Below, piece after piece: positions 1-64,000 of a stretch of DNA of 64,000 bases. The stretch is taken from the NCBI RefSeq assembly GCF_000483485.1, contig NZ_KI519609.1, forward strand, positions 1,145,460-1,209,459. The letters run 5' to 3'. Position 1 is the first letter of the stretch; every line of letters starts with the position of its first letter. The notes below the pieces were generated by a model, which ran no database searches, had not been told where the DNA came from, and saw only the letters and a program-made list of their open reading frames with translations. This stretch comes from Thiomicrorhabdus chilensis DSM 12352 (GTDB lineage Bacteria > Pseudomonadota > Gammaproteobacteria > Thiomicrospirales > Thiomicrospiraceae). Both the position numbers and the translations under genes were made by a program.

Positions 1-567
1 GTTGAGCAGGCCGCCGAAGTCATCAAAAGTTTAAGACAGGACAGCGAAACCATCGGTACGGTTTTGGATGTGATCAAGGACATTGCAGAGCAGACCAATC
101 TTTTGGCGCTCAATGCGGCTATTGAGGCGGCGCGAGCCGGTGAGCACGGTCGTGGATTTGCTGTGGTGGCCGACGAGGTCAGAATCCTAGCGAGCCGAAC
201 TCAGGACTCCACCAAAGAGATTGAAGTGACTATTGAACACTTGCAGCTTGCCGCCCAGCAGGCTGTCGGGGTGATGAACCGAGGCCGTGAACAGGCCAAT
301 CAGAGTGTTGAACAAGCGCACCAAGCGGGCACTTCGCTTAAGGCGATCGATTCAGCGGTGAGCACCATTAACCAGATGAACAGTCAGATTGCCAGTGCCT
401 CCGAGAATCAGCGCAGGCAAGCCGAAGAGGCCAATGCCAGCATTGAGAAAATCAGTGATGTGGCGGAAGAGGCTGCAAATGGAGCGGCAAAAACGTTCGA
501 TTCTAGTTCTCAGGTAGGCGATTTGGCCAGACAGTTGAGCAAACTCATCAGAGAATTCAAAACCTGA
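1..567 (+). CDS. Methyl-accepting chemotaxis protein, C-terminal part (5' end outside window)
   Basis: The frame is open from base 1 to a TGA at 565-567, so only the last 188 codons are present. They form the cytoplasmic signalling hairpin of a chemoreceptor. The tip motif with [21 protein letters not shown] is recognisable around codons 26-46 and is followed by the [12 protein letters not shown] segment. This tip binds CheA and CheW, so the protein should control the flagellar or pilus kinase cascade from the inner membrane. The ligand-binding and membrane domains lie upstream of the window, so the stimulus cannot be inferred. The family assignment is certain. A hairpin with a T-run follows at 653-688. 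Confidence 0.95.
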
Positions 568-652
568 GTTTGACTGAATTCTTGAATTGCAGGTCAGCGT
601 TCGGCATTTTTTGCCGATTGTGACCGTCACTCCTGCCAGAACCAGTGAATTC

Positions 653-688
653 AACCGGTTGCGACGATGTGTGGCAATCGGTTTTTTT
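653..688 (+). terminator. Rho-independent terminator of the chemoreceptor gene
   Basis: The arms AACCGGTTGC (653-662) and GCAATCGGTT (674-683) pair over 10 bp with one G-T wobble and are followed by a run of T. It lies 86 bases after the chemoreceptor stop codon. Confidence 0.7.
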
Positions 689-700
689 GTGGTGTTCAAC

Positions 701-708
701 CAGGCCTG
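701..708. repeat. CAGGCCTG palindrome (intergenic)
   Basis: This copy of the over-represented octamer lies between the stops of two convergent genes. It is flanked by short complementary CAAC and GTTG arms, so it can form a small hairpin just past the end of the DUF155 gene. Confidence 0.6.
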
Positions 709-726
709 TTGATTCCTGGCCGAATC

Positions 727-1521
727 TTAAATGTAACCCAGCAAGTCATGAAATATGGTCACAAATACCTCGAAGGTGATCAGCCAGATGATGATCCATT
801 CCAGCAAAGAAGAGTGCTTATGCTTCTGTTCTTCGGACATCATTTCAAAGAGCTCGTGAATGGTTTCCAGTTTTTTACTGAGTACCTCGATTCTCTGCTT
901 TATCTCAAGATAGTCGGACACTGTGCCATACAGGCTATCGAGTTCAGGGTTTTCCCAAAAAAAGTCGGGCACATCCAATAGGTCGTAATTCAGCATGATA
1001 TTGCTTTTGCTGATAAACAGATGCCCTCGCAGCTTGGAGAGTGCTTTAGCGGACAGTTTGGACTTGCCGGTGTCAGCAATGTTTTTGGGAATATAAGCGG
1101 TGTCATTGATGGTGTTCTGAACCTGGAACTCAAAATGCGCTAATTTGGTGGATTGCGCCAGTCCGTGGGAGAGCGCTAAACGGACCAGCGGCTCGTCACG
1201 ATTGAGTGATATATGGTCATTTTTGATGCTGAGCGCGTGTCCGTCGCTTGAGAAGGTAAACTCATCCTCAATCAGCTGCATGAGGATTTGATTGCTAAAC
1301 GACGTGAGTTTTTCAAGCAGATCATGGCGATCGTAGGGGTCGACATTCCAAAATACCACCACGCCGTAGTCAAATATATAGACGTCGCCGTGTTTCCATT
1401 TGAGTTCTATGACATTGCGGAAACGCTTCGAGTCATAATGCTGATTCAAGTGGGTGTGGAGTTCATTAAATTCAAAGTTGGCGCAATAGCATAGGGTATA
1501 GATCAGATTGCTTTGGGGCAT
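727..1521 (-). CDS. RMD1/DUF155 family membrane-anchored protein
   Basis: This 264-residue protein matches the DUF155 (RMD1/Sif2/Sif3) family. It has the HGDVYIFDYGVVVFW segment near residue 44, the FFWENPELDSLY block near 187, a helical stretch with repeated E/L/K (about 195-245) and a hydrophobic C-terminal segment of about 20 residues beginning at LLEWIIIWL. Eukaryotic members sit in the mitochondrial inner membrane. The bacterial function is not established, and I give none. Start and length fit the family. It is convergent with the chemoreceptor gene, and no partner gene is obvious. Confidence 0.8.
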   Translation of the reverse strand: MPQSNLIYTLCYCANFEFNELHTHLNQHYDSKRFRNVIELKWKHGDVYIFDYGVVVFWNVDPYDRHDLLEKLTSFSNQILMQLIEDEFTFSSDGHALSIKNDHISLNRDEPLVRLALSHGLAQSTKLAHFEFQVQNTINDTAYIPKNIADTGKSKLSAKALSKLRGHLFISKSNIMLNYDLLDVPDFFWENPELDSLYGTVSDYLEIKQRIEVLSKKLETIHELFEMMSEEQKHKHSSLLEWIIIWLITFEVFVTIFHDLLGYI

Positions 1522-1721
1522 GTTGTGTGTCTCTTAGTAGACTCGGCTTGCTGAGCCGCAGGATGTAAAGGAAAATTACAACGCTATTAGATGCCATTTT
1601 CAGTCAGAGATAAAGTGTTTTGCAGTGCGCAGGATGATAATTATTTGGCAAGCTTCTGAAAGACCACAGGGGCGAAAAAAATTTGGAAGTCCTGCACGTG
1701 GTGTTGATAGGAAGAGCGCAC

Positions 1722-1751
1722 GCCAAAACAGGCAGGCCTGTCTGTTTTGGC
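1722..1751 (-). terminator. Perfect 10-bp hairpin centred on CAGGCCTG
   Basis: The arms GCCAAAACAG and CTGTTTTGGC enclose the decamer GCAGGCCTGT (1732-1741). It begins 7 bases past the stop of the small membrane-protein gene on the minus strand and has no clear T-run. A terminator or 3'-end stabiliser is the simplest reading. The same decamer centre recurs at 31216 and 61682 inside unrelated stems. Confidence 0.55.
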
Positions 1752-1757
1752 TGGAGC

Positions 1758-2045
1758 TTATTGATTTCCTTTAGAGCCATGCGGGTTATTAGGATCACTA
1801 GAATCATTAGAGCCACGCTCTGTTTGCTCTTGTGCTGAGTTTTCGGCCTGTTGTTTGTATTTGTTGAGCAGGTTTTGCGTGTAGCGGAAAGAGAGCCATA
1901 AGGCCGGGAAAGTGACGGCAAAAGTAAAGAGAGTCGTCATCAGGCTGTTTAGAAGTGTTTGCCCTTGATAAATGACCAGACCGCCGACCACCAAACTGAT
2001 GAGCAGACTGTTTCGAAGGGCGCGTTTCATGGGTGAAAGTTCCAT
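1758..2045 (-). CDS. Small two-helix membrane protein, unknown function
   Basis: This 95-residue protein has two hydrophobic segments (about residues 12-28 and 33-52) and a polar tail rich in Q, E, N and S. The short MKRALRNSLL segment before the first helix carries positive charge, so the N-terminus is probably cytoplasmic. I do not recognise a family. The gene stands alone on the minus strand, with an AT-rich upstream region and the CAGGCCTG hairpin right after its stop. The open frame, membrane pattern and matching 3' hairpin make it likely to be real. Confidence 0.6.
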   Translation of the reverse strand: MELSPMKRALRNSLLISLVVGGLVIYQGQTLLNSLMTTLFTFAVTFPALWLSFRYTQNLLNKYKQQAENSAQEQTERGSNDSSDPNNPHGSKGNQ

Positions 2046-2159
2046 TGGAATTTCCTGTTTAAGTTATTGTTTATATGTGGTTATTTTGATTTTTACTTAT
2101 GGTTGATCGGATGGTTTTAAGTTTGAGTTCTTCATGGCACGTTGATTACTCAGCCAAAA

Positions 2160-2591
2160 TTATTTGATCAGCAAACTCTGCAGGCAGCGCAAATAAGCAC
2201 TTTCGTCGGGTTCAGTCTGATCACGTTGCGCCTGCCAAAGTGATTCCGCCAGACAATCCATCATCGCATGCTCGGTGGCCATGACGTCTCCAAAACGTTC
2301 GCCAAGCTGCTGATAGACGGCCTGAATTCCCTGGGGTCGGTCAAGTGCCACCTGTTCCTGGAGCGCCAAATGCATGCCCATGTGCAAAAACGGATTGGTT
2401 TCACCGTCTTCGGGTTTGTATTCATTGCCCAGGTGTTTCTCATTGTTGAGCATGGCATGATATTCGGGATGCATCTCAATGACTCTGGCCACCATCTGTT
2501 CCATAGCGTCCATTGGTTGACCGGTGCGTGCCTTATTCCAAGTGTCGGCATAAAATTGGCGAAGTCGATCTCTTTCGGAGGTGTAAAACAT
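2160..2591 (-). CDS. DUF1841 family protein
   Basis: The 143-residue product starts MFYTSERDRLRQFYADTW and has the EHPEY-like block (VIEMHPEYHAML) and the NPFLHMGMHLAL segment typical of DUF1841 in beta- and gammaproteobacteria. The function is unknown. The frame stays open upstream to a start inside nth, but family homology begins at this methionine and the ATG lies 10 bases after the nth stop, with AACCCTT between. I therefore chose the short form. It is the last gene of the metG-rnf-nth run and probably shares its transcript. Confidence 0.85.
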   Translation of the reverse strand: MFYTSERDRLRQFYADTWNKARTGQPMDAMEQMVARVIEMHPEYHAMLNNEKHLGNEYKPEDGETNPFLHMGMHLALQEQVALDRPQGIQAVYQQLGERFGDVMATEHAMMDCLAESLWQAQRDQTEPDESAYLRCLQSLLIK

Positions 2592-2601
2592 AAGGGTTCT
2601 A

Positions 2602-3234
2602 TTACTCGGTTTTGTCTTTGTATTCACATAAATCGTAGATGCAACAGGCGCCACATCTTGGTTTGCGCGCGGTACAAGTGTAACGGCCATGCAAAATCAA
2701 TAGATGATGCGCCGGAATCAAGTATGCCTTGGGAACGAACTTGAGCAGGTTTTTTTCCACTTCCAAGACGGTTTTTCCCGGAGCCAGTTTGGTTCGGTTG
2801 GAGACGCGGAATATGTGGGTGTCTACCGCCATGGTCGGCTGCCCAAAAGCGGTGTTGAGCACTACATTGGCGGTTTTACGGCCGACACCGGGCAAGGCTT
2901 CGAGATCTTTTCGGTTATCGGGCACCTGAGAATCGTGCAAGTTCACCAACATCTTGCAGGTTTTGATAATGTTCTCGGCTTTGGTATTGAACAGACCGAT
3001 GGTTTTGATATAGGTTTTTAATCCCTCTACGCCCAAAGCGTAAATGGCCTCAGGGGTGTTGGCGACCGGAAACAATTTGGCCGTGGCGATATTGACGCCT
3101 TTATCGGTCGCCTGAGCAGAGAGGATCACGGCAATCAGCAATTCGAAGGGTGTGCTGTAGTTCAGCTCCGTTTCCGGCTCCGGAATGGCGGCGCTCAAGC
3201 GTTCAAATATTTCTAGTCGTTTTTGTTTATTCAT
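2602..3234 (-). CDS. nth: Endonuclease III (DNA glycosylase/AP lyase)
   Basis: This bifunctional base-excision repair enzyme removes oxidised pyrimidines and cleaves the abasic site. The helix-hairpin-helix LPGVGRKTANVVL carries the catalytic Lys120, and Asp138 follows in VDTHIFRV. The C-terminal [4Fe-4S] loop has Cys187, 194, 197 and 203 (C-X6-C-X2-C-X5-C). These are the positions of the E. coli enzyme, so both numbering and length (210 residues) are conserved. It follows rnfE by 31 bases, as in the widespread rnf/rsx-nth gene order. Confidence 0.97.
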   Translation of the reverse strand: MNKQKRLEIFERLSAAIPEPETELNYSTPFELLIAVILSAQATDKGVNIATAKLFPVANTPEAIYALGVEGLKTYIKTIGLFNTKAENIIKTCKMLVNLHDSQVPDNRKDLEALPGVGRKTANVVLNTAFGQPTMAVDTHIFRVSNRTKLAPGKTVLEVEKNLLKFVPKAYLIPAHHLLILHGRYTCTARKPRCGACCIYDLCEYKDKTE

Positions 3235-3265
3235 GGCCGGTTTTTCTGTGAGTTTAAAGCAGATC

Positions 3266-4030
3266 CTAGTTCAGATGCCGTACTGAATTGACGGCGATTT
3301 GAATGTTAAGCTGATTCTGTTGTTTATTGGTTTTTTTGGCATCCACATAGTTTTTGAATGCAATCAATAGACCCAGTCCGATAAAGGCGCCAGGTGGCAG
3401 AATGGCAAGCAACACACCTTGATAATGTTCTCCAAAATCGATTGTCCAGCTGCGGGCGTTTTCGCCGAACATCAAATAGGCCTGGTCAAACAATGTGCCG
3501 TTGCCGATGATTTCACGCATGGCTCCCAGCAGAACCAGAATGAACAGGAAACCAAGCCCCATGAAGAATGCATCGACAATGGCTTTGTCCACAGTGTTTT
3601 TCGAGGCGTAGGCTTCAGCACGACCCAATATCGCACAGTTGGTTACAATCAGCGGGATGAATATCCCCAAAATGCCATGCAATGTATGGAAGTAGGCGTT
3701 CATCAGAAGGTCAATGATGGTCACCGCGGTGGCAATGATGGCGATGAATACCGGGATGCGGATCTCGTCGGACACATGGTTTCGGATCAGCGAGACCAAA
3801 ATATTGGAAGACATTAGAACCAGCAAGGTCGCCAGGCCGAGTCCTAAGCCGTTTACAGTATTATTGGAGACCGCCAGCAGAGGGCACAGCCCAAGCAGTG
3901 CAACCAGCGCTTGGTTGTTGTTCCATAAACCGTTCTCGGCGATTTTACGGTAGTCTTGCCAGGCGCTCTGTTGAGAGGAATTTGTGGGAGTTTCAGCGGG
4001 AACTTCTTGGCCCTGTGCAATGTCAGTCAT
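3266..4030 (-). CDS. rnfE: Rnf electron transport complex subunit E
   Basis: RnfE (RsxE) is one of the two integral-membrane subunits, related to RnfA, that carry electrons across the membrane in the ferredoxin:NAD+ oxidoreductase (Rnf) complex. The 254-residue protein has about six hydrophobic segments and the conserved [11 protein letters not shown] and [14 protein letters not shown] motifs. The cysteines in these motifs are the family's proposed metal ligands. The N-terminal 25 residues are polar and longer than usual. It overlaps rnfG by 8 bases and is followed by nth. The complex may drive reduced ferredoxin supply or SoxR reduction, and the sequence does not tell which. Confidence 0.96.
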
Positions 4031-4679
4031 AGAGCGTCTCTCCTTGTTGATTGATCCATTTCAGGGTTCGTTTGACGGCTCCGACGACTGCACGCGGCGT
4101 GATTGTGGCGCCGGTAAACTGATCAAAATCTCCGCCGTCCTTTTTAACCGCCCAGCGAGGATCGTTATCCTCACGCAGATTGCGACCGTCGAACTCCAGT
4201 ATCCATGGGTTTTTAGCAATTTCAATTTTGTCCCCCAGCCCCGGGGTCTCTTTGTGTTTAAGTACGCGTACACCTGAAATACGACCATCGGCTAAGACGC
4301 CAATCAGTAAATGTATTTGACCACTATAACCGTTTGGTGCGATGGCGGTGAGTATGACCCCTACAGGCTTGCCAGCTTTGCGTGCCCGATAGAGCGTAAC
4401 GACTTCGTCGCTGCCCAGTTGTTTCAAAGAGCCTGAGTCTTCAATGAGAAGGGTGTCTTGAATTGGATTGTTGTCATATAAATCAACCGGTAAGACTTCA
4501 TCGAAGGTCGACAGCAGGGTTTGTTTTTCCGCTTTGGCGACCAGCGGATCGGTGAGGGCCTTGACCGCCAATAATAAAATGACGCTGACGACGACAAACA
4601 GGCTTAATTTGACCGCCGAACGAAGACTGGTTTTAAGAATATTGGGGTTGTTTGATGATTTCATGGCACCAAGACTCAT
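4023..4679 (-). CDS. rnfG: Rnf complex subunit G (FMN-binding)
   Basis: The 218-residue protein has one N-terminal membrane helix (about 23-45) and a periplasmic FMN-binding domain. The motif [11 protein letters not shown] near residue 190 holds the threonine to which FMN is covalently attached through phosphodiester linkage in this family. GLGDKIE and HKETPG also match. Its ATG overlaps the rnfD stop as ATGA, which supports translational coupling and this start, although a second ATG lies five codons inside. It belongs to the rnfABCDGE operon. Confidence 0.95.
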
Positions 4680-5710
4680 CGGTTATGACCAAACACACGG
4701 GGCTGAGTGTATTGATCGATTAGCGGTACCGCAATGTTCATCAACAGGATTGCGAAGGCGATCCCATCCGGAAAAGCCCCCCAATTACGAATAACGTAGA
4801 CCAGAATGCCGATGCCGCAGGCGTAGATCAACTTGCCACGAGGCGTGGTGCTGGCAGTGACTGGATCGGTGATGATGAAAAACGCCGCCAACATGGTTCC
4901 ACCTGTCAGTAAAACAAAATCGACAGGCGGGTAGGTGGCCGGGTCAATCTGGTTGAATAGCAAACTGATTGCAGCAAGGGAGCCAAGGAAGCCGACCGGG
5001 TATTGCCAGCTGATGACACCCGAGTAAATCATCCACACCCCACCAAGCAGAAACGCGACATTGATCCATCCCCAGCTACTTAAGCCCCATAGGGAAGAGA
5101 GCGCACTGTTATTTAGGGTGTCCTGGACGCTCAAGCCTTGTGACAGACCATTACGCACTTCATTGAGCGGGGTCGCGCCGGTATACATATCCATAGAGAG
5201 TCCGGGTATTTGTCCGGTGAAAATCACCTGGGCAGACTGAAGCAGATTCAGGGCTTCACCGGTGTATTCTATTGGCAAGGCCCATTGGGTCATTTGTACA
5301 GGGAAGGAAATTAACAGAAACGCATAACCGAGCATCGCCGGATTGAAGGGATTGTATCCAAGTCCACCGTAAAGGTGTTTTCCGAAGGTCAGTGCAAAGG
5401 CACTTCCGGTGACAATGACCCACCAAGGGGCTTCAGGTGGAATGCAGAAAACCAGTCCCGTTATGGTGATCAGCGCGCTCATGTCGGAAATGAAAGGGAG
5501 AACTGGACGCCCGCGTAATTTAAGCATGACGTACTCCACCACCAAGGCCGTCGCCACCGCCAGCATCCATTGAATGGCAATGCCGAAGCCAAACAGGTAA
5601 ATATGGGCGATGAGTGCGGGCAGGGCAGCAATCTGTACCTGCAACATCACCTTGCGGACACTTTGATTGTTATGCGTATAGGGGGAGGAAGACAGTATCG
5701 ATTGACTCAC
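4676..5710 (-). CDS. rnfD: Rnf complex subunit D (membrane, flavinylated)
   Basis: RnfD is a polytopic NqrB-like subunit carrying covalent FMN. The 344-residue protein has many hydrophobic segments, the GGLGYNPFNPAMLGYAF block around residue 118 and YTGATPLNEVRNG near 180, where the threonine is the expected flavin attachment site. The start is GTG, directly abutting the rnfC stop. An ATGA overlap links it to rnfG downstream. Length is typical of the family. Confidence 0.95.
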   Translation of the reverse strand: MSQSILSSSPYTHNNQSVRKVMLQVQIAALPALIAHIYLFGFGIAIQWMLAVATALVVEYVMLKLRGRPVLPFISDMSALITITGLVFCIPPEAPWWVIVTGSAFALTFGKHLYGGLGYNPFNPAMLGYAFLLISFPVQMTQWALPIEYTGEALNLLQSAQVIFTGQIPGLSMDMYTGATPLNEVRNGLSQGLSVQDTLNNSALSSLWGLSSWGWINVAFLLGGVWMIYSGVISWQYPVGFLGSLAAISLLFNQIDPATYPPVDFVLLTGGTMLAAFFIITDPVTASTTPRGKLIYACGIGILVYVIRNWGAFPDGIAFAILLMNIAVPLIDQYTQPRVFGHNR

Positions 5711-7888
5711 TTAGGTGTTCTCCTGGTTATCCGCAGCTTGATTTTTTTCAGCTTGTCGTTGTTTGGCTCGTTTCCGTGCGGCTTCCATCGCCTTTTGACG
5801 TTTGTCGGAGTTTTCATCCTGCTGGTGCGTTTGGTTATCCGAACGCTCTCCAGAAGGTTTGTCTGAAGACACTTGATGGTCACTCGATGATACCTTGCGC
5901 TTTTTTGCGGCCGCTCTGGCCGCTTGCATTGCGGCTTTACGGGCCGCTTCTTTTTTGGAGGCCGTCGTCGCTTCGCTTGTCTGGGTCAGGTCTAGGCTAA
6001 TTGCCTCAGCGGAGGGCTCTTTTGTGGGTGACGAAGACTCGGATTTGAGGTTTGTTTTTGCATCCTTGTTTGCAGGTTCACTTTGGGCTTTGACCTTTTG
6101 GGCACGCTTTTGAGCGGCTTTTTGGGCCGCCTGACGTGCTTTGGATTTGGCGTCGCCTGTGCTTGATTTCATGGATGCCGTCGAGCCTGCTTCCAGTTCG
6201 GAGTTTTGAGCCGCTTTCTTGGCCGCTTCAATCGCTTTCAAGCGTGCCGAAGGCATGGCTTTGTCAGAACCGGAGGATGGTTTGTTTCCTTTTTGCATCG
6301 CGCGTTTTGCTGCGGCTGCTCTGGCGGCGGCGGCCGCACCAGCAGCCTTTTTTGCCGGCGTTTTTTCTGATGAGTCTTCCGTTTTGGCAGCGGCCTGTTT
6401 GACCGCCTCTTTTTTGGCTTTCAAACGAGCCTCGCGCTCTTGTTTTTCACGCTCTATCCGTGCGAGTTTGAATTCATGACGCTGTTTGGCTAATTCTACG
6501 GCTTTTTCTTCGGCATGAATCGCTTTGATTTCCGATTTGGCGTGACGGTAATATTGCACCAGTGGAATGTGGCTTGGACAAACATAGCTGCAACAGCCAC
6601 ATTCAATGCAATCAAATACCTGAAGTTTTTCAACTTTGTCAAATTCATGCGCCTGACTATACCAATACATCTGCTGGGGTAAGAGGTTGACTGGACAGAC
6701 ATCCATGCACTCGCCACAGCGAATACAAGGCATCTGCATGTCAACTGGTTCAGGCGGGTTAGCTAACACGCAATTTGTGGTTTTCAGTACTGGTACTTCA
6801 TTGCTTTTTACTTGAAAGCCCATCATAGGCCCACCCATGACCAAGGGATAGTCAAGTTTGACTTTGGGCTTGGCGGCCTGTGCGAGGCTATTGAAAGGCG
6901 TGCCGATCATGACATCCATATTGAAGGGTTTTTCAAGCCCTAATCCTGAAACGGTCACCAATCTTGACGTCAGAGGGTCGCCCAGCGAGACGGCTCGGTA
7001 GATTGCGGTTAAGGTCGCCACATTCATCATTAATAAACCGATATCAACGGCATGGGAATCATGCGGCGTCTCTATTCCTGTGAGTTCCAGGGTAAGCTGT
7101 TTTTGTCCACCCATTGGATAGACTGTTGCCACCTCTTTGATTTCAACGGATGTGGATGCGGCCGCTTTTTTCATGGCTTGAATCGCAGCCGGTTTATTGG
7201 TTTCGATGCCGCAAATGATGCGTTCTGCGCCCAAGGCTTCGGCGGTCAGCAAGGCGCCTTTTATGATGGCTTCGGCCTGGGTCTGCATCAAAAGGTCGTC
7301 ACAGGTTATGAACGGTTCGCACTCGGCGCCGTTAATCAGTAGGGTATGGATGCGACCGCGCTCGTTTGGGAGTTTGGCGTAAGTTGGGAAGCCGGCTCCG
7401 CCCATGCCGACAATGCCCGATTTTAATAAAACGGATTTTAGCTCGACCGGGGTTTTGGGTAATGATCCATCGACCTCAAGGGCATTTTCAATGGCCTGGT
7501 TGGCCCCGTCCGGTTGTAAGATGATACAGACACCTTCCAGACCCGACGGATGTGCTAGAGTCGCCTCTTCGATAGCGATGATGGTTCCGGAGGTAGGGGC
7601 ATGAATCGGTACACTCAGAGCCTTTTGAGGGTCTTTTGACGGTTTGGCCAACAGTTGGTTTTTCTTTACCTTGTCGCCAACCTGAACAATGGGGCAAGCG
7701 GGCAAGCCTACCTGTTGCTGCAAAGGTAAAATCAACTTTTCCGGTATCAGTTGTGGACGAATGGGTTGGCTGGCTGACAAGGACTTGTTGTAGCGTGGAA
7801 ACACCCCACCATGGAAGCGATAAGCCCAACGTTTGGCAGACGGATAGATTTTGGACAATTGTTTGACGACAAGCATGAAAAAGTTCAT
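5711..7888 (-). CDS. rnfC: Rnf complex subunit C with long Ala/Lys-rich tail
   Basis: RnfC is the peripheral subunit that binds NADH/FMN and two [4Fe-4S] clusters. Residues 1-370 hold the NADH/FMN-binding region with [14 protein letters not shown] near 162. Cys388, 391, 394, 398 and Cys427, 430, 433, 437 are the two cluster sites. From about residue 460 to 725 the protein is a low-complexity tail rich in A, K, R, E and Q with repeated KAA-type units, probably a charged helix. E. coli RsxC has a similar tail of variable length, so this is a feature of the family and not a fusion. The rnfB stop overlaps its ATG as ATGA. Confidence 0.96.
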
Positions 7889-8436
7889 CTGTCGTCCTCA
7901 TTTAAAAAATTAGGTTCTGGCCATTTCCAGTCATTGGGCGTGACTTTTGGCGGGATCATATCGATGCAATCGACCGGGCAGACCGGAACGCATAATTCAC
8001 ATCCGGTGCACTCTTTCTCTATTACGGTATGCATCATTTTGGTGGCCCCAAGAATGGCATCGACTGGGCATTCTTTAATGCATAAAACGCAACCGATGCA
8101 CAAATCCTCATTGATAAAGGCGACCTCTTTCTCTTTTGGTTCGGCCGCAGCCTCATCCATCGCCTTGGGTTCCAGTCCGGTGATTTCGGATATTTTAATC
8201 ATCACCTCATTACCGCCGGGAATGCACTGGTTGATGTCGGCCTCTCGGTTGGCCACCGCCTCGGCATAAGGTTTGCAACCCGGGTAACCGCATTGCCCGC
8301 ATTGGGTTTGCGGCAAGATTTTATCGATTTGTTCGGCTTCCGGATTGCCTTCCACCTTAAAGCGGATCGAAGCGTAACCAAGCAGTAGCCCAAACAGAAC
8401 GGCCAGAGCGAGAAAAATGAGAATCGCTTCAATCAT
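7885..8436 (-). CDS. rnfB: Rnf complex subunit B (ferredoxin-type Fe-S protein)
   Basis: The 183-residue subunit has an N-terminal membrane helix, a four-cysteine [4Fe-4S] domain starting [17 protein letters not shown] near residue 44, and a double-cluster ferredoxin domain with [12 protein letters not shown] and [12 protein letters not shown] near 110 and 140. It passes electrons from ferredoxin into the complex. It overlaps rnfA upstream and rnfC downstream by four bases each, which indicates tight coupling. Confidence 0.97.
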
Positions 8437-9014
8437 TTGACCAAACCACCAAAGCCCATAAAGGCCATTGACATCAATCCTGCAGTGATCAGGGCGATGG
8501 GTGCTCCTTTGAAAGGGGTAGGCACGTCGGAAGCATCGACACGTTCACGAATGGACGCGAACAGAATCATCACCAGGGTGAAGCCCATCGCAGCCCCGAA
8601 ACCGTATACCGCAGATTCGATAAAGTCGTTCTTTTCACCGACATTCAGCAGGGCTACCCCTAATACCGCACAGTTGGTGGTGATCAGTGGCAGGTAGATT
8701 CCCAATACTTGGTATAAGGTTGGACTGGTCTTGTGAATGGCCATTTCAGTAAAGCCGACTACTGCGGCAATGGCAAGAATGAAACCAATGGTCTGCAGGT
8801 ATTCGAGCCCGAAAGGTTGCAACAGATAAGTGAAAATGATGTAACTGAGTACTGATGACAATGTCATCACAAAGGTCGTAGCCAATCCCATGCCCAGAGC
8901 CGCATCGGTCTTTTTAGACACGCCCATAAAAGGGCAAAGGCCTAAAAACTTGACCAATACAAAATTATTAACCAGCACGGTGCTGATTAGAATTAGGATG
9001 TACTCTTGCATCAT
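8433..9014 (-). CDS. rnfA: Rnf complex subunit A
   Basis: This 193-residue, six-helix membrane subunit is homologous to RnfE. The conserved motifs [13 protein letters not shown] near residue 23 and [14 protein letters not shown] near 108 carry the cysteines thought to bind the intramembrane iron centre. It is first of the six rnf genes and starts 38 bases after metG, so the operon may be co-transcribed from the metG promoter. Two tandem ATG codons open the gene. Confidence 0.96.
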
Positions 9015-9052
9015 GGGCTCACTTTATAGGGTTTGGCTGAGTCAATTTTTGC

Positions 9053-11146
9053 CTACTTCACTCTCATGCCGGGTTGCGCGCCTTCGTCAGGAGAGAGAAC
9101 GAACAAATCGCTTCCTCCTGGGCCTGCCGCCAATACCATGCCTTCAGACATACCAAAACGCATCTTGCGAGGTTTTAGATTGGCGACCATGACTGTCATT
9201 TTACCAATCAGCTGTTCGGGCTCGTAAGCGGATTTGATGCCGGCGAAAACCTGGCGTTGTTCAAATCCAATATCCAAGGTCAATTTTAGAAGTTTGTTGG
9301 CTTCTGGAACGGCCTCGGCATTGAGGATTTTAGCTACGCGCAAATCGATTTTAGCAAAGTCATCAATTGAGATTTCTTCGGCCAAAGGGTCTAAATCCGC
9401 TGCGGGTTGTTTGCTTTCAGACGCTGCTGGAGCCTGCGCAGTGAGAGTCTTTTTGGAGTCTTCGAGCATTTTGTCAATCTGGTCCATTTCTAGTCGTGTC
9501 AAAAGCGCATTGAACTTATTAATTGAATGCTGTTTAAGTGGTGTGGCCACGTCATTCCATTGCCAGTCATCAATATTTAAAAAGGCTTTCGCTTTTTCCG
9601 CCGTTTCGGGTATGACTGGAGCCAAATATGTCATTAGAACACGGAACAGATTGATGCCCAAACTGACCGATTCATGCAGTTCTGCCTCTTTGCCTTCCTG
9701 TTTTGCCAATACCCAAGGGGCGGTTTCGGCGATGTATTCATTGGCACGGTCAGCGAGCGCCATGATTTCACGCATGGCTTGACCATAATCACGCTGTTCG
9801 TAGAGTTGTGCGATCATTTCGGATTCATTGGCAAAACTCTCATAAAGAGACTGGGCTTCATCGGACCAGTTGCTGCTCAGTTGGCCATCGAATTTTTTGA
9901 CCACAAAACCAGCACAGCGGCTGGCGATGTTGACCACCTTGCCAACCAGGTCGGAATTGACACGCTGTGCAAAGTCTTCTAGGTTGAGGTCGATGTCGTC
10001 AATTCGACTGGAGAGTTTGGCGGCAAAATAGTAACGCAAATACTCCGGATTCAGGTGGTCCAAATAGGTCTTGGCCATAATAAAGGTACCGCGGGATTTG
10101 GACATTTTTTGACCGTCTACCGTCAGAAAACCGTGCGCATAGATGGCGTCCGGAGTACGGAATCCGGCACCGGCAAGCATGGCGGGCCAAAACAGGGCGT
10201 GAAAGTAGATGATGTCTTTGCCGATGAAATGGTAGAGTTCGGCCTCACTGCCCGCTTGCCAGTATTCATCGAAATTCAGCCCGGATTTGTCGCAATAGGC
10301 CTTGAAGCTCGCCATGTAACCTACCGGCGCATCCAGCCAGACGTAAAAGTATTTATCGGTTTCACCGGGAATCTGGAATCCGAAATAGGGCGCATCTCGG
10401 GAGATGTCCCAGCCGCGAAGTCCCGCTTCGAACCACTCATCCAGCTTGTTTGCAATTTGCGATTGCAGGTGTCCCTGATGCGTCCAGTTCTTGAGCATCT
10501 CTTCAAAGTGAGCGAGTTCAAAAAACAGATGGTCTGTCTCTTTTTCAATCGGGGTCGCACCCGAAACTACGGATTTAGGATCAATCAGTTCGGTTGGGGT
10601 ATAGGTGGCACCGCATACTTCACAGTTGTCGCCATACTGGTCTTCGGCTTTACATTTGGGGCAGGTTCCTTTAATGAAACGGTCCGGAAGAAACATCTCT
10701 TTTTCAGGGTCGTAAAACTGTTTGATGGTTTTACGGCTGATGTGGCCCTTCTCCTTCAATTGGTTATAGATGTAGCAGGCAAAGGCTTCATTTTCAGGCG
10801 AGTTGGTACTGTGGTAATGGTCAAACGCAATATTGAAACCGGCAAAGTCGGCTTGATGGTCTTGGGATGATTTGGCAATCAGCTCTTCGGGTGTTATACC
10901 TTCTGCTTGAGCGCGCAACATGATTGGTGTGCCGTGTGCATCGTCTGCACAAACGTAGGTACACTGGTGGCCGCGCATTTTCTGAAAACGTGCCCAGATG
11001 TCTGTTTGGATGTATTCGACCAAATGTCCCAGATGGATCGGCCCATTGGCATAGGGCAGAGCGCTGGTGATTAAGATTTTTCTTGGTGATGCATTGGTCA
11101 CGTTGGCATTCGTTTTGTCAGACATCTTAAGGGAATCCATTTTCAA
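9053..11146 (-). CDS. metG: Methionyl-tRNA synthetase
   Basis: This class I aminoacyl-tRNA synthetase charges tRNA-Met. The 697-residue protein has the HIGH-type motif HLGH near residue 38, the zinc knuckle with CPKC and CEVC near 160-180, the KMSKS loop (GQKMSKSRG) near 350, and a C-terminal OB-fold tRNA-binding domain from about 590 to the end. An Ala/Glu-rich linker (about 560-590) joins the domains. A TATAAT box on the minus strand at 11216-11211 lies about 65 bases upstream of the start, with no convincing -35 box. The first 20 residues vary in the family, so a start a few codons inside is possible. Confidence 0.97.
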
Positions 11147-11395
11147 TAATTAATGAGTCGGCTTGTCCACACTTTCTTGGTTTGAATGAAGTGTTTTAAA
11201 TTAACCGAATATTATAGCGATTTTGTGGCTTGGGGTGTGTTTAATGTGAGCTTAAATGTAGGTTAATCTGAGTCGGTTATCCTTTTGTCTATTGGGGTTG
11301 CTTGTGTTTGCTACGTGTTTTTGCAGATACTGTTTGAATCCGTGTGGAGAGTCCTTTATCATGGATGAACTTTTAATTTATTGACGGGGCGGCAG

Positions 11396-11707
11396 GTGGC
11401 CATTTTTTGCAAGGTAACCGATCAGGTGGTGACGATTTCCATTGAGGGAAGTTTTGACGTGAGTTGTTATGATGCTTTTAATGAGCTCTATAAGCCCTAT
11501 TTATCTTCAGTTGACAGTGTGTTTGTCATCGATATGGCGCAAACGACTTATCTGGACAGCTCTGCGTTGGGTATGCTTCTTTTACTGCGTGAACGAACCG
11601 GCGGCGTAAAAGGGCGCATACGAATTGTCAATGTCGGTGAGGCGGTGATGGAGATTCTTAAAGTGGCCCATTTTGATCAGCTTTTTAGTGTTGAAGTCAG
11701 AAGCTGA
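11396..11707 (+). CDS. STAS-domain protein (anti-sigma factor antagonist family)
   Basis: The protein of about 103 residues is a single STAS domain. TTYLDSSALGMLLLLRER carries the serine that partner kinases phosphorylate in SpoIIAA/RsbV-type proteins, and EIEGSFD-like and LKVAHFDQLF segments match the fold ends. In many gammaproteobacteria such proteins work with HptB-type or PP2C/HK partners controlling motility or biofilm. No such partner lies next to it here. I chose the GTG at 11396, which has GGGGCGG upstream. A TTG at 11381 in the same frame is the alternative. Confidence 0.85.
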   Translation: MAIFCKVTDQVVTISIEGSFDVSCYDAFNELYKPYLSSVDSVFVIDMAQTTYLDSSALGMLLLLRERTGGVKGRIRIVNVGEAVMEILKVAHFDQLFSVEVRS

Positions 11708-11768
11708 ATGGAATTTCCCTTACGGAACCATAAAAAGGTTCGGTTGAAAGTAGAGGCAAGCTGATGAC

Positions 11769-11776
11769 CAGGCCTG
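11769..11776. repeat. CAGGCCTG palindrome (intergenic)
   Basis: It lies between the STAS gene and its terminator and overlaps a small ACCAG/CTGGT hairpin. It is followed by CTGGTTTT, which fits the T-rich tail seen at many copies. Confidence 0.6.
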
Positions 11777-11785
11777 CTGGTTTTG

Positions 11786-11812
11786 AAAAAGCACGTTTTT
11801 ACGTGCTTTTTT
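11786..11812. terminator. Two-way terminator between the STAS gene and mrp
   Basis: AAAAAGCACGT and ACGTGCTTTTTT pair around a TTTT loop. T-runs follow the stem on both strands, which suits the convergent arrangement of the two genes. Confidence 0.85.
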
Positions 11813-11872
11813 ACTTTGAGGGGCTTTTAGGAAAGGAAGATTGAGTCTTGTCCTTGATTTGCCAAACGCTCT

Positions 11873-12997
11873 TTAGGTGTTTTGAATCACAATTTCCGGA
11901 AACAGGTTGCCGTAGTTGCGTTTGGTGGTGCCGATTTTAGCGCTGGTCCTGTGAGCGATGTCTCGGTATTTCTGTGCGATTGCGCTGCCGGGTTCAGCGG
12001 TGACAGTGGGTTTGCCCATGTCGGCCTCTTCGCGAATACGTTTATCCAGTGGTAAAGAGCCTAGAAAGTCCACTTTGTAGGTTTTGGCAAGCTCCTCCCC
12101 TCCATGCTCTCCAAAAATCGCTTCTTCATGTCCGCAGTTGCTGCAAATGTGGGTAGCCATGTTTTCAATCACGCCCAAGATCGGAATTTCAACCTTTTCA
12201 AACATTTTTAGGCCTTTTTTGGCGTCAATCAGTGAGACTTGTTGTGGGGTGGTGACGATGATCGCACCGGTGACAGGGATTTGCTGGGCCAAAGTCAGTT
12301 GAACGTCACCGGTTCCAGGAGGTAGGTCGATGACGAGATAGTCGAGTTCATCCCAATCGGTCTCTTTGAGTAGTTGCGTCAGCGTTTGGGTGACGATTGG
12401 ACCGCGCCAGATCATGGGAGAGTCCTCTTCAATTAAAAAGCCGATCGACATGATTTGCAGGCCATAGGCGGTGACCGGCTTCATGGTTTTACCGTCTTCC
12501 GATTGTGGTTTGCTGTGGGTACCCAGCATGGTCGGGATGCTGGGGCCGTAAATGTCTGCATCTAGAATGCCAACACGGGCTCCTTCCTGCTGCAGTGCCA
12601 ATGCAAGGTTGACACTGGTGGTGGACTTGCCGACCCCGCCTTTACCAGAAGCGACGGCAATAATGTTTTTGATGTTTTTCAGGGGCGTGGCGCCTTTTTG
12701 TACGTCATGAGCGACCACTTTGGTTTCCCAGTTGACCGTAACCGACTCGATTTCTTCAAGGCTGTCGAGCTGGTGTTTCAGGTTTTGTTTCAGTGCCGGC
12801 CAAAGACTTTTGCATGGAAAAGGTAGGCTGATTGTCAGGCTGAGCTGCTTTTTTTTCAGCTGAAGCTCGCTGACTGATTTGAGGCTAAGCAGGTCTTGTT
12901 GGCTGACGGGCTCAATGGTTTGTTTAAGCCGATTTTCGATTTCTGTTTGTAACTCTTCAGAAATCCCGTTACCAAAAAGTTTATTGAGTAGTCCCAT
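11873..12997 (-). CDS. mrp: Fe-S cluster carrier ATPase Mrp/ApbC
   Basis: This P-loop ATPase scaffolds or carries Fe-S clusters. The GKGGVGKSTTSVNLA Walker motif, DADIYGPSIP, DLPPGTGD and the CSNCGH motif (the C-X2-C cluster-binding pair) are all present. An N-terminal MIP18-like domain covers roughly the first 90 residues. I prefer the ATG at 12997 (MGLLNKLFG), which has AAGGGA upstream. An ATG 12 codons earlier (13033) has no ribosome-binding site. The gene is monocistronic, convergent with the STAS gene and divergent from mutL. Confidence 0.95.
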   Translation of the reverse strand: MGLLNKLFGNGISEELQTEIENRLKQTIEPVSQQDLLSLKSVSELQLKKKQLSLTISLPFPCKSLWPALKQNLKHQLDSLEEIESVTVNWETKVVAHDVQKGATPLKNIKNIIAVASGKGGVGKSTTSVNLALALQQEGARVGILDADIYGPSIPTMLGTHSKPQSEDGKTMKPVTAYGLQIMSIGFLIEEDSPMIWRGPIVTQTLTQLLKETDWDELDYLVIDLPPGTGDVQLTLAQQIPVTGAIIVTTPQQVSLIDAKKGLKMFEKVEIPILGVIENMATHICSNCGHEEAIFGEHGGEELAKTYKVDFLGSLPLDKRIREEADMGKPTVTAEPGSAIAQKYRDIAHRTSAKIGTTKRNYGNLFPEIVIQNT

Positions 12998-13230
12998 CGC
13001 TTTGCGTCCCTTGGTTGAAGTGTGGTTGGTCATGCTAGAACCAAAGTGCAGATTTTATCAGGTGTTGAGAGGATTAAAAAATCCAATATTGTGGGGTTAT
13101 TTTTTGAAGTCTAATTTGAATGGGTCTTTCAAATGGCTATACAGAGAGGATTGGAGAAGCTTGTAGGAAAAAAGTCTGCAGGTCGCTACTTGTAAAAACC
13201 CCTTCAAAGCCATAAAAACCCAAAGTGGGA

Positions 13231-13239
13231 TGTTATAAT
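13231..13239 (+). promoter_or_regulatory. Extended -10 promoter element upstream of mutL
   Basis: TGTTATAAT is a TGn-TATAAT extended -10 about 90 bases before mutL. No good -35 is visible. The 296-base gap between mrp and mutL holds nothing else I can name. Confidence 0.45.
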
Positions 13240-13329
13240 TTTTACTATTTTCAGGCTGTCGGTGATTTGTTTGCACTGGCAGAATTTCTTTTTTATCCGT
13301 TTGTTTGATTAATTTAAAGACTGTTTACT

Positions 13330-15237
13330 TTGACTTCTATCGATTCAATCCTTTCTCCCGATGCTACCTCTTTGACGAATGAACGCAGGCAAATCAGCCA
13401 GCTTCCTTCCCATTTGGCTGACCAGATTGCGGCCGGTGAGGTGGTTGAACGTCCCGCTTCGGTAGTTAAAGAGTTGCTGGAAAATGCCTTGGATTCGGGG
13501 GCCACGCAAGTTGATATTGTGATCGAGCAGGGCGGAGAAAAATTGATTCAGGTAACCGATAACGGTTCGGGGATTCCTCAGTTGGAGCTGTCTTTGGCAG
13601 TCAGCCGGCATGCAACCAGTAAAATTCAATCGGTTGATGATTTGTCGGCGGTGAAAACGCTCGGGTTCCGTGGTGAGGCCTTGGCAAGTATCAGTTCGGT
13701 GTCACGCTTTCAAATCGTCAGCAAAAGTGAAGAGTCGGGTGCGGCATGGCAGTTGAGTGCCGAAGGTGAGGGGAATTGGAGCGATTTGTCTCCGGTGGCG
13801 GGAACCTTGGGTACACAGGTGCGTGTTGAGGATCTGTTTTTCAATACCCCTGCCCGAAAGCGCTTCCTGCGTTCTGCGCAGACGGAGTTTTCGCATATAG
13901 ATCAGTTGGTTAAACGTGTGATGTTGAGTCGCCCCGAAATCGGCTTTAAGTTGACTCATAATGCCAAGGTCGTCCGTCAGGTATTGCCGGTGGTGGATGA
14001 GGCCACACAACAAAAGCGCTTGTCGCAACTGATGGGGCAGCCTTTTGTTGCCCAGAGTCTCAGGGTGGAGTTTGAGTCACAGGAAATAAAGCTTAGCGGC
14101 TGGGTGGGTTTGCCAACGTTTAATCGCAGTCAGACGGATATGCAGTACTTGTTTGTGAATGGCCGTATCGTGCGCGATCGTTTACTCTCTTATGCGGTCA
14201 AGCAGGCCTATGCAGATGTGCTATACCATGGGCGGCATCCCGCCTATTTGCTGTTTTTGGAGATTCCGCACGATCTAGTGGATGTCAATGTGCATCCGGC
14301 CAAGTATGAAGTGCGATTTGCAAACGGACGCTGGGTATATGATTTCTTGAGACGCTCTGTGCGTGATGCGGTGGGTCGTCCATTGAACGCCGAGCAGGGC
14401 AGTGGCCGTTCTTTCGGTGATTTTTCAAGCTCCTCCGCGGCGACTGGGGCTAACGGCTTTCAGAATCCTGTGGCTTGGCAGGATAGAGGAGCAGGAATGC
14501 AGTCTGCGATGCAGTTTCAATCCCCGGCGGTGAATACCGACAGGTCGGCGTTAGATGCACGTTTATTGCAGTACGGAGCCGAGTCTTTTGCAGAAAAATC
14601 GGGCGTGAGTGAAGCGGGTGCTTCTTATGACGGCCAATCTGGCTCTGTTCAATTTAATAAGCTGGGTTTTGCGAAGATGCAGCTTCATGGGGTGTTTATC
14701 CTGGCCGAAAATCAGCAGGGTCTGGTTCTGGTGGATATGCATGCGGCACATGAACGGGTAGTTTATGAGCGCCTCAAAAAGCAATGGCAAGAGCATCGTT
14801 TGATAAGTCAGCCTTTGCTGGTGCCAATGGTACTGGCGCTTGAGAGTTCCCAGGTTGAAGTGTGGCAGGCCTTTTCAAAATGGTTCGACAAGCTGGGGTT
14901 TGAAATCGAACAGATGGGGCCGGAACAATTGAAGGTAACGGCTTTGCCGGCGCTTTTAAGCAAAAGCGATGTGGCCGGGTTGGTGAATGATATGTTGGCG
15001 GATCTGGCCGTGGCCGGGCAGACACAGCAGGTTGAAGAGCATATAAACGCAATGCTATCGACCATGGCGTGCCATGGCTCGGTGAGGGCGAACCGTCAGC
15101 TGACGATTGAAGAGATGAATGCCTTGCTTAGAGAGATGGAGCGAACCGAGCGTTCCGACCAGTGCAATCATGGTCGCCCGACTTGGGTCCAACTTTCAAT
15201 GGAACAGCTTGACGCTTTGTTCATGCGCGGTAAATGA
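13330..15237 (+). CDS. mutL: DNA mismatch repair protein MutL (endonuclease type)
   Basis: This 635-residue protein has the N-terminal GHKL ATPase (ENALDSGA, DNGSGI, GFRGEALASI) and a C-terminal dimerisation domain. The C-terminal domain carries DMHAAHERVVYE, which fits the DxHA(X)2E(X)4E metal-binding endonuclease motif, plus ACHGSVRA and CNHGRP. E. coli MutL lacks these because MutH cuts instead, so this one probably nicks DNA itself in a methyl-independent pathway. The linker (about 350-430) is low-complexity, as usual. The start is a TTG. An extended -10 lies upstream, and miaA follows 19 bases after the stop. Confidence 0.96.
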   Translation: MTSIDSILSPDATSLTNERRQISQLPSHLADQIAAGEVVERPASVVKELLENALDSGATQVDIVIEQGGEKLIQVTDNGSGIPQLELSLAVSRHATSKIQSVDDLSAVKTLGFRGEALASISSVSRFQIVSKSEESGAAWQLSAEGEGNWSDLSPVAGTLGTQVRVEDLFFNTPARKRFLRSAQTEFSHIDQLVKRVMLSRPEIGFKLTHNAKVVRQVLPVVDEATQQKRLSQLMGQPFVAQSLRVEFESQEIKLSGWVGLPTFNRSQTDMQYLFVNGRIVRDRLLSYAVKQAYADVLYHGRHPAYLLFLEIPHDLVDVNVHPAKYEVRFANGRWVYDFLRRSVRDAVGRPLNAEQGSGRSFGDFSSSSAATGANGFQNPVAWQDRGAGMQSAMQFQSPAVNTDRSALDARLLQYGAESFAEKSGVSEAGASYDGQSGSVQFNKLGFAKMQLHGVFILAENQQGLVLVDMHAAHERVVYERLKKQWQEHRLISQPLLVPMVLALESSQVEVWQAFSKWFDKLGFEIEQMGPEQLKVTALPALLSKSDVAGLVNDMLADLAVAGQTQQVEEHINAMLSTMACHGSVRANRQLTIEEMNALLREMERTERSDQCNHGRPTWVQLSMEQLDALFMRGK

Positions 15238-15256
15238 TGAGATTGAGAAGGTACGG

Positions 15257-16207
15257 ATGTCAATAAAGAGCATGATTCAAAAAAAACAGTGTCTGGCGCT
15301 GATGGGGCCGACGGCTTCGGGTAAAAGTCAGCTTTCCATGGATTTGGCAGAATCCTTTCCCATTGAAATTATCAGTGTCGATTCAGCCCTCATCTACCGG
15401 GGCATGGATGTTGGTACGGCTAAGCCAAGCCTCGAGGAAATGGAGCAGGTTCCGCATCATTTGATCAATACGCATGATGCTTCCCAGAGCTATTCGGCCT
15501 CAGAGTTTGTCGAAGATGTGCACGACCTGGTTGATGCCATTTTTGCGCGCGGAAAACTCCCGGTTTTTGTGGGTGGAACCATGATGTATTTTAATGCGTT
15601 GCAGCAGGGCATGTCCGATCTGCCTTCTGCGGATGAGGCGGTTCGCGCCAAACTCCAGGCTTTATGGGAGTCCAATCCACAGGCACTGCACGAGCGACTG
15701 CTTGAAGTGGATCCGGAGTCTGCGGCGCGTATACATCCTAATGATCCGCAGAGGCTGATTCGAGCTTTGGAGGTGTTTGAAGTTTCGGGCAAAACGCTGA
15801 CCGAGCATCGCGCCAAACCCAAATCGGCTCTATCCTCTTTCAGTTTGTTGAAAGTGGCGCTAATCCCCGAAGATCGCTCCCGTCTGCATGCGCAGATTGC
15901 GGCACGATTTCAGACGATGCTGGAGCATGGATTTCTTCAGGAAGTTAAAGCACTTATGGCGAGAGGTGATTTGAGTGTAGATATGACCTCTATACGCAGT
16001 GTTGGATATCGGCAGGCCTGGTTGTTTTTACAGGGAGAATACGATTACGACACTTTTGTCGATAAAGGCGTGGTCGCCACACGTCAATTGGCCAAGAGAC
16101 AATTAACCTGGTTACGCAAGGAGTCAGATTTGATAACCTTGGATCCGTTTAAGACATCACGGCAAGAACGTTTGCAGCATGTGAGTAATTTAATTGAATC
16201 TGTCTGA
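15257..16207 (+). CDS. miaA: tRNA dimethylallyltransferase
   Basis: The enzyme adds an isopentenyl group to A37 of tRNAs that read UNN codons. The 316-residue protein shows the P-loop GPTASGKS near residue 18, DSALIYRGMDVGTAKP, the DPQRLIRALEV block and SVGYRQAW. The chosen ATG has GAGAAGG upstream. The frame stays open into mutL, but family homology starts here. The mutL-miaA-hfq order is conserved in gammaproteobacteria. A CAGGCCTG octamer encodes Gln-Ala-Trp at 16013. Confidence 0.96.
   Translation: MSIKSMIQKKQCLALMGPTASGKSQLSMDLAESFPIEIISVDSALIYRGMDVGTAKPSLEEMEQVPHHLINTHDASQSYSASEFVEDVHDLVDAIFARGKLPVFVGGTMMYFNALQQGMSDLPSADEAVRAKLQALWESNPQALHERLLEVDPESAARIHPNDPQRLIRALEVFEVSGKTLTEHRAKPKSALSSFSLLKVALIPEDRSRLHAQIAARFQTMLEHGFLQEVKALMARGDLSVDMTSIRSVGYRQAWLFLQGEYDYDTFVDKGVVATRQLAKRQLTWLRKESDLITLDPFKTSRQERLQHVSNLIESV
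16013..16020. repeat. CAGGCCTG inside miaA
   Basis: It is read as CAG GCC TGG (Gln-Ala-Trp) and followed by GTTGTTTT, one of the best fits to the extended motif. Confidence 0.6.
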
Positions 16208-16404
16208 AAAGCTTATAGAATAGAAGCCTGAGCGTGAATGTCTCTTATTGATAAATAAAATTGATTGATATAGATAAATAACGGCACTGTGATATGCTTC
16301 ATGCTTTAGGATAAAAAAGAATTATTTCTGATTCCGCTCTATTAAACACGTATGCAGTCGGATAGGAATGAATATTTAAAAGACAATAATAATAGGAAAT
16401 AATC

Positions 16405-16671
16405 ATGGAGACTAAAAAGGTGGCTAAAGCTTTACCTATTCAAGATCCTTATTTGAATGCACTGCGTAAAGAAAAAATTAGCGTATCTATTTATTTGGTA
16501 AATGGGGTTAAGTTGCAGGGTCGTGTGGACTCTTTTGACCAGTTCGTGGTGCTTTTGAGAAGTAATGTGACGCAAATGGTCTATAAGCATGCGATTTCAA
16601 CCATTGTGCCTATGCGCGATCCAAAGCCTTATGAGCACGCAGCCGACGACGCTCATACCTCGGATGATTAA
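16405..16671 (+). CDS. hfq: RNA chaperone Hfq
   Basis: This 88-residue Sm-like protein forms a hexamer that pairs small RNAs with mRNAs. The Sm1 motif ([21 protein letters not shown]) and the Sm2 motif [10 protein letters not shown] are present, with the conserved Gln, Asp, Lys and His of the proximal RNA-binding face. The C-terminal tail is short and acidic. A 197-base AT-rich gap separates it from miaA, so it probably has its own promoter. I could not pin that promoter down. Confidence 0.98.
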
Positions 16672-16747
16672 TTCCGCATTTCAAACAGATTTTTGCAAGT
16701 CAATTCTGTAAAAAAACGACAATAATTCAAGGAATTGAACGGATTAA

Positions 16748-18067
16748 ATGGAATTATTTGATCGTCTAGAAAGACGTGATCTGGACCGAGCGGTACTGGT
16801 TCACGTCGATTTTCATAATGAAGCAGACCGAGAAGAATTGGACGAATTTTATGAATTGGTCGATTCAGCCGGGGCTGAAATCTGTCAGCTAATCACAACC
16901 AAACGTCAATCACCGGACCCCAAGTATTTTGTCGGTAAAGGCAAGGCCGAAGAGGTCAAGGACGCCGTGGCTTTACATGATGCCGATGTGGTGATTGTCA
17001 ATCATGCTTTATCCCCGGCTCAAGAACGAAACTTGTCCAATTTACTGGATTGTCAGGTGCTGGATCGTGTCGGTTTGATTTTGGATATCTTTGCGCAACG
17101 AGCGCGTTCCCATGAGGGTAAATTGCAGGTCGAGCTGGCCCAGCTTAAGCGCATGTCTACGCGTTTGGTCAAAGGCTGGTCTCACCTTGACCGTCAAGGC
17201 GGGATTGGCGCGCGCGGACCGGGTGAGACGCAGCTGGAATCCGACAGACGTTTGGTTCAGGGGCGAATCAAACAGCTGGAGGCGCGAATAGATAAGGTGC
17301 GCAGGCAGCGTAGTCTTGGGCGACGTGCTCGTAAAAAGTCTGAATTGCCTACTATCACCATTGTCGGCTATACCAATGCTGGTAAATCAACACTCTTTAA
17401 CCATATGACTTCGGCGGGTGTTTACGCCGAAGACCGTCTTTTCGCCACGCTGGACTCTACTTTGCGCCGGGTTCATTTACCCGGCGCGGGGCCGGTGATA
17501 TTCGCAGATACAGTGGGCTTTATTCGCCATATCCCTCATGATTTAGTGACTGCATTCCGCTCGACACTTGAAGAGACCAGTGAGGCCAGCCTGTTGATTC
17601 ACCTTGTGGATGCTTCGGATCCGCACCGTGATGAAAAGATCCAGGATGTGCTGGAAGTGATTGATGAGGTCGGAGCCCGCGATGTGCCGCAATTGCTGGT
17701 CTTTAACAAGATTGACAGCTTGGATCCGCCCGTTTCCCCCAAGGTTGATCTGAATGAAGAGGGTGTGCCGGAGCGTGTCTGGATTTCAGCTAAAAACGGT
17801 CAGGGTATTGACTTGTTGATGGATGCGGTCGGGGCTTTTTTCAAAGGTGAATTCTTTACCGTAGCGCTGACACTGGATGTTTCGGCCGGTAAAAAAAGAG
17901 CGGAACTCTACCAGTTAGGAACGATTCTTGAAGAGGGCTTTGATGAGCAGGGCAATAGCCTATTCAAAATGCATTTAACTCGTCATGAGTGGGAAGAGGT
18001 TAAAGAGTGGAAAGAGTTGTTGAAAGCCGAGGTGTTATCTAAGGATAGCCCGGATAAAGGACTTTAA
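16748..18067 (+). CDS. hflX: GTPase HflX
   Basis: HflX binds 50S/70S ribosomes and splits stalled ones during stress. The 439-residue protein has the N-terminal HflX domain with the glycine-rich GGIGARGPGETQLE segment, then a G domain with GYTNAGKSTLF (G1), DTVGFI (G3) and NKID (G4). The coiled region between (LEARIDKVRRQR) links the two. It lies 77 bases after hfq and about 140 bases before hflK, as in the E. coli hfq-hflX-hflK-hflC locus. Confidence 0.97.
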   Translation: MELFDRLERRDLDRAVLVHVDFHNEADREELDEFYELVDSAGAEICQLITTKRQSPDPKYFVGKGKAEEVKDAVALHDADVVIVNHALSPAQERNLSNLLDCQVLDRVGLILDIFAQRARSHEGKLQVELAQLKRMSTRLVKGWSHLDRQGGIGARGPGETQLESDRRLVQGRIKQLEARIDKVRRQRSLGRRARKKSELPTITIVGYTNAGKSTLFNHMTSAGVYAEDRLFATLDSTLRRVHLPGAGPVIFADTVGFIRHIPHDLVTAFRSTLEETSEASLLIHLVDASDPHRDEKIQDVLEVIDEVGARDVPQLLVFNKIDSLDPPVSPKVDLNEEGVPERVWISAKNGQGIDLLMDAVGAFFKGEFFTVALTLDVSAGKKRAELYQLGTILEEGFDEQGNSLFKMHLTRHEWEEVKEWKELLKAEVLSKDSPDKGL

Positions 18068-18204
18068 ATGAAACTGGAATGGCGAAAACAGGCTGAATAA
18101 AAAATTTTAATGGGTGACATTTTAAAGTTAACCCTCTAAAATGATTCCTATTTCGTGTCTCATAAAATGATGCGTCTTGCAGACCCATGAACGGAGAGAA
18201 ATAC

Positions 18205-19431
18205 ATGGCTTGGAACGAACCAGGTAAACCCGGACAAGATCCTTGGGGTAACCCAGGCAATCAAGGTGGCTCAAACAAACCACCAAAAAAATCAGATAAG
18301 GATCCTGATATCGATGCTTTGCTTAAAAAGGCACAAAGTCTTTTTGGCGGGGCGGGCGATAAATTCAATAACGGTGGATTCGGCGGCATTGGCGGAGGAA
18401 TCATCATCGGTGTTATCATCGTCATTTGGTTGTTGTCCGGTATCTATATCGTGGATCCGGCAGAACGGGGTGTGGTTACCCGTTTTGGTGCCTTTGTCGA
18501 AGAAACCAAAGCCGGTCCCCATTGGCACATTCCGTATCCGATAGAAACCGTTCGTGTGGTCAATGTCGATCAAATTCGTACCGCCGAAATAGGTTATCGT
18601 TCCGACAGTCGTAACCGTTCAGGCAATGTGCCGAACGAGTCTTTGATGTTGACGAAAGATGAAAACATCGTCGACCTTAAAATTGCCGTTCAATACAAAA
18701 TCGAAAGCGCCAATCAATACCTGTTTGAAGTTTCCGATCCGGACATGACGTTACGTTCGGTGGTTGAGAGTGCGTTACGTGAAGTGGTCGGTCAAAATCG
18801 TATGGATTTTGTTCTTACCGAAGGGCGTAATGAAGTGGTTTCAAAAGTTCAGGAGTTGGCGCAGGCCAATCTGAACGATTATCGAACCGGTTTGATGATC
18901 ACCAGTGTTAACCTTCAGGATGCGCAGCCTCCAGAACAGGTGCAATCAGCCTTCGCTGACGTTGTTAAAGCGCGTGAGGATAGAGAGCGTTTGATCAACG
19001 AAGCGGAAGCTTATGCAAATGATATTCTACCGAAAGCGCGTGGTACTGCAGCACGTGAACTTGAAGAAGCGAGCGCTTATCACGATCGTGTGATTGCTCA
19101 GGCTACGGGTGAGGCGTCTCGTTTTACCAGTATCGTTACTGAGTACCAAAAGGCACCGGAAGTAACACGTAACCGTCTATACATTGATGCCGTCTCGAAT
19201 GTTATGGAAAACAGCAGTAAAGTCTTTATGGGCTCAGAAAATAGTAACAATTTGTTGTACTTGCCATTAGATAAAATGCTTGGTGGTCAACAAGCTGTGC
19301 CGTTAAAACCAGTGCAATCAAACAGCAATAATTCCGAGCCAGCAGCAAAAACAGCTGGAGGAAATACGTCTACTATCAATCCGCAACGAACCAACATTCG
19401 TGATTATTTAAAAAATAGGGAGTTACGTTAA
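18205..19431 (+). CDS. hflK: HflK subunit of the FtsH-regulating membrane complex
   Basis: HflK and HflC form a large SPFH/prohibitin cage in the periplasm around the FtsH protease. The protein of about 408 residues starts MAWNEPGKP, has a Gly/Asn/Lys-rich cytoplasmic N-terminus, one membrane helix near residue 65-85, the SPFH domain beginning at the VDPAERGVVTRFG motif, and a coiled segment rich in A/E/R near 260-300. I chose the ATG at 18205 because GGAGAG sits 7-12 bases upstream. An ATG six codons earlier has no such signal. Its stop overlaps the hflC start by one base. Confidence 0.97.
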   Translation: MAWNEPGKPGQDPWGNPGNQGGSNKPPKKSDKDPDIDALLKKAQSLFGGAGDKFNNGGFGGIGGGIIIGVIIVIWLLSGIYIVDPAERGVVTRFGAFVEETKAGPHWHIPYPIETVRVVNVDQIRTAEIGYRSDSRNRSGNVPNESLMLTKDENIVDLKIAVQYKIESANQYLFEVSDPDMTLRSVVESALREVVGQNRMDFVLTEGRNEVVSKVQELAQANLNDYRTGLMITSVNLQDAQPPEQVQSAFADVVKAREDRERLINEAEAYANDILPKARGTAARELEEASAYHDRVIAQATGEASRFTSIVTEYQKAPEVTRNRLYIDAVSNVMENSSKVFMGSENSNNLLYLPLDKMLGGQQAVPLKPVQSNSNNSEPAAKTAGGNTSTINPQRTNIRDYLKNRELR

Positions 19432-20288
19432 TGAAATCAGTACTATCTATTTTAGTTGCGGCGATTCTATTTATAGCCAGCAGCTCAGTTTTTGTTGTCA
19501 ATCAGTGGGAGACCGCTGTCGTGCTCAGATTGGGTGAAATCGTCAAAACCGATGTTGAACCCGGGCTGCATCTTAAAACGCCATTTATCAACAACGTGCG
19601 TAAATTCGATGCTCGAATTCAGACGTTAGACTCCTCACCGGAACGTTTCCTGACCAGTGAGAAGAAAAACTTGGAAGTGGATTCGTTTGTTAAGTGGCGT
19701 ATTAAGGATGTGGAAAAATTCTACACCACCATGAACGGTGATAACCGTCTTGCGGGCATGCGACTTGGGCAGATCGTGAAAGATGGTTTACGGGCCGAGT
19801 TTGGTAATCGTACCGTTAAGGAAGTCATTTCCGGAGAGCGTATCGAAATCGCTCAGAAAATCAAAGATACTACGGCCAATGCCGCAAATGAATTTGGGAT
19901 TGAGATTGCCGATGTACGCATCAAGCGTATCGATTTGGCCAAGGATGTCAGTGAATCTGTTTACCGCAGGATGGAAGCAGAGCGTAATCGTGTTGCTAAA
20001 GACTTGCGTTCGAAGGGGTCTGAAGCTGCGGAAAGAATTCGTGCCGATGCCGACAGACAGCGTGTGGTCATTTTAGCCGATGCTTACAGTGAAGCGGAGA
20101 TCCTTCGAGGGCAAGGGGATGCGAAAGCGGCTGAGATTTATGCTAAAGCGTACAATAAAGATGCTGAGTTTTATTCGTTCTATCACAGCATTAACGCTTA
20201 CCAGAAGACCTTTAAAGATAAGTCCGATATTCTGTTGGTTGACCCCAACTCAGACTTCTTCAAGTACTTCAACAATTCTGTGAAGTAG
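19431..20288 (+). CDS. hflC: HflC subunit of the FtsH-regulating membrane complex
   Basis: This 285-residue partner of HflK has an N-terminal membrane helix (about 5-22), then the SPFH domain with VVNQWETAVVLRLG and the heptad-rich segment with AERIRADADRQRVVILADAY. The TAATG junction with hflK indicates translational coupling and a fixed ratio of the two subunits. A strong terminator follows 24 bases after the stop. Confidence 0.97.
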   Translation: MKSVLSILVAAILFIASSSVFVVNQWETAVVLRLGEIVKTDVEPGLHLKTPFINNVRKFDARIQTLDSSPERFLTSEKKNLEVDSFVKWRIKDVEKFYTTMNGDNRLAGMRLGQIVKDGLRAEFGNRTVKEVISGERIEIAQKIKDTTANAANEFGIEIADVRIKRIDLAKDVSESVYRRMEAERNRVAKDLRSKGSEAAERIRADADRQRVVILADAYSEAEILRGQGDAKAAEIYAKAYNKDAEFYSFYHSINAYQKTFKDKSDILLVDPNSDFFKYFNNSVK

Positions 20289-20311
20289 TTGTTTACAAAT
20301 CCGTTGATTTT

Positions 20312-20336
20312 AAAGGTGGGGTAACCCACCTTTTTT
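20312..20336 (+). terminator. Rho-independent terminator after hflC
   Basis: AAAGGTGGG, a short loop and CCCACC form the stem, followed by six T. It lies only 11 bases before the next small gene, so downstream genes may need partial read-through or their own promoter. Confidence 0.8.
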
Positions 20337-20347
20337 ATGGAAGCATG

Positions 20348-20533
20348 ATGGAAAATACGTTAATAGCTGCGATCGCTCTGGTTTTTATTTTAGAAGGACT
20401 TTTGCCTTTTGTCTTTCCCGAGTTCTGGCGCAAAGTGATGACTGAAGCGGTTCAGCTTACGGAGAAACAGATTCGCATCATGGGATTGGTCAGTTTAAGT
20501 GCCGGAATGGCCCTGCTGTTATTTTTCAGTTAA
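20348..20533 (+). CDS. DUF2065 family small membrane protein (YjeT-like)
   Basis: This 61-residue protein has two hydrophobic segments (about 4-20 and 42-60) around a polar WRKVMTEAVQLTEKQIRIMGL stretch. The pattern EGLLPFVFPEFWRK fits DUF2065, found after hflC in many gammaproteobacteria (E. coli yjeT). Function is unknown. GGAAG is spaced better for the second of two adjacent ATG codons (20348) than for the first (20345). It sits between the hflC terminator and hisZ. Confidence 0.8.
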   Translation: MENTLIAAIALVFILEGLLPFVFPEFWRKVMTEAVQLTEKQIRIMGLVSLSAGMALLLFFS

Positions 20534-20606
20534 ACGCAGTGATTTGATTTAAAATAAATCGGTTAAATTAATTCAGATAAAAATTTTCAAGAAAAGAAGT
20601 GAAATA

Positions 20607-21782
20607 ATGCAACAATCGACCTGGTTCACGCCTGAAGGCCTCGAAGACCTCTTACCTCCACAAGCTCAAAAGCTGGAATATTATCGTCGTATCTTGATTG
20701 ACGGTTTCCACCTTTCCGGTTATGACTTGGTTTTACCTCCCATTGCAGAGTTTACCGACTCTCTTTTAACTGGAACCGGGCGCCACAGAGCCACCGACAC
20801 CTGCCGTTTTACTGATCAGGAGAGCGGCCGCATGATGGGGGTACGCTCTGACATGACGCCTCAGGTTGCCAGGATCGTCAGTAATCGCTTGAAAGCCGCT
20901 GAAGGTATTACGCGTTTGAGTTATGTGGGTGAGGTGCTTAAAACCCGTAACAATAAGGCTAAAGGTTCGCGCAGTCCGATTCAGGTTGGAGCCGAATTGT
21001 TTGGACATCAAGGTGTCGAGAGTGACATTGAGGTGATTGAATTGATGCTGGACGGTTTGAATGCTTTGTCGTTGCCCCAGTTACAGTTAAGCCTTGGCCA
21101 TGTAGGTGTGGTCGATGAGTTGATGTCATTAGCTCAATTGAATGAGCAGCAGCGCTCAGACCTGTTGGATATACTCAAGCGCAAAGCCATCCCTGAGTAT
21201 CAGCAATGGCTGGATAGCGTTGACCTGCCTGGTTCGGTCGGTTCAGCCTATGCCGAAATGATGAATTTGGCGGGTGATGCACAGGCGGTACTTGATCAGG
21301 CTGGTAAGGTTCTTTCTGGTTTATCAGCCGCGTTGGATAACGCCTTGCAGCGCCTGCAGTTGATTGTCACACATTTGCAAAACACGCAGTCGGTTCAGAT
21401 TCACCTGGATTTGGCCGATATTCGTGGTTACCAATATCATACGGGGATCATTTTCGGCTGTTACAGCATGGGAAGACAAATGCAGCTGATTGCCAAAGGT
21501 GGGCGTTATGACGGAATCGGCAGCGAATTCGGTTTGTCTTTACCAGCGACCGGCTTCAGTTTGGATTTGAGAACCGCCTTGGATCTTTTAGCGGATGTTG
21601 CGGATTCGGTTCAGGGAATCGTTTATGCTCCGGTTGCATCGGATCCGGCACTCAAGCAAGCCGTATCCGAGTTGAAGCAGAAAGGCTATCAGGTGATCAA
21701 AGCCTACGATATGGATGCAGTCGATTCTCAGGCGCTTCAGTTAGTCATGCAGGATGGTCAGTGGAAACTGCAGAACAGTTGA
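20607..21782 (+). CDS. hisZ: ATP phosphoribosyltransferase regulatory subunit
   Basis: HisZ is a catalytically inactive histidyl-tRNA-synthetase paralogue. It pairs with short-form HisG and makes the first step of histidine biosynthesis feedback-sensitive. The 391-residue protein has class II synthetase motif 2 (GVRSDMTPQVARIV) but lacks the anticodon-binding domain. The GGRYDGIGSEFG loop near residue 305 matches HisZ. Its presence implies the genome encodes short HisG elsewhere. HisZ just upstream of purA is a common arrangement in gammaproteobacteria outside the enterics. Confidence 0.95.
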   Translation: MQQSTWFTPEGLEDLLPPQAQKLEYYRRILIDGFHLSGYDLVLPPIAEFTDSLLTGTGRHRATDTCRFTDQESGRMMGVRSDMTPQVARIVSNRLKAAEGITRLSYVGEVLKTRNNKAKGSRSPIQVGAELFGHQGVESDIEVIELMLDGLNALSLPQLQLSLGHVGVVDELMSLAQLNEQQRSDLLDILKRKAIPEYQQWLDSVDLPGSVGSAYAEMMNLAGDAQAVLDQAGKVLSGLSAALDNALQRLQLIVTHLQNTQSVQIHLDLADIRGYQYHTGIIFGCYSMGRQMQLIAKGGRYDGIGSEFGLSLPATGFSLDLRTALDLLADVADSVQGIVYAPVASDPALKQAVSELKQKGYQVIKAYDMDAVDSQALQLVMQDGQWKLQNS

Positions 21783-21833
21783 TCTCTTGTTTTGTTTATT
21801 CGTTTTTTAAAATCGTTAACCGTTAAGAAGTAA

Positions 21834-23156
<1,323 letters not shown>

Positions 23157-23175
23157 TTAAGCACCATTTGAAAAC

Positions 23176-23215
23176 AAAAAAGCCCCGCCAAACATCGTGT
23201 TGGCGGGGCTTTTTT
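23176..23215. terminator. Strong two-way terminator after purA
   Basis: A stem of about 16 bp, AAAAAAGCCCCGCCAA with TTGGCGGGGCTTTTTT, encloses an 8-base loop. It has T-runs on both strands and so can serve both purA and the convergent receiver gene. Confidence 0.92.
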
Positions 23216-23226
23216 ATTGCCATTTT

Positions 23227-23278
23227 AAATGCAAAGAACCAACAGTAAAATAGGCAGGCCTGCTGCGGTTTTGCATTT
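23227..23278. repeat. Imperfect hairpin with CAGGCCTG in the loop
   Basis: AAATGCAAAGAACC (23227-23240) pairs imperfectly with GGTTTTGCATTT (23267-23278). The loop contains the palindrome GCAGGCCTGC (23254-23263). It lies past the 3' end of the minus-strand receiver gene, which stops at 23325. Confidence 0.55.
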
Positions 23279-23324
23279 CTGATTTTATGAGCAAAAATCG
23301 TTTTAGTACGTTTAGGTCTGATTG

Positions 23325-23684
23325 TCAGCCGCTGACACGTTCCAAGACTTTAATCAGTTTTTCGGGATCAAACGGCTTGGTAATCCAGCCAGTTGCACCG
23401 AGTTCTTTACCTTTTGCTTTCATCTCTTCATCGGCTTCGGTTGTCATCATCAATACCGGGGTGTAGCGATGTTTCGGGTCCTCTCTTAAAGCCTGAAGAA
23501 AATCGAGTCCATTCATATTTGGCATATTGATGTCGGAGACGATGACATCGTAGTCTTGTGTGGAAAGCGCTTCCAGTCCCTCTAAACCGTCGGTGGCCAG
23601 GGTAATGTCATAAAGTTTACTCAATACCATTTCGACCAGACGGCGCATGGACTTTGCATCGTCGACATAGAGGATTTTTTTCAT
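23325..23684 (-). CDS. CheY-like single-domain response regulator
   Basis: The 119-residue receiver has the acidic pair Asp8-Asp9, phosphoacceptor Asp51 in VSDINMPNMNG, the MMTTEAD switch threonine near 80 and the TKPF lysine near 103. There is no output domain. It resembles the CheY/PilG-type receivers of the PilG/ChpA class as much as flagellar CheY, and no kinase or chemotaxis gene is adjacent, so the partner is unknown. It stands alone between purA and ppiD. Confidence 0.9.
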   Translation of the reverse strand: MKKILYVDDAKSMRRLVEMVLSKLYDITLATDGLEGLEALSTQDYDVIVSDINMPNMNGLDFLQALREDPKHRYTPVLMMTTEADEEMKAKGKELGATGWITKPFDPEKLIKVLERVSG

Positions 23685-23873
23685 GGGGCTCTTTGATTGT
23701 ATGTATGAGTTAGATTTATTGTATCTGAAAAACCCAATTTAAACGTGATTCTTGTTGTAAAGCCCGGTTTGTTCAAAATTATGCGTAATTTATGATAAAG
23801 AAGATGAAACAGCTTGGGTAGATTGGTATCATAGAACGCTATTTTAAGAACGTAATACACTAAAGGAAAAAGC

Positions 23874-25778
23874 ATGTTACAAGCCATTAGAGATAACGCG
23901 CAAGGCTGGATTGCCTGGGTGATTGTCGGTCTAATTATCTTAACGTTTGCACTGTTTGGGATTGATCAGTATGCGCGTGGTGATAAGGTTGTTGTGGTTG
24001 CGCAGGTAAACGGTGAGGACATCACCGCGCGCGACTTCATGACATTATACAGTCGCCAGAAGTCCCGTTTGGAACAGCAATTTGGTGACATGTACGATCA
24101 AGTGGTCAAGGATAACGAACTGCGTGACCAGGTTTTGGACGCCTTGATTGAATCCGAGGCGATCCGTCAATGGGCGAACCGCAATCACATGACCATCAGC
24201 GACCAGCAGCTTGCGGCCACGATTCATTCCGCGGATGTGTTTCAGCAGGATGGGCAGTTCTCCGAAAAAGTGTATGAAGATGTATTGCTTCGTAATGGCC
24301 TGAACGTCGCACGTTTTGAGTATGAACAGCGCCAGTTCCTATTGGAAAATCAGTATCGTGGATTGACACAGAGTTCCTCTTTTTCCACGCCGTCAGAGGT
24401 AGCACAGTTGGCTAAAATTCAAGGTCAACAGCGTCATGTCAATTACCTGAGAATCGATCAGCGTCCTTTTCTGAAAACGGTGGAAATCAGCGAAAAACAG
24501 ATTGCCGACTACTATGAAAAAAATAAAGTGGCTTATGTTGAGCCCGAAAAGGTCGTGATTCAGTATCTGGAACTGTCACAGGCCGAGTTGGCCAAGCAGG
24601 TTCCGGTTGACGATGAGATCTTGCAAGCTTATTACAATGACAATCAGTTGTTGTATACCTTGCCCGAAAAGCGTCAGGCCAAGCATATTTTGATCTCGGT
24701 TGAGGCGGAGTCTGAAGCCTCTGAAACACAAGCTCAAGAAAAAATCGCTGAGATTCAGAAGAAATTGGCGGATGGAGAGTCTTTTGAAGCCTTGGCTAAA
24801 ACTTACTCTCAGGATCCAGGCTCGGCTCAGTCTGGTGGTGATCTGGGAAGTTTTGAACAAGGCATGATGGTTCCTGAATTTGACCAGGCCGTGTTCTCGA
24901 TGCAGGTTGGAGAGGTCAGTGAACCGGTCAAAACAGACTTTGGTTATCATCTGATCAAATTGGAAAACATTGAACCCAAACAGACCCAGGCTTTCGCCGA
25001 AGTGAAAGATCAGGTCACGCAACAGTATCAGGCGCAAGAGGCTGAAAAAGTCTATTTCGATAAGTTGGAACAACTCAATACCATTGCTTATGAGCAATCA
25101 GATAGCCTGGAACCGGCTGCTGAGGCAACCGGATTGAAAGTCATGACCTCTGATGCCTTTAGTCGTGACGGTGGTGTAGGCCCGATTTTGTCGAATTCGA
25201 AAGTGGTCAATACCGCCTTTTCTGATGAGGTTTTGAAGTCTCGAGTCAACAGTAGCTCAATTGACCTTGCGCCGAATCAGTCTGTTGTATTGCGTGTCAA
25301 AGACTTCTTTGAAGCACGTCAGAAGTCTTTGGAGGAAGTCAGTGCGGGCATTAAGGAAACCCTGGTTCGTCAGTCCGCCATTGAAGAAGCCGCTAAGCTG
25401 GCCGATACCTTGTTGAAGAAAGTGGAAGCGGGTGAGAATCCAGAGTCTTTGATGGGCAAAGGGGTGGAATGGCATACGGTTGGCTGGATTGATCGCAATA
25501 ATCAGCGTATCTTGCCGCAGATGACTGCTCAGGTTTTCAAAACGCAAAAGCCTAAAGACGATAAGGCTAGCTGGCGTTCCTATCAGTTGAGTACCGGAGA
25601 TACCGTTTTGATTCAAGTTACGGAAGTTAAAGACGTCGAAGTCGATGAAGCACAGAAAGCACAATTGACTCAAGCGATCACGGAACTTATGGCAAATACG
25701 GAACTGGACGGCCGGCTGAAGGCTGTCATTGCAGATGCCGAAATCGTCAAGAAAGAGAACTATAAAACACTTAAGTAA
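23874..25778 (+). CDS. ppiD: Periplasmic folding factor PpiD
   Basis: The 634-residue protein is anchored by an N-terminal helix (about 14-30, IAWVIVGLIILTFALFG) and extends into the periplasm, where PpiD binds proteins leaving the Sec translocon. A SurA-N-like chaperone domain covers about 35-240, and a parvulin domain about 255-360 (RQAKHILI through GYHLIKLENI). The parvulin QDPGSAQSGGDLG block is well conserved. A start with AAGGAAA upstream fits. In E. coli, ppiD follows lon and hupB. Here neither is nearby. Confidence 0.94.
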   Translation: MLQAIRDNAQGWIAWVIVGLIILTFALFGIDQYARGDKVVVVAQVNGEDITARDFMTLYSRQKSRLEQQFGDMYDQVVKDNELRDQVLDALIESEAIRQWANRNHMTISDQQLAATIHSADVFQQDGQFSEKVYEDVLLRNGLNVARFEYEQRQFLLENQYRGLTQSSSFSTPSEVAQLAKIQGQQRHVNYLRIDQRPFLKTVEISEKQIADYYEKNKVAYVEPEKVVIQYLELSQAELAKQVPVDDEILQAYYNDNQLLYTLPEKRQAKHILISVEAESEASETQAQEKIAEIQKKLADGESFEALAKTYSQDPGSAQSGGDLGSFEQGMMVPEFDQAVFSMQVGEVSEPVKTDFGYHLIKLENIEPKQTQAFAEVKDQVTQQYQAQEAEKVYFDKLEQLNTIAYEQSDSLEPAAEATGLKVMTSDAFSRDGGVGPILSNSKVVNTAFSDEVLKSRVNSSSIDLAPNQSVVLRVKDFFEARQKSLEEVSAGIKETLVRQSAIEEAAKLADTLLKKVEAGENPESLMGKGVEWHTVGWIDRNNQRILPQMTAQVFKTQKPKDDKASWRSYQLSTGDTVLIQVTEVKDVEVDEAQKAQLTQAITELMANTELDGRLKAVIADAEIVKKENYKTLK

Positions 25779-25830
25779 TTTGCTTTTATAGTACTCTTCA
25801 CAATGTAACCGTCGGTTGCGGTTAATTCTT

Positions 25831-25889
25831 AACCACCGGTGAAAATAAGCAAGTAGACAGGCCTGCTTATTTTCACCGGTGGTTTTTTT
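25831..25889 (+). terminator. 21-bp hairpin terminator of ppiD with CAGGCCTG in the loop
   Basis: Arms 25831-25851 and 25864-25884 are perfectly complementary over 21 bases (AACCACCGGTGAAAATAAGCA on the left) around a 12-base loop, with seven T after the stem. The octamer CAGGCCTG (25858-25865) straddles the loop and the start of the right arm. A smaller TAACCG/CGGTTA hairpin precedes it at 25806-25824. Confidence 0.88.
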
Positions 25890-25979
25890 ATATGAGTCTG
25901 ATCAAAATACATTCAGAGTGGCGTTTCTTCGTGGAGATCACTGCTTCTGCTATTCAATAAGCGAAAGCTAAGCTAAGAA

Positions 25980-26252
25980 TTAGCGGAACAAGTAGTGTTT
26001 ACGAATGTCTTGTGTGATGTGCCAACGACAGTGCATGCCTTTGGGGAAAGTGACCAGATCGCCTGCTTTGATGCGAACCGGCTGACCTTTTTCGGGTGTG
26101 ACAATGACTTCACCTTGTAAAATCAAGCAGACCTCTTCCATCTCGTAGAACCAAGGAAATTCAGAGACCTCTTTTTCCCATATCGGCCAATTATTGACGG
26201 CAAGGGTGTCGAGATATGATTGGGCTGGGTGGCTTTCGATCGTAATTTGCAT
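25980..26252 (-). CDS. Small cupin-domain protein
   Basis: This 90-residue protein is a single cupin of the DUF861/EutQ-like type. The fold motifs are visible as EEVCLILQGEVIVTPE, then PVRIKAGDLVTFPKGM and a final WHITQDIRKHY. Metal ligands are only partly conserved, because the usual first-motif histidines are replaced by Glu and Tyr-type residues. No substrate can be assigned. It lies 18 bases after hflD in the same direction and may be the last gene of the mnmA-hflD unit. Confidence 0.85.
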   Translation of the reverse strand: MQITIESHPAQSYLDTLAVNNWPIWEKEVSEFPWFYEMEEVCLILQGEVIVTPEKGQPVRIKAGDLVTFPKGMHCRWHITQDIRKHYLFR

Positions 26253-26270
26253 TAACTAACCAGGCCAGTC

Positions 26271-26945
26271 TTAATTATCTGGGTTGAAAAAAGAGGGTGG
26301 CTGGCTGTCCTGTGGGCCACGGGACAGGGCTTGAGCCGCACGCAAATACTTTTTGCGTGACCAGATTAAACCCCAGCGGCTTCCTCCCACTTGGCGCCAT
26401 AAGGTGGCCGAGCGGATGCCCGCTAATAAAAGGGCGCGTATCTTATTGGCGACAGCGGGGTTTTGCAGGTGTCCGTGCTGTCCATTGACCATCACCCTGG
26501 GGGAGACATCACTGACATTTTTTGAGTAAGTGTTGGCCAAAGAGGCAATCACGTTTTCATGAAAATCGCTGAAGTGTTCACATTGTGCCTTAGCGGTTTC
26601 CAGGCCCGAGTAAATGGCTCCCATTTTGCCTTCAATCTGATTGAGTTTCTTTTCCAGAATGATCATGCTGAGCACGTAGCGGGTCACTTCCACATTGCGG
26701 TTTTGGATCGCTTGGTCAGAGCTCATTTGCGCCAGTAGAGTATTGACGCCGAGTTGAATGTTTTCAACTTCGCCGCCATACACGGCCAGCGTATTGTCGG
26801 GCTGGTCGCAAAACAGCGAGTCGATGCTGGTTTGAAAAGCCTTGTCATTGGTGTTTCCGGTGGTCGCCAAGTCATATACCATCTTGGCGGTTTGGTAAAT
26901 GCCAATAAGGGCGATGGCGCGATCCTGGTCAGTGTATTCAGACAT
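26271..26945 (-). CDS. hflD: High frequency lysogenization protein HflD homologue
   Basis: The 224-residue helical protein has MSEYTDQDRAIALIGIYQTAKMVYDLA at its start and the NIQLGVNTLLAQ and RYVLSMIILEKKL blocks typical of HflD. E. coli HflD is a peripheral inner-membrane protein that affects phage lambda lysogeny through CII. Its housekeeping role is unclear. I chose this ATG because the extra upstream residues overlap mnmA and do not fit the family. It follows mnmA by 31 bases, the usual mnmA-hflD pair. Confidence 0.93.
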   Translation of the reverse strand: MSEYTDQDRAIALIGIYQTAKMVYDLATTGNTNDKAFQTSIDSLFCDQPDNTLAVYGGEVENIQLGVNTLLAQMSSDQAIQNRNVEVTRYVLSMIILEKKLNQIEGKMGAIYSGLETAKAQCEHFSDFHENVIASLANTYSKNVSDVSPRVMVNGQHGHLQNPAVANKIRALLLAGIRSATLWRQVGGSRWGLIWSRKKYLRAAQALSRGPQDSQPPSFFNPDN

Positions 26946-26976
26946 AAGGTTTCCCGATAAATATAAAAATTTAGAG

Positions 26977-28098
26977 CTAATCCAATCGTTCAGACAGATC
27001 GTGAAGACGTTGTTCGATGATGCCGCCGCCCAGACATTCTTCATCCAGATAAAAAACGATTGACTGTCCGGGCGCGACCGCTGTCTGCGCTTCATCAAAA
27101 CGGACAATGATTTTGCCGTCTGTAGAGTCGATAATCTGGCAGGGTTGTTCTTGCTGACGGTAGCGAATTTTAGCTTTTAGAGGGGAATTCAAAGTCGGGC
27201 ATTGCCCTGAAACCCAATCCAAAGTATTGGCGATGACAATTTCATGTTGCAGTAAGGGGTGTTGCTTGCCTTGCACCGCAATGAGCTGGTTAGTGGCCAG
27301 GTTTTTGTCTGCGGCAAACCAGGGTGAATTATCCTTGCCGTGACCTCCACCGATGCCCAATCCTTTGCGCTGACCGATGGTGTGGTACATAAGGCCATCG
27401 TGACGGCCGATGACATTGCCTTGGTCATCCACAATGTCGCCGGGCCGGGCTGGCAAAAAACGCTGCAGAAAGTCTTTGAATTTACGTTCACCGATAAAAC
27501 AGATTCCGGTACTGTCTTTTTTATCATGGGTGATTAAATCCGCCTCTTCGGCTAATTGGCGAACATAGGGTTTTTCCAGTTCACCAATCGGAAACATGGA
27601 TTTTTTCAACTGCGACTGCTGCAGGGTATAAAGAAAGTAACTTTGATCTTTGTTTTCGTCCAACCCTTTTAAAAGGTGACAGGTGCCGTCCGCATCGCGT
27701 TTAATGCGGGCATAGTGACCGGTGGCGATGAAATCCGCCCCCAGTGTCAGGGCATGATCCAGAAACGCTTTGAATTTCACTTCCTTGTTACACAGGATAT
27801 CCGGATTGGGGGTTCTGCCCAATTTGTATTCGGCCAGAAAGTGTTCGAAAACGCGATCCCAGTATTCATTGGAAAAATTTTCGATATGCAGAGGGATATC
27901 GAGTTTTTCACAAATGGCGATGACGTCTTTGAGGTCTTCGGCTGCCGGACAGTAATCTTCGGTATCGTCGCCTTCCCAGTTCTTCATAAACAGCCCTTCG
28001 ACATCATAGCCTTGCTGTTTGAGTAAAAGAGCGGTAACGGACGAATCGACACCTCCCGAGAGGCCGACAATGACTTTTGTTTGGGAATTTTCTTTCAT
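26977..28098 (-). CDS. mnmA: tRNA-specific 2-thiouridylase MnmA
   Basis: MnmA adds sulphur at position 2 of wobble uridine 34 in tRNAs for Lys, Glu and Gln, taking sulphur from the IscS-Tus relay. The 373-residue protein has the PP-loop SGGVDSSV near residue 14, the catalytic Cys103 (LCNKEVKFK) and Cys200 (TGICFIGE), and the C-terminal beta-barrel. It leads the mnmA-hflD-cupin unit. Confidence 0.97.
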
Positions 28099-28243
28099 GC
28101 GCCTATTTTAGCAAACAACCCAGCGGGTTTGCATAACTTAACCAGTCAAGTTTAGGTTATAGGGCGAGAGGGTGGCAGCTTTTTTGACGAGCACATCTAT
28201 GCATGACCGTTGTTTACTAGGCAGGATTCAAGCTGAGCCGGGT

Positions 28244-28801
28244 TTAGTCGAACTCAATGAGTGTGCTTTCTCCCGGTTTGAGGCGGTTGATTTGAAATTC
28301 GCCGATGCTTAAACGTATCAGCCTTAAGGTTGGAAAACCCACAGCAGCGGTCATGCGCCTTACCTGACGGTTTTTGCCTTCGCTAATGGTCAGTTCTACC
28401 CAGCTAGTGGGAATGTTTTGACGCTCTCTAATCGGCGGATTTCGTGCCCATAACCATTTGGGGGGATTCACTTTTTTGGCTTTAGCTGGTCGGGTTAATC
28501 CGTCTTTGAGTTTGACGCCTTTTTGTAACTGCTTGAGTGCATGGCTATCGATGTCACCTTCAACCTGAACCAGATAGGTTTTGGGTAATTTGTGTTTGGG
28601 GTCGCTGATGCGGTGTTGCAGTTTCCCGTCATTGGTCAATAATAGCAAGCCTTCTGAATCACGATCCAGTCTTCCGGCCGCGTAAAAACCGGGCTTTTGA
28701 ATATAGTCAGCTAAGGTTTCGCGTTGCCCTTTATATTGCTCTTCGTCGGTAAATTGACATAAGACGTTGAAGGGTTTGTTGAATAGCAGGATCTGGCTCA
28801 T
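28244..28801 (-). CDS. rluE: RluE-type 23S rRNA pseudouridine synthase
   Basis: This 185-residue RsuA/RluE-family enzyme has no N-terminal S4 domain. The catalytic Asp46 is in AAGRLDRDSEGLLLLTNDG, and GKNRQVRRM near residue 147 is the family's second signature. In E. coli, RluE makes pseudouridine 2457 in 23S rRNA. The start YLLFNKP-like sequence and length match RluE better than RluB or RluF. It is divergent from icd. Confidence 0.9.
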   Translation of the reverse strand: MSQILLFNKPFNVLCQFTDEEQYKGQRETLADYIQKPGFYAAGRLDRDSEGLLLLTNDGKLQHRISDPKHKLPKTYLVQVEGDIDSHALKQLQKGVKLKDGLTRPAKAKKVNPPKWLWARNPPIRERQNIPTSWVELTISEGKNRQVRRMTAAVGFPTLRLIRLSIGEFQINRLKPGESTLIEFD

Positions 28802-28843
28802 GAGGATTTCATTTAAAATTTAGAAGTTTTTTAGCGGTTCTTT

Positions 28844-28873
28844 TTGGGACTTATGTGCGCTGTGAGTTAGAAT
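28844..28873 (+). promoter_or_regulatory. Putative promoter of icd
   Basis: TTGGGA (28844-28849) and TAGAAT (28868-28873) are separated by 18 bases, about 70 bases before the icd start and in the divergent gap with rluE. Confidence 0.4.
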
Positions 28874-28900
28874 ACGCAATATTCTAACATTTTTAATTGA

Positions 28901-31168
<2,268 letters not shown>

Positions 31169-31202
31169 AAACCAATAGCGAATAAAGCGTTAATCTAACT
31201 TT

Positions 31203-31238
31203 AAAGCCAAAACCAGCAGGCCTGTTGGTTTTGGCTTT
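31203..31238 (+). terminator. 13-bp hairpin after icd centred on GCAGGCCTGT
   Basis: AAAGCCAAAACCA (31203-31215) pairs perfectly with TGGTTTTGGCTTT (31226-31238) around the decamer GCAGGCCTGT. A T-rich tract follows. It lies 34 bases after the icd stop. Confidence 0.8.
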
Positions 31239-31286
31239 TGTATTTTGATAGATAATTTCACTTAGCGAGTACAGTGTGGTGGCCCC

Positions 31287-32657
31287 ATGAATATATTGAT
31301 TGTCGATCCCTCGACCAGTTATCGAAAATTAGTCAGTGAATTACTGAGTAATGAGGATATCCGTATCACGCAGGCGGCTTCCGGAAAAGAGGCTCTGGAA
31401 TATCTTGGCAAGCACAAGCCAAGTGCCGTCACTTTGGCGCATGAATTGGGTGACATGAACAGCGTCCACTTTTTAAGGCAGGTCAATGCAATTCAGGGCT
31501 TGCAAAGCATTCCTAAATTCCTGATTACCTCTAATGCCTCCAAAGAATTTAAACGTGAAGCCTACGATGCCGGCTTTACCGAGATTTTCATCAAGTCTGA
31601 TTTCAATACCCTAAAACGTGCCATGCACAGTTTGCTGATCTACGCCACCGTCAATATCTCGGCCAAGGTTCTCTATGTTGAAGATACCCAAAGCACCGCC
31701 GATTACACGCGATTTATCATGGAGAGCGCCGGTTGGAGTGTCAATCATGTTAAAAGTGGCGAGGCCGCGGCAGAGTGCTTGGAAAAAGAGCGATTTGACT
31801 TGGTTGTCACCGATTTAGTACTGGAAGGTGCGCTCAGTGGAATTGGTTTGATCCATTTGATTCGCCATGGTCGGGAAGAGATTCGCAATACCCCGATACT
31901 CGCGGTTTCGGGTTGGAACGATCTGTTACGTCAGGTTTATGTCCTCAAACATGGTGCCGGTGATTTCATTGCCAAGCCTTTCCATGAAACCGACTTTCTG
32001 GCACGTGCCATCAATCTGATCTTATCCAAGAAACAGTTGGATGAATCCATGGCCTCGCAGAAGGCTTTGCACAGTAAAGCCCATATTGATCATGTTTCCG
32101 GGTTGAATAACCGCCATTATCTGGATGAGTTCGGTCACCGGATGGTGCAGAAATCGGTTAATAACAATGAGGCGATCTCGGTATGCATTATCGATATCGA
32201 CTATTTTAAAAGCATAAACGACAATCATGGCCATTCAGTAGGGGATGGCGTGCTTATGAAATTAGGTGAGTTGATCAAAAACAGCCGACATCCAAGAGAT
32301 GTGGCGGTGCGTTATGGCGGCGATGAGGTGGTCATGATTATGCCGGACTGCGGCCAGCAGCAGGCTTTGAGCAAGCTAGAGCAGTTGCGTGTTGAAGTTG
32401 AAAAGTTGAAGCCGCATGGGCTCGATATTACCGCGACCTTTGGTGTGGCCAGTGTTGACAGGCATCAAGGTTATGATTTGAATGAGTTGCTTGACAGTGC
32501 ACTTGAGCAGAACCATGGCGCGCTTGATTTCAATGCCTTGTTTGACAATGCCGATCGCTCGCTTTACATGGCTAAAAACGCGGGACGCAACCAGATTTGC
32601 ATCAATCAAACACTGCTGGATGAAGCCTTTAGCGGGACAGCACCTCCGTCAATTTGA
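31287..32657 (+). CDS. Response regulator with two receiver domains and a GGDEF domain
   Basis: This 456-residue protein should make cyclic di-GMP under receiver control. REC1 (1-120) keeps Asp7 and Lys103 but has Ala51-His52 where the phosphoacceptor Asp should be, so it is probably not phosphorylated. REC2 (126-245) is complete, with Glu132-Asp133, Asp176 and Lys230. The GGDEF domain (about 265-445) reads GGDEV at 344-348, so the metal and catalytic positions are kept. The RxxD inhibitory site is lost, with His in place of Arg. The layout resembles PleD. No kinase is adjacent. Confidence 0.93.
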   Translation: MNILIVDPSTSYRKLVSELLSNEDIRITQAASGKEALEYLGKHKPSAVTLAHELGDMNSVHFLRQVNAIQGLQSIPKFLITSNASKEFKREAYDAGFTEIFIKSDFNTLKRAMHSLLIYATVNISAKVLYVEDTQSTADYTRFIMESAGWSVNHVKSGEAAAECLEKERFDLVVTDLVLEGALSGIGLIHLIRHGREEIRNTPILAVSGWNDLLRQVYVLKHGAGDFIAKPFHETDFLARAINLILSKKQLDESMASQKALHSKAHIDHVSGLNNRHYLDEFGHRMVQKSVNNNEAISVCIIDIDYFKSINDNHGHSVGDGVLMKLGELIKNSRHPRDVAVRYGGDEVVMIMPDCGQQQALSKLEQLRVEVEKLKPHGLDITATFGVASVDRHQGYDLNELLDSALEQNHGALDFNALFDNADRSLYMAKNAGRNQICINQTLLDEAFSGTAPPSI

Positions 32658-32800
32658 TTGTTTTGCGGAATCGATTTTGGTTTTTCAGCCACATGAAAAG
32701 TGGGTTTCTTTTTTATTTTATGAGCGTAGAATGAAAAGGTCCCGTTATTCATGAGACCGGATAACAGTTTGATTAATCAAAGTTTTATGGGGTGTTTATT

Positions 32801-33244
32801 ATGAAGCCAGTATGGATTCTTGTTGCCGATAGTAGCCGTGCGCGAATCTTTTCCGCCGAAAACTCTGCTGCAGAGCTGATTGAAATCGAAACCTTATCGC
32901 ATCCTCAAGCTCGTTTGCACGAGCAGCAATTGGACAGTGACTTGCCTGGCAAGGCAAACGGTACCATGGGGGCTGGAGGGCACAACTATACGGATGAGGT
33001 CAGTCCAAAAGAGCAAGAAGAGATAAATTTCTCAAAAACGGTTGCGACCCTTTTATGCGATGAATTAAATCAGAATAAATTCGATAAGTTGTTCGTTATC
33101 GCCGCGCCCTCTTTTTTAGGGGATCTGCGTCGTGCCTTTTCAACACGTTTGAGTAAACACCTTGTTTTCAGTTTAGATAAAAATGTGGTCTCTTTGACCC
33201 CGCAAGAAATTCGTTCCCACCTACCGCTTTCGTTATCTGTTTAG
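32801..33244 (+). CDS. Host attachment protein family (Host_attach)
   Basis: The 147-residue product matches the family first named for proteins needed for Agrobacterium attachment to host cells. The start WILVADSSRARIF, the GHNYTDEVSPKEQEEINFSK block and FDKLFVIAAPSFLGDLR are the recognisable parts, and the fold resembles eRF1 domain 2 (baeRF). The cellular role in free-living bacteria is not known. I used the ATG at 32801 with GGGGTG upstream. A GTG three codons earlier is the alternative. Confidence 0.85.
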   Translation: MKPVWILVADSSRARIFSAENSAAELIEIETLSHPQARLHEQQLDSDLPGKANGTMGAGGHNYTDEVSPKEQEEINFSKTVATLLCDELNQNKFDKLFVIAAPSFLGDLRRAFSTRLSKHLVFSLDKNVVSLTPQEIRSHLPLSLSV

Positions 33245-33257
33245 CATTAACGAAAAC

Positions 33258-33285
33258 AAAAAAACCGCCTAAAGGCGGTTTTTTT
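33258..33285. terminator. Two-way terminator between convergent genes
   Basis: AAAAAACCGCC and GGCGGTTTTTTT pair around a TAAA loop. T-runs occur on both strands, serving the attachment-family gene and the PhnA-like gene. Confidence 0.9.
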
Positions 33286-33321
33286 GTTTAACTCTATTAG
33301 CAGTATTTTACGGCAGTAGAA

Positions 33322-33894
33322 TCAGGCTTTCTTTAGATAGGCCGCAACCAGTACGATCTGAGTGCCATTGACCTTACCTTCAATATGAAGTGGATTGTCG
33401 GTGAGGTGGATGTTTTTTACCAAGGTGCCGCGTTTGGCGGTGAATCCCGCTCCTTTTACATCCAAGTCTTTAATCAGGGTGACGTCATCGCCTTCCTGAA
33501 GAAGTGTGCCGTTGCTGTCTTTGGTTGGTGGTGTATCATCCTCTTCCTCGGAAACAATCCCCGATTCGGCCCAAGCTTTGGTGTCATCTTCCAAGTACAT
33601 CATGTCCAATAAGTCCTGTGGCCAACCCTCACTGCGCAGACGATGCAACTGGCGGTAAGCCATTACCTGAACCGCCGCTATGGGAGACCACATGCTGTCG
33701 TTTAGACAGCGCCAGTGGTTGGCATCCATGGTTTCCGGGTTTTCAATCTGTTCCTTGCAAGTTTGGCAAACCAGAATGGCGGTGTCCGCAGTGCCGTCAC
33801 TTGGTGTCACTTCGTATACACTCAGGTTTTCTTCGTTACCGCAAAGTTCGCATTTTGAACCGCTGCGTTCCATTAAGTTCTGTTCAATACTCAT
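33322..33894 (-). CDS. PhnA-like zinc-ribbon protein (YjdM family)
   Basis: The 190-residue protein has an N-terminal zinc ribbon (CELCGNE and CQTC, near residues 15 and 43), a helical middle with WSPIAAVQVMAYRQL, and a C-terminal PhnA/SH3-like domain from about 120 (DSNGTLLQEGDDVTLIKDLDVKG). Despite the old name, E. coli YjdM is not part of the phosphonate pathway, and the role is unknown. The chosen ATG is preceded by AGGAACA. An upstream extension has no ribosome-binding site. Confidence 0.9.
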   Translation of the reverse strand: MSIEQNLMERSGSKCELCGNEENLSVYEVTPSDGTADTAILVCQTCKEQIENPETMDANHWRCLNDSMWSPIAAVQVMAYRQLHRLRSEGWPQDLLDMMYLEDDTKAWAESGIVSEEEDDTPPTKDSNGTLLQEGDDVTLIKDLDVKGAGFTAKRGTLVKNIHLTDNPLHIEGKVNGTQIVLVAAYLKKA

Positions 33895-34235
33895 GATGTT
33901 GTTCCTTACTTTTTGGGTGCGCATATTATCGCTTATTTGCATACACTTTTTGTGAGAATTGTGAATGTTTTCTATGGATGCGGCCTGTAAATATATTAAA
34001 AGTCTGTATCTGCGGAGTTCACGGGCTGAAATAAGGTCTAAATATTGGAGGGATTGAGTTTCTAATTTGAATGTTTAAGGTTTACGTACAAGTGCGGAAC
34101 TTTAAATTACTTAGTCCTCTCTTTTTTTTTATCAGATGACACGTTAAAATGAATTTAAATGCTGGCCTAAAAGGATTGTTTTTGGCTGATTTATTGTTTG
34201 ATCCTGAATTTCTGGAGTGAGAACCGTCGCACTGA
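33895..34235. other. 341-base AT-rich divergent intergenic region
   Basis: It should hold promoters for the PhnA-like gene (a GATAAT on the minus strand at 33930-33925) and for the J-domain gene. I see no convincing -35 boxes, no hairpin with T-run, no tRNA and no open frame with a ribosome-binding site. Confidence 0.4.
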
Positions 34236-35084
34236 ATGGCTAACTTTAACTGTCCATATAATCCAACTGTTGATTACTTTGCCATTTTGGGGGTGCATCA
34301 ATTAGCATGCCCTAAAACCGTGAAGTTGGCTTACCGTAAATTGGCACGGCGTTATCATCCCGATGTCTCTAAAATCCATGACGCGCAAAAGAAATTTCAG
34401 CAAATCGCTGAAGCCTATGAGATTTTGAGTAAATATCGGGACGCTTATTTACATGATTTTCAGCGTCGAAATCGAGCCGTTAACGGTAACAGCCGAACGT
34501 CAAAATCCCAGTCGACAAACACTCACCAATCCAAACGATCCCGCAGTACCTCAGAGCGGGATGATAAAGAAAAAAAATCGACCCAGGGTACGCACTCTTT
34601 TTATGAAAAAGCCTACCGAAAGCAAAAGCCAATCGACGGAAAAGATCGGGTGATTACCTACCCGTTGACTTTGCGTTATGCGATTCGGTTATTGCGTTTG
34701 GGTTCCTTTTATATTCCCGGCCTTAAAGTGAAAATGAAATTCACCCGAGAAGCCTTGATGGGTAAAACCTTTCGTTTGCAGGGTAAGGGCTATAGCGGGC
34801 TTTTCGGGGGGAAACCGGGAGATTTTCTGGTGCGCTTTGAAGTCAAGAATGAAAGCATTAACTGGCAACTCAAAGGTGCCGATATTTATGGCACTTTCCA
34901 TGTAGCCAGTCAATTATTGACCGAAGGAAAATTAATTAAGCTGGAAGCCCCGAGCGGTTCCTTTTCGGTCGAAGTGCCTTCGGATTACGCGGCCGGCCAT
35001 TTTATTCTGGTTGAAAACATGGGGTTGCCTTCCGATGACTCCTTACAAGCCGGGCATCTGTATGCACGCCTGATTGCCGCTTGA
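34236..35084 (+). CDS. CbpA-like DnaJ-family co-chaperone
   Basis: The 282-residue protein has a J domain at about 11-78 with the HPD motif (RRYHPDVSK), a polar S/T/K/Q-rich linker at about 80-135, and a C-terminal substrate-binding region from about 138 (ITYPLTLRYAIRLL). There is no zinc-finger domain, so this is the CbpA/DjlA-like class and not DnaJ. It should stimulate a DnaK ATPase. The C-terminal part is shorter and more divergent than E. coli CbpA (306 residues), and no cbpM modulator gene is adjacent. Confidence 0.88.
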   Translation: MANFNCPYNPTVDYFAILGVHQLACPKTVKLAYRKLARRYHPDVSKIHDAQKKFQQIAEAYEILSKYRDAYLHDFQRRNRAVNGNSRTSKSQSTNTHQSKRSRSTSERDDKEKKSTQGTHSFYEKAYRKQKPIDGKDRVITYPLTLRYAIRLLRLGSFYIPGLKVKMKFTREALMGKTFRLQGKGYSGLFGGKPGDFLVRFEVKNESINWQLKGADIYGTFHVASQLLTEGKLIKLEAPSGSFSVEVPSDYAAGHFILVENMGLPSDDSLQAGHLYARLIAA

Positions 35085-35171
35085 GTCGGTCTGCCCTGAA
35101 AAGCCGTTCACTGTGATCGGTGGTTGCCGACCTCATTCTTCTTTTTCCCGTGATTGCTTTCCTTGACGACC

Positions 35172-35200
35172 TTGAAAACGCTACAATATGGTCCTATGTA
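35172..35200 (+). promoter_or_regulatory. Possible promoter of clpS-clpA
   Basis: TTGAAA (35172-35177) and TATGTA (35195-35200) have a 17-base spacer, about 110 bases before clpS. The -10 is weak. Confidence 0.3.
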
Positions 35201-35313
35201 AGCTTATAAACCTAATGCTTGTACCAGTTGTGTTTGTTCAGATCAGGTGATATTTCTCTGAACGATGAATCATAAATTACACTTCAATAAATTTTAAGAG
35301 ATTGTTTTTTGTT

Positions 35314-35631
35314 ATGCCGCACTCCCATGATCACGATGATGGAAATCTTCTTCTGGATACCGCCCGGCCTAAAGTGAAGCCGCCGAAACGCTATCAGGTG
35401 GTGTTGTTGAATGACGACTTTACACCGATGGATTTTGTGGTGGAAGTATTGGTGCGATTTTTTGGTATGGATGAAGCAAAAGCAAATGTGGTGATGCTGG
35501 CGGTACATCATGAAGGCAAAGGCATTTGCGGAGTGTACAGCCGTGAGGTGGCGGAAATGAAGGTCAATCAAGTAAACCGATATGCGCGCCAGCATCAATA
35601 TCCGTTAATGTGTCAGTTAGAGGTGGCTTAA
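35314..35631 (+). CDS. clpS: ATP-dependent Clp protease adaptor ClpS
   Basis: ClpS delivers N-end-rule substrates to ClpAP. The 105-residue protein has the VVLLNDDFTPMDFVVEVL block near residue 28, with the NDDxT/MxFV residues that bind the destabilising N-terminus, and the VHHEGKGICGVYSREVAE block. The N-terminal 20 residues are disordered and His/Asp-rich. I used the ATG at 35314. It ends two bases before clpA, the standard clpS-clpA pair. Confidence 0.96.
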   Translation: MPHSHDHDDGNLLLDTARPKVKPPKRYQVVLLNDDFTPMDFVVEVLVRFFGMDEAKANVVMLAVHHEGKGICGVYSREVAEMKVNQVNRYARQHQYPLMCQLEVA

Positions 35632-35633
35632 GC

Positions 35634-37874
35634 ATGTTAAGTAAAGAATTACAGATGACGTTAAGTAACGCCTTCAGTGTGGCACATGAGTATGAGCATG
35701 AGTTTGTAACCCTGGAGCATCTTTTGCTCGAGTTGCTGGGTCTGCCGGAAGTTCAGGAGGCGATTCGAGCCTGTGGAGTCGAAGTCGGGCAAATCGAGGA
35801 AGGTTTGGAGAAATTCCTGGAATCTGAGATGGTTAGCCGTAAACCTGACGAGCTCCAGCCTACGATGAGCTTTCAACGAGTCATTGAACGTGCCATTTAT
35901 TTGGTACAGTCCAACGGTTATCCAGAAGTGACAGGTCTGCATGTTCTGGCATCGATGTTTTCCGAACAGGATTCGCAGGCAGTGTATCTGCTTGAAAGCA
36001 ATGGCGTCGATCGGGTTGATGTGCTGAGTTACATTTCTCATGGTGTGACCGCATCCGATTCAGAGGGGTATTTGCCGTCTGAAAACGAATCGAATGACGC
36101 TGGGGAATCCGCTGATGGAGAAGATAAAAAATCGCCATTAGAGTCATTTACTACCAATTTAAACCAAGCCGTTGAATCGGGTCGAATCGATCCGATCATT
36201 GGGCGCCAGTGGGAATTGAACCGCACTTTGGAGGTCTTGAGTCGACGCCGCAAAAACAATCCTCTTTTAGTCGGGGAGCCGGGTGTCGGGAAAACCGCGG
36301 TGGCTGAAGGCCTGGCTTATCAAATTGTGCATCATAAGGTGCCGGAACAGCTTGAAAATGCCGTGGTTTACAGTTTGGATATGGGGGCTTTGTTGGCGGG
36401 CACGCGTTATCGAGGAGATTTCGAGAAGCGTTTCAAGGCCTTATTGAAGGCTTTGGAAGAACACGATCACGCCATTCTGTTTATCGATGAAATCCACACC
36501 ATTGTCGGAGCTGGAGCGGTGCAGGGCGGTGCGATGGATGCGTCCAATTTGATGAAACCGGCGTTGTCTTCAGGCAAGTTGCGTTGCATTGGTGCAACCA
36601 CCTATGAAGAGCACCGAGGCATTTTCGAAAAGGATCGTGCCCTGGCACGTCGTTTCCAGAAGGTGGATGTCAAGGAGCCAAGCAATCAGGAGACGTTTGA
36701 AATCCTCAAGGGACTTAAAGACAAGTATGAGTCTCATCACCATGTGAAGTACACTCTGCCTGCCCTTAAGGAAGCGGTGGCCTTGTCGGCGCGTTACATT
36801 ACCGATCGGCATCTGCCCGACAAGGCGATTGATGTGATTGATGAAGCTGGGGCCAAACAAGCGCTGTTACCCGCCAGCAAACGCAAAAAACAAATCGGGG
36901 TGTCCGAAGTGCAGTCGGTGGTGGCGAGCATCGCGCGCATTCCGGTTTCACAGATCACTCAAAAAGAAAAAGACAAATTGCAGGATCTGGGAGAGAACCT
37001 CAAACGAGTGGTGTTTGGTCAGGATCACGCAGTGGAACAATTGGCTTCGGCCATTAAATTGGCGCGTTCCGGTTTGAGTGACCCTGATAAGCCGACCGGA
37101 TCTTTTTTGTTTGCCGGGCCCACCGGGGTCGGTAAAACCGAATTGACCCAGCAGTTGGCCAACCATCTTGGGGTGGAGATGTTGCGTTTTGATATGTCCG
37201 AATACATGGAGCGTCATACGGTATCACGTTTGATCGGCGCGCCTCCGGGTTATGTCGGTTATGACCAGGGCGGTCTGTTGACCGAAGCAATCAATAAGCA
37301 ACCGCACGCGGTGGTATTGCTGGATGAGATCGAAAAGGCTCACCCTGATGTGTTCAACCTGCTTTTGCAGGTGATGGATCACGGCACCTTGACCGACAAC
37401 AACGGCCGTAAAGCCGATTTCCGGAATGTGATTTTGATTATGACCTCGAATGTGGGCGCGGAACAGATGGCGCGCAGCAGTATGGGCTTTACTGTGCAGG
37501 ATCATACAATGGATTTTGAAGCGGAGTTGAAAAAGGTGTTTACGCCTGAATTCCGCAACCGCCTTGACGGTGTGATTCAATTCAATCGTCTATCTGAAGA
37601 GTCCATGACTTCGGTCGTGAATAAGTTTATTTATGCTTTGGAGCAAACTTTAGCCGACAAGAAGGTGACTCTGAAAGTGACTGACGCCGCCAGACACTGG
37701 TTGGCCAAACATGGATATGACCCTTTGATGGGCGCGCGACCGATGAGTCGTTTGATTCAGGAAAAACTGAAACAGCCTTTGGCCGACAAGTTGCTGTTTG
37801 GCGATTTGCAGCACGGTGGTGAAGTCGTGATCGACTGTCAGGATGATGAAATTGTTTTGAATACGCCGGAGTAA
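35634..37874 (+). CDS. clpA: ATP-dependent Clp protease ATPase subunit ClpA
   Basis: This 746-residue AAA+ unfoldase feeds ClpP. The N-domain that binds ClpS covers about 1-145. The first ATPase domain has [13 protein letters not shown] near 218, and the second has [13 protein letters not shown] near 495. Arginine-finger and sensor blocks are intact. The start at 35634 has AGAGGTGG upstream. Upstream codons of the frame overlap clpS and are not part of the family. Confidence 0.97.
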
Positions 37875-37916
37875 ATCGCTTCCTTAATATTGTGCGCTGA
37901 TTGTGCATCAGGATGT

Positions 37917-37955
37917 AAAAAACCACTTAAGTTTGCAAACTTAAGTGGTTTTTTT
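37917..37955. terminator. Symmetrical two-way terminator between clpA and infA
   Basis: AACCACTTAAGTTT and AAACTTAAGTGGTT form a near-perfect palindrome with a GC centre, flanked by A-runs and T-runs. It serves both converging transcripts. Confidence 0.9.
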
Positions 37956-38061
37956 ATGGCTTGATAGTGTTGGGTTACACTCTGCTTCAGGCGTTTTGTT
38001 ACGGCAAGTTTCGCTCGCTATCGTGCGCTTTTGACCAGCCGTTAGACTTGCTGACTTAGTT

Positions 38062-38280
38062 TTACTTACCGCGGTAAGTGATTCGACCTTTGGTCAAGTC
38101 GTAAGGAGTTAATTCGACTTTTACAGGGTCTCCTGCAAGAATTCGGATGTAGTTTTTGCGCATGCGTCCGGAGATGTGGGCCAGGATCTGATGCCCGTTT
38201 TCCAATTCAACTCGGAACATGGTATTCGGTAAAGTTTCAATCACTACACCATCAAATTCAATAACGTCTTGTTTTGCCAT
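38062..38280 (-). CDS. infA: Translation initiation factor IF-1
   Basis: This 72-residue S1/OB-fold protein binds the 30S A site. The start [13 protein letters not shown] and the [23 protein letters not shown] block are standard. Length matches exactly. The gene lies downstream of the sdh operon on the same strand, about 48 bases after sdhE, and may have its own promoter in that gap. Confidence 0.97.
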
Positions 38281-38328
38281 AAGTCTCGGTCAATCCCTAG
38301 AATAAAAATTTGCGCGGATTATAACAAT

Positions 38329-38625
38329 TTATTGATTTACAATCAAATAATTGTTGCGAATGGCCTGGATCAGCGCGCGGTATTCTGGTCGTGTAGGGTC
38401 TTGTGGATTGTCTGAATCGTGCGGATTTAGAAGCCATGCAAACAAATGTTGGTCGGATTCTTTAAGAAAAAACTCAAAAAGCTGTTTTTGCGAGGCCGGG
38501 GCCTGCATCAGAGAAGGCGCATAGGCGCTTAATAGCAGTTCGGTTTCGAGGTTGCCGCGTTTGCACAAAAATAAAATGCGATTTAACCAGGCCTGCTCGT
38601 TTTCAAGTGGGCGTTTTTCAGTCAT
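38329..38625 (-). CDS. sdhE: FAD assembly factor SdhE
   Basis: The 98-residue protein flavinylates SdhA. The RGxxE motif appears as KRGNLETELLL near residue 22. The C-terminal half is helical, as in the family. Its ATG overlaps the end of sdhB by 8 bases. A CAGGCCTG octamer near the start codes for Gln-Ala-Trp (38588). Confidence 0.9.
   Translation of the reverse strand: MTEKRPLENEQAWLNRILFLCKRGNLETELLLSAYAPSLMQAPASQKQLFEFFLKESDQHLFAWLLNPHDSDNPQDPTRPEYRALIQAIRNNYLIVNQ
38588..38595. repeat. CAGGCCTG inside sdhE
   Basis: On the gene's strand it reads CAG GCC TGG (Gln-Ala-Trp). The plus-strand tail is CTCGTTTT. Confidence 0.6.
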
Positions 38626-39316
38626 GGCTAAGGATCCTGGCTTTAAGCGATTGGATGGCTCGACTCGGATTAAGGCCTTTAGGACAAGCGGCAGTGCAGT
38701 TTTGTATGTGTCGACAACGAAAGGTTTTCATCGGGTCGTCCAGTGATTTGAGGCGCTCGATCGGCATGATGTCTCTGGAATCCACTACAAAACGCTGTGC
38801 GGCGAGCAAGGCTGCCGGTCCCAAAAACTGGTCTGGATTCCACCAGAAGGAAGGGCAGCTGGTACTGCAACAGCCGCAAAGAATGCATTCATAGGAGCCG
38901 TCGAGCTCGCTTCTTTGTTGAGGTGTTTGCAGATGCTCCCGATCAGGGTTGAGAGAGGTGGCCTGTAAAAAGGGATCGATCTCTTTATAGTGTTGATAGA
39001 ACAGGCTCATATCAATAATCAGGTCTTTGATAATGGGCAGGCCTGGTAAGGGTTTTATTTTCACCGGAGTGCTCAGGGAAGATAGTGGGGTAATGCAGCT
39101 CAAATGGTTTTGACCGTTTACGTTCATGCCGTCCGATCCACAAACACCTTCCTGGCATGACGAACGGAAACTCAATCCGGGGTCCAGCTCGCGTATTTTT
39201 TGCAAGGCGTTGAGCAGCATCATGTCTGCGGTGATCTCCGCATCAGGCAGATGGTAATGTTGATCATACGGTTCGCTGTCGGTTTCCGGATTGTAACGAC
39301 TGATGATGAATTCCAT
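38618..39316 (-). CDS. sdhB: Succinate dehydrogenase iron-sulfur subunit
   Basis: SdhB carries the [2Fe-2S], [4Fe-4S] and [3Fe-4S] clusters linking SdhA to the membrane quinone site. The 232-residue protein shows the plant-ferredoxin motif CQEGVCGSDGMNVNG near residue 50, CILCGCCSTSCPSFWW near 145 and CRHIQNCTAACPKGLNP near 200. I chose the ATG at 39316 with GGAGAG five bases upstream. An upstream ATG nine codons earlier has none. Confidence 0.97.
   Translation of the reverse strand: MEFIISRYNPETDSEPYDQHYHLPDAEITADMMLLNALQKIRELDPGLSFRSSCQEGVCGSDGMNVNGQNHLSCITPLSSLSTPVKIKPLPGLPIIKDLIIDMSLFYQHYKEIDPFLQATSLNPDREHLQTPQQRSELDGSYECILCGCCSTSCPSFWWNPDQFLGPAALLAAQRFVVDSRDIMPIERLKSLDDPMKTFRCRHIQNCTAACPKGLNPSRAIQSLKARILSHD
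39038..39045. repeat. CAGGCCTG inside sdhB
   Basis: On the gene's strand it is read as Gly-Leu within Leu-Pro-Gly-Leu-Pro, a different frame from the sdhE copy. Confidence 0.6.
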
Positions 39317-39372
39317 ACTGCTCTCCAATGTATCTGGCTGCAAACATTTGTTAAATCGAAGTTTAAAAAGGG

Positions 39373-41184
39373 TTAATAGACTCGGGCTTTGGGTGTAAAG
39401 GGCGCGTGCTGATTGGGTGAAAGATTGACGGATTTGTAAACCAGTCGATCTCCAGCCGAGAAATACAGACTGTGTTTCAGCCAGTGAGTATCATCGCGTT
39501 GTTGGAAGTCGATGCGGGAGTGCGCCCCCCGACTTTCGGTTCTTGCCAAGGCGCTATGCACCGTTGCTTTGGCGATCGCCATGAGGTTTTCCAGTTCGTA
39601 AGCAGCCAATCTTTCCAGGTTGAAAACCTTACCATGATCCCGAAGGTTCACCTGCTGCAGTGATGTTTCAAGTTGTTCGAGTTCCTGCAATGCGTGTTGC
39701 ATAGACTGTTGATTGCGGAAGACACCGCAGCCTCTTTCCATGCTGCGTTGCATCTTCTGCTTCAAACTATGTAAGTTTTCTTCTTGATATGACGTTTTGC
39801 TTTGCCAGCGCTGGATCCGCTTTCGCACTCCCGATAATTCAAGGTCGTCAAGTGATAGGTTGTTCAAGTTAGGTTGTCCTTGTTCTGTCTGTAGCTGCTG
39901 ACTGATTGTTTTGGCGGCCTGACGTCCAAATACCAGGATGTCCAGCAGGGAGTTGCCGCCCAGACGGTTCGCGCCATGTACCGATACACAGGCGCATTCA
40001 CCCACGGCAAATAAGCCTTTCACCGGAGTTTGTTTTCCTTGGGAATCTGGACACACGACTTGTCCGTTGAGGTTGGTGGGAATGCCGCCCATCATATAGT
40101 GGCAGGTAGGGAAAGTCGGAATCGGCTGTTCAACAGGGTCGACACCAAGAAAGGTCAGACTGATGTCGCGTATCCCGGGCAGACGTTGTTTAATGGTGTC
40201 GGTATCCAGGTGGGTCAAGTCTAATAAGACAAAATCACCTTCCGGTCCGCAACCGCGTCCTTGCTGAACTTCGGTGGCAATCGCCCTGGCGACCACGTCG
40301 CGTGAAGCCAAGTCCTTGACCTTGGGCGCATAGTTCTGCATAAACGGCTCGCCAAGCGCGTTGCGCAACACTCCACCTTCTCCGCGAGCCGCCTCGGAGA
40401 TCAGCATGCCTTTTCCGGCCACGCCTGTGGGATGAAATTGCCAGAACTCCATGTCTTGCAAAGGCAGGCCGGCCCGCAACACCATGCCCAGTCCGTCGCC
40501 GGTATTGATGCTGGCGTTGGTGTTGTTGCGGAAAATCTGCCCGGCGCCACCAGTCGCCAAGAGTATGTGCCTGCTCTGTAAAATCGAATACTCGCCGTTG
40601 TGGATGTTCATGACCATCAAGCCGGCGACTTCACCCTGTTGGTCAAAGATCAAGTCGAGCGCATAATATTCTTCATAAATGGTTGTGCCTAAGCGAATGT
40701 TTTGCTGGTAAAGGGAGTGCAGGATGGCATGGCCGGTACGATCCGCCGCCGCACAGGTTCGATAGGCCTGTTGTTCTCCGAAGTTTTGGCTCTGGCCTCC
40801 AAAGGCGCGTTGATAGATTTTGCCGTTTTCAAGGCGTGAAAAAGGCACGCCAAAATGATCCAGTTCGCGTACGATTTCGGAGGCCTGTTGGCACATGAAC
40901 TCAATTGCGTCTTGATCTCCAAGGTAATCGCTGCCTTTGATGGTGTCGTACATGTGCCAGGACCAGTCGTCACTCGTCACATTGCCAAGGGCGGCATTGA
41001 TACCGCCTTGTGCCGCTACCGTATGAGAGCGGGTTGGAAACACCTTGGAGATCATCGCCACCCGGTGTCCCTCTTGGGTTAAGGCGAGCGCGGCACGCAT
41101 GCCGGCTCCACCTGCACCGACCACTAGAACCTCATAGGACTCTGTTTTGAATTTTGGGGCGTCTATATTGGGGGTGGTAGACAT
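39373..41184 (-). CDS. sdhA: Succinate dehydrogenase flavoprotein subunit
   Basis: This 603-residue subunit oxidises succinate to fumarate with covalent FAD. It has the dinucleotide-binding VVGAGGAGMRAALAL, the FAD-linked histidine in TRSHTVAAQGGINAALGN near residue 53, HPTGVAGKG near 250, GGIPTNLNGQ near 365 and HGANRLGGNSLLD near 402. The sequence resembles SDH more than the soluble fumarate reductases. It lies between sdhD (18 bases upstream) and sdhB. Confidence 0.97.
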   Translation of the reverse strand: MSTTPNIDAPKFKTESYEVLVVGAGGAGMRAALALTQEGHRVAMISKVFPTRSHTVAAQGGINAALGNVTSDDWSWHMYDTIKGSDYLGDQDAIEFMCQQASEIVRELDHFGVPFSRLENGKIYQRAFGGQSQNFGEQQAYRTCAAADRTGHAILHSLYQQNIRLGTTIYEEYYALDLIFDQQGEVAGLMVMNIHNGEYSILQSRHILLATGGAGQIFRNNTNASINTGDGLGMVLRAGLPLQDMEFWQFHPTGVAGKGMLISEAARGEGGVLRNALGEPFMQNYAPKVKDLASRDVVARAIATEVQQGRGCGPEGDFVLLDLTHLDTDTIKQRLPGIRDISLTFLGVDPVEQPIPTFPTCHYMMGGIPTNLNGQVVCPDSQGKQTPVKGLFAVGECACVSVHGANRLGGNSLLDILVFGRQAAKTISQQLQTEQGQPNLNNLSLDDLELSGVRKRIQRWQSKTSYQEENLHSLKQKMQRSMERGCGVFRNQQSMQHALQELEQLETSLQQVNLRDHGKVFNLERLAAYELENLMAIAKATVHSALARTESRGAHSRIDFQQRDDTHWLKHSLYFSAGDRLVYKSVNLSPNQHAPFTPKARVY

Positions 41185-41202
41185 GACGACAATTCCTCGG
41201 TT

Positions 41203-41577
41203 TTAAAAGGACTCAAAAGGAGTCATGACCATGACGATCAGCACAACCAGGTCGAAAATGATAAAAATCAACAGCCAGTGTAAGGCTGCCAGCCATAAGG
41301 GCGTGTTTGTGAGGGGGGTATAGTCCAGCAAAATGTCGCGCAGGCCGACCCAGCTGTGAATCAACATCAATATTAGGGCGAGCAGATTTGGCAGTAAATA
41401 AAATGGCTGCATCAGAGTATCTAAGAGGTCCTGTAGCGATGTGTGAGAGGGTTGGAAAAGGGTCGCTGCAGCTAGAAATGGAATATAGATCAACAAGTAA
41501 TAGGCGCTGATACGCTGCCAGTTGTGTGCGTGTTTGCCGCTTAATTTATTTGGGTTGAGGAGCCTTGAAAATTTCAT
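41203..41577 (-). CDS. sdhD: Succinate dehydrogenase membrane anchor SdhD
   Basis: The 124-residue anchor has three membrane helices (about 24-42, 57-80 and 96-118). The histidine in LIHSWVGLRDILLDY is the expected haem b ligand and the tyrosine the quinone-site residue. Its ATG overlaps the sdhC stop as ATGA, so the shorter start is right. An earlier ATG runs through sdhC. Confidence 0.92.
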   Translation of the reverse strand: MKFSRLLNPNKLSGKHAHNWQRISAYYLLIYIPFLAAATLFQPSHTSLQDLLDTLMQPFYLLPNLLALILMLIHSWVGLRDILLDYTPLTNTPLWLAALHWLLIFIIFDLVVLIVMVMTPFESF

Positions 41578-41966
41578 AATGACCAGGCCTGCTTGATTAT
41601 GAATAAAGAAGCCAATCCCCAAATAAGCAGTAAAGCCACACTGACTTTGTGATGATTGATGGTCGAATAAAGTGGATGATCCGCAAAATGTTCGGCCAGT
41701 AAGTGACGTAATCCACTGAGCCAGTGGTAGCTCAAGCTGATCCAGAAAATGCTGTTAAGGCAATGAATGATGCAATGTTGTTGTAGGTCGGCCAGACTGA
41801 CCCTTTCATGAAAAACCAGTAGATTAAACAGGGCAAGGTAGCCGATTAGGCTGATAAACAGAATCAGACCGGTGAGTCGATGTGCCGCGGATAACCAAGC
41901 ATTCAGAGGGAAGCGGAACTTCCACAGACTTAGAAATACAGGTCGTTTGCCTGGGTGTTGGTACAT
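41574..41966 (-). CDS. sdhC: Succinate dehydrogenase cytochrome b556 subunit SdhC
   Basis: The 130-residue anchor has three membrane helices. RPVFLSLWKFRFPLNAWLSAAHRLTG carries the conserved Ser/Arg of the quinone site, and HWLSGLRHLLAE near residue 82 has the haem-ligand histidine. It is the first gene of sdhCDAB-sdhE. The gene ends with Gln-Ala-Trp encoded by CAGGCCTGG, a copy of the octamer (41584), just before the sdhD start. Confidence 0.95.
   Translation of the reverse strand: MYQHPGKRPVFLSLWKFRFPLNAWLSAAHRLTGLILFISLIGYLALFNLLVFHERVSLADLQQHCIIHCLNSIFWISLSYHWLSGLRHLLAEHFADHPLYSTINHHKVSVALLLIWGLASLFIIKQAWSL
41584..41591. repeat. CAGGCCTG at the end of sdhC
   Basis: It is read Gln-Ala-Trp, five codons before the sdhC stop, next to the sdhC-sdhD overlap. 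Confidence 0.6.
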
Positions 41967-42089
41967 GAAACCCCTTCCTTATTGAGATTAAGAGAATCAC
42001 CGTTTGAAATTCTATTCTACTGCAATTTTGGCAAACAATCAGGTAGTGGTTTCGATTAGGTGGAAACGGGTCAATAATGCAAAAAACAT

Positions 42090-42860
42090 TCAGGAATCGC
42101 TCAGGGCGTTTTGGAAGTGGCTGTGCTCGATAGCGGCTTGAAACCAGTCGATTTCAAGCTGCCATTTGTGGGGTGGAAAAGGCTGTTGAATCTGTTGTTG
42201 CAGCAAGGATTCGAAGACTTGTCGGGAAACCATGCTGGCTCCCATGCTTTTCAAATGGGCGGTTTCCACCTGGGTGTCGATGAGACTGAAACCCCAGACT
42301 TTGAGTTGCATTGACAGGGCGACCAGTGCGATCTTGGAGGCGTCATTGATTTTTGAGAACATGGATTCACCAAAAAACATTTTTCCAATGGCCACACCAT
42401 ATAAGCCTCCGACCAGTTCGTCTTGCCACCAAACTTCAACGGAGTGCGCATGACCTGCCTGGTGAAGTTGATTGTAAGCCGAAAGCATGTCGTCAGTGAT
42501 CCAGGTTCCGGCCTGATCTTTACGTTCAATTTGAGCACAGTGTTGCATCACCTCGATAAAACTTTGATCAAGTGTGACCTTTAACTGGTGGGATTCGCAC
42601 ATTTTACGTAGGCTTTTACGCAGACTGCGACGGATTTTCAGGTCATCGATCAATAAGACGCTACGTGGATTCGGACTCCACCACAGAATTGGTTCATCCG
42701 GGTTGAACCAGGGAAAAATCCCTTTCGAATAGGCCTGTAAAAGCCATTCTTGGGTGAGTGCGCCACCGATTGCGAGCAGGCCGTCCGGTTCATCTAAAGC
42801 CAGATTGGTGGGAGGGAAAGTAACGGGTTTGGGGTCGAGCCAGAAGGGCGTTTTGTTCAT
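42090..42860 (-). CDS. aat: Leucyl/phenylalanyl-tRNA-protein transferase
   Basis: This 256-residue enzyme adds Leu or Phe to proteins with N-terminal Arg or Lys, marking them for ClpS-ClpAP. The motifs GLLAIGGALTQEWLLQAYSKGIFPWF, WWSPNPRSVL, GGLYGVAIGKMFFGESMFS and the DTQVETAHLKSMGA block are conserved. It acts in the same N-end-rule pathway as clpS-clpA about 5 kb away. It is probably monocistronic, divergent from dnaE. Confidence 0.97.
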   Translation of the reverse strand: MNKTPFWLDPKPVTFPPTNLALDEPDGLLAIGGALTQEWLLQAYSKGIFPWFNPDEPILWWSPNPRSVLLIDDLKIRRSLRKSLRKMCESHQLKVTLDQSFIEVMQHCAQIERKDQAGTWITDDMLSAYNQLHQAGHAHSVEVWWQDELVGGLYGVAIGKMFFGESMFSKINDASKIALVALSMQLKVWGFSLIDTQVETAHLKSMGASMVSRQVFESLLQQQIQQPFPPHKWQLEIDWFQAAIEHSHFQNALSDS

Positions 42861-43000
42861 CTTGCAATTATATCGCTGCGTAGTCTTAAACGGTGGTCAA
42901 ACATTATTTTATAGAATCTTTTTCCCCACCTTATCCGGGGGAACCGTTAGAATAACACAATTCAATTAATTACAATTTGATTCAGTTCACACACTACCTT

Positions 43001-46000
43001 ATGACTTCATTTGTTCACTTGCACGTTCACTCCGAATATTCCGTTATCGACAGCACCCTGGGTGTCAAACCCATGGTGGGCTTTGCAAAAGCGGATGCCC
43101 AACCCGCCTTGGCGCTGACTGACCAATCCAATCTGTTTGCTTTGGTTAAGTTCTACAGTGCGGCCATCGGCGCGGGAATCAAACCGATCATTGGCTCGGA
43201 AGTCTTGTTGGAAGACGAGGATGGCGCGGTTTTTAAGTGCGTTTTGTTGTGTCAGGATGAACAGGGCTATTTAAATCTTTCCCATTTGATTTCATTGGGT
43301 TACTTAAAAAACCAGAAGTTGTTTCAAAACAATATGGTGTCGTTAATTAAACGAGAATGGCTGGCGGAATTCAATGCCGGTTTGATTGTGCTTTCAGGTG
43401 GGCGCGAAGGGGATGTAGGCAGCGCCATTCTGGCCGAGAAGCCCAACTTGGTGGCAAGCCGCATGAGTTGGTGGCAAACGTATTTTCCACAACGCTTTTA
43501 TCTGGAATTGATGCGTACCGGCCGTCCCGGTGAAGAGGCTTATATAGTGGGCGCTGTGGAAGCAGCGCAGAGATACGATGTCCCGGTGGTGGCCACTAAT
43601 GATGTGCGCTTTGCCAAAGCCGAGGACTTTGAGGCGCATGAAGTGCGTGTCTGTATTCATGACGGTTATGTGCTGGAGGATCCCAATCGCCCTAAACGCT
43701 ATTCTGATGAACAGTATTTCAGAACGGCTGAAGAGATGGTGGCCTTATTTGACGATTTGCCTGAGGCGATTGAGAACAGCCTTGAGATCGCTAAACGTTG
43801 CTCATTGGATTTAACTTTGGGAACCTATTTCCTACCCGATTTTCCGGTTCCGGAAGGCATGACCATGGATGAGTTTTTTGTGCAGGAAAGCCACAAGGGA
43901 CTGGAAGAACGTCTGCAGTTTCTGTTTGGCCATCTGGACAGCGCAGCCTATGAGCAGAAAAAAAGCGAATACTATGACCGCATTGAGTTTGAACTCAATA
44001 TCATTTTGCAGATGGGATTTCCTGGCTACTTTCTGATCGTTGCCGACTTTATCCAGTGGGGTAAAAATCAGCAGATTCCGGTTGGGCCGGGACGTGGTTC
44101 GGGGGCGGGCTCCTTGGTGGCTTATGCATTGAAAATCACCGATCTGGATCCGATTCAATACGATTTGCTGTTCGAACGATTCCTGAACCCGGAACGTGTT
44201 TCCATGCCCGATTTCGATGTCGATTTCTGTATGGATCGACGTGACGAAGTGATTGACTATGTGTCCCGCCATTATGGGCGCGATCATGTGTCGCAGATTG
44301 TGACTTTTGGAACCATGGCCGCCAAGGCGGTGGTGCGTGACGTGGGGCGTGTTCTGGGCTTGGGTTACGGGGTGGTCGACGGCATTGCCAAATTGATTCC
44401 GAATGAACTCGGCATCAAACTCAAGGATGCGATCGAAAAAGAGGAAGATCTACAAGCCAAACGGGACAACGATGAGGATGCCGCCCAGCTTTTGGAGTTG
44501 GCCTTAAAGCTTGAGGGAACCGTGCGTAACACGGGTAAACATGCCGGAGGGGTGGTGATCGGTCCAAAACCTTTGGATCACTTTTGCCCGGTTTTATGCG
44601 AGCCCGATGGCAGCAGCGTGGTCACGCAGTTGGACAAAAACGATGTGGAAACGGCAGGCCTGGTCAAATTCGACTTTTTAGGTCTGCGAACCTTGACCAT
44701 TATCGACTGGGCTTTGCAGTCCATCAATCATAATAAACAACCAGGGGAGACCGGTTTTGTCGATATCTCCCGTATTCCGCTGGATGATGTTCAAACCTTT
44801 GATTTGATTAAAACCGGTAAGACGACCGGGGTGTTTCAGCTTGAATCCAACGGCATGCAAAACCTGATTGTCCGTCTGCGTCCCGACTGCTTTGAAGATA
44901 TTATCGCCTTGGTCGCCTTATTCCGTCCCGGACCACTGGAATCGGGCATGGTCGACAACTTCATCGCCCGTAAGCACGGTAAGGAAAAGGTCTCCTATCC
45001 GGATGCGCAATACCAGCATGATTCCTTGCAGCCGATTCTGGAGCCCACGTATGGGGTCATTCTGTATCAGGAACAGGTCATGCAGATTGCTCAGGTATTG
45101 GCCGGTTATACACTGGGGGGCGCCGACATGCTGCGCCGAGCCATGGGTAAAAAGAAACCGGAAGAGATGGCCAAACAGCGCTCTATCTTTAAGGACGGGG
45201 CGATCAGCATTGGGGTCGACGGCGACTTGGCAATGAAAATCTTTGACTTGGTGGAGAAGTTTGCCGGTTACGGTTTCAACAAATCCCACTCGGCCGCTTA
45301 TGCTTTGGTTTCCTATCAGTCGGCCTGGTTGAAAACCCACTATCCGGCTGAGTTCATGGCCGCACAGATCTCATCCGATATGGATAACACCGACAAGGTG
45401 GTGCACATGGTCAACGAATGTTATGCAATGGGCTTGGAGGTGTTGTCGCCTAATATCAATACCGGGCAAGTGCACTTTAAACCTTATGGTGAACGGACGG
45501 TCAATTATGGTCTGGGCGCAATCAAGGGGGTCGGTGAAGCTGCACTGGAAGGCATGATTGAAGAGCGTCAGGCAAACGGAGACTTTAAGGATTTGTTTGA
45601 TTTCTGCTTGCGGGTTGGAAAAAAAGTCAACCGCCGAATGCTGGAAGCCTTGATCCGTTGCGGCGCCTTGGATTGTTTGCACGACAATCGCCATGCCATG
45701 CTTGAGAGTGTTCCGATGGCTTTGAAACAGGCCGAGCAGCAACAGAAGAATGTCGATTTAGGGCAGCACGATCTGTTCGGCGAGGTGCTTTCGGTTGAGG
45801 AAACCGGTGGAACCCAATTGCTGGATGTGGCGGAGATGCCTGAAAAGTTGAAATTACGCGGTGAGAAGGAAACTCTGGGATTATATGTCAGTGGTCATCC
45901 TATCGATATTTATCGCCAGGAGCTTGATCAGCTGGTAGGGAGTTCTTTAAGCAGTCTGCGACCCGAGAAATGGCAAAAAAAATGGGCCGCCGGATTGGTG

Positions 46001-46477
46001 GTGAGTTTGCGGGCTAAAATCACCAAACGGGGTGATCGTATGGGCTTTATGGCGATTGACGATAAAACCGCGCGCCTGGAGGTCGTTATGCGTCCTGCTG
46101 TCTATGAAACGATCAAGGATCACATCAAAGAAGACATGGTGGTGATGATTTATGGCGAGGTCAGCGAAGACACCTTCAATGGCGGCATCAAGCTCGATGC
46201 CGAGCAGGTGGTGAGTCTGGCGGAAGCCCGAGTCGAAAAGGCGCGTGCCTTGAAGTTGCATGTCGATCAAAATAGCGGACACCCTCAAAAAGTCAGCGAG
46301 TTGAAGGTGCTTTTAGGGGGCTACCAATCCGAAAAAGGGTTGCCGGTGGTGATTGATTATCACAATGAATTGGCACATGCGCAGATGAAAACCCCGGAAG
46401 GCATTCATTATTTCCCGGACGATGAGCTTATTGAAGTGCTTAAGGCTCAAGGGTGGCAGCCGGAAGTGGTGCTCTAA
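43001..46477 (+). CDS. dnaE: DNA polymerase III subunit alpha
   Basis: This 1158-residue replicative polymerase of the C family has a PHP domain beginning HLHVHSEYSVIDSTLGV, the catalytic PDFDVDFCMDRRDEVIDY near 400, the HhH and OB domains toward the C-terminus (GDRMGFMAIDDKTARLEVV) and the tau-binding end. Length equals the E. coli type. I chose the ATG at 43001 (MTSFVHLHVHS). The frame is open eight codons further up but the family starts here. It carries one CAGGCCTG at 44655. Confidence 0.97.
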   Translation: MTSFVHLHVHSEYSVIDSTLGVKPMVGFAKADAQPALALTDQSNLFALVKFYSAAIGAGIKPIIGSEVLLEDEDGAVFKCVLLCQDEQGYLNLSHLISLGYLKNQKLFQNNMVSLIKREWLAEFNAGLIVLSGGREGDVGSAILAEKPNLVASRMSWWQTYFPQRFYLELMRTGRPGEEAYIVGAVEAAQRYDVPVVATNDVRFAKAEDFEAHEVRVCIHDGYVLEDPNRPKRYSDEQYFRTAEEMVALFDDLPEAIENSLEIAKRCSLDLTLGTYFLPDFPVPEGMTMDEFFVQESHKGLEERLQFLFGHLDSAAYEQKKSEYYDRIEFELNIILQMGFPGYFLIVADFIQWGKNQQIPVGPGRGSGAGSLVAYALKITDLDPIQYDLLFERFLNPERVSMPDFDVDFCMDRRDEVIDYVSRHYGRDHVSQIVTFGTMAAKAVVRDVGRVLGLGYGVVDGIAKLIPNELGIKLKDAIEKEEDLQAKRDNDEDAAQLLELALKLEGTVRNTGKHAGGVVIGPKPLDHFCPVLCEPDGSSVVTQLDKNDVETAGLVKFDFLGLRTLTIIDWALQSINHNKQPGETGFVDISRIPLDDVQTFDLIKTGKTTGVFQLESNGMQNLIVRLRPDCFEDIIALVALFRPGPLESGMVDNFIARKHGKEKVSYPDAQYQHDSLQPILEPTYGVILYQEQVMQIAQVLAGYTLGGADMLRRAMGKKKPEEMAKQRSIFKDGAISIGVDGDLAMKIFDLVEKFAGYGFNKSHSAAYALVSYQSAWLKTHYPAEFMAAQISSDMDNTDKVVHMVNECYAMGLEVLSPNINTGQVHFKPYGERTVNYGLGAIKGVGEAALEGMIEERQANGDFKDLFDFCLRVGKKVNRRMLEALIRCGALDCLHDNRHAMLESVPMALKQAEQQQKNVDLGQHDLFGEVLSVEETGGTQLLDVAEMPEKLKLRGEKETLGLYVSGHPIDIYRQELDQLVGSSLSSLRPEKWQKKWAAGLVVSLRAKITKRGDRMGFMAIDDKTARLEVVMRPAVYETIKDHIKEDMVVMIYGEVSEDTFNGGIKLDAEQVVSLAEARVEKARALKLHVDQNSGHPQKVSELKVLLGGYQSEKGLPVVIDYHNELAHAQMKTPEGIHYFPDDELIEVLKAQGWQPEVVL
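44655..44662. repeat. CAGGCCTG inside dnaE
   Basis: It is read as Ala-Gly-Leu. The minus-strand tail is CCGTTTCC. Confidence 0.6.
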
Positions 46478-46657
46478 CGTATCTGTTTCGAGCTGAGTTT
46501 CGCTTAATTTTTTACTGTCTGAGGTGCGGCTATTACTTTTGCTATTCTCCCGATTGAATTTTTTAGTCATAAAGCGCTAAATGATTGCCATAATCAATGG
46601 CATAATGCTTTGAAATTATAAGAATTTGCTAATACCAAAAAGCCGAAGGAGGTTTTT

Positions 46658-49093
46658 TTGATTTCGGCACTGTCCTCCAAGTATCCAAGTAACCATACCT
46701 TGTTAAAAACCCCCGTTGTGGTTTCGCTTGCCACTCTATTGATGCTGGTGGTTTTTAGTGTGCCCTTAATTTTGTTTTTGAACCAATACCATGCCGATTT
46801 AGTGACCGAAGATTTCATTAAGCAGGAAAGCCGGGTTCTGAATGAGCAGATCAAACAGAAGATGGATATCGGCGATACCATCGCTTTATCCTTCGCCAGA
46901 AATTCCCGCATCCGCGACGCTTTACTGTTAGAAGAACGCCTTCCGATTATTCAAGAAGTGTCTGGTGTGAACCGCCTGTTTGCCGAGAACACTCGATTTC
47001 AGAATGTGCAGCTTCACGTGATGACGGCGGATGGGCGCTCGCTGGTAAAAACCTTTAATTTGGACAGTTACAGCCAGAACCTGACGATGCATGATTTGGT
47101 CAAGAAGGCTGTGATGACCGGTAAGGCGGCATCCGGTATCAATATCGGTGGTGCGGCCAGCCATTTTCGCGTCATTAATATCCAGCCTATATATGCTTTG
47201 GATGATCCGGGTGAGGTAATCGGTTTTATTGGTGTTTCCCAAGGACTGCGTTCGATCATCGAGTCCTTTGCTACCCATAAAGTGAATTACGCTTTGTTTT
47301 CTCCTTTGCTGAACTCCAGCGAAACGTCCTCCGATCTGGGCAGCAGAACCTTTACGATTGGCAAAGCCCCTTATTTCGCCAACAATTCTCTGTCCAGTAT
47401 TCAATTTCAGGAAGCCGATGTGCTTGATGAAGTTTTGCACCTGATTGATGGGAAGTTAATTTATACCCAGCCGATTGTGGATCAGGAAAAACAACTTCTG
47501 GCGGTACATGCGGTTTCGATTCCGTTAACCACTTTCGATGAAAAAGTCTGGGAACGTAATGTCGAAGCGCTCTACATCCTGTTGGCGATATTGCTCAGTA
47601 CCTTGACGGTATCAGGCTTGCTCCTGCTGGTCATCAAGCGTAGTGTGATCAAGCCACTGTCGGTTTTTGAGGCGACCATCAGGCAGATTATTTCCAGTAA
47701 GCAGTATAAAACACCGGTTGAAATTCATACCGAGGATGAAATCGGACGGCTCTCCCACCAGTTTAATCTATTGCTGCAACAAATCGCGGAACTGATCCAC
47801 TCGTTAAAATATCAGCAAGAGGCGATTGACAGCTCCTTAATTGTCTCCAAAACCGACTTGGATGGCACCATTACCTATGTGAACCAGCAATTTGAGAAAA
47901 TCAGTGGTTACTCTGCCAAAGAGCTGGTTGGTCAGCCGCATAGTATTGTTCGTCATCCGGATATGCCTAAAGAGGTATTTGCCGACCTTTGGGGAACCAT
48001 TAAAAGCAATCGTGTCTGGAAGGGGCAGATCAAAAACTTGAGAAAAGACGGCAAACCTTATTACGTCACCACCCATATTTTACCAATCGTGAATCAGCAG
48101 GGGGTTGTGATTGAGTACATGTCCATTCGCGAAGACATCACTGAAATCGTTGAACTCAAAGAGTCGCTTGAAGCGGCCAAGGAGATGGCGGAAAAAGCCA
48201 ATCAGGCCAAATCTCAATTCCTTTCCAGTATGAGTCACGAATTGAGAACGCCGTTGAATGCGATCATAGGCTTTTCGCAATTGCTTGAGTTTTCGGATTT
48301 AACTGACAAACAGTATTCGCAGTTGGGCAATATTTCACGCAGCGGGCGACACCTGCTTCATCTGATCAACGATATTTTGGAACTTTCAAAAGTGGAGTCG
48401 GGGAGTCTGGAGATCAGTTTGGAAGAGGTGTATTTGAGCGAGTTGGTGGAAGATGCACTCAATATGGTGGAGGCTTTGGCGCGCCAACGTGGCATTTTGA
48501 TTCACTGTCCAACTAAAGAGCAATTGGATTGTTGCATTCGAGTAGATTACACCCGCATCAAGCAAGTGTTACTCAACTTTTTGAGCAATGCCATTAAATA
48601 TAACCGGGATGGCGGGCAGGTGTGGGTCTTTGCCGAAACATACAACTCGGAAGAGTGCTTGTGGATGCGTCTGCATGTCAAGGATACCGGATTCGGAATC
48701 AGTCAATCGGACCAAGAGAATCTATTTGAACCCTTTAACCGCTTGGGGCATGAGAATTCCAATATCGAAGGCACCGGGATTGGCTTGAGCATCGCCAAGG
48801 ATCTGGTCGAAAAAATGGGCGGTCATCTTGGGGTTGAAAGTACTGAGGGTGAGGGCTCTGATTTCTGGTTCAGTTTTCCGGTTTGCAAACAGGGTTCGGG
48901 TCCGGAATCGACACCAAAGACCCTGGAAGTCGATCACTCTGTGGCGTTGAAGGAAACGCACGGACCGCAAGCTGTGAAGCGTGTTTTGTATATTGAGGAC
49001 AACCCTTCAAATCGGGGGTTAATGCAAGACATTGTCTCTACCGTAGAGGGGGTGGAGTTGAGTTTGGCACCCGATGCCGAGCAGGGGCTATAG
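46658..49093 (+). CDS. Hybrid sensor histidine kinase (receiver domain cut by an amber codon)
   Basis: The 811-residue frame has membrane helices near 20-42 and 307-329, a periplasmic sensor region between them, HAMP (about 330-380), PAS (about 385-500), HisKA with phosphoacceptor His527 (SHELRTPLNAIIGF), and HATPase to about 745. A receiver starts at 773 with Glu780-Asp781. A TAG at 49091 stops translation after codon 811, and the remaining receiver sequence continues in the same frame. The start is a TTG with AAGGAGG five bases upstream. The sensor and kinase should work alone. I do not know the signal. Confidence 0.92.
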   Translation: MISALSSKYPSNHTLLKTPVVVSLATLLMLVVFSVPLILFLNQYHADLVTEDFIKQESRVLNEQIKQKMDIGDTIALSFARNSRIRDALLLEERLPIIQEVSGVNRLFAENTRFQNVQLHVMTADGRSLVKTFNLDSYSQNLTMHDLVKKAVMTGKAASGINIGGAASHFRVINIQPIYALDDPGEVIGFIGVSQGLRSIIESFATHKVNYALFSPLLNSSETSSDLGSRTFTIGKAPYFANNSLSSIQFQEADVLDEVLHLIDGKLIYTQPIVDQEKQLLAVHAVSIPLTTFDEKVWERNVEALYILLAILLSTLTVSGLLLLVIKRSVIKPLSVFEATIRQIISSKQYKTPVEIHTEDEIGRLSHQFNLLLQQIAELIHSLKYQQEAIDSSLIVSKTDLDGTITYVNQQFEKISGYSAKELVGQPHSIVRHPDMPKEVFADLWGTIKSNRVWKGQIKNLRKDGKPYYVTTHILPIVNQQGVVIEYMSIREDITEIVELKESLEAAKEMAEKANQAKSQFLSSMSHELRTPLNAIIGFSQLLEFSDLTDKQYSQLGNISRSGRHLLHLINDILELSKVESGSLEISLEEVYLSELVEDALNMVEALARQRGILIHCPTKEQLDCCIRVDYTRIKQVLLNFLSNAIKYNRDGGQVWVFAETYNSEECLWMRLHVKDTGFGISQSDQENLFEPFNRLGHENSNIEGTGIGLSIAKDLVEKMGGHLGVESTEGEGSDFWFSFPVCKQGSGPESTPKTLEVDHSVALKETHGPQAVKRVLYIEDNPSNRGLMQDIVSTVEGVELSLAPDAEQGL

Positions 49094-49342
49094 ATGGCTG
49101 AAACGCTTTTGCCAGACGTGATGTTTATCGACATCAATTTACCGGGTATGAATGGTGACGAATTATTGCCGATCTTAAAGCGTTCGGTCGCGTTGCAGAA
49201 AAAGGGAACGGTTTTTTATGCGCTGACGGCCAATGCCATGATGCTGGATGTTGAGAGAGGGAAACGGGTAGGGTTTGATGATTATCTGACCAAGCCGATC
49301 AACATTAAAGAGATCATTGCCATTTTGGCCGGTTCTCGTTGA
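49094..49342 (+). pseudogene. Severed receiver-domain remainder of the hybrid kinase
   Basis: The 82-codon frame follows the TAG with no intervening base and in the same reading frame. It supplies the phosphoacceptor (MFIDINLPGMNG, codon 825 counted from the kinase start), the LTANAM switch region and the TKPI lysine. It begins ATG GCT GAA, so reinitiation is possible but no ribosome-binding site precedes it. I read it as the rest of one hybrid kinase gene of about 894 codons split by a nonsense codon or a sequencing error. Confidence 0.8.
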
Positions 49343-49348
49343 TGTGAG

Positions 49349-49379
49349 CCTAAAATGGACAGGCCTGGCCGTTTTTAGG
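49349..49379. terminator. Imperfect hairpin with CAGGCCTG between two convergent stops
   Basis: CCTAAAA (49349-49355) pairs with TTTTAGG (49373-49379), with CAGGCCTG at 49360-49367 inside. It overlaps the stop codon of thpR. Confidence 0.5.
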
Positions 49380-49968
49380 ATGGATTGATGACACCGTCAT
49401 CATAGCGTTCCAGCCATTTGTGTTGCAATGCCTTATAGACAGGAGCAGCGTCGGTCAATTGGCTTTCATAAAGCGTCAGATGATCAACGGTCAGCCACAG
49501 ATCTTGAAGGTGTTTCAGTTCGTCCGGGATTTGAATGCGATCGGCCTCAAGTTGTTTGGGGATTCGTCCCAAGCTGATATGGGGGCGAAATGCCTGTTTG
49601 GATGTGTGAAGGCCAAACGCTTTCAGCTGGGACTCTATTTCCCGCACCAGGTATTGAAGCAATAGTGTTGAATCCAGGGATGCCACTAGGCTATGAGGGT
49701 GTGTGGCGCTTGGAAAAGGGCGAATCGCGAGAATTTCGGCCTCGAAATGACTCATGCCTTCAGAGAACCAGAGTGGCATCGATTGGGCGACCGCTTTTAC
49801 CTTGTCGGCATCCAGCTTTCCACCCAGAAAATGCAGGGTCAGATGGTAGTTTTCAGGTGGAAACCAGATGATTTGTTGCCCCCAGTCAGTCTGGCGAAGC
49901 TGATCAACCTGTTGGCTTAGCACCTGTGTGGTCTGTTGGTCAACGGGAAGAGCGATAAAGGCGCGCAT
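49375..49968 (-). CDS. thpR: RNA 2',3'-cyclic phosphodiesterase (ThpR/LigT)
   Basis: The 197-residue 2H phosphoesterase has the two HxTx-type motifs HLTLHFLG near residue 42 and HISLGRI near 130. It opens 2',3'-cyclic phosphates on RNA and can act as a ligase in vitro. I chose MRAFIALPV (ATG 49968), which is the family's start. An upstream extension of 20 codons is not supported. It is convergent with the kinase gene. Confidence 0.92.
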   Translation of the reverse strand: MRAFIALPVDQQTTQVLSQQVDQLRQTDWGQQIIWFPPENYHLTLHFLGGKLDADKVKAVAQSMPLWFSEGMSHFEAEILAIRPFPSATHPHSLVASLDSTLLLQYLVREIESQLKAFGLHTSKQAFRPHISLGRIPKQLEADRIQIPDELKHLQDLWLTVDHLTLYESQLTDAAPVYKALQHKWLERYDDGVINPS

Positions 49969-50104
49969 GATTTCAATCCTTGGATAAGTGAGATCTTGCA
50001 AGATTGCGATAAACCAGTGGTTCAACAATATTGACCTCAGTCTGTTATAAGGTCAAATTATTTAGCATTGTAAATAGGGCCTTGAATTGTGTTAAAAGAC
50101 GGCA

Positions 50105-50113
50105 TGCTATAAG
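50105..50113 (+). promoter_or_regulatory. Extended -10 element upstream of acs
   Basis: TGCTATAAG is an extended -10 about 145 bases before acs. No matching -35 with good spacing is seen. The surrounding 289-base gap between thpR and acs holds no other recognisable feature. Confidence 0.35.
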
Positions 50114-50257
50114 TTTTTATTATAATAAAATAATGACCTGATGCTTTAACTTTAGCCTACGGCAAGGTAAACTTCTTCGTCATTAATGCTTTAATAAGCA
50201 CATCCTGATTCCCAGTGAACAATATCGAGTAAAAATCTACAAAAAGAGAGTGTATCC

Positions 50258-52219
50258 ATGTCAAATATCGAGTCGATCTTAACAGAGAGTCGAGTATTTC
50301 AGCCAAGTGACGCGATTAAATCGAGCGTTGCTATTACTGAAGAAAAACTGGTTAAAATGCGCGCCGATGCAGAGGCGGATTTCGAAGGTTTCTGGTCGAA
50401 TCTGGCCAGAGAGAAATTGACGTGGAGCAAGCCCTTCACTGTTGGCCTAGATGAGAGCAAGGCGCCTCATTACCAGTGGTTTGCCGATGGTGAGTTGAAT
50501 GTTTCATACAACTGCATCGATCGTCACCTAGACACCAAAAGCGATAAATTAGCGATTATTTTTGAAGGCGATCAAGGGGATGTTGAGCATCACACCTATA
50601 AGGAATTGCACGATCAAGTCTGTCGCTTCGCCAACACCTTGACTGCACAGGGGATCACCAAAGGTGATCGTGTGGTCATCTACATGCCGATGATTCCGCA
50701 GGCGGTGATTGCCATGCAGGCGTGTGCGCGAATCGGTGCGATCCATTCCGTCGTATTCGGTGGTTTTTCGGCCGAAGCGCTGCGTGACCGTATTGTGGAT
50801 GCGGGCGCCAAATTGGTGATTACCACCAATGGTAGCCGTCGCGGCGGTAAGTCCATTCCGTTGAAAACGGCGGTAGATAAAGCTTTGGAACACGACTGTG
50901 AGCAAGTCAAAAAGGTGATTGTCTATAAGCGTACCGAAGATGACGTTCCTATGCAGGAAGGGCGCGATATCGACTGGTTGGATGCAGAAGCGGGAATGAG
51001 CAACTATCACGAGCCTGTTCCTGTTGACTCTGAACACCCGCTGTTCTTGCTATATACGTCCGGCTCCACTGGTAAACCTAAGGGGGTGCAGCACAGTTCC
51101 GGTGGTTATTTGCTGAATGCGCATTTGACCAATGAGTGGATGTTTGACCTGAATGATAATGATGTGTTCTGGTGTACGGCCGATGTGGGCTGGATCACCG
51201 GTCACAGTTATGTAGCTTATGGGCCTCTTTCAGTCGGTGCCACCATGTTGATGTTTGAAGGGGTGCCGACTTATCCGGATGCCGGACGTTTCTGGCAGGT
51301 CTGCCAGGATCACGGTGTCACCGTATTTTATACGGCGCCAACGGCGATTCGTGCCCTGATGAAGTTCGGTGCGGACTTGCCAAAGCAGTACGATCTGTCT
51401 AAATTGAGAATTTTAGGAACCGTGGGTGAGCCGATTAACCCGGAAGCCTGGATGTGGTATCACGAGGTTATCGGTGGTGGCAAGTGTCCTATTATTGACA
51501 CCTGGTGGCAGACCGAAACCGGTGCGCACATGATCGCGCCTTTCCCGGTGACACCGCTTAAACCCGGTTCCTGTACTCAGCCTCTGCCGGGAATTGAAGC
51601 GGCGATTTTGGATGAAGAAGGCAATGAACTTGAAAACAACGACGGTGGCTTGTTGGTGATCAAAAAGCCATGGCCGTCAATGATCCGCAATATCTGGGGT
51701 GATGATCAGCGTTATCGCGATACCTATTTCCCTCTGAATGGCGATCAAAATAAAAATTATTATGTGGTCGGAGACAGTGCTCATAAGGATGCGGACGGTT
51801 ACTTCTGGATACTTGGGCGAGTTGATGATGTCTTGAACGTTTCCGGTCACCGTCTTGGGACCATGGAAATCGAATCGGCGTTAGTGTCGCACTCCAAGGT
51901 GGCTGAGGCTGCAGTAGTTGGTCGACCACATGATGTCAAGGGTGAGGCGGTCGCCGCCTTTGTGGTCCTTAACATCGATATTCCGGATGGTGAAGAACGT
52001 ACCGTTTTGATTCAGGAATTGCGTAATTGGGTGGCTCAGGAAATCGGGCCGATTGCCAAACCGGATGACATTCGTTTTGGAACCAATTTGCCTAAAACCC
52101 GTTCTGGTAAAATCATGCGTCGCTTGTTAAGAACAATCGCTAAGGGTGAACAGATTACTCAGGATACTTCCACTTTGGAAGATCCGGGTATTTTGGAACA
52201 ATTTCAGAAAAATAAATAG
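50258..52219 (+). CDS. acs: Acetyl-CoA synthetase
   Basis: This 653-residue AMP-forming enzyme converts acetate, ATP and CoA to acetyl-CoA. The P-loop-like [20 protein letters not shown] near residue 265 and the acetylation motif [14 protein letters not shown] near 612, with the lysine that Pat-type acetylases modify, are both present. It is followed by the DUF485-actP uptake genes, with a hairpin in between. GAGAG lies upstream of the ATG. Confidence 0.97.
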
Positions 52220-52396
52220 TGCCTTAGGTTGTTCAGAAAAATGTTTCTGTTTTTTATCTTGTTGATTGGCAAGGTAAAATGCAGAAATTGAATCTCTTTT
52301 CGCTTCATACAGCTTTCCTTCGTACGCTCTATTCAAACCTTGAAGATCGGGGTGTCTTAGGGTAGCTGTATTTAGGGGTTGAAAAGAGAAAACTTG

Positions 52397-52422
52397 ACCT
52401 GGCTTTAAAGCCAGGTTTTATT
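52397..52422 (+). terminator. 20-bp perfect palindrome with T-rich 3' side between acs and its transporter genes
   Basis: ACCTGGCTTTAAAGCCAGGT (52397-52416) is self-complementary and followed by TTTATT. It lies 178 bases after the acs stop and 35 before the DUF485 gene. It could end acs transcription or act as a partial stop. Confidence 0.65.
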
Positions 52423-52450
52423 ACAAAAAGTCTCAATGAGGAGAGGACTT

Positions 52451-52669
52451 GTGAATAGTAAAGAGAAGTTTTCGGCTATTTTATTAGCTATTTACACAGT
52501 GATGTACTTTGGGATTGCACTGATGGTGAGTGCAACGTTCAAAGATGTTGCTGCTACGCAAGTGGCAGGGATGCCACTGGCAATTTGGGGCGGGTTAGTG
52601 GTCATCATCAGTGGTGTCATTATTACTCGTATGTATCTAAATAAGATGGATGCTGAGGAGAACGAATAA
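52451..52669 (+). CDS. DUF485-type small subunit of the acetate transporter (YjcH-like)
   Basis: This 72-residue protein has two membrane helices (about 9-31 and 42-62). It is the small partner that sits next to ActP in the E. coli yjcH-actP pair and probably stabilises the transporter. I chose the GTG at 52451 because GAGGAGAGG ends five bases before it. An ATG at 52436 lies within that ribosome-binding site. Its stop overlaps the actP start as TAATG. Confidence 0.8.
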   Translation: MNSKEKFSAILLAIYTVMYFGIALMVSATFKDVAATQVAGMPLAIWGGLVVIISGVIITRMYLNKMDAEENE

Positions 52670-54279
52670 TGGAAAATCTAGTTGCTTTAATTATCGTTGG
52701 CCTTGGTATTGCGCTATCGATTTGGATTAGTTTTTATCACCGCGGTTCTACAGCTAGTACGGCTAACTACTATGTTGCCGGCGGCGGGATTTCTCCTCGT
52801 GTAAATGGTTTAGCGATGCTTGGTGACTATGCCTCTGCGGCAAGTTTCCTAGGGGTGGCTGGTGCGGTTGCCCTGATGGGGGTTGATGGCTGGTGGCTTG
52901 CTATCGGTTTCTTTGCCGCTTGGATCGTGGTTTTGATTGCGATTTCCAGTCCGTTGAAAAATGTAGGTAAGTTCACGGTAGCGGATGTTTTGAATGCCCG
53001 TTTCTCTGGGAATGCCAAGAAAATCCGAACAGTTGCGATGCTGTCTACGCTTGTGCTTTGTATCATGTATCTGGTTCCACAGATCGTAGGTGCAGGTCAC
53101 CTGTTTGGTTTGCTACTAGGTTGGGACTACCTGCCAACTGTATTGGTTACTGGTTCATTGATGGCCTTATTCGTAATCATCGGTGGTATGAAAGGGACTT
53201 CTTATAACCAAGCGATTCAAGGTTCAATCCTATTTGGTGCAATGCTGTTCCTTCTAGTGTTTGGTGTGATTCACTTATTTGGTGGTAATCCAGCGGGTGT
53301 GATCGAAGCTTCTGAAACGATGGTTCCAGCAAAATTAGCGGCTGGTAATGCAGAAGCGGTTGCAGTGGCAGCCGCCGCAGCTAGTCCAGGCGAAGCGGTT
53401 GACGCGGTACGTGCCATTATGGCTGATGCACCATCTGCAGTAACGCCGGGTGTGGGTCTTCGTGACTTTGCTAACCAAGCCTCTCTTGTTGTTGCTTTGT
53501 TCTTTGGTGTGTTGGGTCTACCGCATATCTTGATCAAGTTCTACACGGTATCAAATGCTTCTGATGCTCGTAAATCAGCTGAGATTACTATCTGGGGTCT
53601 AGCGGTATTCTACGCAGCCATCTTCTTTGTTGGTCTGATCGCTATGTACGCTCTTTATCCTGATCTGCTGAAAATGATTGCAGACGGTGAAATAGGTAAA
53701 GCAAAGAATATGACAATGCCTATGTTGGGTGAGATGTTGGGTGGTCAAATCCTAATGGGTGTGATTGCTGCAGGTGCGATGGCAGCGATGTTAAGTACTT
53801 CAGCAGGCCTGTTGATTTCTGCAACGTCTTCTTTGGCACACGACCTGTACAAAGGGGTTATCAACCCTGACTCTACCGATGCACAAGAGCTTAAATTTGC
53901 AAAAATTGGAGCATTCTTCCTAGCTGTTATTGCGATTGGGATGTCTGTATGGCTGAAAGAAGAAAACGTAGCGATGTTAGTCGGTATGTGTTTCGGTATT
54001 GCGGCTTCAACGTTTGCGCCAGCACTTGTATTTGCGGTTTGGTGGAAAGGCCTAACGAGCCAAGCGGTTGTATGGGGTATGGCAACGGGTCTTGTTTTAT
54101 CTCTACTCTTCACATTCTCTAAGTTCTTTGGACTTGAAACGATGTTAGGTTTAGATGTCTTGGTTAACCCTGCACTTTACTCTGTGCCAGTAGCGGTTCT
54201 TGTAACGGTTGTAATCAGCATTATGACGAGTGACCGTGGTGATACTGAAGAGTTTATGGCCAAAGCACACGGAAAATAA
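52669..54279 (+). CDS. actP: Cation/acetate symporter
   Basis: This 536-residue sodium:solute symporter takes up acetate. Many hydrophobic segments, the GGGISPRVNGLAMLGDYASAASFLG start near residue 38, the GGMKGTSYNQAIQG motif near 167 and AMAAMLSTSAGLL near 370 match the SSS family. An Ala/Val/Glu-rich stretch near 220-250 lengthens one loop. The layout acs-DUF485-actP indicates acetate assimilation. A rho-independent terminator follows. It carries one CAGGCCTG at 53804. Confidence 0.94.
   Translation: MENLVALIIVGLGIALSIWISFYHRGSTASTANYYVAGGGISPRVNGLAMLGDYASAASFLGVAGAVALMGVDGWWLAIGFFAAWIVVLIAISSPLKNVGKFTVADVLNARFSGNAKKIRTVAMLSTLVLCIMYLVPQIVGAGHLFGLLLGWDYLPTVLVTGSLMALFVIIGGMKGTSYNQAIQGSILFGAMLFLLVFGVIHLFGGNPAGVIEASETMVPAKLAAGNAEAVAVAAAAASPGEAVDAVRAIMADAPSAVTPGVGLRDFANQASLVVALFFGVLGLPHILIKFYTVSNASDARKSAEITIWGLAVFYAAIFFVGLIAMYALYPDLLKMIADGEIGKAKNMTMPMLGEMLGGQILMGVIAAGAMAAMLSTSAGLLISATSSLAHDLYKGVINPDSTDAQELKFAKIGAFFLAVIAIGMSVWLKEENVAMLVGMCFGIAASTFAPALVFAVWWKGLTSQAVVWGMATGLVLSLLFTFSKFFGLETMLGLDVLVNPALYSVPVAVLVTVVISIMTSDRGDTEEFMAKAHGK
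53804..53811. repeat. CAGGCCTG inside actP
   Basis: It is read Ala-Gly-Leu and followed by TTGATTTC. Confidence 0.6.
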
Positions 54280-54300
54280 TATAAATTATTTCATGTTATA

Positions 54301-54328
54301 AAAAGGGGGCTTTTAGCCCCTTTTTTTT
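54301..54328 (+). terminator. Rho-independent terminator after actP
   Basis: GGGGC and GCCCC pair around TTTTA, flanked by an A-run and eight T. Confidence 0.88.
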
Positions 54329-54433
54329 ATTTTCAAAAATGTTTTTTATCTGTTTTTTAGCCAATTATTACTGTTGCCCCTGCTGTTTTTCGGAGTATGA
54401 TTGTAATAATGATTTTTACTGGTTTTAAAAGAT

Positions 54434-56284
54434 ATGGCAATCACTCAACAGCGTGAATTTCTTTCACAAATCCCCCCATTTGATCATCTTGAAAAGGCAT
54501 TGTTAAATAAGCTCGCCGACAGTATGGATGTGGTTTATCTACCTCATAAAACGTTGATAAAGTTTGAAGGGCCCGTAACTGAAAATTCACTCTACCTTTT
54601 AATAAAGGGCAAGGTCGCTGAAATCCAGGATGATGAGGTGACATATCGATATAGTGTGCGTGGTTTTTTTGGAGATACGGATATTTTGGGAGAGGGGAAT
54701 CGCCTTGCTCATTATGAAGTTCAAGAGGAGGCGATTGCTTATAAATTACCTGCCAAACTTTTTTTGCAGGCCTTTGAACAAAATCACGATTTTGCCCATT
54801 TTTTTAATTCCTCTATTGTTGAAAAATTAAACCGCATTCACGAAGCGGTGCAGTCCGCTACCTCGACCGAGGTGATGATGGACACGGTTTGTTCCGCACC
54901 TCTACAGCCTTATGTTGCCTTAGATAAAGAATCCACACTGCATCACGCCGCTCAGTTAATGGTGGAGCGCCGGACAGATGCTTGTATCGTTGAGTTTAAA
55001 GACGCTGAAATCGGCATAGTGACTTCTACGGATATTTTAAAACTTCTTGCAAAAAATGAACCCGAGCTGGCTTCCCTCAGACTGGATGAATTAGCGAACA
55101 GGCCTGTTCAAACGGTTCATGAGTTTGATTATCTGTTTAATGCGTTACTGAAGATGACCCGTTTTCAGATCGATCGCTTGGTTGTCAGAGGGGATCAGGG
55201 CTATAGAGGTTTTTTACATCAGAAGGATTTGATGAGTCTGTTTGCCAATCAGTCAGGCCTGGTGTTGTTGAAGGTAGAACAGGCACAAAGTGTTGCCGAT
55301 TTGGTGGTGCTGGGTGAGCAGATTGATGGGTTGATAGCTAACTTGAACCGTAAAGGCATCAAAACTCACTATATCGCCAAGCTGGTGAATGAATTGCATC
55401 GTAAGATGATCAGTAAGTTGGTTGATTTTCTATTGCCTGAACACTTAACCGATAAGGTTTGTATTTTTGTTATGGGCAGTGAGGGCCGCTCAGAGCAGGT
55501 GATTCGCACCGACCAGGATAACGCACTTATTTATGCGGATGATTTGACCGAGAGCGAACTCCGTGAGCTTGAAGCCTTTGCAACAAGCTTTATCGCCGCC
55601 TTGCAGGAGATGGGCTTCCCGCCATGTCCTGGCGATATCATGCTTTCCAATAGTGATTGGCGCATGAATAAGACCACTTTTATGGAGAAGGTCGCCGGGT
55701 GGTTTAAAAACCCATCGGATGAGAACTTTATGCATGCCGCCATTTTATTTGATGCAGAAACGGTTTTTGGTCAAGGGTCATGGTTAAACCAGCTCAAGCA
55801 GACTCTGCAGCATGAAAAAGAGCGTTACTCAAATTTTTTACGCCTCTTTGCAGTATCGGTTTTACGCTTTAAGACACCTATCGGTTTCTTTGGAGGTTTG
55901 GTCGCGGACTCTGAATCGGGTCATGAAGTCATCGATATCAAGAAGGGGGGCATATTCAGTATTGTCCATGGTGTGCGTTGCTATGCATTGGAATCGGGAA
56001 TTGAAAAGACCAATACACATTGGCGTATCAAGGCGTTGATGGATGCGGGTGTGTTTGATAAAGAGTTTGGTATCGAGCTTGGTGAAACCTTGAACTTCTT
56101 AAATACTTTACGTTTGGAATCCATGTTGCATCAACTGGCGGACGGGATTGAGGTGCCGGATAATAAAATCCGATTATCTGAGTTAAGTCATATGCAACAA
56201 GACCTGCTGAAACAGAGTTTTACCGTGGTGGATGACTTCAAGAAACGTATTAGCCATCACTTTGCGCTTGATGGGTTATTGTAA
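54434..56284 (+). CDS. cNMP-binding / CBS / DUF294 nucleotidyltransferase-like protein
   Basis: This 616-residue protein has a Crp-like cNMP-binding domain (about 10-130), a CBS pair (about 150-285) and the DUF294 nucleotidyltransferase-like region (about 310-600). The NT-fold signature GSEGRSEQVIRTDQDNAL near residue 352 keeps the Gly-Ser and the Asp pair. Such proteins often accompany actP and a DEDDh exonuclease. They are thought to act as regulators, with targets unknown. It has two CAGGCCTG copies (55099 and 55254). Its stop overlaps the next gene. Confidence 0.9.
   Translation: MAITQQREFLSQIPPFDHLEKALLNKLADSMDVVYLPHKTLIKFEGPVTENSLYLLIKGKVAEIQDDEVTYRYSVRGFFGDTDILGEGNRLAHYEVQEEAIAYKLPAKLFLQAFEQNHDFAHFFNSSIVEKLNRIHEAVQSATSTEVMMDTVCSAPLQPYVALDKESTLHHAAQLMVERRTDACIVEFKDAEIGIVTSTDILKLLAKNEPELASLRLDELANRPVQTVHEFDYLFNALLKMTRFQIDRLVVRGDQGYRGFLHQKDLMSLFANQSGLVLLKVEQAQSVADLVVLGEQIDGLIANLNRKGIKTHYIAKLVNELHRKMISKLVDFLLPEHLTDKVCIFVMGSEGRSEQVIRTDQDNALIYADDLTESELRELEAFATSFIAALQEMGFPPCPGDIMLSNSDWRMNKTTFMEKVAGWFKNPSDENFMHAAILFDAETVFGQGSWLNQLKQTLQHEKERYSNFLRLFAVSVLRFKTPIGFFGGLVADSESGHEVIDIKKGGIFSIVHGVRCYALESGIEKTNTHWRIKALMDAGVFDKEFGIELGETLNFLNTLRLESMLHQLADGIEVPDNKIRLSELSHMQQDLLKQSFTVVDDFKKRISHHFALDGLL
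55099..55106. repeat. CAGGCCTG inside the DUF294 gene, copy 1
   Basis: It is read Arg-Pro, the third of the three possible frames. Confidence 0.6.
55254..55261. repeat. CAGGCCTG inside the DUF294 gene, copy 2
   Basis: It is read Ser-Gly-Leu, 155 bases after copy 1 in the same gene. Confidence 0.6.
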
Positions 56285-56937
56285 TGCTAGCGTATATCAA
56301 GGCCTGGTTAAAAGGCTCAAAGGTAAACAAACTCAAACGTCAACTGAAAGATCCTTATTACCAATATCTGTTTGATGTCGAACCGGGTGTGTTTGTCTGT
56401 TTTGATTGTGAAACGACGGGTTTGGATCGAAAGAAAGACCGAATCATTACGTTAAGTGCGATAAAAATCGTCAACAATGAAGTGCAGACCAGCCAGAGCC
56501 TAAATCTTGTGATTCAACAGCCAGAGGATATTTCAGCAGAGAGTATTGCGATTCACCAGATTCGCAATCTCGATGTTGAAAACAGTGAATCTTTATATAC
56601 GGACGAGTTTGAAGCGATTAAGGTGTTTCTTGAGTTTATCCGTGGCGCGACACTGGTTGGCTACCATCTAGAGTTCGATATCGCTATGGTGGATAGAGTG
56701 ATCAAACCCCGTCTAGGCATGGGGCTTCCCAATCCTCAAATTGAAGTTTCTGGAATGTATTATGAATACGCAATGCAAAAATATAAGCGCTCGTGTATTG
56801 AACCTAATATAGACCTTTCGTTTGATACTATTCTTAAAAACACACAAATCCCAAACTTTGGGCAGCACGATGCTTTTAGCGATGCCTTGATGACCTCGCT
56901 GATTTTCCTTAAATTACAACAATCTATAAGTAGATAA
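56284..56937 (+). CDS. DnaQ-like DEDDh 3'-5' exonuclease
   Basis: The 217-residue protein has the exonuclease motifs FDCETTGLD near residue 40 (D and E), YHLEFDIAMVDR near 122 (D) and HDAFSDALMT near 198 (H and D), so the active site is complete. A basic N-terminal segment (KGSKVNKLKRQLKD) precedes them. It shares a TAATG junction with the DUF294 gene, and the pair is likely one unit. The substrate is unknown. Confidence 0.92.
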   Translation: MLAYIKAWLKGSKVNKLKRQLKDPYYQYLFDVEPGVFVCFDCETTGLDRKKDRIITLSAIKIVNNEVQTSQSLNLVIQQPEDISAESIAIHQIRNLDVENSESLYTDEFEAIKVFLEFIRGATLVGYHLEFDIAMVDRVIKPRLGMGLPNPQIEVSGMYYEYAMQKYKRSCIEPNIDLSFDTILKNTQIPNFGQHDAFSDALMTSLIFLKLQQSISR

Positions 56938-56974
56938 AAGGTAAGGTGTTTCTGCTGAAGTGCTTCAGTTTTAC

Positions 56975-57003
56975 TTGACAAAAAGTGTCTTAGGGTGTAT
57001 CTT
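56975..57003 (+). promoter_or_regulatory. Strong promoter upstream of rimP
   Basis: TTGACA (56975-56980), a 17-base spacer and TATCTT (56998-57003) make a consensus-like sigma-70 promoter. It points into the rimP leader. Confidence 0.8.
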
Positions 57004-57046
57004 TCCCGCAGATTTTTTAAAAAGTATTGATTAAGAGGTGTTTATA

Positions 57047-57076
57047 ATGCGTTTAAATACCTGCTTAAGTTTTTAA
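57047..57076 (+). CDS. Possible 9-codon leader peptide before rimP
   Basis: An ATG with AAGAGGTG upstream opens the frame MRLNTCLSF and stops in TAA at 57074-57076, touching the base of the terminator stem at 57075. Translation of it could affect the terminator. The sequence has no run of one amino acid, so classical attenuation is not evident. Confidence 0.35.
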   Translation: MRLNTCLSF

Positions 57077-57101
57077 AAACCCCGTCTTTACGGGGTTTTT
57101 T
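57075..57101 (+). terminator. Leader terminator upstream of rimP
   Basis: AAAAACCCCGT and ACGGGGTTTTTT pair around CTTT, giving a strong stem with a T-run. It lies about 72 bases after the promoter and 40 before rimP. It matches the idea of a rimP-leader regulatory element as known in some gammaproteobacteria. Confidence 0.85.
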
Positions 57102-57140
57102 GTTATTTGAACCTGGCAAACCTAACCAACGGATAACTGC

Positions 57141-57593
57141 GTGATTTTAGAAAAAAAGTTAGAAAGCTTATTGGAACCAACCATCGAAAGCATGGGTTTC
57201 GAGTTATGGGCCGTGGAGTATATGCCCGCAGGAAGACATTCCACCTTAAGGCTTTTCGTTGATAAAGAGTCCGGTATTACGGTTGACGATTGTGCCGATA
57301 TTAGTCGACAGGTCAGTGCGGTTCTGGATGTGGAAGATCCGATCGATGCGGCCTATAACCTGGAAGTATCCTCTCCAGGCTTAGACAGACCGTTAATCAA
57401 GCCAGAACATTTTAAACGTTATCAAGGAAAGACGGTTCGTGTTAGAGCGGCAACAGCGATTCTTGGGCGTAAAAAATTCAAAGGCCCGATGACCCAGGTG
57501 AGTGATGAGGGCATTGTGGTCGAAGTGGATGGTGAACTCTATGAGATTCCATTCGATTTAATTGATAAAGCCAATTTAGTGGCTGAGTTTTAA
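57141..57593 (+). CDS. rimP: Ribosome maturation factor RimP
   Basis: This 150-residue protein is needed for 30S subunit assembly. It starts with GTG. YMPAGRHSTLRLFVDKESGITVDDC near residue 31 and the LEVSSPGLDRPLIKPEHF block are diagnostic. It is first in the rimP-nusA-infB-rbfA-truB operon. In E. coli, a tRNA gene (metY) precedes it. I find none here. Confidence 0.96.
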   Translation: MILEKKLESLLEPTIESMGFELWAVEYMPAGRHSTLRLFVDKESGITVDDCADISRQVSAVLDVEDPIDAAYNLEVSSPGLDRPLIKPEHFKRYQGKTVRVRAATAILGRKKFKGPMTQVSDEGIVVEVDGELYEIPFDLIDKANLVAEF

Positions 57594-57630
57594 TATAACT
57601 GACATCCAAATTATTTAGAGCGAGTGAATA

Positions 57631-59118
57631 ATGAGTAAAGAAGTTCTAGCCGTAGTTGAAATCATGGCAAATGAAAAAGGTGTAGATAAAGAAATTATTT
57701 TTGATGCAATTGAAACCGCTTTGGCCACTGCAACTCGTAGAAGTCATGATGATGAGTTGGATGCTCGGGTTGAAATTGATCGACACAGTGGAGAGTATGA
57801 AACTTTTCGCCGTTGGGAAGTGATTCCGGATGATGCACAGATTGAAGATCACGTTGGCTGGTACATCCGTGAGATGGATGCAGTTGATGTGGAACCGCAT
57901 ATTGAAGTGGGCGAGTTTATCGAAGAGCCGATGGAATCGATCGATTTCGGTCGTATCGGTGCACAGACAGCCAAACAGGTCATTATTCAGAAAGTACGTG
58001 AAGCTGAACGTAAGAAGGTGGTAGAAGAGTACAGCAAACGTGTCGGTGAGATTCTAACCGGTCAAGTGAAACGCATTGACCGTGGCGATGTCATCCTGGA
58101 TATGGGTGATAATGTCGATGCTGTCATCCCACGAAATGAGTTGATCAATCGTGAGACCTTCCGAATCGGTGATCGTGTTCGTGCCTATTTACAAGAGGTG
58201 ACGTTCCGTCCACGTGGTGCTCAGTTGTTTATGTCCCGCGCTTGTAAAGAGATGTTGATTGAATTGTTCAAGATCGAAGTGCCGGAAATCAGTGATGATT
58301 TGATTGATATCATGAGTGCGGCTCGTGATGTCGGTTTCCGTGCCAAGGTGGCGGTACGTGCCAATGACCCGCGTCTTGATCCGATTGGCGCCTGCGTGGG
58401 CATGCGTGGCGGTCGTGTTCAGGCGGTGACCAATGAATTGAATGGTGAACGTATCGACATCGTACTTTGGGATGCGAATGACGCACAGTTTGTCATCAAT
58501 GCCATGGCACCGGCCGAAATCACTTCCATTATGGTGGATGAAGATGGTCATACGATGGATTTGGCGGTCAATGATGAACAGCTTTCACAAGCCATCGGTA
58601 AAAACGGCCAGAACATTCGCCTTGCTTCCGAGCTGACACGTTGGGAATTGAACGTGATGAGCGAATCGGACATGGCGGCCAAACATGAGACCGAATCGAA
58701 AGACCAGATCGAAACATTTGTCAATGCGCTTGACGTGGACGAAGAATTGGCTGAGGTTCTGGTTTCGGAAGGGTTTACTACCATCGAAGAAGTCGCTTAC
58801 GTGCCTGCAGCTGAAATGCTTGAAATCGACGGCTTTGATGAAGACATCGTAGCCGAGTTAAAGCAACGTGCCAAAGACGCCTTGCTGACTCAAGAAATTG
58901 CTAATGAAGAAAAGGCCGCTATGGCCGAGCCCGCTGATGACCTGCTTGCGTTGGAAGGAATGAATCCTGCCATGGCGAAGCAGTTGGCATCCAATGGCGT
59001 GATTACACAAGAAGACCTGGCTGAGCTAGATACCGATGAATTATTAGAGTACGTTGATCTAGATGAAGCCACTGCAGGTGAATTAATCTTAAAAGCACGT
59101 GCACCATGGTTTGAATAA
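57631..59118 (+). CDS. nusA: Transcription termination/antitermination factor NusA
   Basis: This 495-residue RNA-polymerase accessory protein has the N-terminal polymerase-binding domain (1-125), S1 (about 135-200), two KH domains (about 200-340, with [14 protein letters not shown] and [12 protein letters not shown]) and two C-terminal acidic AR2 repeats (about 365-495). It follows rimP by 37 bases. NusA can act on the leader terminator upstream, so autoregulation is plausible. Confidence 0.97.
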
Positions 59119-59138
59119 GAATAAGAGGGAGAGTTTCA

Positions 59139-61631
59139 ATGGCAGAAGTATCAATAAAACAGTTTTCGGAAACACTCAACCTTTCTGTAGATAAGTTGCT
59201 TTCACAGCTTGAAGCCTCAGGTGTAAAGGGGAAAAAAGCGGATGATGCGATCAGCGAAGATGAAAAACGTACTTTGTTGGCGTACCTGAAAAGTTTGCAT
59301 GGTGACAGCGCTGATGAAGCGCCCAAGAAAGTAACCCTTCGCCGCAAGCAGACATTGAATTTGTCGGCAGGATCCGGTTCAGGTAAGCGTACCGTCAATG
59401 TTGAAGTGCGAAAAAAACGCACCTACGTTAAAAAGACAGAAAGCGAACAGCCTGAAGTTCAGGAAGAAGCTCCGGTAGAAGAAGTCGTGAAGGCGTTAGA
59501 GTCGGAAGTGGCTGCTAAAACAGCAGAAACCACGGTAGCTCAGGAAGTCGCAGAAGAGAAAGTTTCTAGCACTCCGGCGGAAGAGGTTGTTGCTCCGGTT
59601 GAACCTGTTGTGGAAGAGACTCCAATTGAAGTGGTGGCACCGCTTCCAGAGAAGGAAGATCACTCTAAAGCGGCTAAAAAGGGTAAAAAATCCCGTCATG
59701 CCGAACCGGAAAAAGATGAGCCAAAAGCGAAGAAGGTTCTGAAAGAGAAGAAATCTTCGATTGGTGAAGACAACTTACGTCGTTTGAAAAAACGAAGAGG
59801 CCAGCAGTCTGGTCGCAAGAAGCCGGTTCAATCGGCACAGAATGAGCATGCATTCCAGAAGCCAACCGCTCCGGTCATCAAGGAAGTCAAGATTCCCGAA
59901 AGCATCAAACTTTCCGAACTGGCTGATCAGATGTCCGTCAAGGCAGGGGAAGTCATCAAGTTTATGATGATGAATCTGGGCACTATGGCTACCATCAACC
60001 AAGTATTGGATCAGGAAACGGCCATGCTTATCGTTGAAGAGATGGGACATAAGCCGGTTGCATTTAATGAAGTGACGATTGAAGATGAAGTCACCAGCCA
60101 GGAATATCACGGTGAAACCGTACAGCGTTCTCCGGTCGTGACCATTATGGGTCACGTTGACCATGGTAAGACGTCCTTGCTTGACTATATCCGTAAAGCT
60201 AAGGTGGCACATGGAGAAGCCGGGGGAATCACCCAGCATATCGGTGCCTACCATGTCGATACCGATAAAGGCGGGGTGACATTTATCGATACTCCTGGTC
60301 ACGCGGCCTTTACCGCAATGCGTGCGCGTGGTGCCAAGGTAACCGATGTGGTTGTCATTGTGGTGGCCGCTGACGACGGTGTGATGCCGCAGACTAAAGA
60401 AGCCATCCAGCATGCAAAAGCGTCTGGAGTAGGGATTGTGGTTGCCATCAACAAGATGGATAAGGAATCCGCCAATCCTGATCGCGTGATGCAGGAAATG
60501 GTTGCTGAGGAAGTGATTCCTGAAGATTGGGGTGGAAGCGTCCAGTTTATTCCAGTTTCCGCTAAAACAGGCATGGGTATCGATGATCTGTTGGATGCCA
60601 TTTCACTTGAATCGGAAATGTTGGAGCTTGAAGCCCCAACAGAAGGTCACGCCAAAGGCGTGGTGATCGAATCCCGTTTGGATAAAGGACGAGGTCCGGT
60701 TGCGACCGTATTGGTTCAGTCCGGTACCTTGAAAAAAGGCGATATCGCTTTGTGTGGTATGGAATATGGCCGTGTCCGCGCATTGGTCAGCGATTCTGGC
60801 GAAATGGTGGATTCAGCGGGTCCTTCGATTCCGGTCGAGATTTTGGGGCTTTCAAGTGTTCCGGTCGCCGGGGATGAGATGATTACCGTGGAAAGCGATC
60901 GTAAAGCGCGTGAAGCGGCCACCTTCCGTCAAGGCAAGTTCAAGGAACTTAAAATCGCCCGTCAGCAGAAATCTAAATTGGATAATATGTTCAACAAGAT
61001 GGCCGAAGGCGATATGCAGCACATTAATGTGGTGTTGAAAGCCGACGTGCAAGGTTCGATCGAAGCCATTTCCGATGCCTTGACCAAGTTATCTACCGAT
61101 GAAGTCAAAGTGACCATCGTATCCAGCGGCGTGGGTGGGGTGTCCGAAACTGATGCCAACTTGGCGATCGCGTCGGATGCCTTGATTGTCGGGTTTAACG
61201 TGCGTGCCGACGCCACTGCGAAACGTTTGATCGACAGCGAAGGCATCGGTCTGAAATACTACAGTGTCATTTATGAAATCGTCGATGACGTCAAACGCGC
61301 GATCGAAGGTAAGATGGCTCCAGACTTCAGAGAAGATATTGTCGGGGTTGCGGATGTGCGTGAAGTCTTCAAGGCTCCAAAAATCGGCTTGATTGCGGGT
61401 TGTATGGTGACAGAAGGCACGGTTAAACGAAACAATCCAATTCGTGTTCTGCGTGATAACATCGTTATCTACGAAGGTGTACTGGAATCTTTACGTCGCT
61501 TTAAAGATGACGTTCAAGAGGTTCAGAAAGGCATCGAATGCGGTATCGGCGTGAAAGATTACAATGATGTCAAAGTCGGTGATCAGATCGAGTGTTTCGA
61601 GCGTGTTGAGGTCAAACGAACTCTCGACTAA
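59139..61631 (+). CDS. infB: Translation initiation factor IF-2
   Basis: This 830-residue GTPase brings initiator tRNA to the 30S subunit. It has a short IF2-N domain, a long low-complexity linker rich in E, V, A and K (about 85-240), a second IF2-N domain, and the G domain with [16 protein letters not shown] near residue 338, DTPGHAAFT and NKMDK, followed by the conserved C-terminal domains. Spacing to nusA is 20 bases. Confidence 0.97.
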
Positions 61632-61665
61632 AAGAGTACATTTGATTAATCATCTAGACAAAATT

Positions 61666-61707
61666 GCGTTCAGCAGAATCGGCAGGCCTGTCGATTCTGC
61701 TGAACGC
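61666..61707 (+). repeat. Perfect 16-bp hairpin centred on GCAGGCCTGT between infB and rbfA
   Basis: GCGTTCAGCAGAATCG pairs perfectly with CGATTCTGCTGAACGC around GCAGGCCTGT (61682-61691). The octamer can extend the stem to a GGCC tetraloop. No T-run follows, so it is not an efficient terminator as drawn. Confidence 0.8.
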
Positions 61708-61714
61708 CAGTAAA

Positions 61715-61740
61715 GAAAATGCTCCAACTGGAGCATTTTC
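61715..61740 (+). terminator. Second hairpin between infB and rbfA
   Basis: GAAAATGCTCC and GGAGCATTTTC pair perfectly over 11 bases around AACT. TTTTC ends the stem and GCTTT follows, so it is a weak terminator or an mRNA-processing site in the operon. Confidence 0.6.
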
Positions 61741-61762
61741 GCTTTATGAGAATTCACAAAAT

Positions 61763-62125
61763 ATGAATCAACAGAACTTTAGCCGTCCGACTCGGGTGGC
61801 GCAAGAAATCAAGAAAACCCTGGCGGATTTGCTGTTAAGAGAAGCAAAAGACCCACGTTTTCACAAAATCAATTTAACCGATTGCAAAATTTCCAAGGAT
61901 TTGGCCGTGGCCAAGGTGCATTTTGCCTTGATCGGACACAATCAGGACGATCCGGAAGTGGCCAATGTGTTGCAGGCTCTGGACAAAGCTAAAGGATATT
62001 TAAGAAGTGAACTCGGTCGTCGTTTGAAATTACGTATCGTGCCGGACATTCGTTTCTATTATGATTCCGCTCCTGAGCACGCCGCTTATATCGAGGACTT
62101 GATTAATAAGGCTTTGAATAAGTAA
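61763..62125 (+). CDS. rbfA: Ribosome-binding factor A
   Basis: This 120-residue KH-like protein is needed for 16S rRNA 5' maturation and growth in the cold. FSRPTRVAQEIKKTLADLL near the start, the DLAVAKVHFALIG block and the IRFYYDSAPEHAAYIEDLI end are conserved. I chose the ATG at 61763. The frame continues upstream but only through the two hairpins. No strong ribosome-binding site is visible. It abuts truB. Confidence 0.95.
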   Translation: MNQQNFSRPTRVAQEIKKTLADLLLREAKDPRFHKINLTDCKISKDLAVAKVHFALIGHNQDDPEVANVLQALDKAKGYLRSELGRRLKLRIVPDIRFYYDSAPEHAAYIEDLINKALNK

Positions 62126-63064
62126 ATGGCTCAGTACAGACGACCGCCGCGCGAGAATATCAACGGCATAGTTTTGCTCAACAAGCCGGTTGGAGTTTCT
62201 TCCAACGGTATCCTGCAACAGGTGATGCGGATTTTTAACGCCAAAAAGGGCGGGCACACCGGCGCTTTGGATCCGTTTGCTACAGGATTGCTGCCTATCT
62301 GTTTGGGGGAAGCCACCAAGGTGTCAGGCTTGCTTTTGGATTCCGACAAACGCTACACGGCCACCTTGAAGTTGGGTGAACAGAGCGATACCGGGGACAC
62401 CGAAGGCGAGATCATCCAGCTTCTGCCGGTGCCTGAATTGAATGAGGCGGTTATCGAAGCCGTTTTTGAGCAGTTCAGAGGTGAGATAGAACAGGTTCCG
62501 CCGATGTATTCTGCACTCAAACATCAGGGCAAACCCTTGTATTACTATGCGCGAAAAGGCATTGAAATTGACAGGCCTGCCCGTCCTATCCGCATCTTGG
62601 CTTTAGATTTGATCGGTTTTTCAGAAAATGAAATCGTGTTTGACGTTTTGTGTTCCAAGGGTACCTATGTGCGTACCTTGGGTGAAGATATTGCCAAAGC
62701 CCTGGGAACAGTCGGGCACTTGACCGCGTTGCACCGCACCCAGACCGGGAGTTTGCACGGCGACCAGATGTTGACCCTGGAAGAGATCGAGGCACGCAAG
62801 CTTGAGTGCCTGCAACCGTTGGATATTGCGTTGCAGCACTTACAGCGTATTGATTTGGATGCAGAGCAGGCGGCTTTGATCAAGCAGGGGCAAAAGCTGC
62901 GCCTGGAACAGCCAAAAACCGATTTGGTGCGTTTTTACGACGATCAGGGTGTTTTTTTTGCGGTGGGTGAATGGCAAGTTGAAAAGCAGCTTTTAAAACC
63001 TAAGCGGGTGTTTAATTTGCCTTCCGGTCCTAATACGAACGCTCCCTCGGGTTCTAAGGCTTGA
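62126..63064 (+). CDS. truB: tRNA pseudouridine synthase TruB
   Basis: This 312-residue enzyme makes pseudouridine 55 in tRNAs. The catalytic aspartate is in GHTGALDPFATGLLP near residue 46, followed by YTATLKLGEQSDTGDTEG and the C-terminal PUA-like part. It starts directly after the rbfA stop. In most gammaproteobacteria rpsO follows truB. Here a rhodanese/methyltransferase gene does. Confidence 0.97.
   Translation: MAQYRRPPRENINGIVLLNKPVGVSSNGILQQVMRIFNAKKGGHTGALDPFATGLLPICLGEATKVSGLLLDSDKRYTATLKLGEQSDTGDTEGEIIQLLPVPELNEAVIEAVFEQFRGEIEQVPPMYSALKHQGKPLYYYARKGIEIDRPARPIRILALDLIGFSENEIVFDVLCSKGTYVRTLGEDIAKALGTVGHLTALHRTQTGSLHGDQMLTLEEIEARKLECLQPLDIALQHLQRIDLDAEQAALIKQGQKLRLEQPKTDLVRFYDDQGVFFAVGEWQVEKQLLKPKRVFNLPSGPNTNAPSGSKA
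62572..62579. repeat. CAGGCCTG inside truB
   Basis: It is read Arg-Pro. The minus-strand tail TCAATTTC fits the T-rich form. Confidence 0.6.
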
Positions 63065-63915
63065 TGATGTTGTTTGATTCTGCTGACGGTATTTTGGATT
63101 TGCGATCCTTTGAAGAGTTTAAGGTCGCGCATTTGCCTGAGTCCACCTGGATGGCGTGGCAAGATGTTCCGGACCACCTCAATGAGTTACCTGCCGCCCC
63201 CGCCAAACTGTTTCTGGTGGGATCGCATCAGGCTATTGAGGAAGTGAGCCTGTATCTGCACGAAAAAAACTATCAGGTCAGCGGTTCGCTTTTAATCAAT
63301 CATGCTGAGGATTTAGCGCGTTGGCAGCAGCAGCTACCAGGCCTGTTCATTTCCGGTAAAGAGTCCAAAACCTTGTGGTCTCCGAGTGCACTGGTAAAAG
63401 AATTTATTGAATCTGTGGTGACTGACTCAAAGTCGCATGCCGGTACAGCCATCGATTTGGGATGTGGAGGGGGCCGGGATGCGGTCTTCTTGGCCAAGCA
63501 AGGCTGGAAGGTCACGGCAATCGATCAGGAAAGTCGAGTGATAAAACGCGCTAAACAACTCGCGAGTCGCGCTGGTGCTTCTGTGAAATGGAAATGCTGC
63601 GATTTAAAGAAGGCGGGATGTTTGCCGGAAACCGAGTTTGATTTGGTCTTGGTGATGCGTTTTCTCAACCGTAATCTGTATTCAGAGATCGACGCGCGGG
63701 TGAAACCCGGTGGATGGCTTGTTTTCCAAACCTTTGTTGAGGGGGTTGAGGTCTTCGGCTCCCCCAAAAATCCTAACTATATCCTGCGAAAGGGCGAGTT
63801 AGCGCAAGTTTTTGCAGACTTTAAAGTGATAATTGATAGAATAGACATCTTGCCGGACGGCCGCCCAGTCGCCTGTTTTGTGGGGCAGAAGAGAGGCGGG
63901 AACCGTCCTGATTGA
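63064..63915 (+). CDS. Rhodanese-like / SAM-dependent methyltransferase fusion
   Basis: This protein of about 283 residues starts with a rhodanese-like domain (about 1-90). LDLRSFEEFKVAHLPES fits the fold, but the usual active-site Cys is replaced in LFLVGSHQAIEE, so sulphurtransfer is unlikely. From about residue 128, AIDLGCGGGRDAVFLAKQGW is the SAM-binding motif of a TehB-like methyltransferase. The ATG overlaps the truB stop, so the gene may belong to the operon. The substrate is unknown. Confidence 0.85.
   Translation: MMLFDSADGILDLRSFEEFKVAHLPESTWMAWQDVPDHLNELPAAPAKLFLVGSHQAIEEVSLYLHEKNYQVSGSLLINHAEDLARWQQQLPGLFISGKESKTLWSPSALVKEFIESVVTDSKSHAGTAIDLGCGGGRDAVFLAKQGWKVTAIDQESRVIKRAKQLASRAGASVKWKCCDLKKAGCLPETEFDLVLVMRFLNRNLYSEIDARVKPGGWLVFQTFVEGVEVFGSPKNPNYILRKGELAQVFADFKVIIDRIDILPDGRPVACFVGQKRGGNRPD
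63338..63345. repeat. CAGGCCTG inside the rhodanese/methyltransferase gene
   Basis: It is read Pro-Gly-Leu and followed by TTCATTTC. Confidence 0.6.
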
Positions 63916-63932
63916 TAGAGAGTGGAGAGAGT

Positions 63933-64000
63933 ATGATTAGCATGACCAGCAAGGAATTATTTAAATTTTTTCAAACCAATTTTATCTGTGAGTCGTTGAC
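63933..64000 (+). CDS. Start of an unidentified gene (3' end outside window)
   Basis: An ATG with GGAGAGA just upstream opens a frame of 22 codons, MISMTSKELFKFFQTNFICES, up to the window edge. It lies 17 bases after the methyltransferase gene. The fragment is too short to assign a family. Confidence 0.55.
   Translation, partial: MISMTSKELFKFFQTNFICESL

Follow-up and report, generated by a model that had tools for sequence, protein, structure and literature searches.

The kinase gene at 46658-49342 of the window (the whole stretch of 64,000 nucleotides of Thiomicrorhabdus chilensis DSM 12352 DNA that was analysed) carries an in-frame amber codon. The gene probably encodes a hybrid histidine kinase whose C-terminal receiver was removed by a very recent nonsense change in a single codon, which left a kinase of 811 residues. 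If such a kinase functions at all, it probably does so without a receiver, and the interruption has the look of a commonplace damaged gene end, not a new mechanism. If the TAG is real, the gene would be a natural single-codon conversion of a hybrid kinase to a simple kinase, seen near its start, with the same receiver already decayed in other lineages. It would also offer a compact case in which to study under what conditions a hybrid kinase can dispense with its receiver. The lesion by itself is of a common kind; a literature search found no reports on a hybrid histidine kinase with a premature stop codon, a nonsense mutation or a degenerate receiver domain.

Composition of the interrupted frame

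The frame begins at a TTG codon at 46658, preceded by strong Shine-Dalgarno pairing (-12.4 kcal/mol). It meets the TAG at 49091-49093 as codon 812, carries the phosphoacceptor Asp at codon 825, and continues for 82 further in-frame codons up to the TGA at 49340-49342; the coordinates, the frame and the codon numbers given for the TAG and the phosphoacceptor in the initial annotation were right. As translated, the histidine kinase (46658-49093, forward strand, 811 aa) has an N-terminal sensor with hydrophobic segments, as judged by eye, followed by HAMP, PAS, HisKA and HATPase_c domains and a receiver stub of 38 residues. The stub (48977-49090, forward strand) holds the first two strands, the helix between them and the first half of helix 2, with the acidic pair E780 and D781. 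The rest of the receiver lies in the same frame and on the same strand at 49094-49342, with an ATG immediately after the TAG, the residues D825, T857 and K879, and the TGA as its end.

In the protein read through the TAG, Pfam models matched HisKA at 517-582 and HATPase_c at 630-742, the transmitter of a hybrid histidine kinase, and Response_reg at 776-890 (65.5 bits), besides HAMP and PAS. The Response_reg match spans the TAG, in agreement with the earlier view that both halves belong to one REC domain. When the 811-residue product was searched alone, Response_reg had no match at E<=0.001; a receiver, as expected in the same translated chain of a hybrid kinase, was found only on reading through. 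The 82-residue piece 3' of the TAG, searched alone, matched positions 40-110 of the 111 positions of Response_reg (48.6 bits, E 1e-12), so the frame downstream of the TAG is not a matter of chance. All the key phosphotransfer residues, whose loss defines a pseudo-receiver, were present in frame. No match to an Hpt domain was seen at E<=0.001 in the read-through protein.

An AlphaFold run on the read-through receiver (123 residues), together with seven other receivers, gave a model with a mean pLDDT of 90.4 in which strands and helices alternate. The TAG residue is residue 41 of the 123 in this model and falls within helix 36-46, i.e. helix 2. The solved relatives that scored best by sequence were receiver domains, from response regulators as well as from kinases.

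Receiver matches in the genome of the window number 27, and that of the kinase, cut at 49091-49093, is the sole one with an internal stop. Four complete relatives have 163 receiver matches in total, and none of those listed had one. In-frame stops did occur within matches to other signalling genes of relatives, for example to the GGDEF or REC-HD queries in G018 and G061, and interrupted signalling genes are not unique to the window. As a separate observation, a histidine-kinase match at G036:C1:337050-337802 has one TAA inside and is possibly another interrupted kinase in a relative.

Among the 45 non-overlapping ORFs of at least 150 aa in the window, seven have TAG as their stop; in the six besides the kinase the frame stays open for 1-23 codons past it, compared to 82 for the kinase. 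Open stretches after TAA in the window reach 124, 312 and 344 codons, and the 312-codon stretch after 62125 consists of two consecutive genes in one frame. Since open frames follow other stops too, the evidence is the domain match and not the open frame itself. At 61664-63064 two successive genes, presumably rbfA-like and truB-like by resemblance, share one frame with a TAA directly followed by an ATG; a stop next to an ATG is thus also seen between normal genes of the window. Scans of the window found no Rfam match and no tRNA (ARAGORN), and the promoter and terminator scan, with 2 and 3 matches compared to 4.5 and 3.7 expected, carried no information.

Counterparts and the age of the stop

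The sensor part of the kinase was used as the query against 62 genomes of the family, 58 of which had a match, the window's own included. The 11 best matches besides the window (E from 5.7e-147 to 8.8e-49) were aligned over the whole length. The next match, G015 (1.2e-33), was excluded as a probable paralogue, and so were all weaker matches and the second hits of genomes already represented. Identity to the window kinase was 64% for G018 and about 39-45% for G009, G061, G079, G076, G032, G003, G078, G062, G024 and G036. A maximum likelihood tree of the kinase part grouped the window with G018 (100/100) and then with G061 (100/99), with one open fork. Searched as DNA, the C-terminal 443 bases had a match in 3 of the 58 genomes, the window's own among them, and the named genome collection yielded only five distant kinases (Chloroflexi, Bacteroidales, Nodularia, Chlorobiota and Paenisporosarcina).

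Where the window has the TAG, every one of the 11 aligned counterparts carries a sense codon, the residues being A, E, T, D, K, D, T, D, A, E and D. The initial annotation had called for this comparison with relatives, and its outcome fits a recent lesion; the usual residue at the site, expected there to be charged, is charged in seven counterparts (E in two, D in four, K in one), while four have A or T, and the closest counterpart has A. A stop shared across species, which would have spoken against a recent mutation, was seen in 0 of the 11 counterparts, and a conserved programmed recoding was rejected on the same count.

A Response_reg match above the cut-off was observed in 6 of the 11 counterparts (G018, G009, G024, G061, G078 and G079). 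Of these, G078 was excluded from the set of five intact receivers since its receiver, at 38.6 bits, has lost the conserved Thr/Ser. In the columns that are invariant among the five intact counterparts (G018, G009, G024, G061 and G079) the window keeps 12 of 12 before the TAG and 24 of 24 after it. The pooled relative-rate comparison with G018 over the receiver after the TAG gave 5 positions kept by the window and 7 kept by G018 (p 0.77). Counts with single outgroups ran from 3:10 to 10:3 (p 0.09 each), in both directions, over few sites, where a mild acceleration could be missed. Before the TAG the receiver has 63% amino acid identity to G018, after it 60%, and the codon-position differences were alike on the two sides: 0.21 before and 0.24 after at second positions, 0.53 and 0.57 at third positions.

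In a neutral simulation the mean fraction of residues kept was 0.90 at 0.05 changes per site and 0.80 at 0.1. By simple powers, calculated by hand, the chance of keeping 24 of 24 columns in a region long free of constraint would be about 0.08 and 0.005, respectively. The count of stops is a weak clock, with a simulated probability of no stop of 0.11 at 0.5 changes per site. Silent sites were saturated relative to G018 (dS undefined in five of six regions and 2.45 in one), therefore no usable dN/dS could be derived. The intact invariant columns and the relative-rate test disfavour an old pseudogene tail. Judged from these comparisons, the lesion would be young on the scale of the split between the window and G018.

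With 24 of 24 invariant columns kept and no faster evolution, the stop either arose very recently or is a base-call error, a bypass being the least likely of the options; the same full constraint after the TAG is expected from a sequencing error, from a bypassed stop and from a fragment still in use. The earlier proposal of a nonsense mutation or a sequencing error stands, given the sense codons in all 11 counterparts and the undiminished constraint after the TAG. The TAG could be a sequencing error rather than a mutation: a base-call or assembly error, in which case the organism would have a sense codon there and a normal hybrid kinase, is possible, if rather unlikely. A base-call error would agree with the untouched appearance of everything after the TAG, with the isolation of the one affected codon and with the open frame in the 11 counterparts. 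On the other side, the genome is near-closed, with two contigs (completeness 99.99), and three syntenic neighbours that cover 99-100% of the matched G018 ORFs give no sign of poor assembly.

Translation of the stop and of the codon after it

The Rfam model search scored 150 of 174 first-look tRNA candidates and found 43 tRNA genes. ARAGORN, run on loci covering all 43, detected no CUA anticodon; the sole 'tag' anticodon belonged to a leucine tRNA that reads CUA. A gene for release factor 1 is present (547.5 bits compared to a cut-off of 423.25). A suppressor tRNA or a reassigned UAG was accordingly disfavoured, as no UAG-reading tRNA is among those found and the release factor is there, and the earlier option of a suppressed amber codon drew no support. 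We regard it as very unlikely that some full-length hybrid kinase is made by read-through or suppression of the TAG: the undiminished constraint past the TAG would suit it, whereas the tRNA complement, the release factor and the lack of a TAG in every counterpart speak against it. A low level of near-cognate misreading of the TAG is conceivable.

The ATG directly after the TAG has Shine-Dalgarno pairing of -5.7 kcal/mol and ranks 16th among 84 in-frame start-like codons. In 0 of the 11 counterparts does Met follow the site directly. These two results left the suggested separate receiver fragment, started from this ATG, without support. Such a fragment was described as lacking the first strand and helix, and it does lack them, but in the AlphaFold model strand 2 and half of helix 2 would be missing as well. 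Termination at the TAG followed by reinitiation at the ATG, with the 82-residue fragment completing or regulating the receiver stub in trans as a split receiver, is highly improbable. The ATG and the intact frame right after the TAG would permit it, as would the match of the fragment alone to Response_reg; the pairing rank, the lack of a conserved Met and the absence from the fragment of the first two strands and the first one and a half helices argue against it. Still less likely is a genuine coupled stop-start at TAG-ATG from which two receiver chains would reassemble, the kinase contributing strand 1 through helix 2 and a chain of 82 residues everything from strand 3 to the last helix, so that the receiver would become dose-controlled instead of intramolecular. 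Suppression is not favoured, and nor is a second start built for the purpose.

Receiver decay, gene neighbourhood and the likely regulator

The loss of the receiver by a recent nonsense change would have parallels of another kind in the family. The same receiver has decayed in 5 of the 11 counterparts (G032, G003, G036, G062 and G076). Response_reg had no match at E<=1 in G032, G003, G036 and G062, and the G076 receiver scored 13.2 bits compared to a cut-off of 30.2. The acidic pair was lost and the phosphoacceptor Asp kept in G003, G032 and G076, while the phosphoacceptor Asp was lost in G036 and G062. The residues lost and the places in the tree suggest at least two separate decays of the receiver.

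A REC-HD regulator gene lies directly upstream of the kinase in 9 of the 11 counterparts, which are all five with a decayed receiver and four with a receiver above the cut-off (G009, G024, G079 and G078). With every decayed copy beside a REC-HD gene, kinases of this family evidently survive the loss of their own receiver, as far as the sequences tell, next to a separate regulator. The kinases of the window, G018 and G061 have no visible REC-HD neighbour, with the 898-aa gene adjoining the G061 kinase outside the Pfam scan. Since the sister receivers of the window's own subclade, those of G018 and G061, are intact and have no REC-HD gene seen beside the kinase, the receiver may matter more in this subclade than in other lineages.

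The gene upstream of the kinase in the window (42977-46477, forward strand, 1166 aa), which we take to be dnaE-like, follows the gene order of the nearest counterpart, G018, minus one extra G018 gene. A gap of 180 bases (46478-46657, forward strand) separates it from the kinase; in G018 a PAS-GGDEF gene (L100:8845-9723) stands in this place between the dnaE-like gene and the kinase. The convergent downstream neighbour (49375-50028, reverse strand, 217 aa), presumably 2'-5' RNA ligase-like, is conserved in G018.

The best match of the window's genome to the G009 regulator is G000:C1:449722-450744 (61% identical), a REC-HD gene directly after another PAS hybrid kinase, a paralogue whose receiver is intact; the pair occupies about 447.7-450.8 kb of G000:C1 (L111:2742-5754). 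We take the REC-HD domains here to be of the HD-GYP type, by motif. We infer that translation in vivo would stop at the TAG and give a kinase of 811 residues whose short receiver stub is unfolded or degraded, with loss of receiver control, and that kinase activity would be kept, the protein with its intact transmitter probably still autophosphorylating. The phosphate would then pass straight to a separate response regulator, as must be the case in the counterparts with a decayed receiver. Because of the gene neighbourhood in the counterparts, the likeliest target would be the REC-HD regulator at 449722-450744, probably a c-di-GMP phosphodiesterase if the HD-GYP motif is a guide. Four Hpt matches were found in the window's genome, and these could have served a relay via the receiver.

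The same paralogue bears on the possibility that the whole kinase is an early pseudogene, redundant with the paralogue beside the REC-HD gene, with the TAG as the first of further lesions. This possibility overlaps with a recent loss of the receiver alone, and we consider it unlikely. A paralogous kinase with its receiver intact directly before the REC-HD gene and the lack of a regulator adjoining the window kinase would both agree with redundancy. However, the kinase part (1-745) has no other stop and showed no acceleration relative to G018 (44 positions kept by the window compared to 36, pooled, p 0.43); outgroup G079 alone gave 58 compared to 35 (p 0.02), favouring the window.

In Xanthomonas, RpfC combines a kinase with a receiver, and RpfG is a REC domain fused to HD-GYP, a c-di-GMP phosphodiesterase (excerpts of PMC3749722). 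The arrangement in the nine counterparts, a hybrid kinase gene beside a REC-HD regulator, resembles this pair; RpfC as described there has an Hpt domain, unlike the window kinase, in which no Hpt match was found (PMC3749722). In addition, the receiver of the window kinase is cut and its regulator does not adjoin it.

VirA of Agrobacterium is a hybrid kinase whose receiver modulates signalling to a separate regulator, and removal of this receiver altered input control (PMC4705274). The receiver deletion was null when expressed from the native plasmid and was corrected by constitutive expression, which means that loss of a receiver can also abolish signalling (PMC4705274). By analogy, the removal of a receiver may change signalling in more than one way, although VirA has a different regulator and its receiver was removed on purpose (PMC4705274).

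Pseudo-receivers such as those of ShkA and CikA are receiver-like domains of hybrid kinases without the phosphotransfer residues, according to excerpts of PMC12632262; the decayed receivers in G032, G003, G076, G036 and G062 can be compared to them. The window's receiver frame, by contrast, keeps all the key residues and is interrupted instead. A truncated C-terminal pseudo-receiver is described in the same excerpts for yeast Rim15p, where, unlike in the window kinase, the lesion is a frameshift and the protein is fungal (PMC12632262).

As a minor observation, the PAS-GGDEF query had 48 matches (E<=0.001) in the 2.44-Mb genome of the window, which is apparently rich in signalling proteins of the c-di-GMP type.
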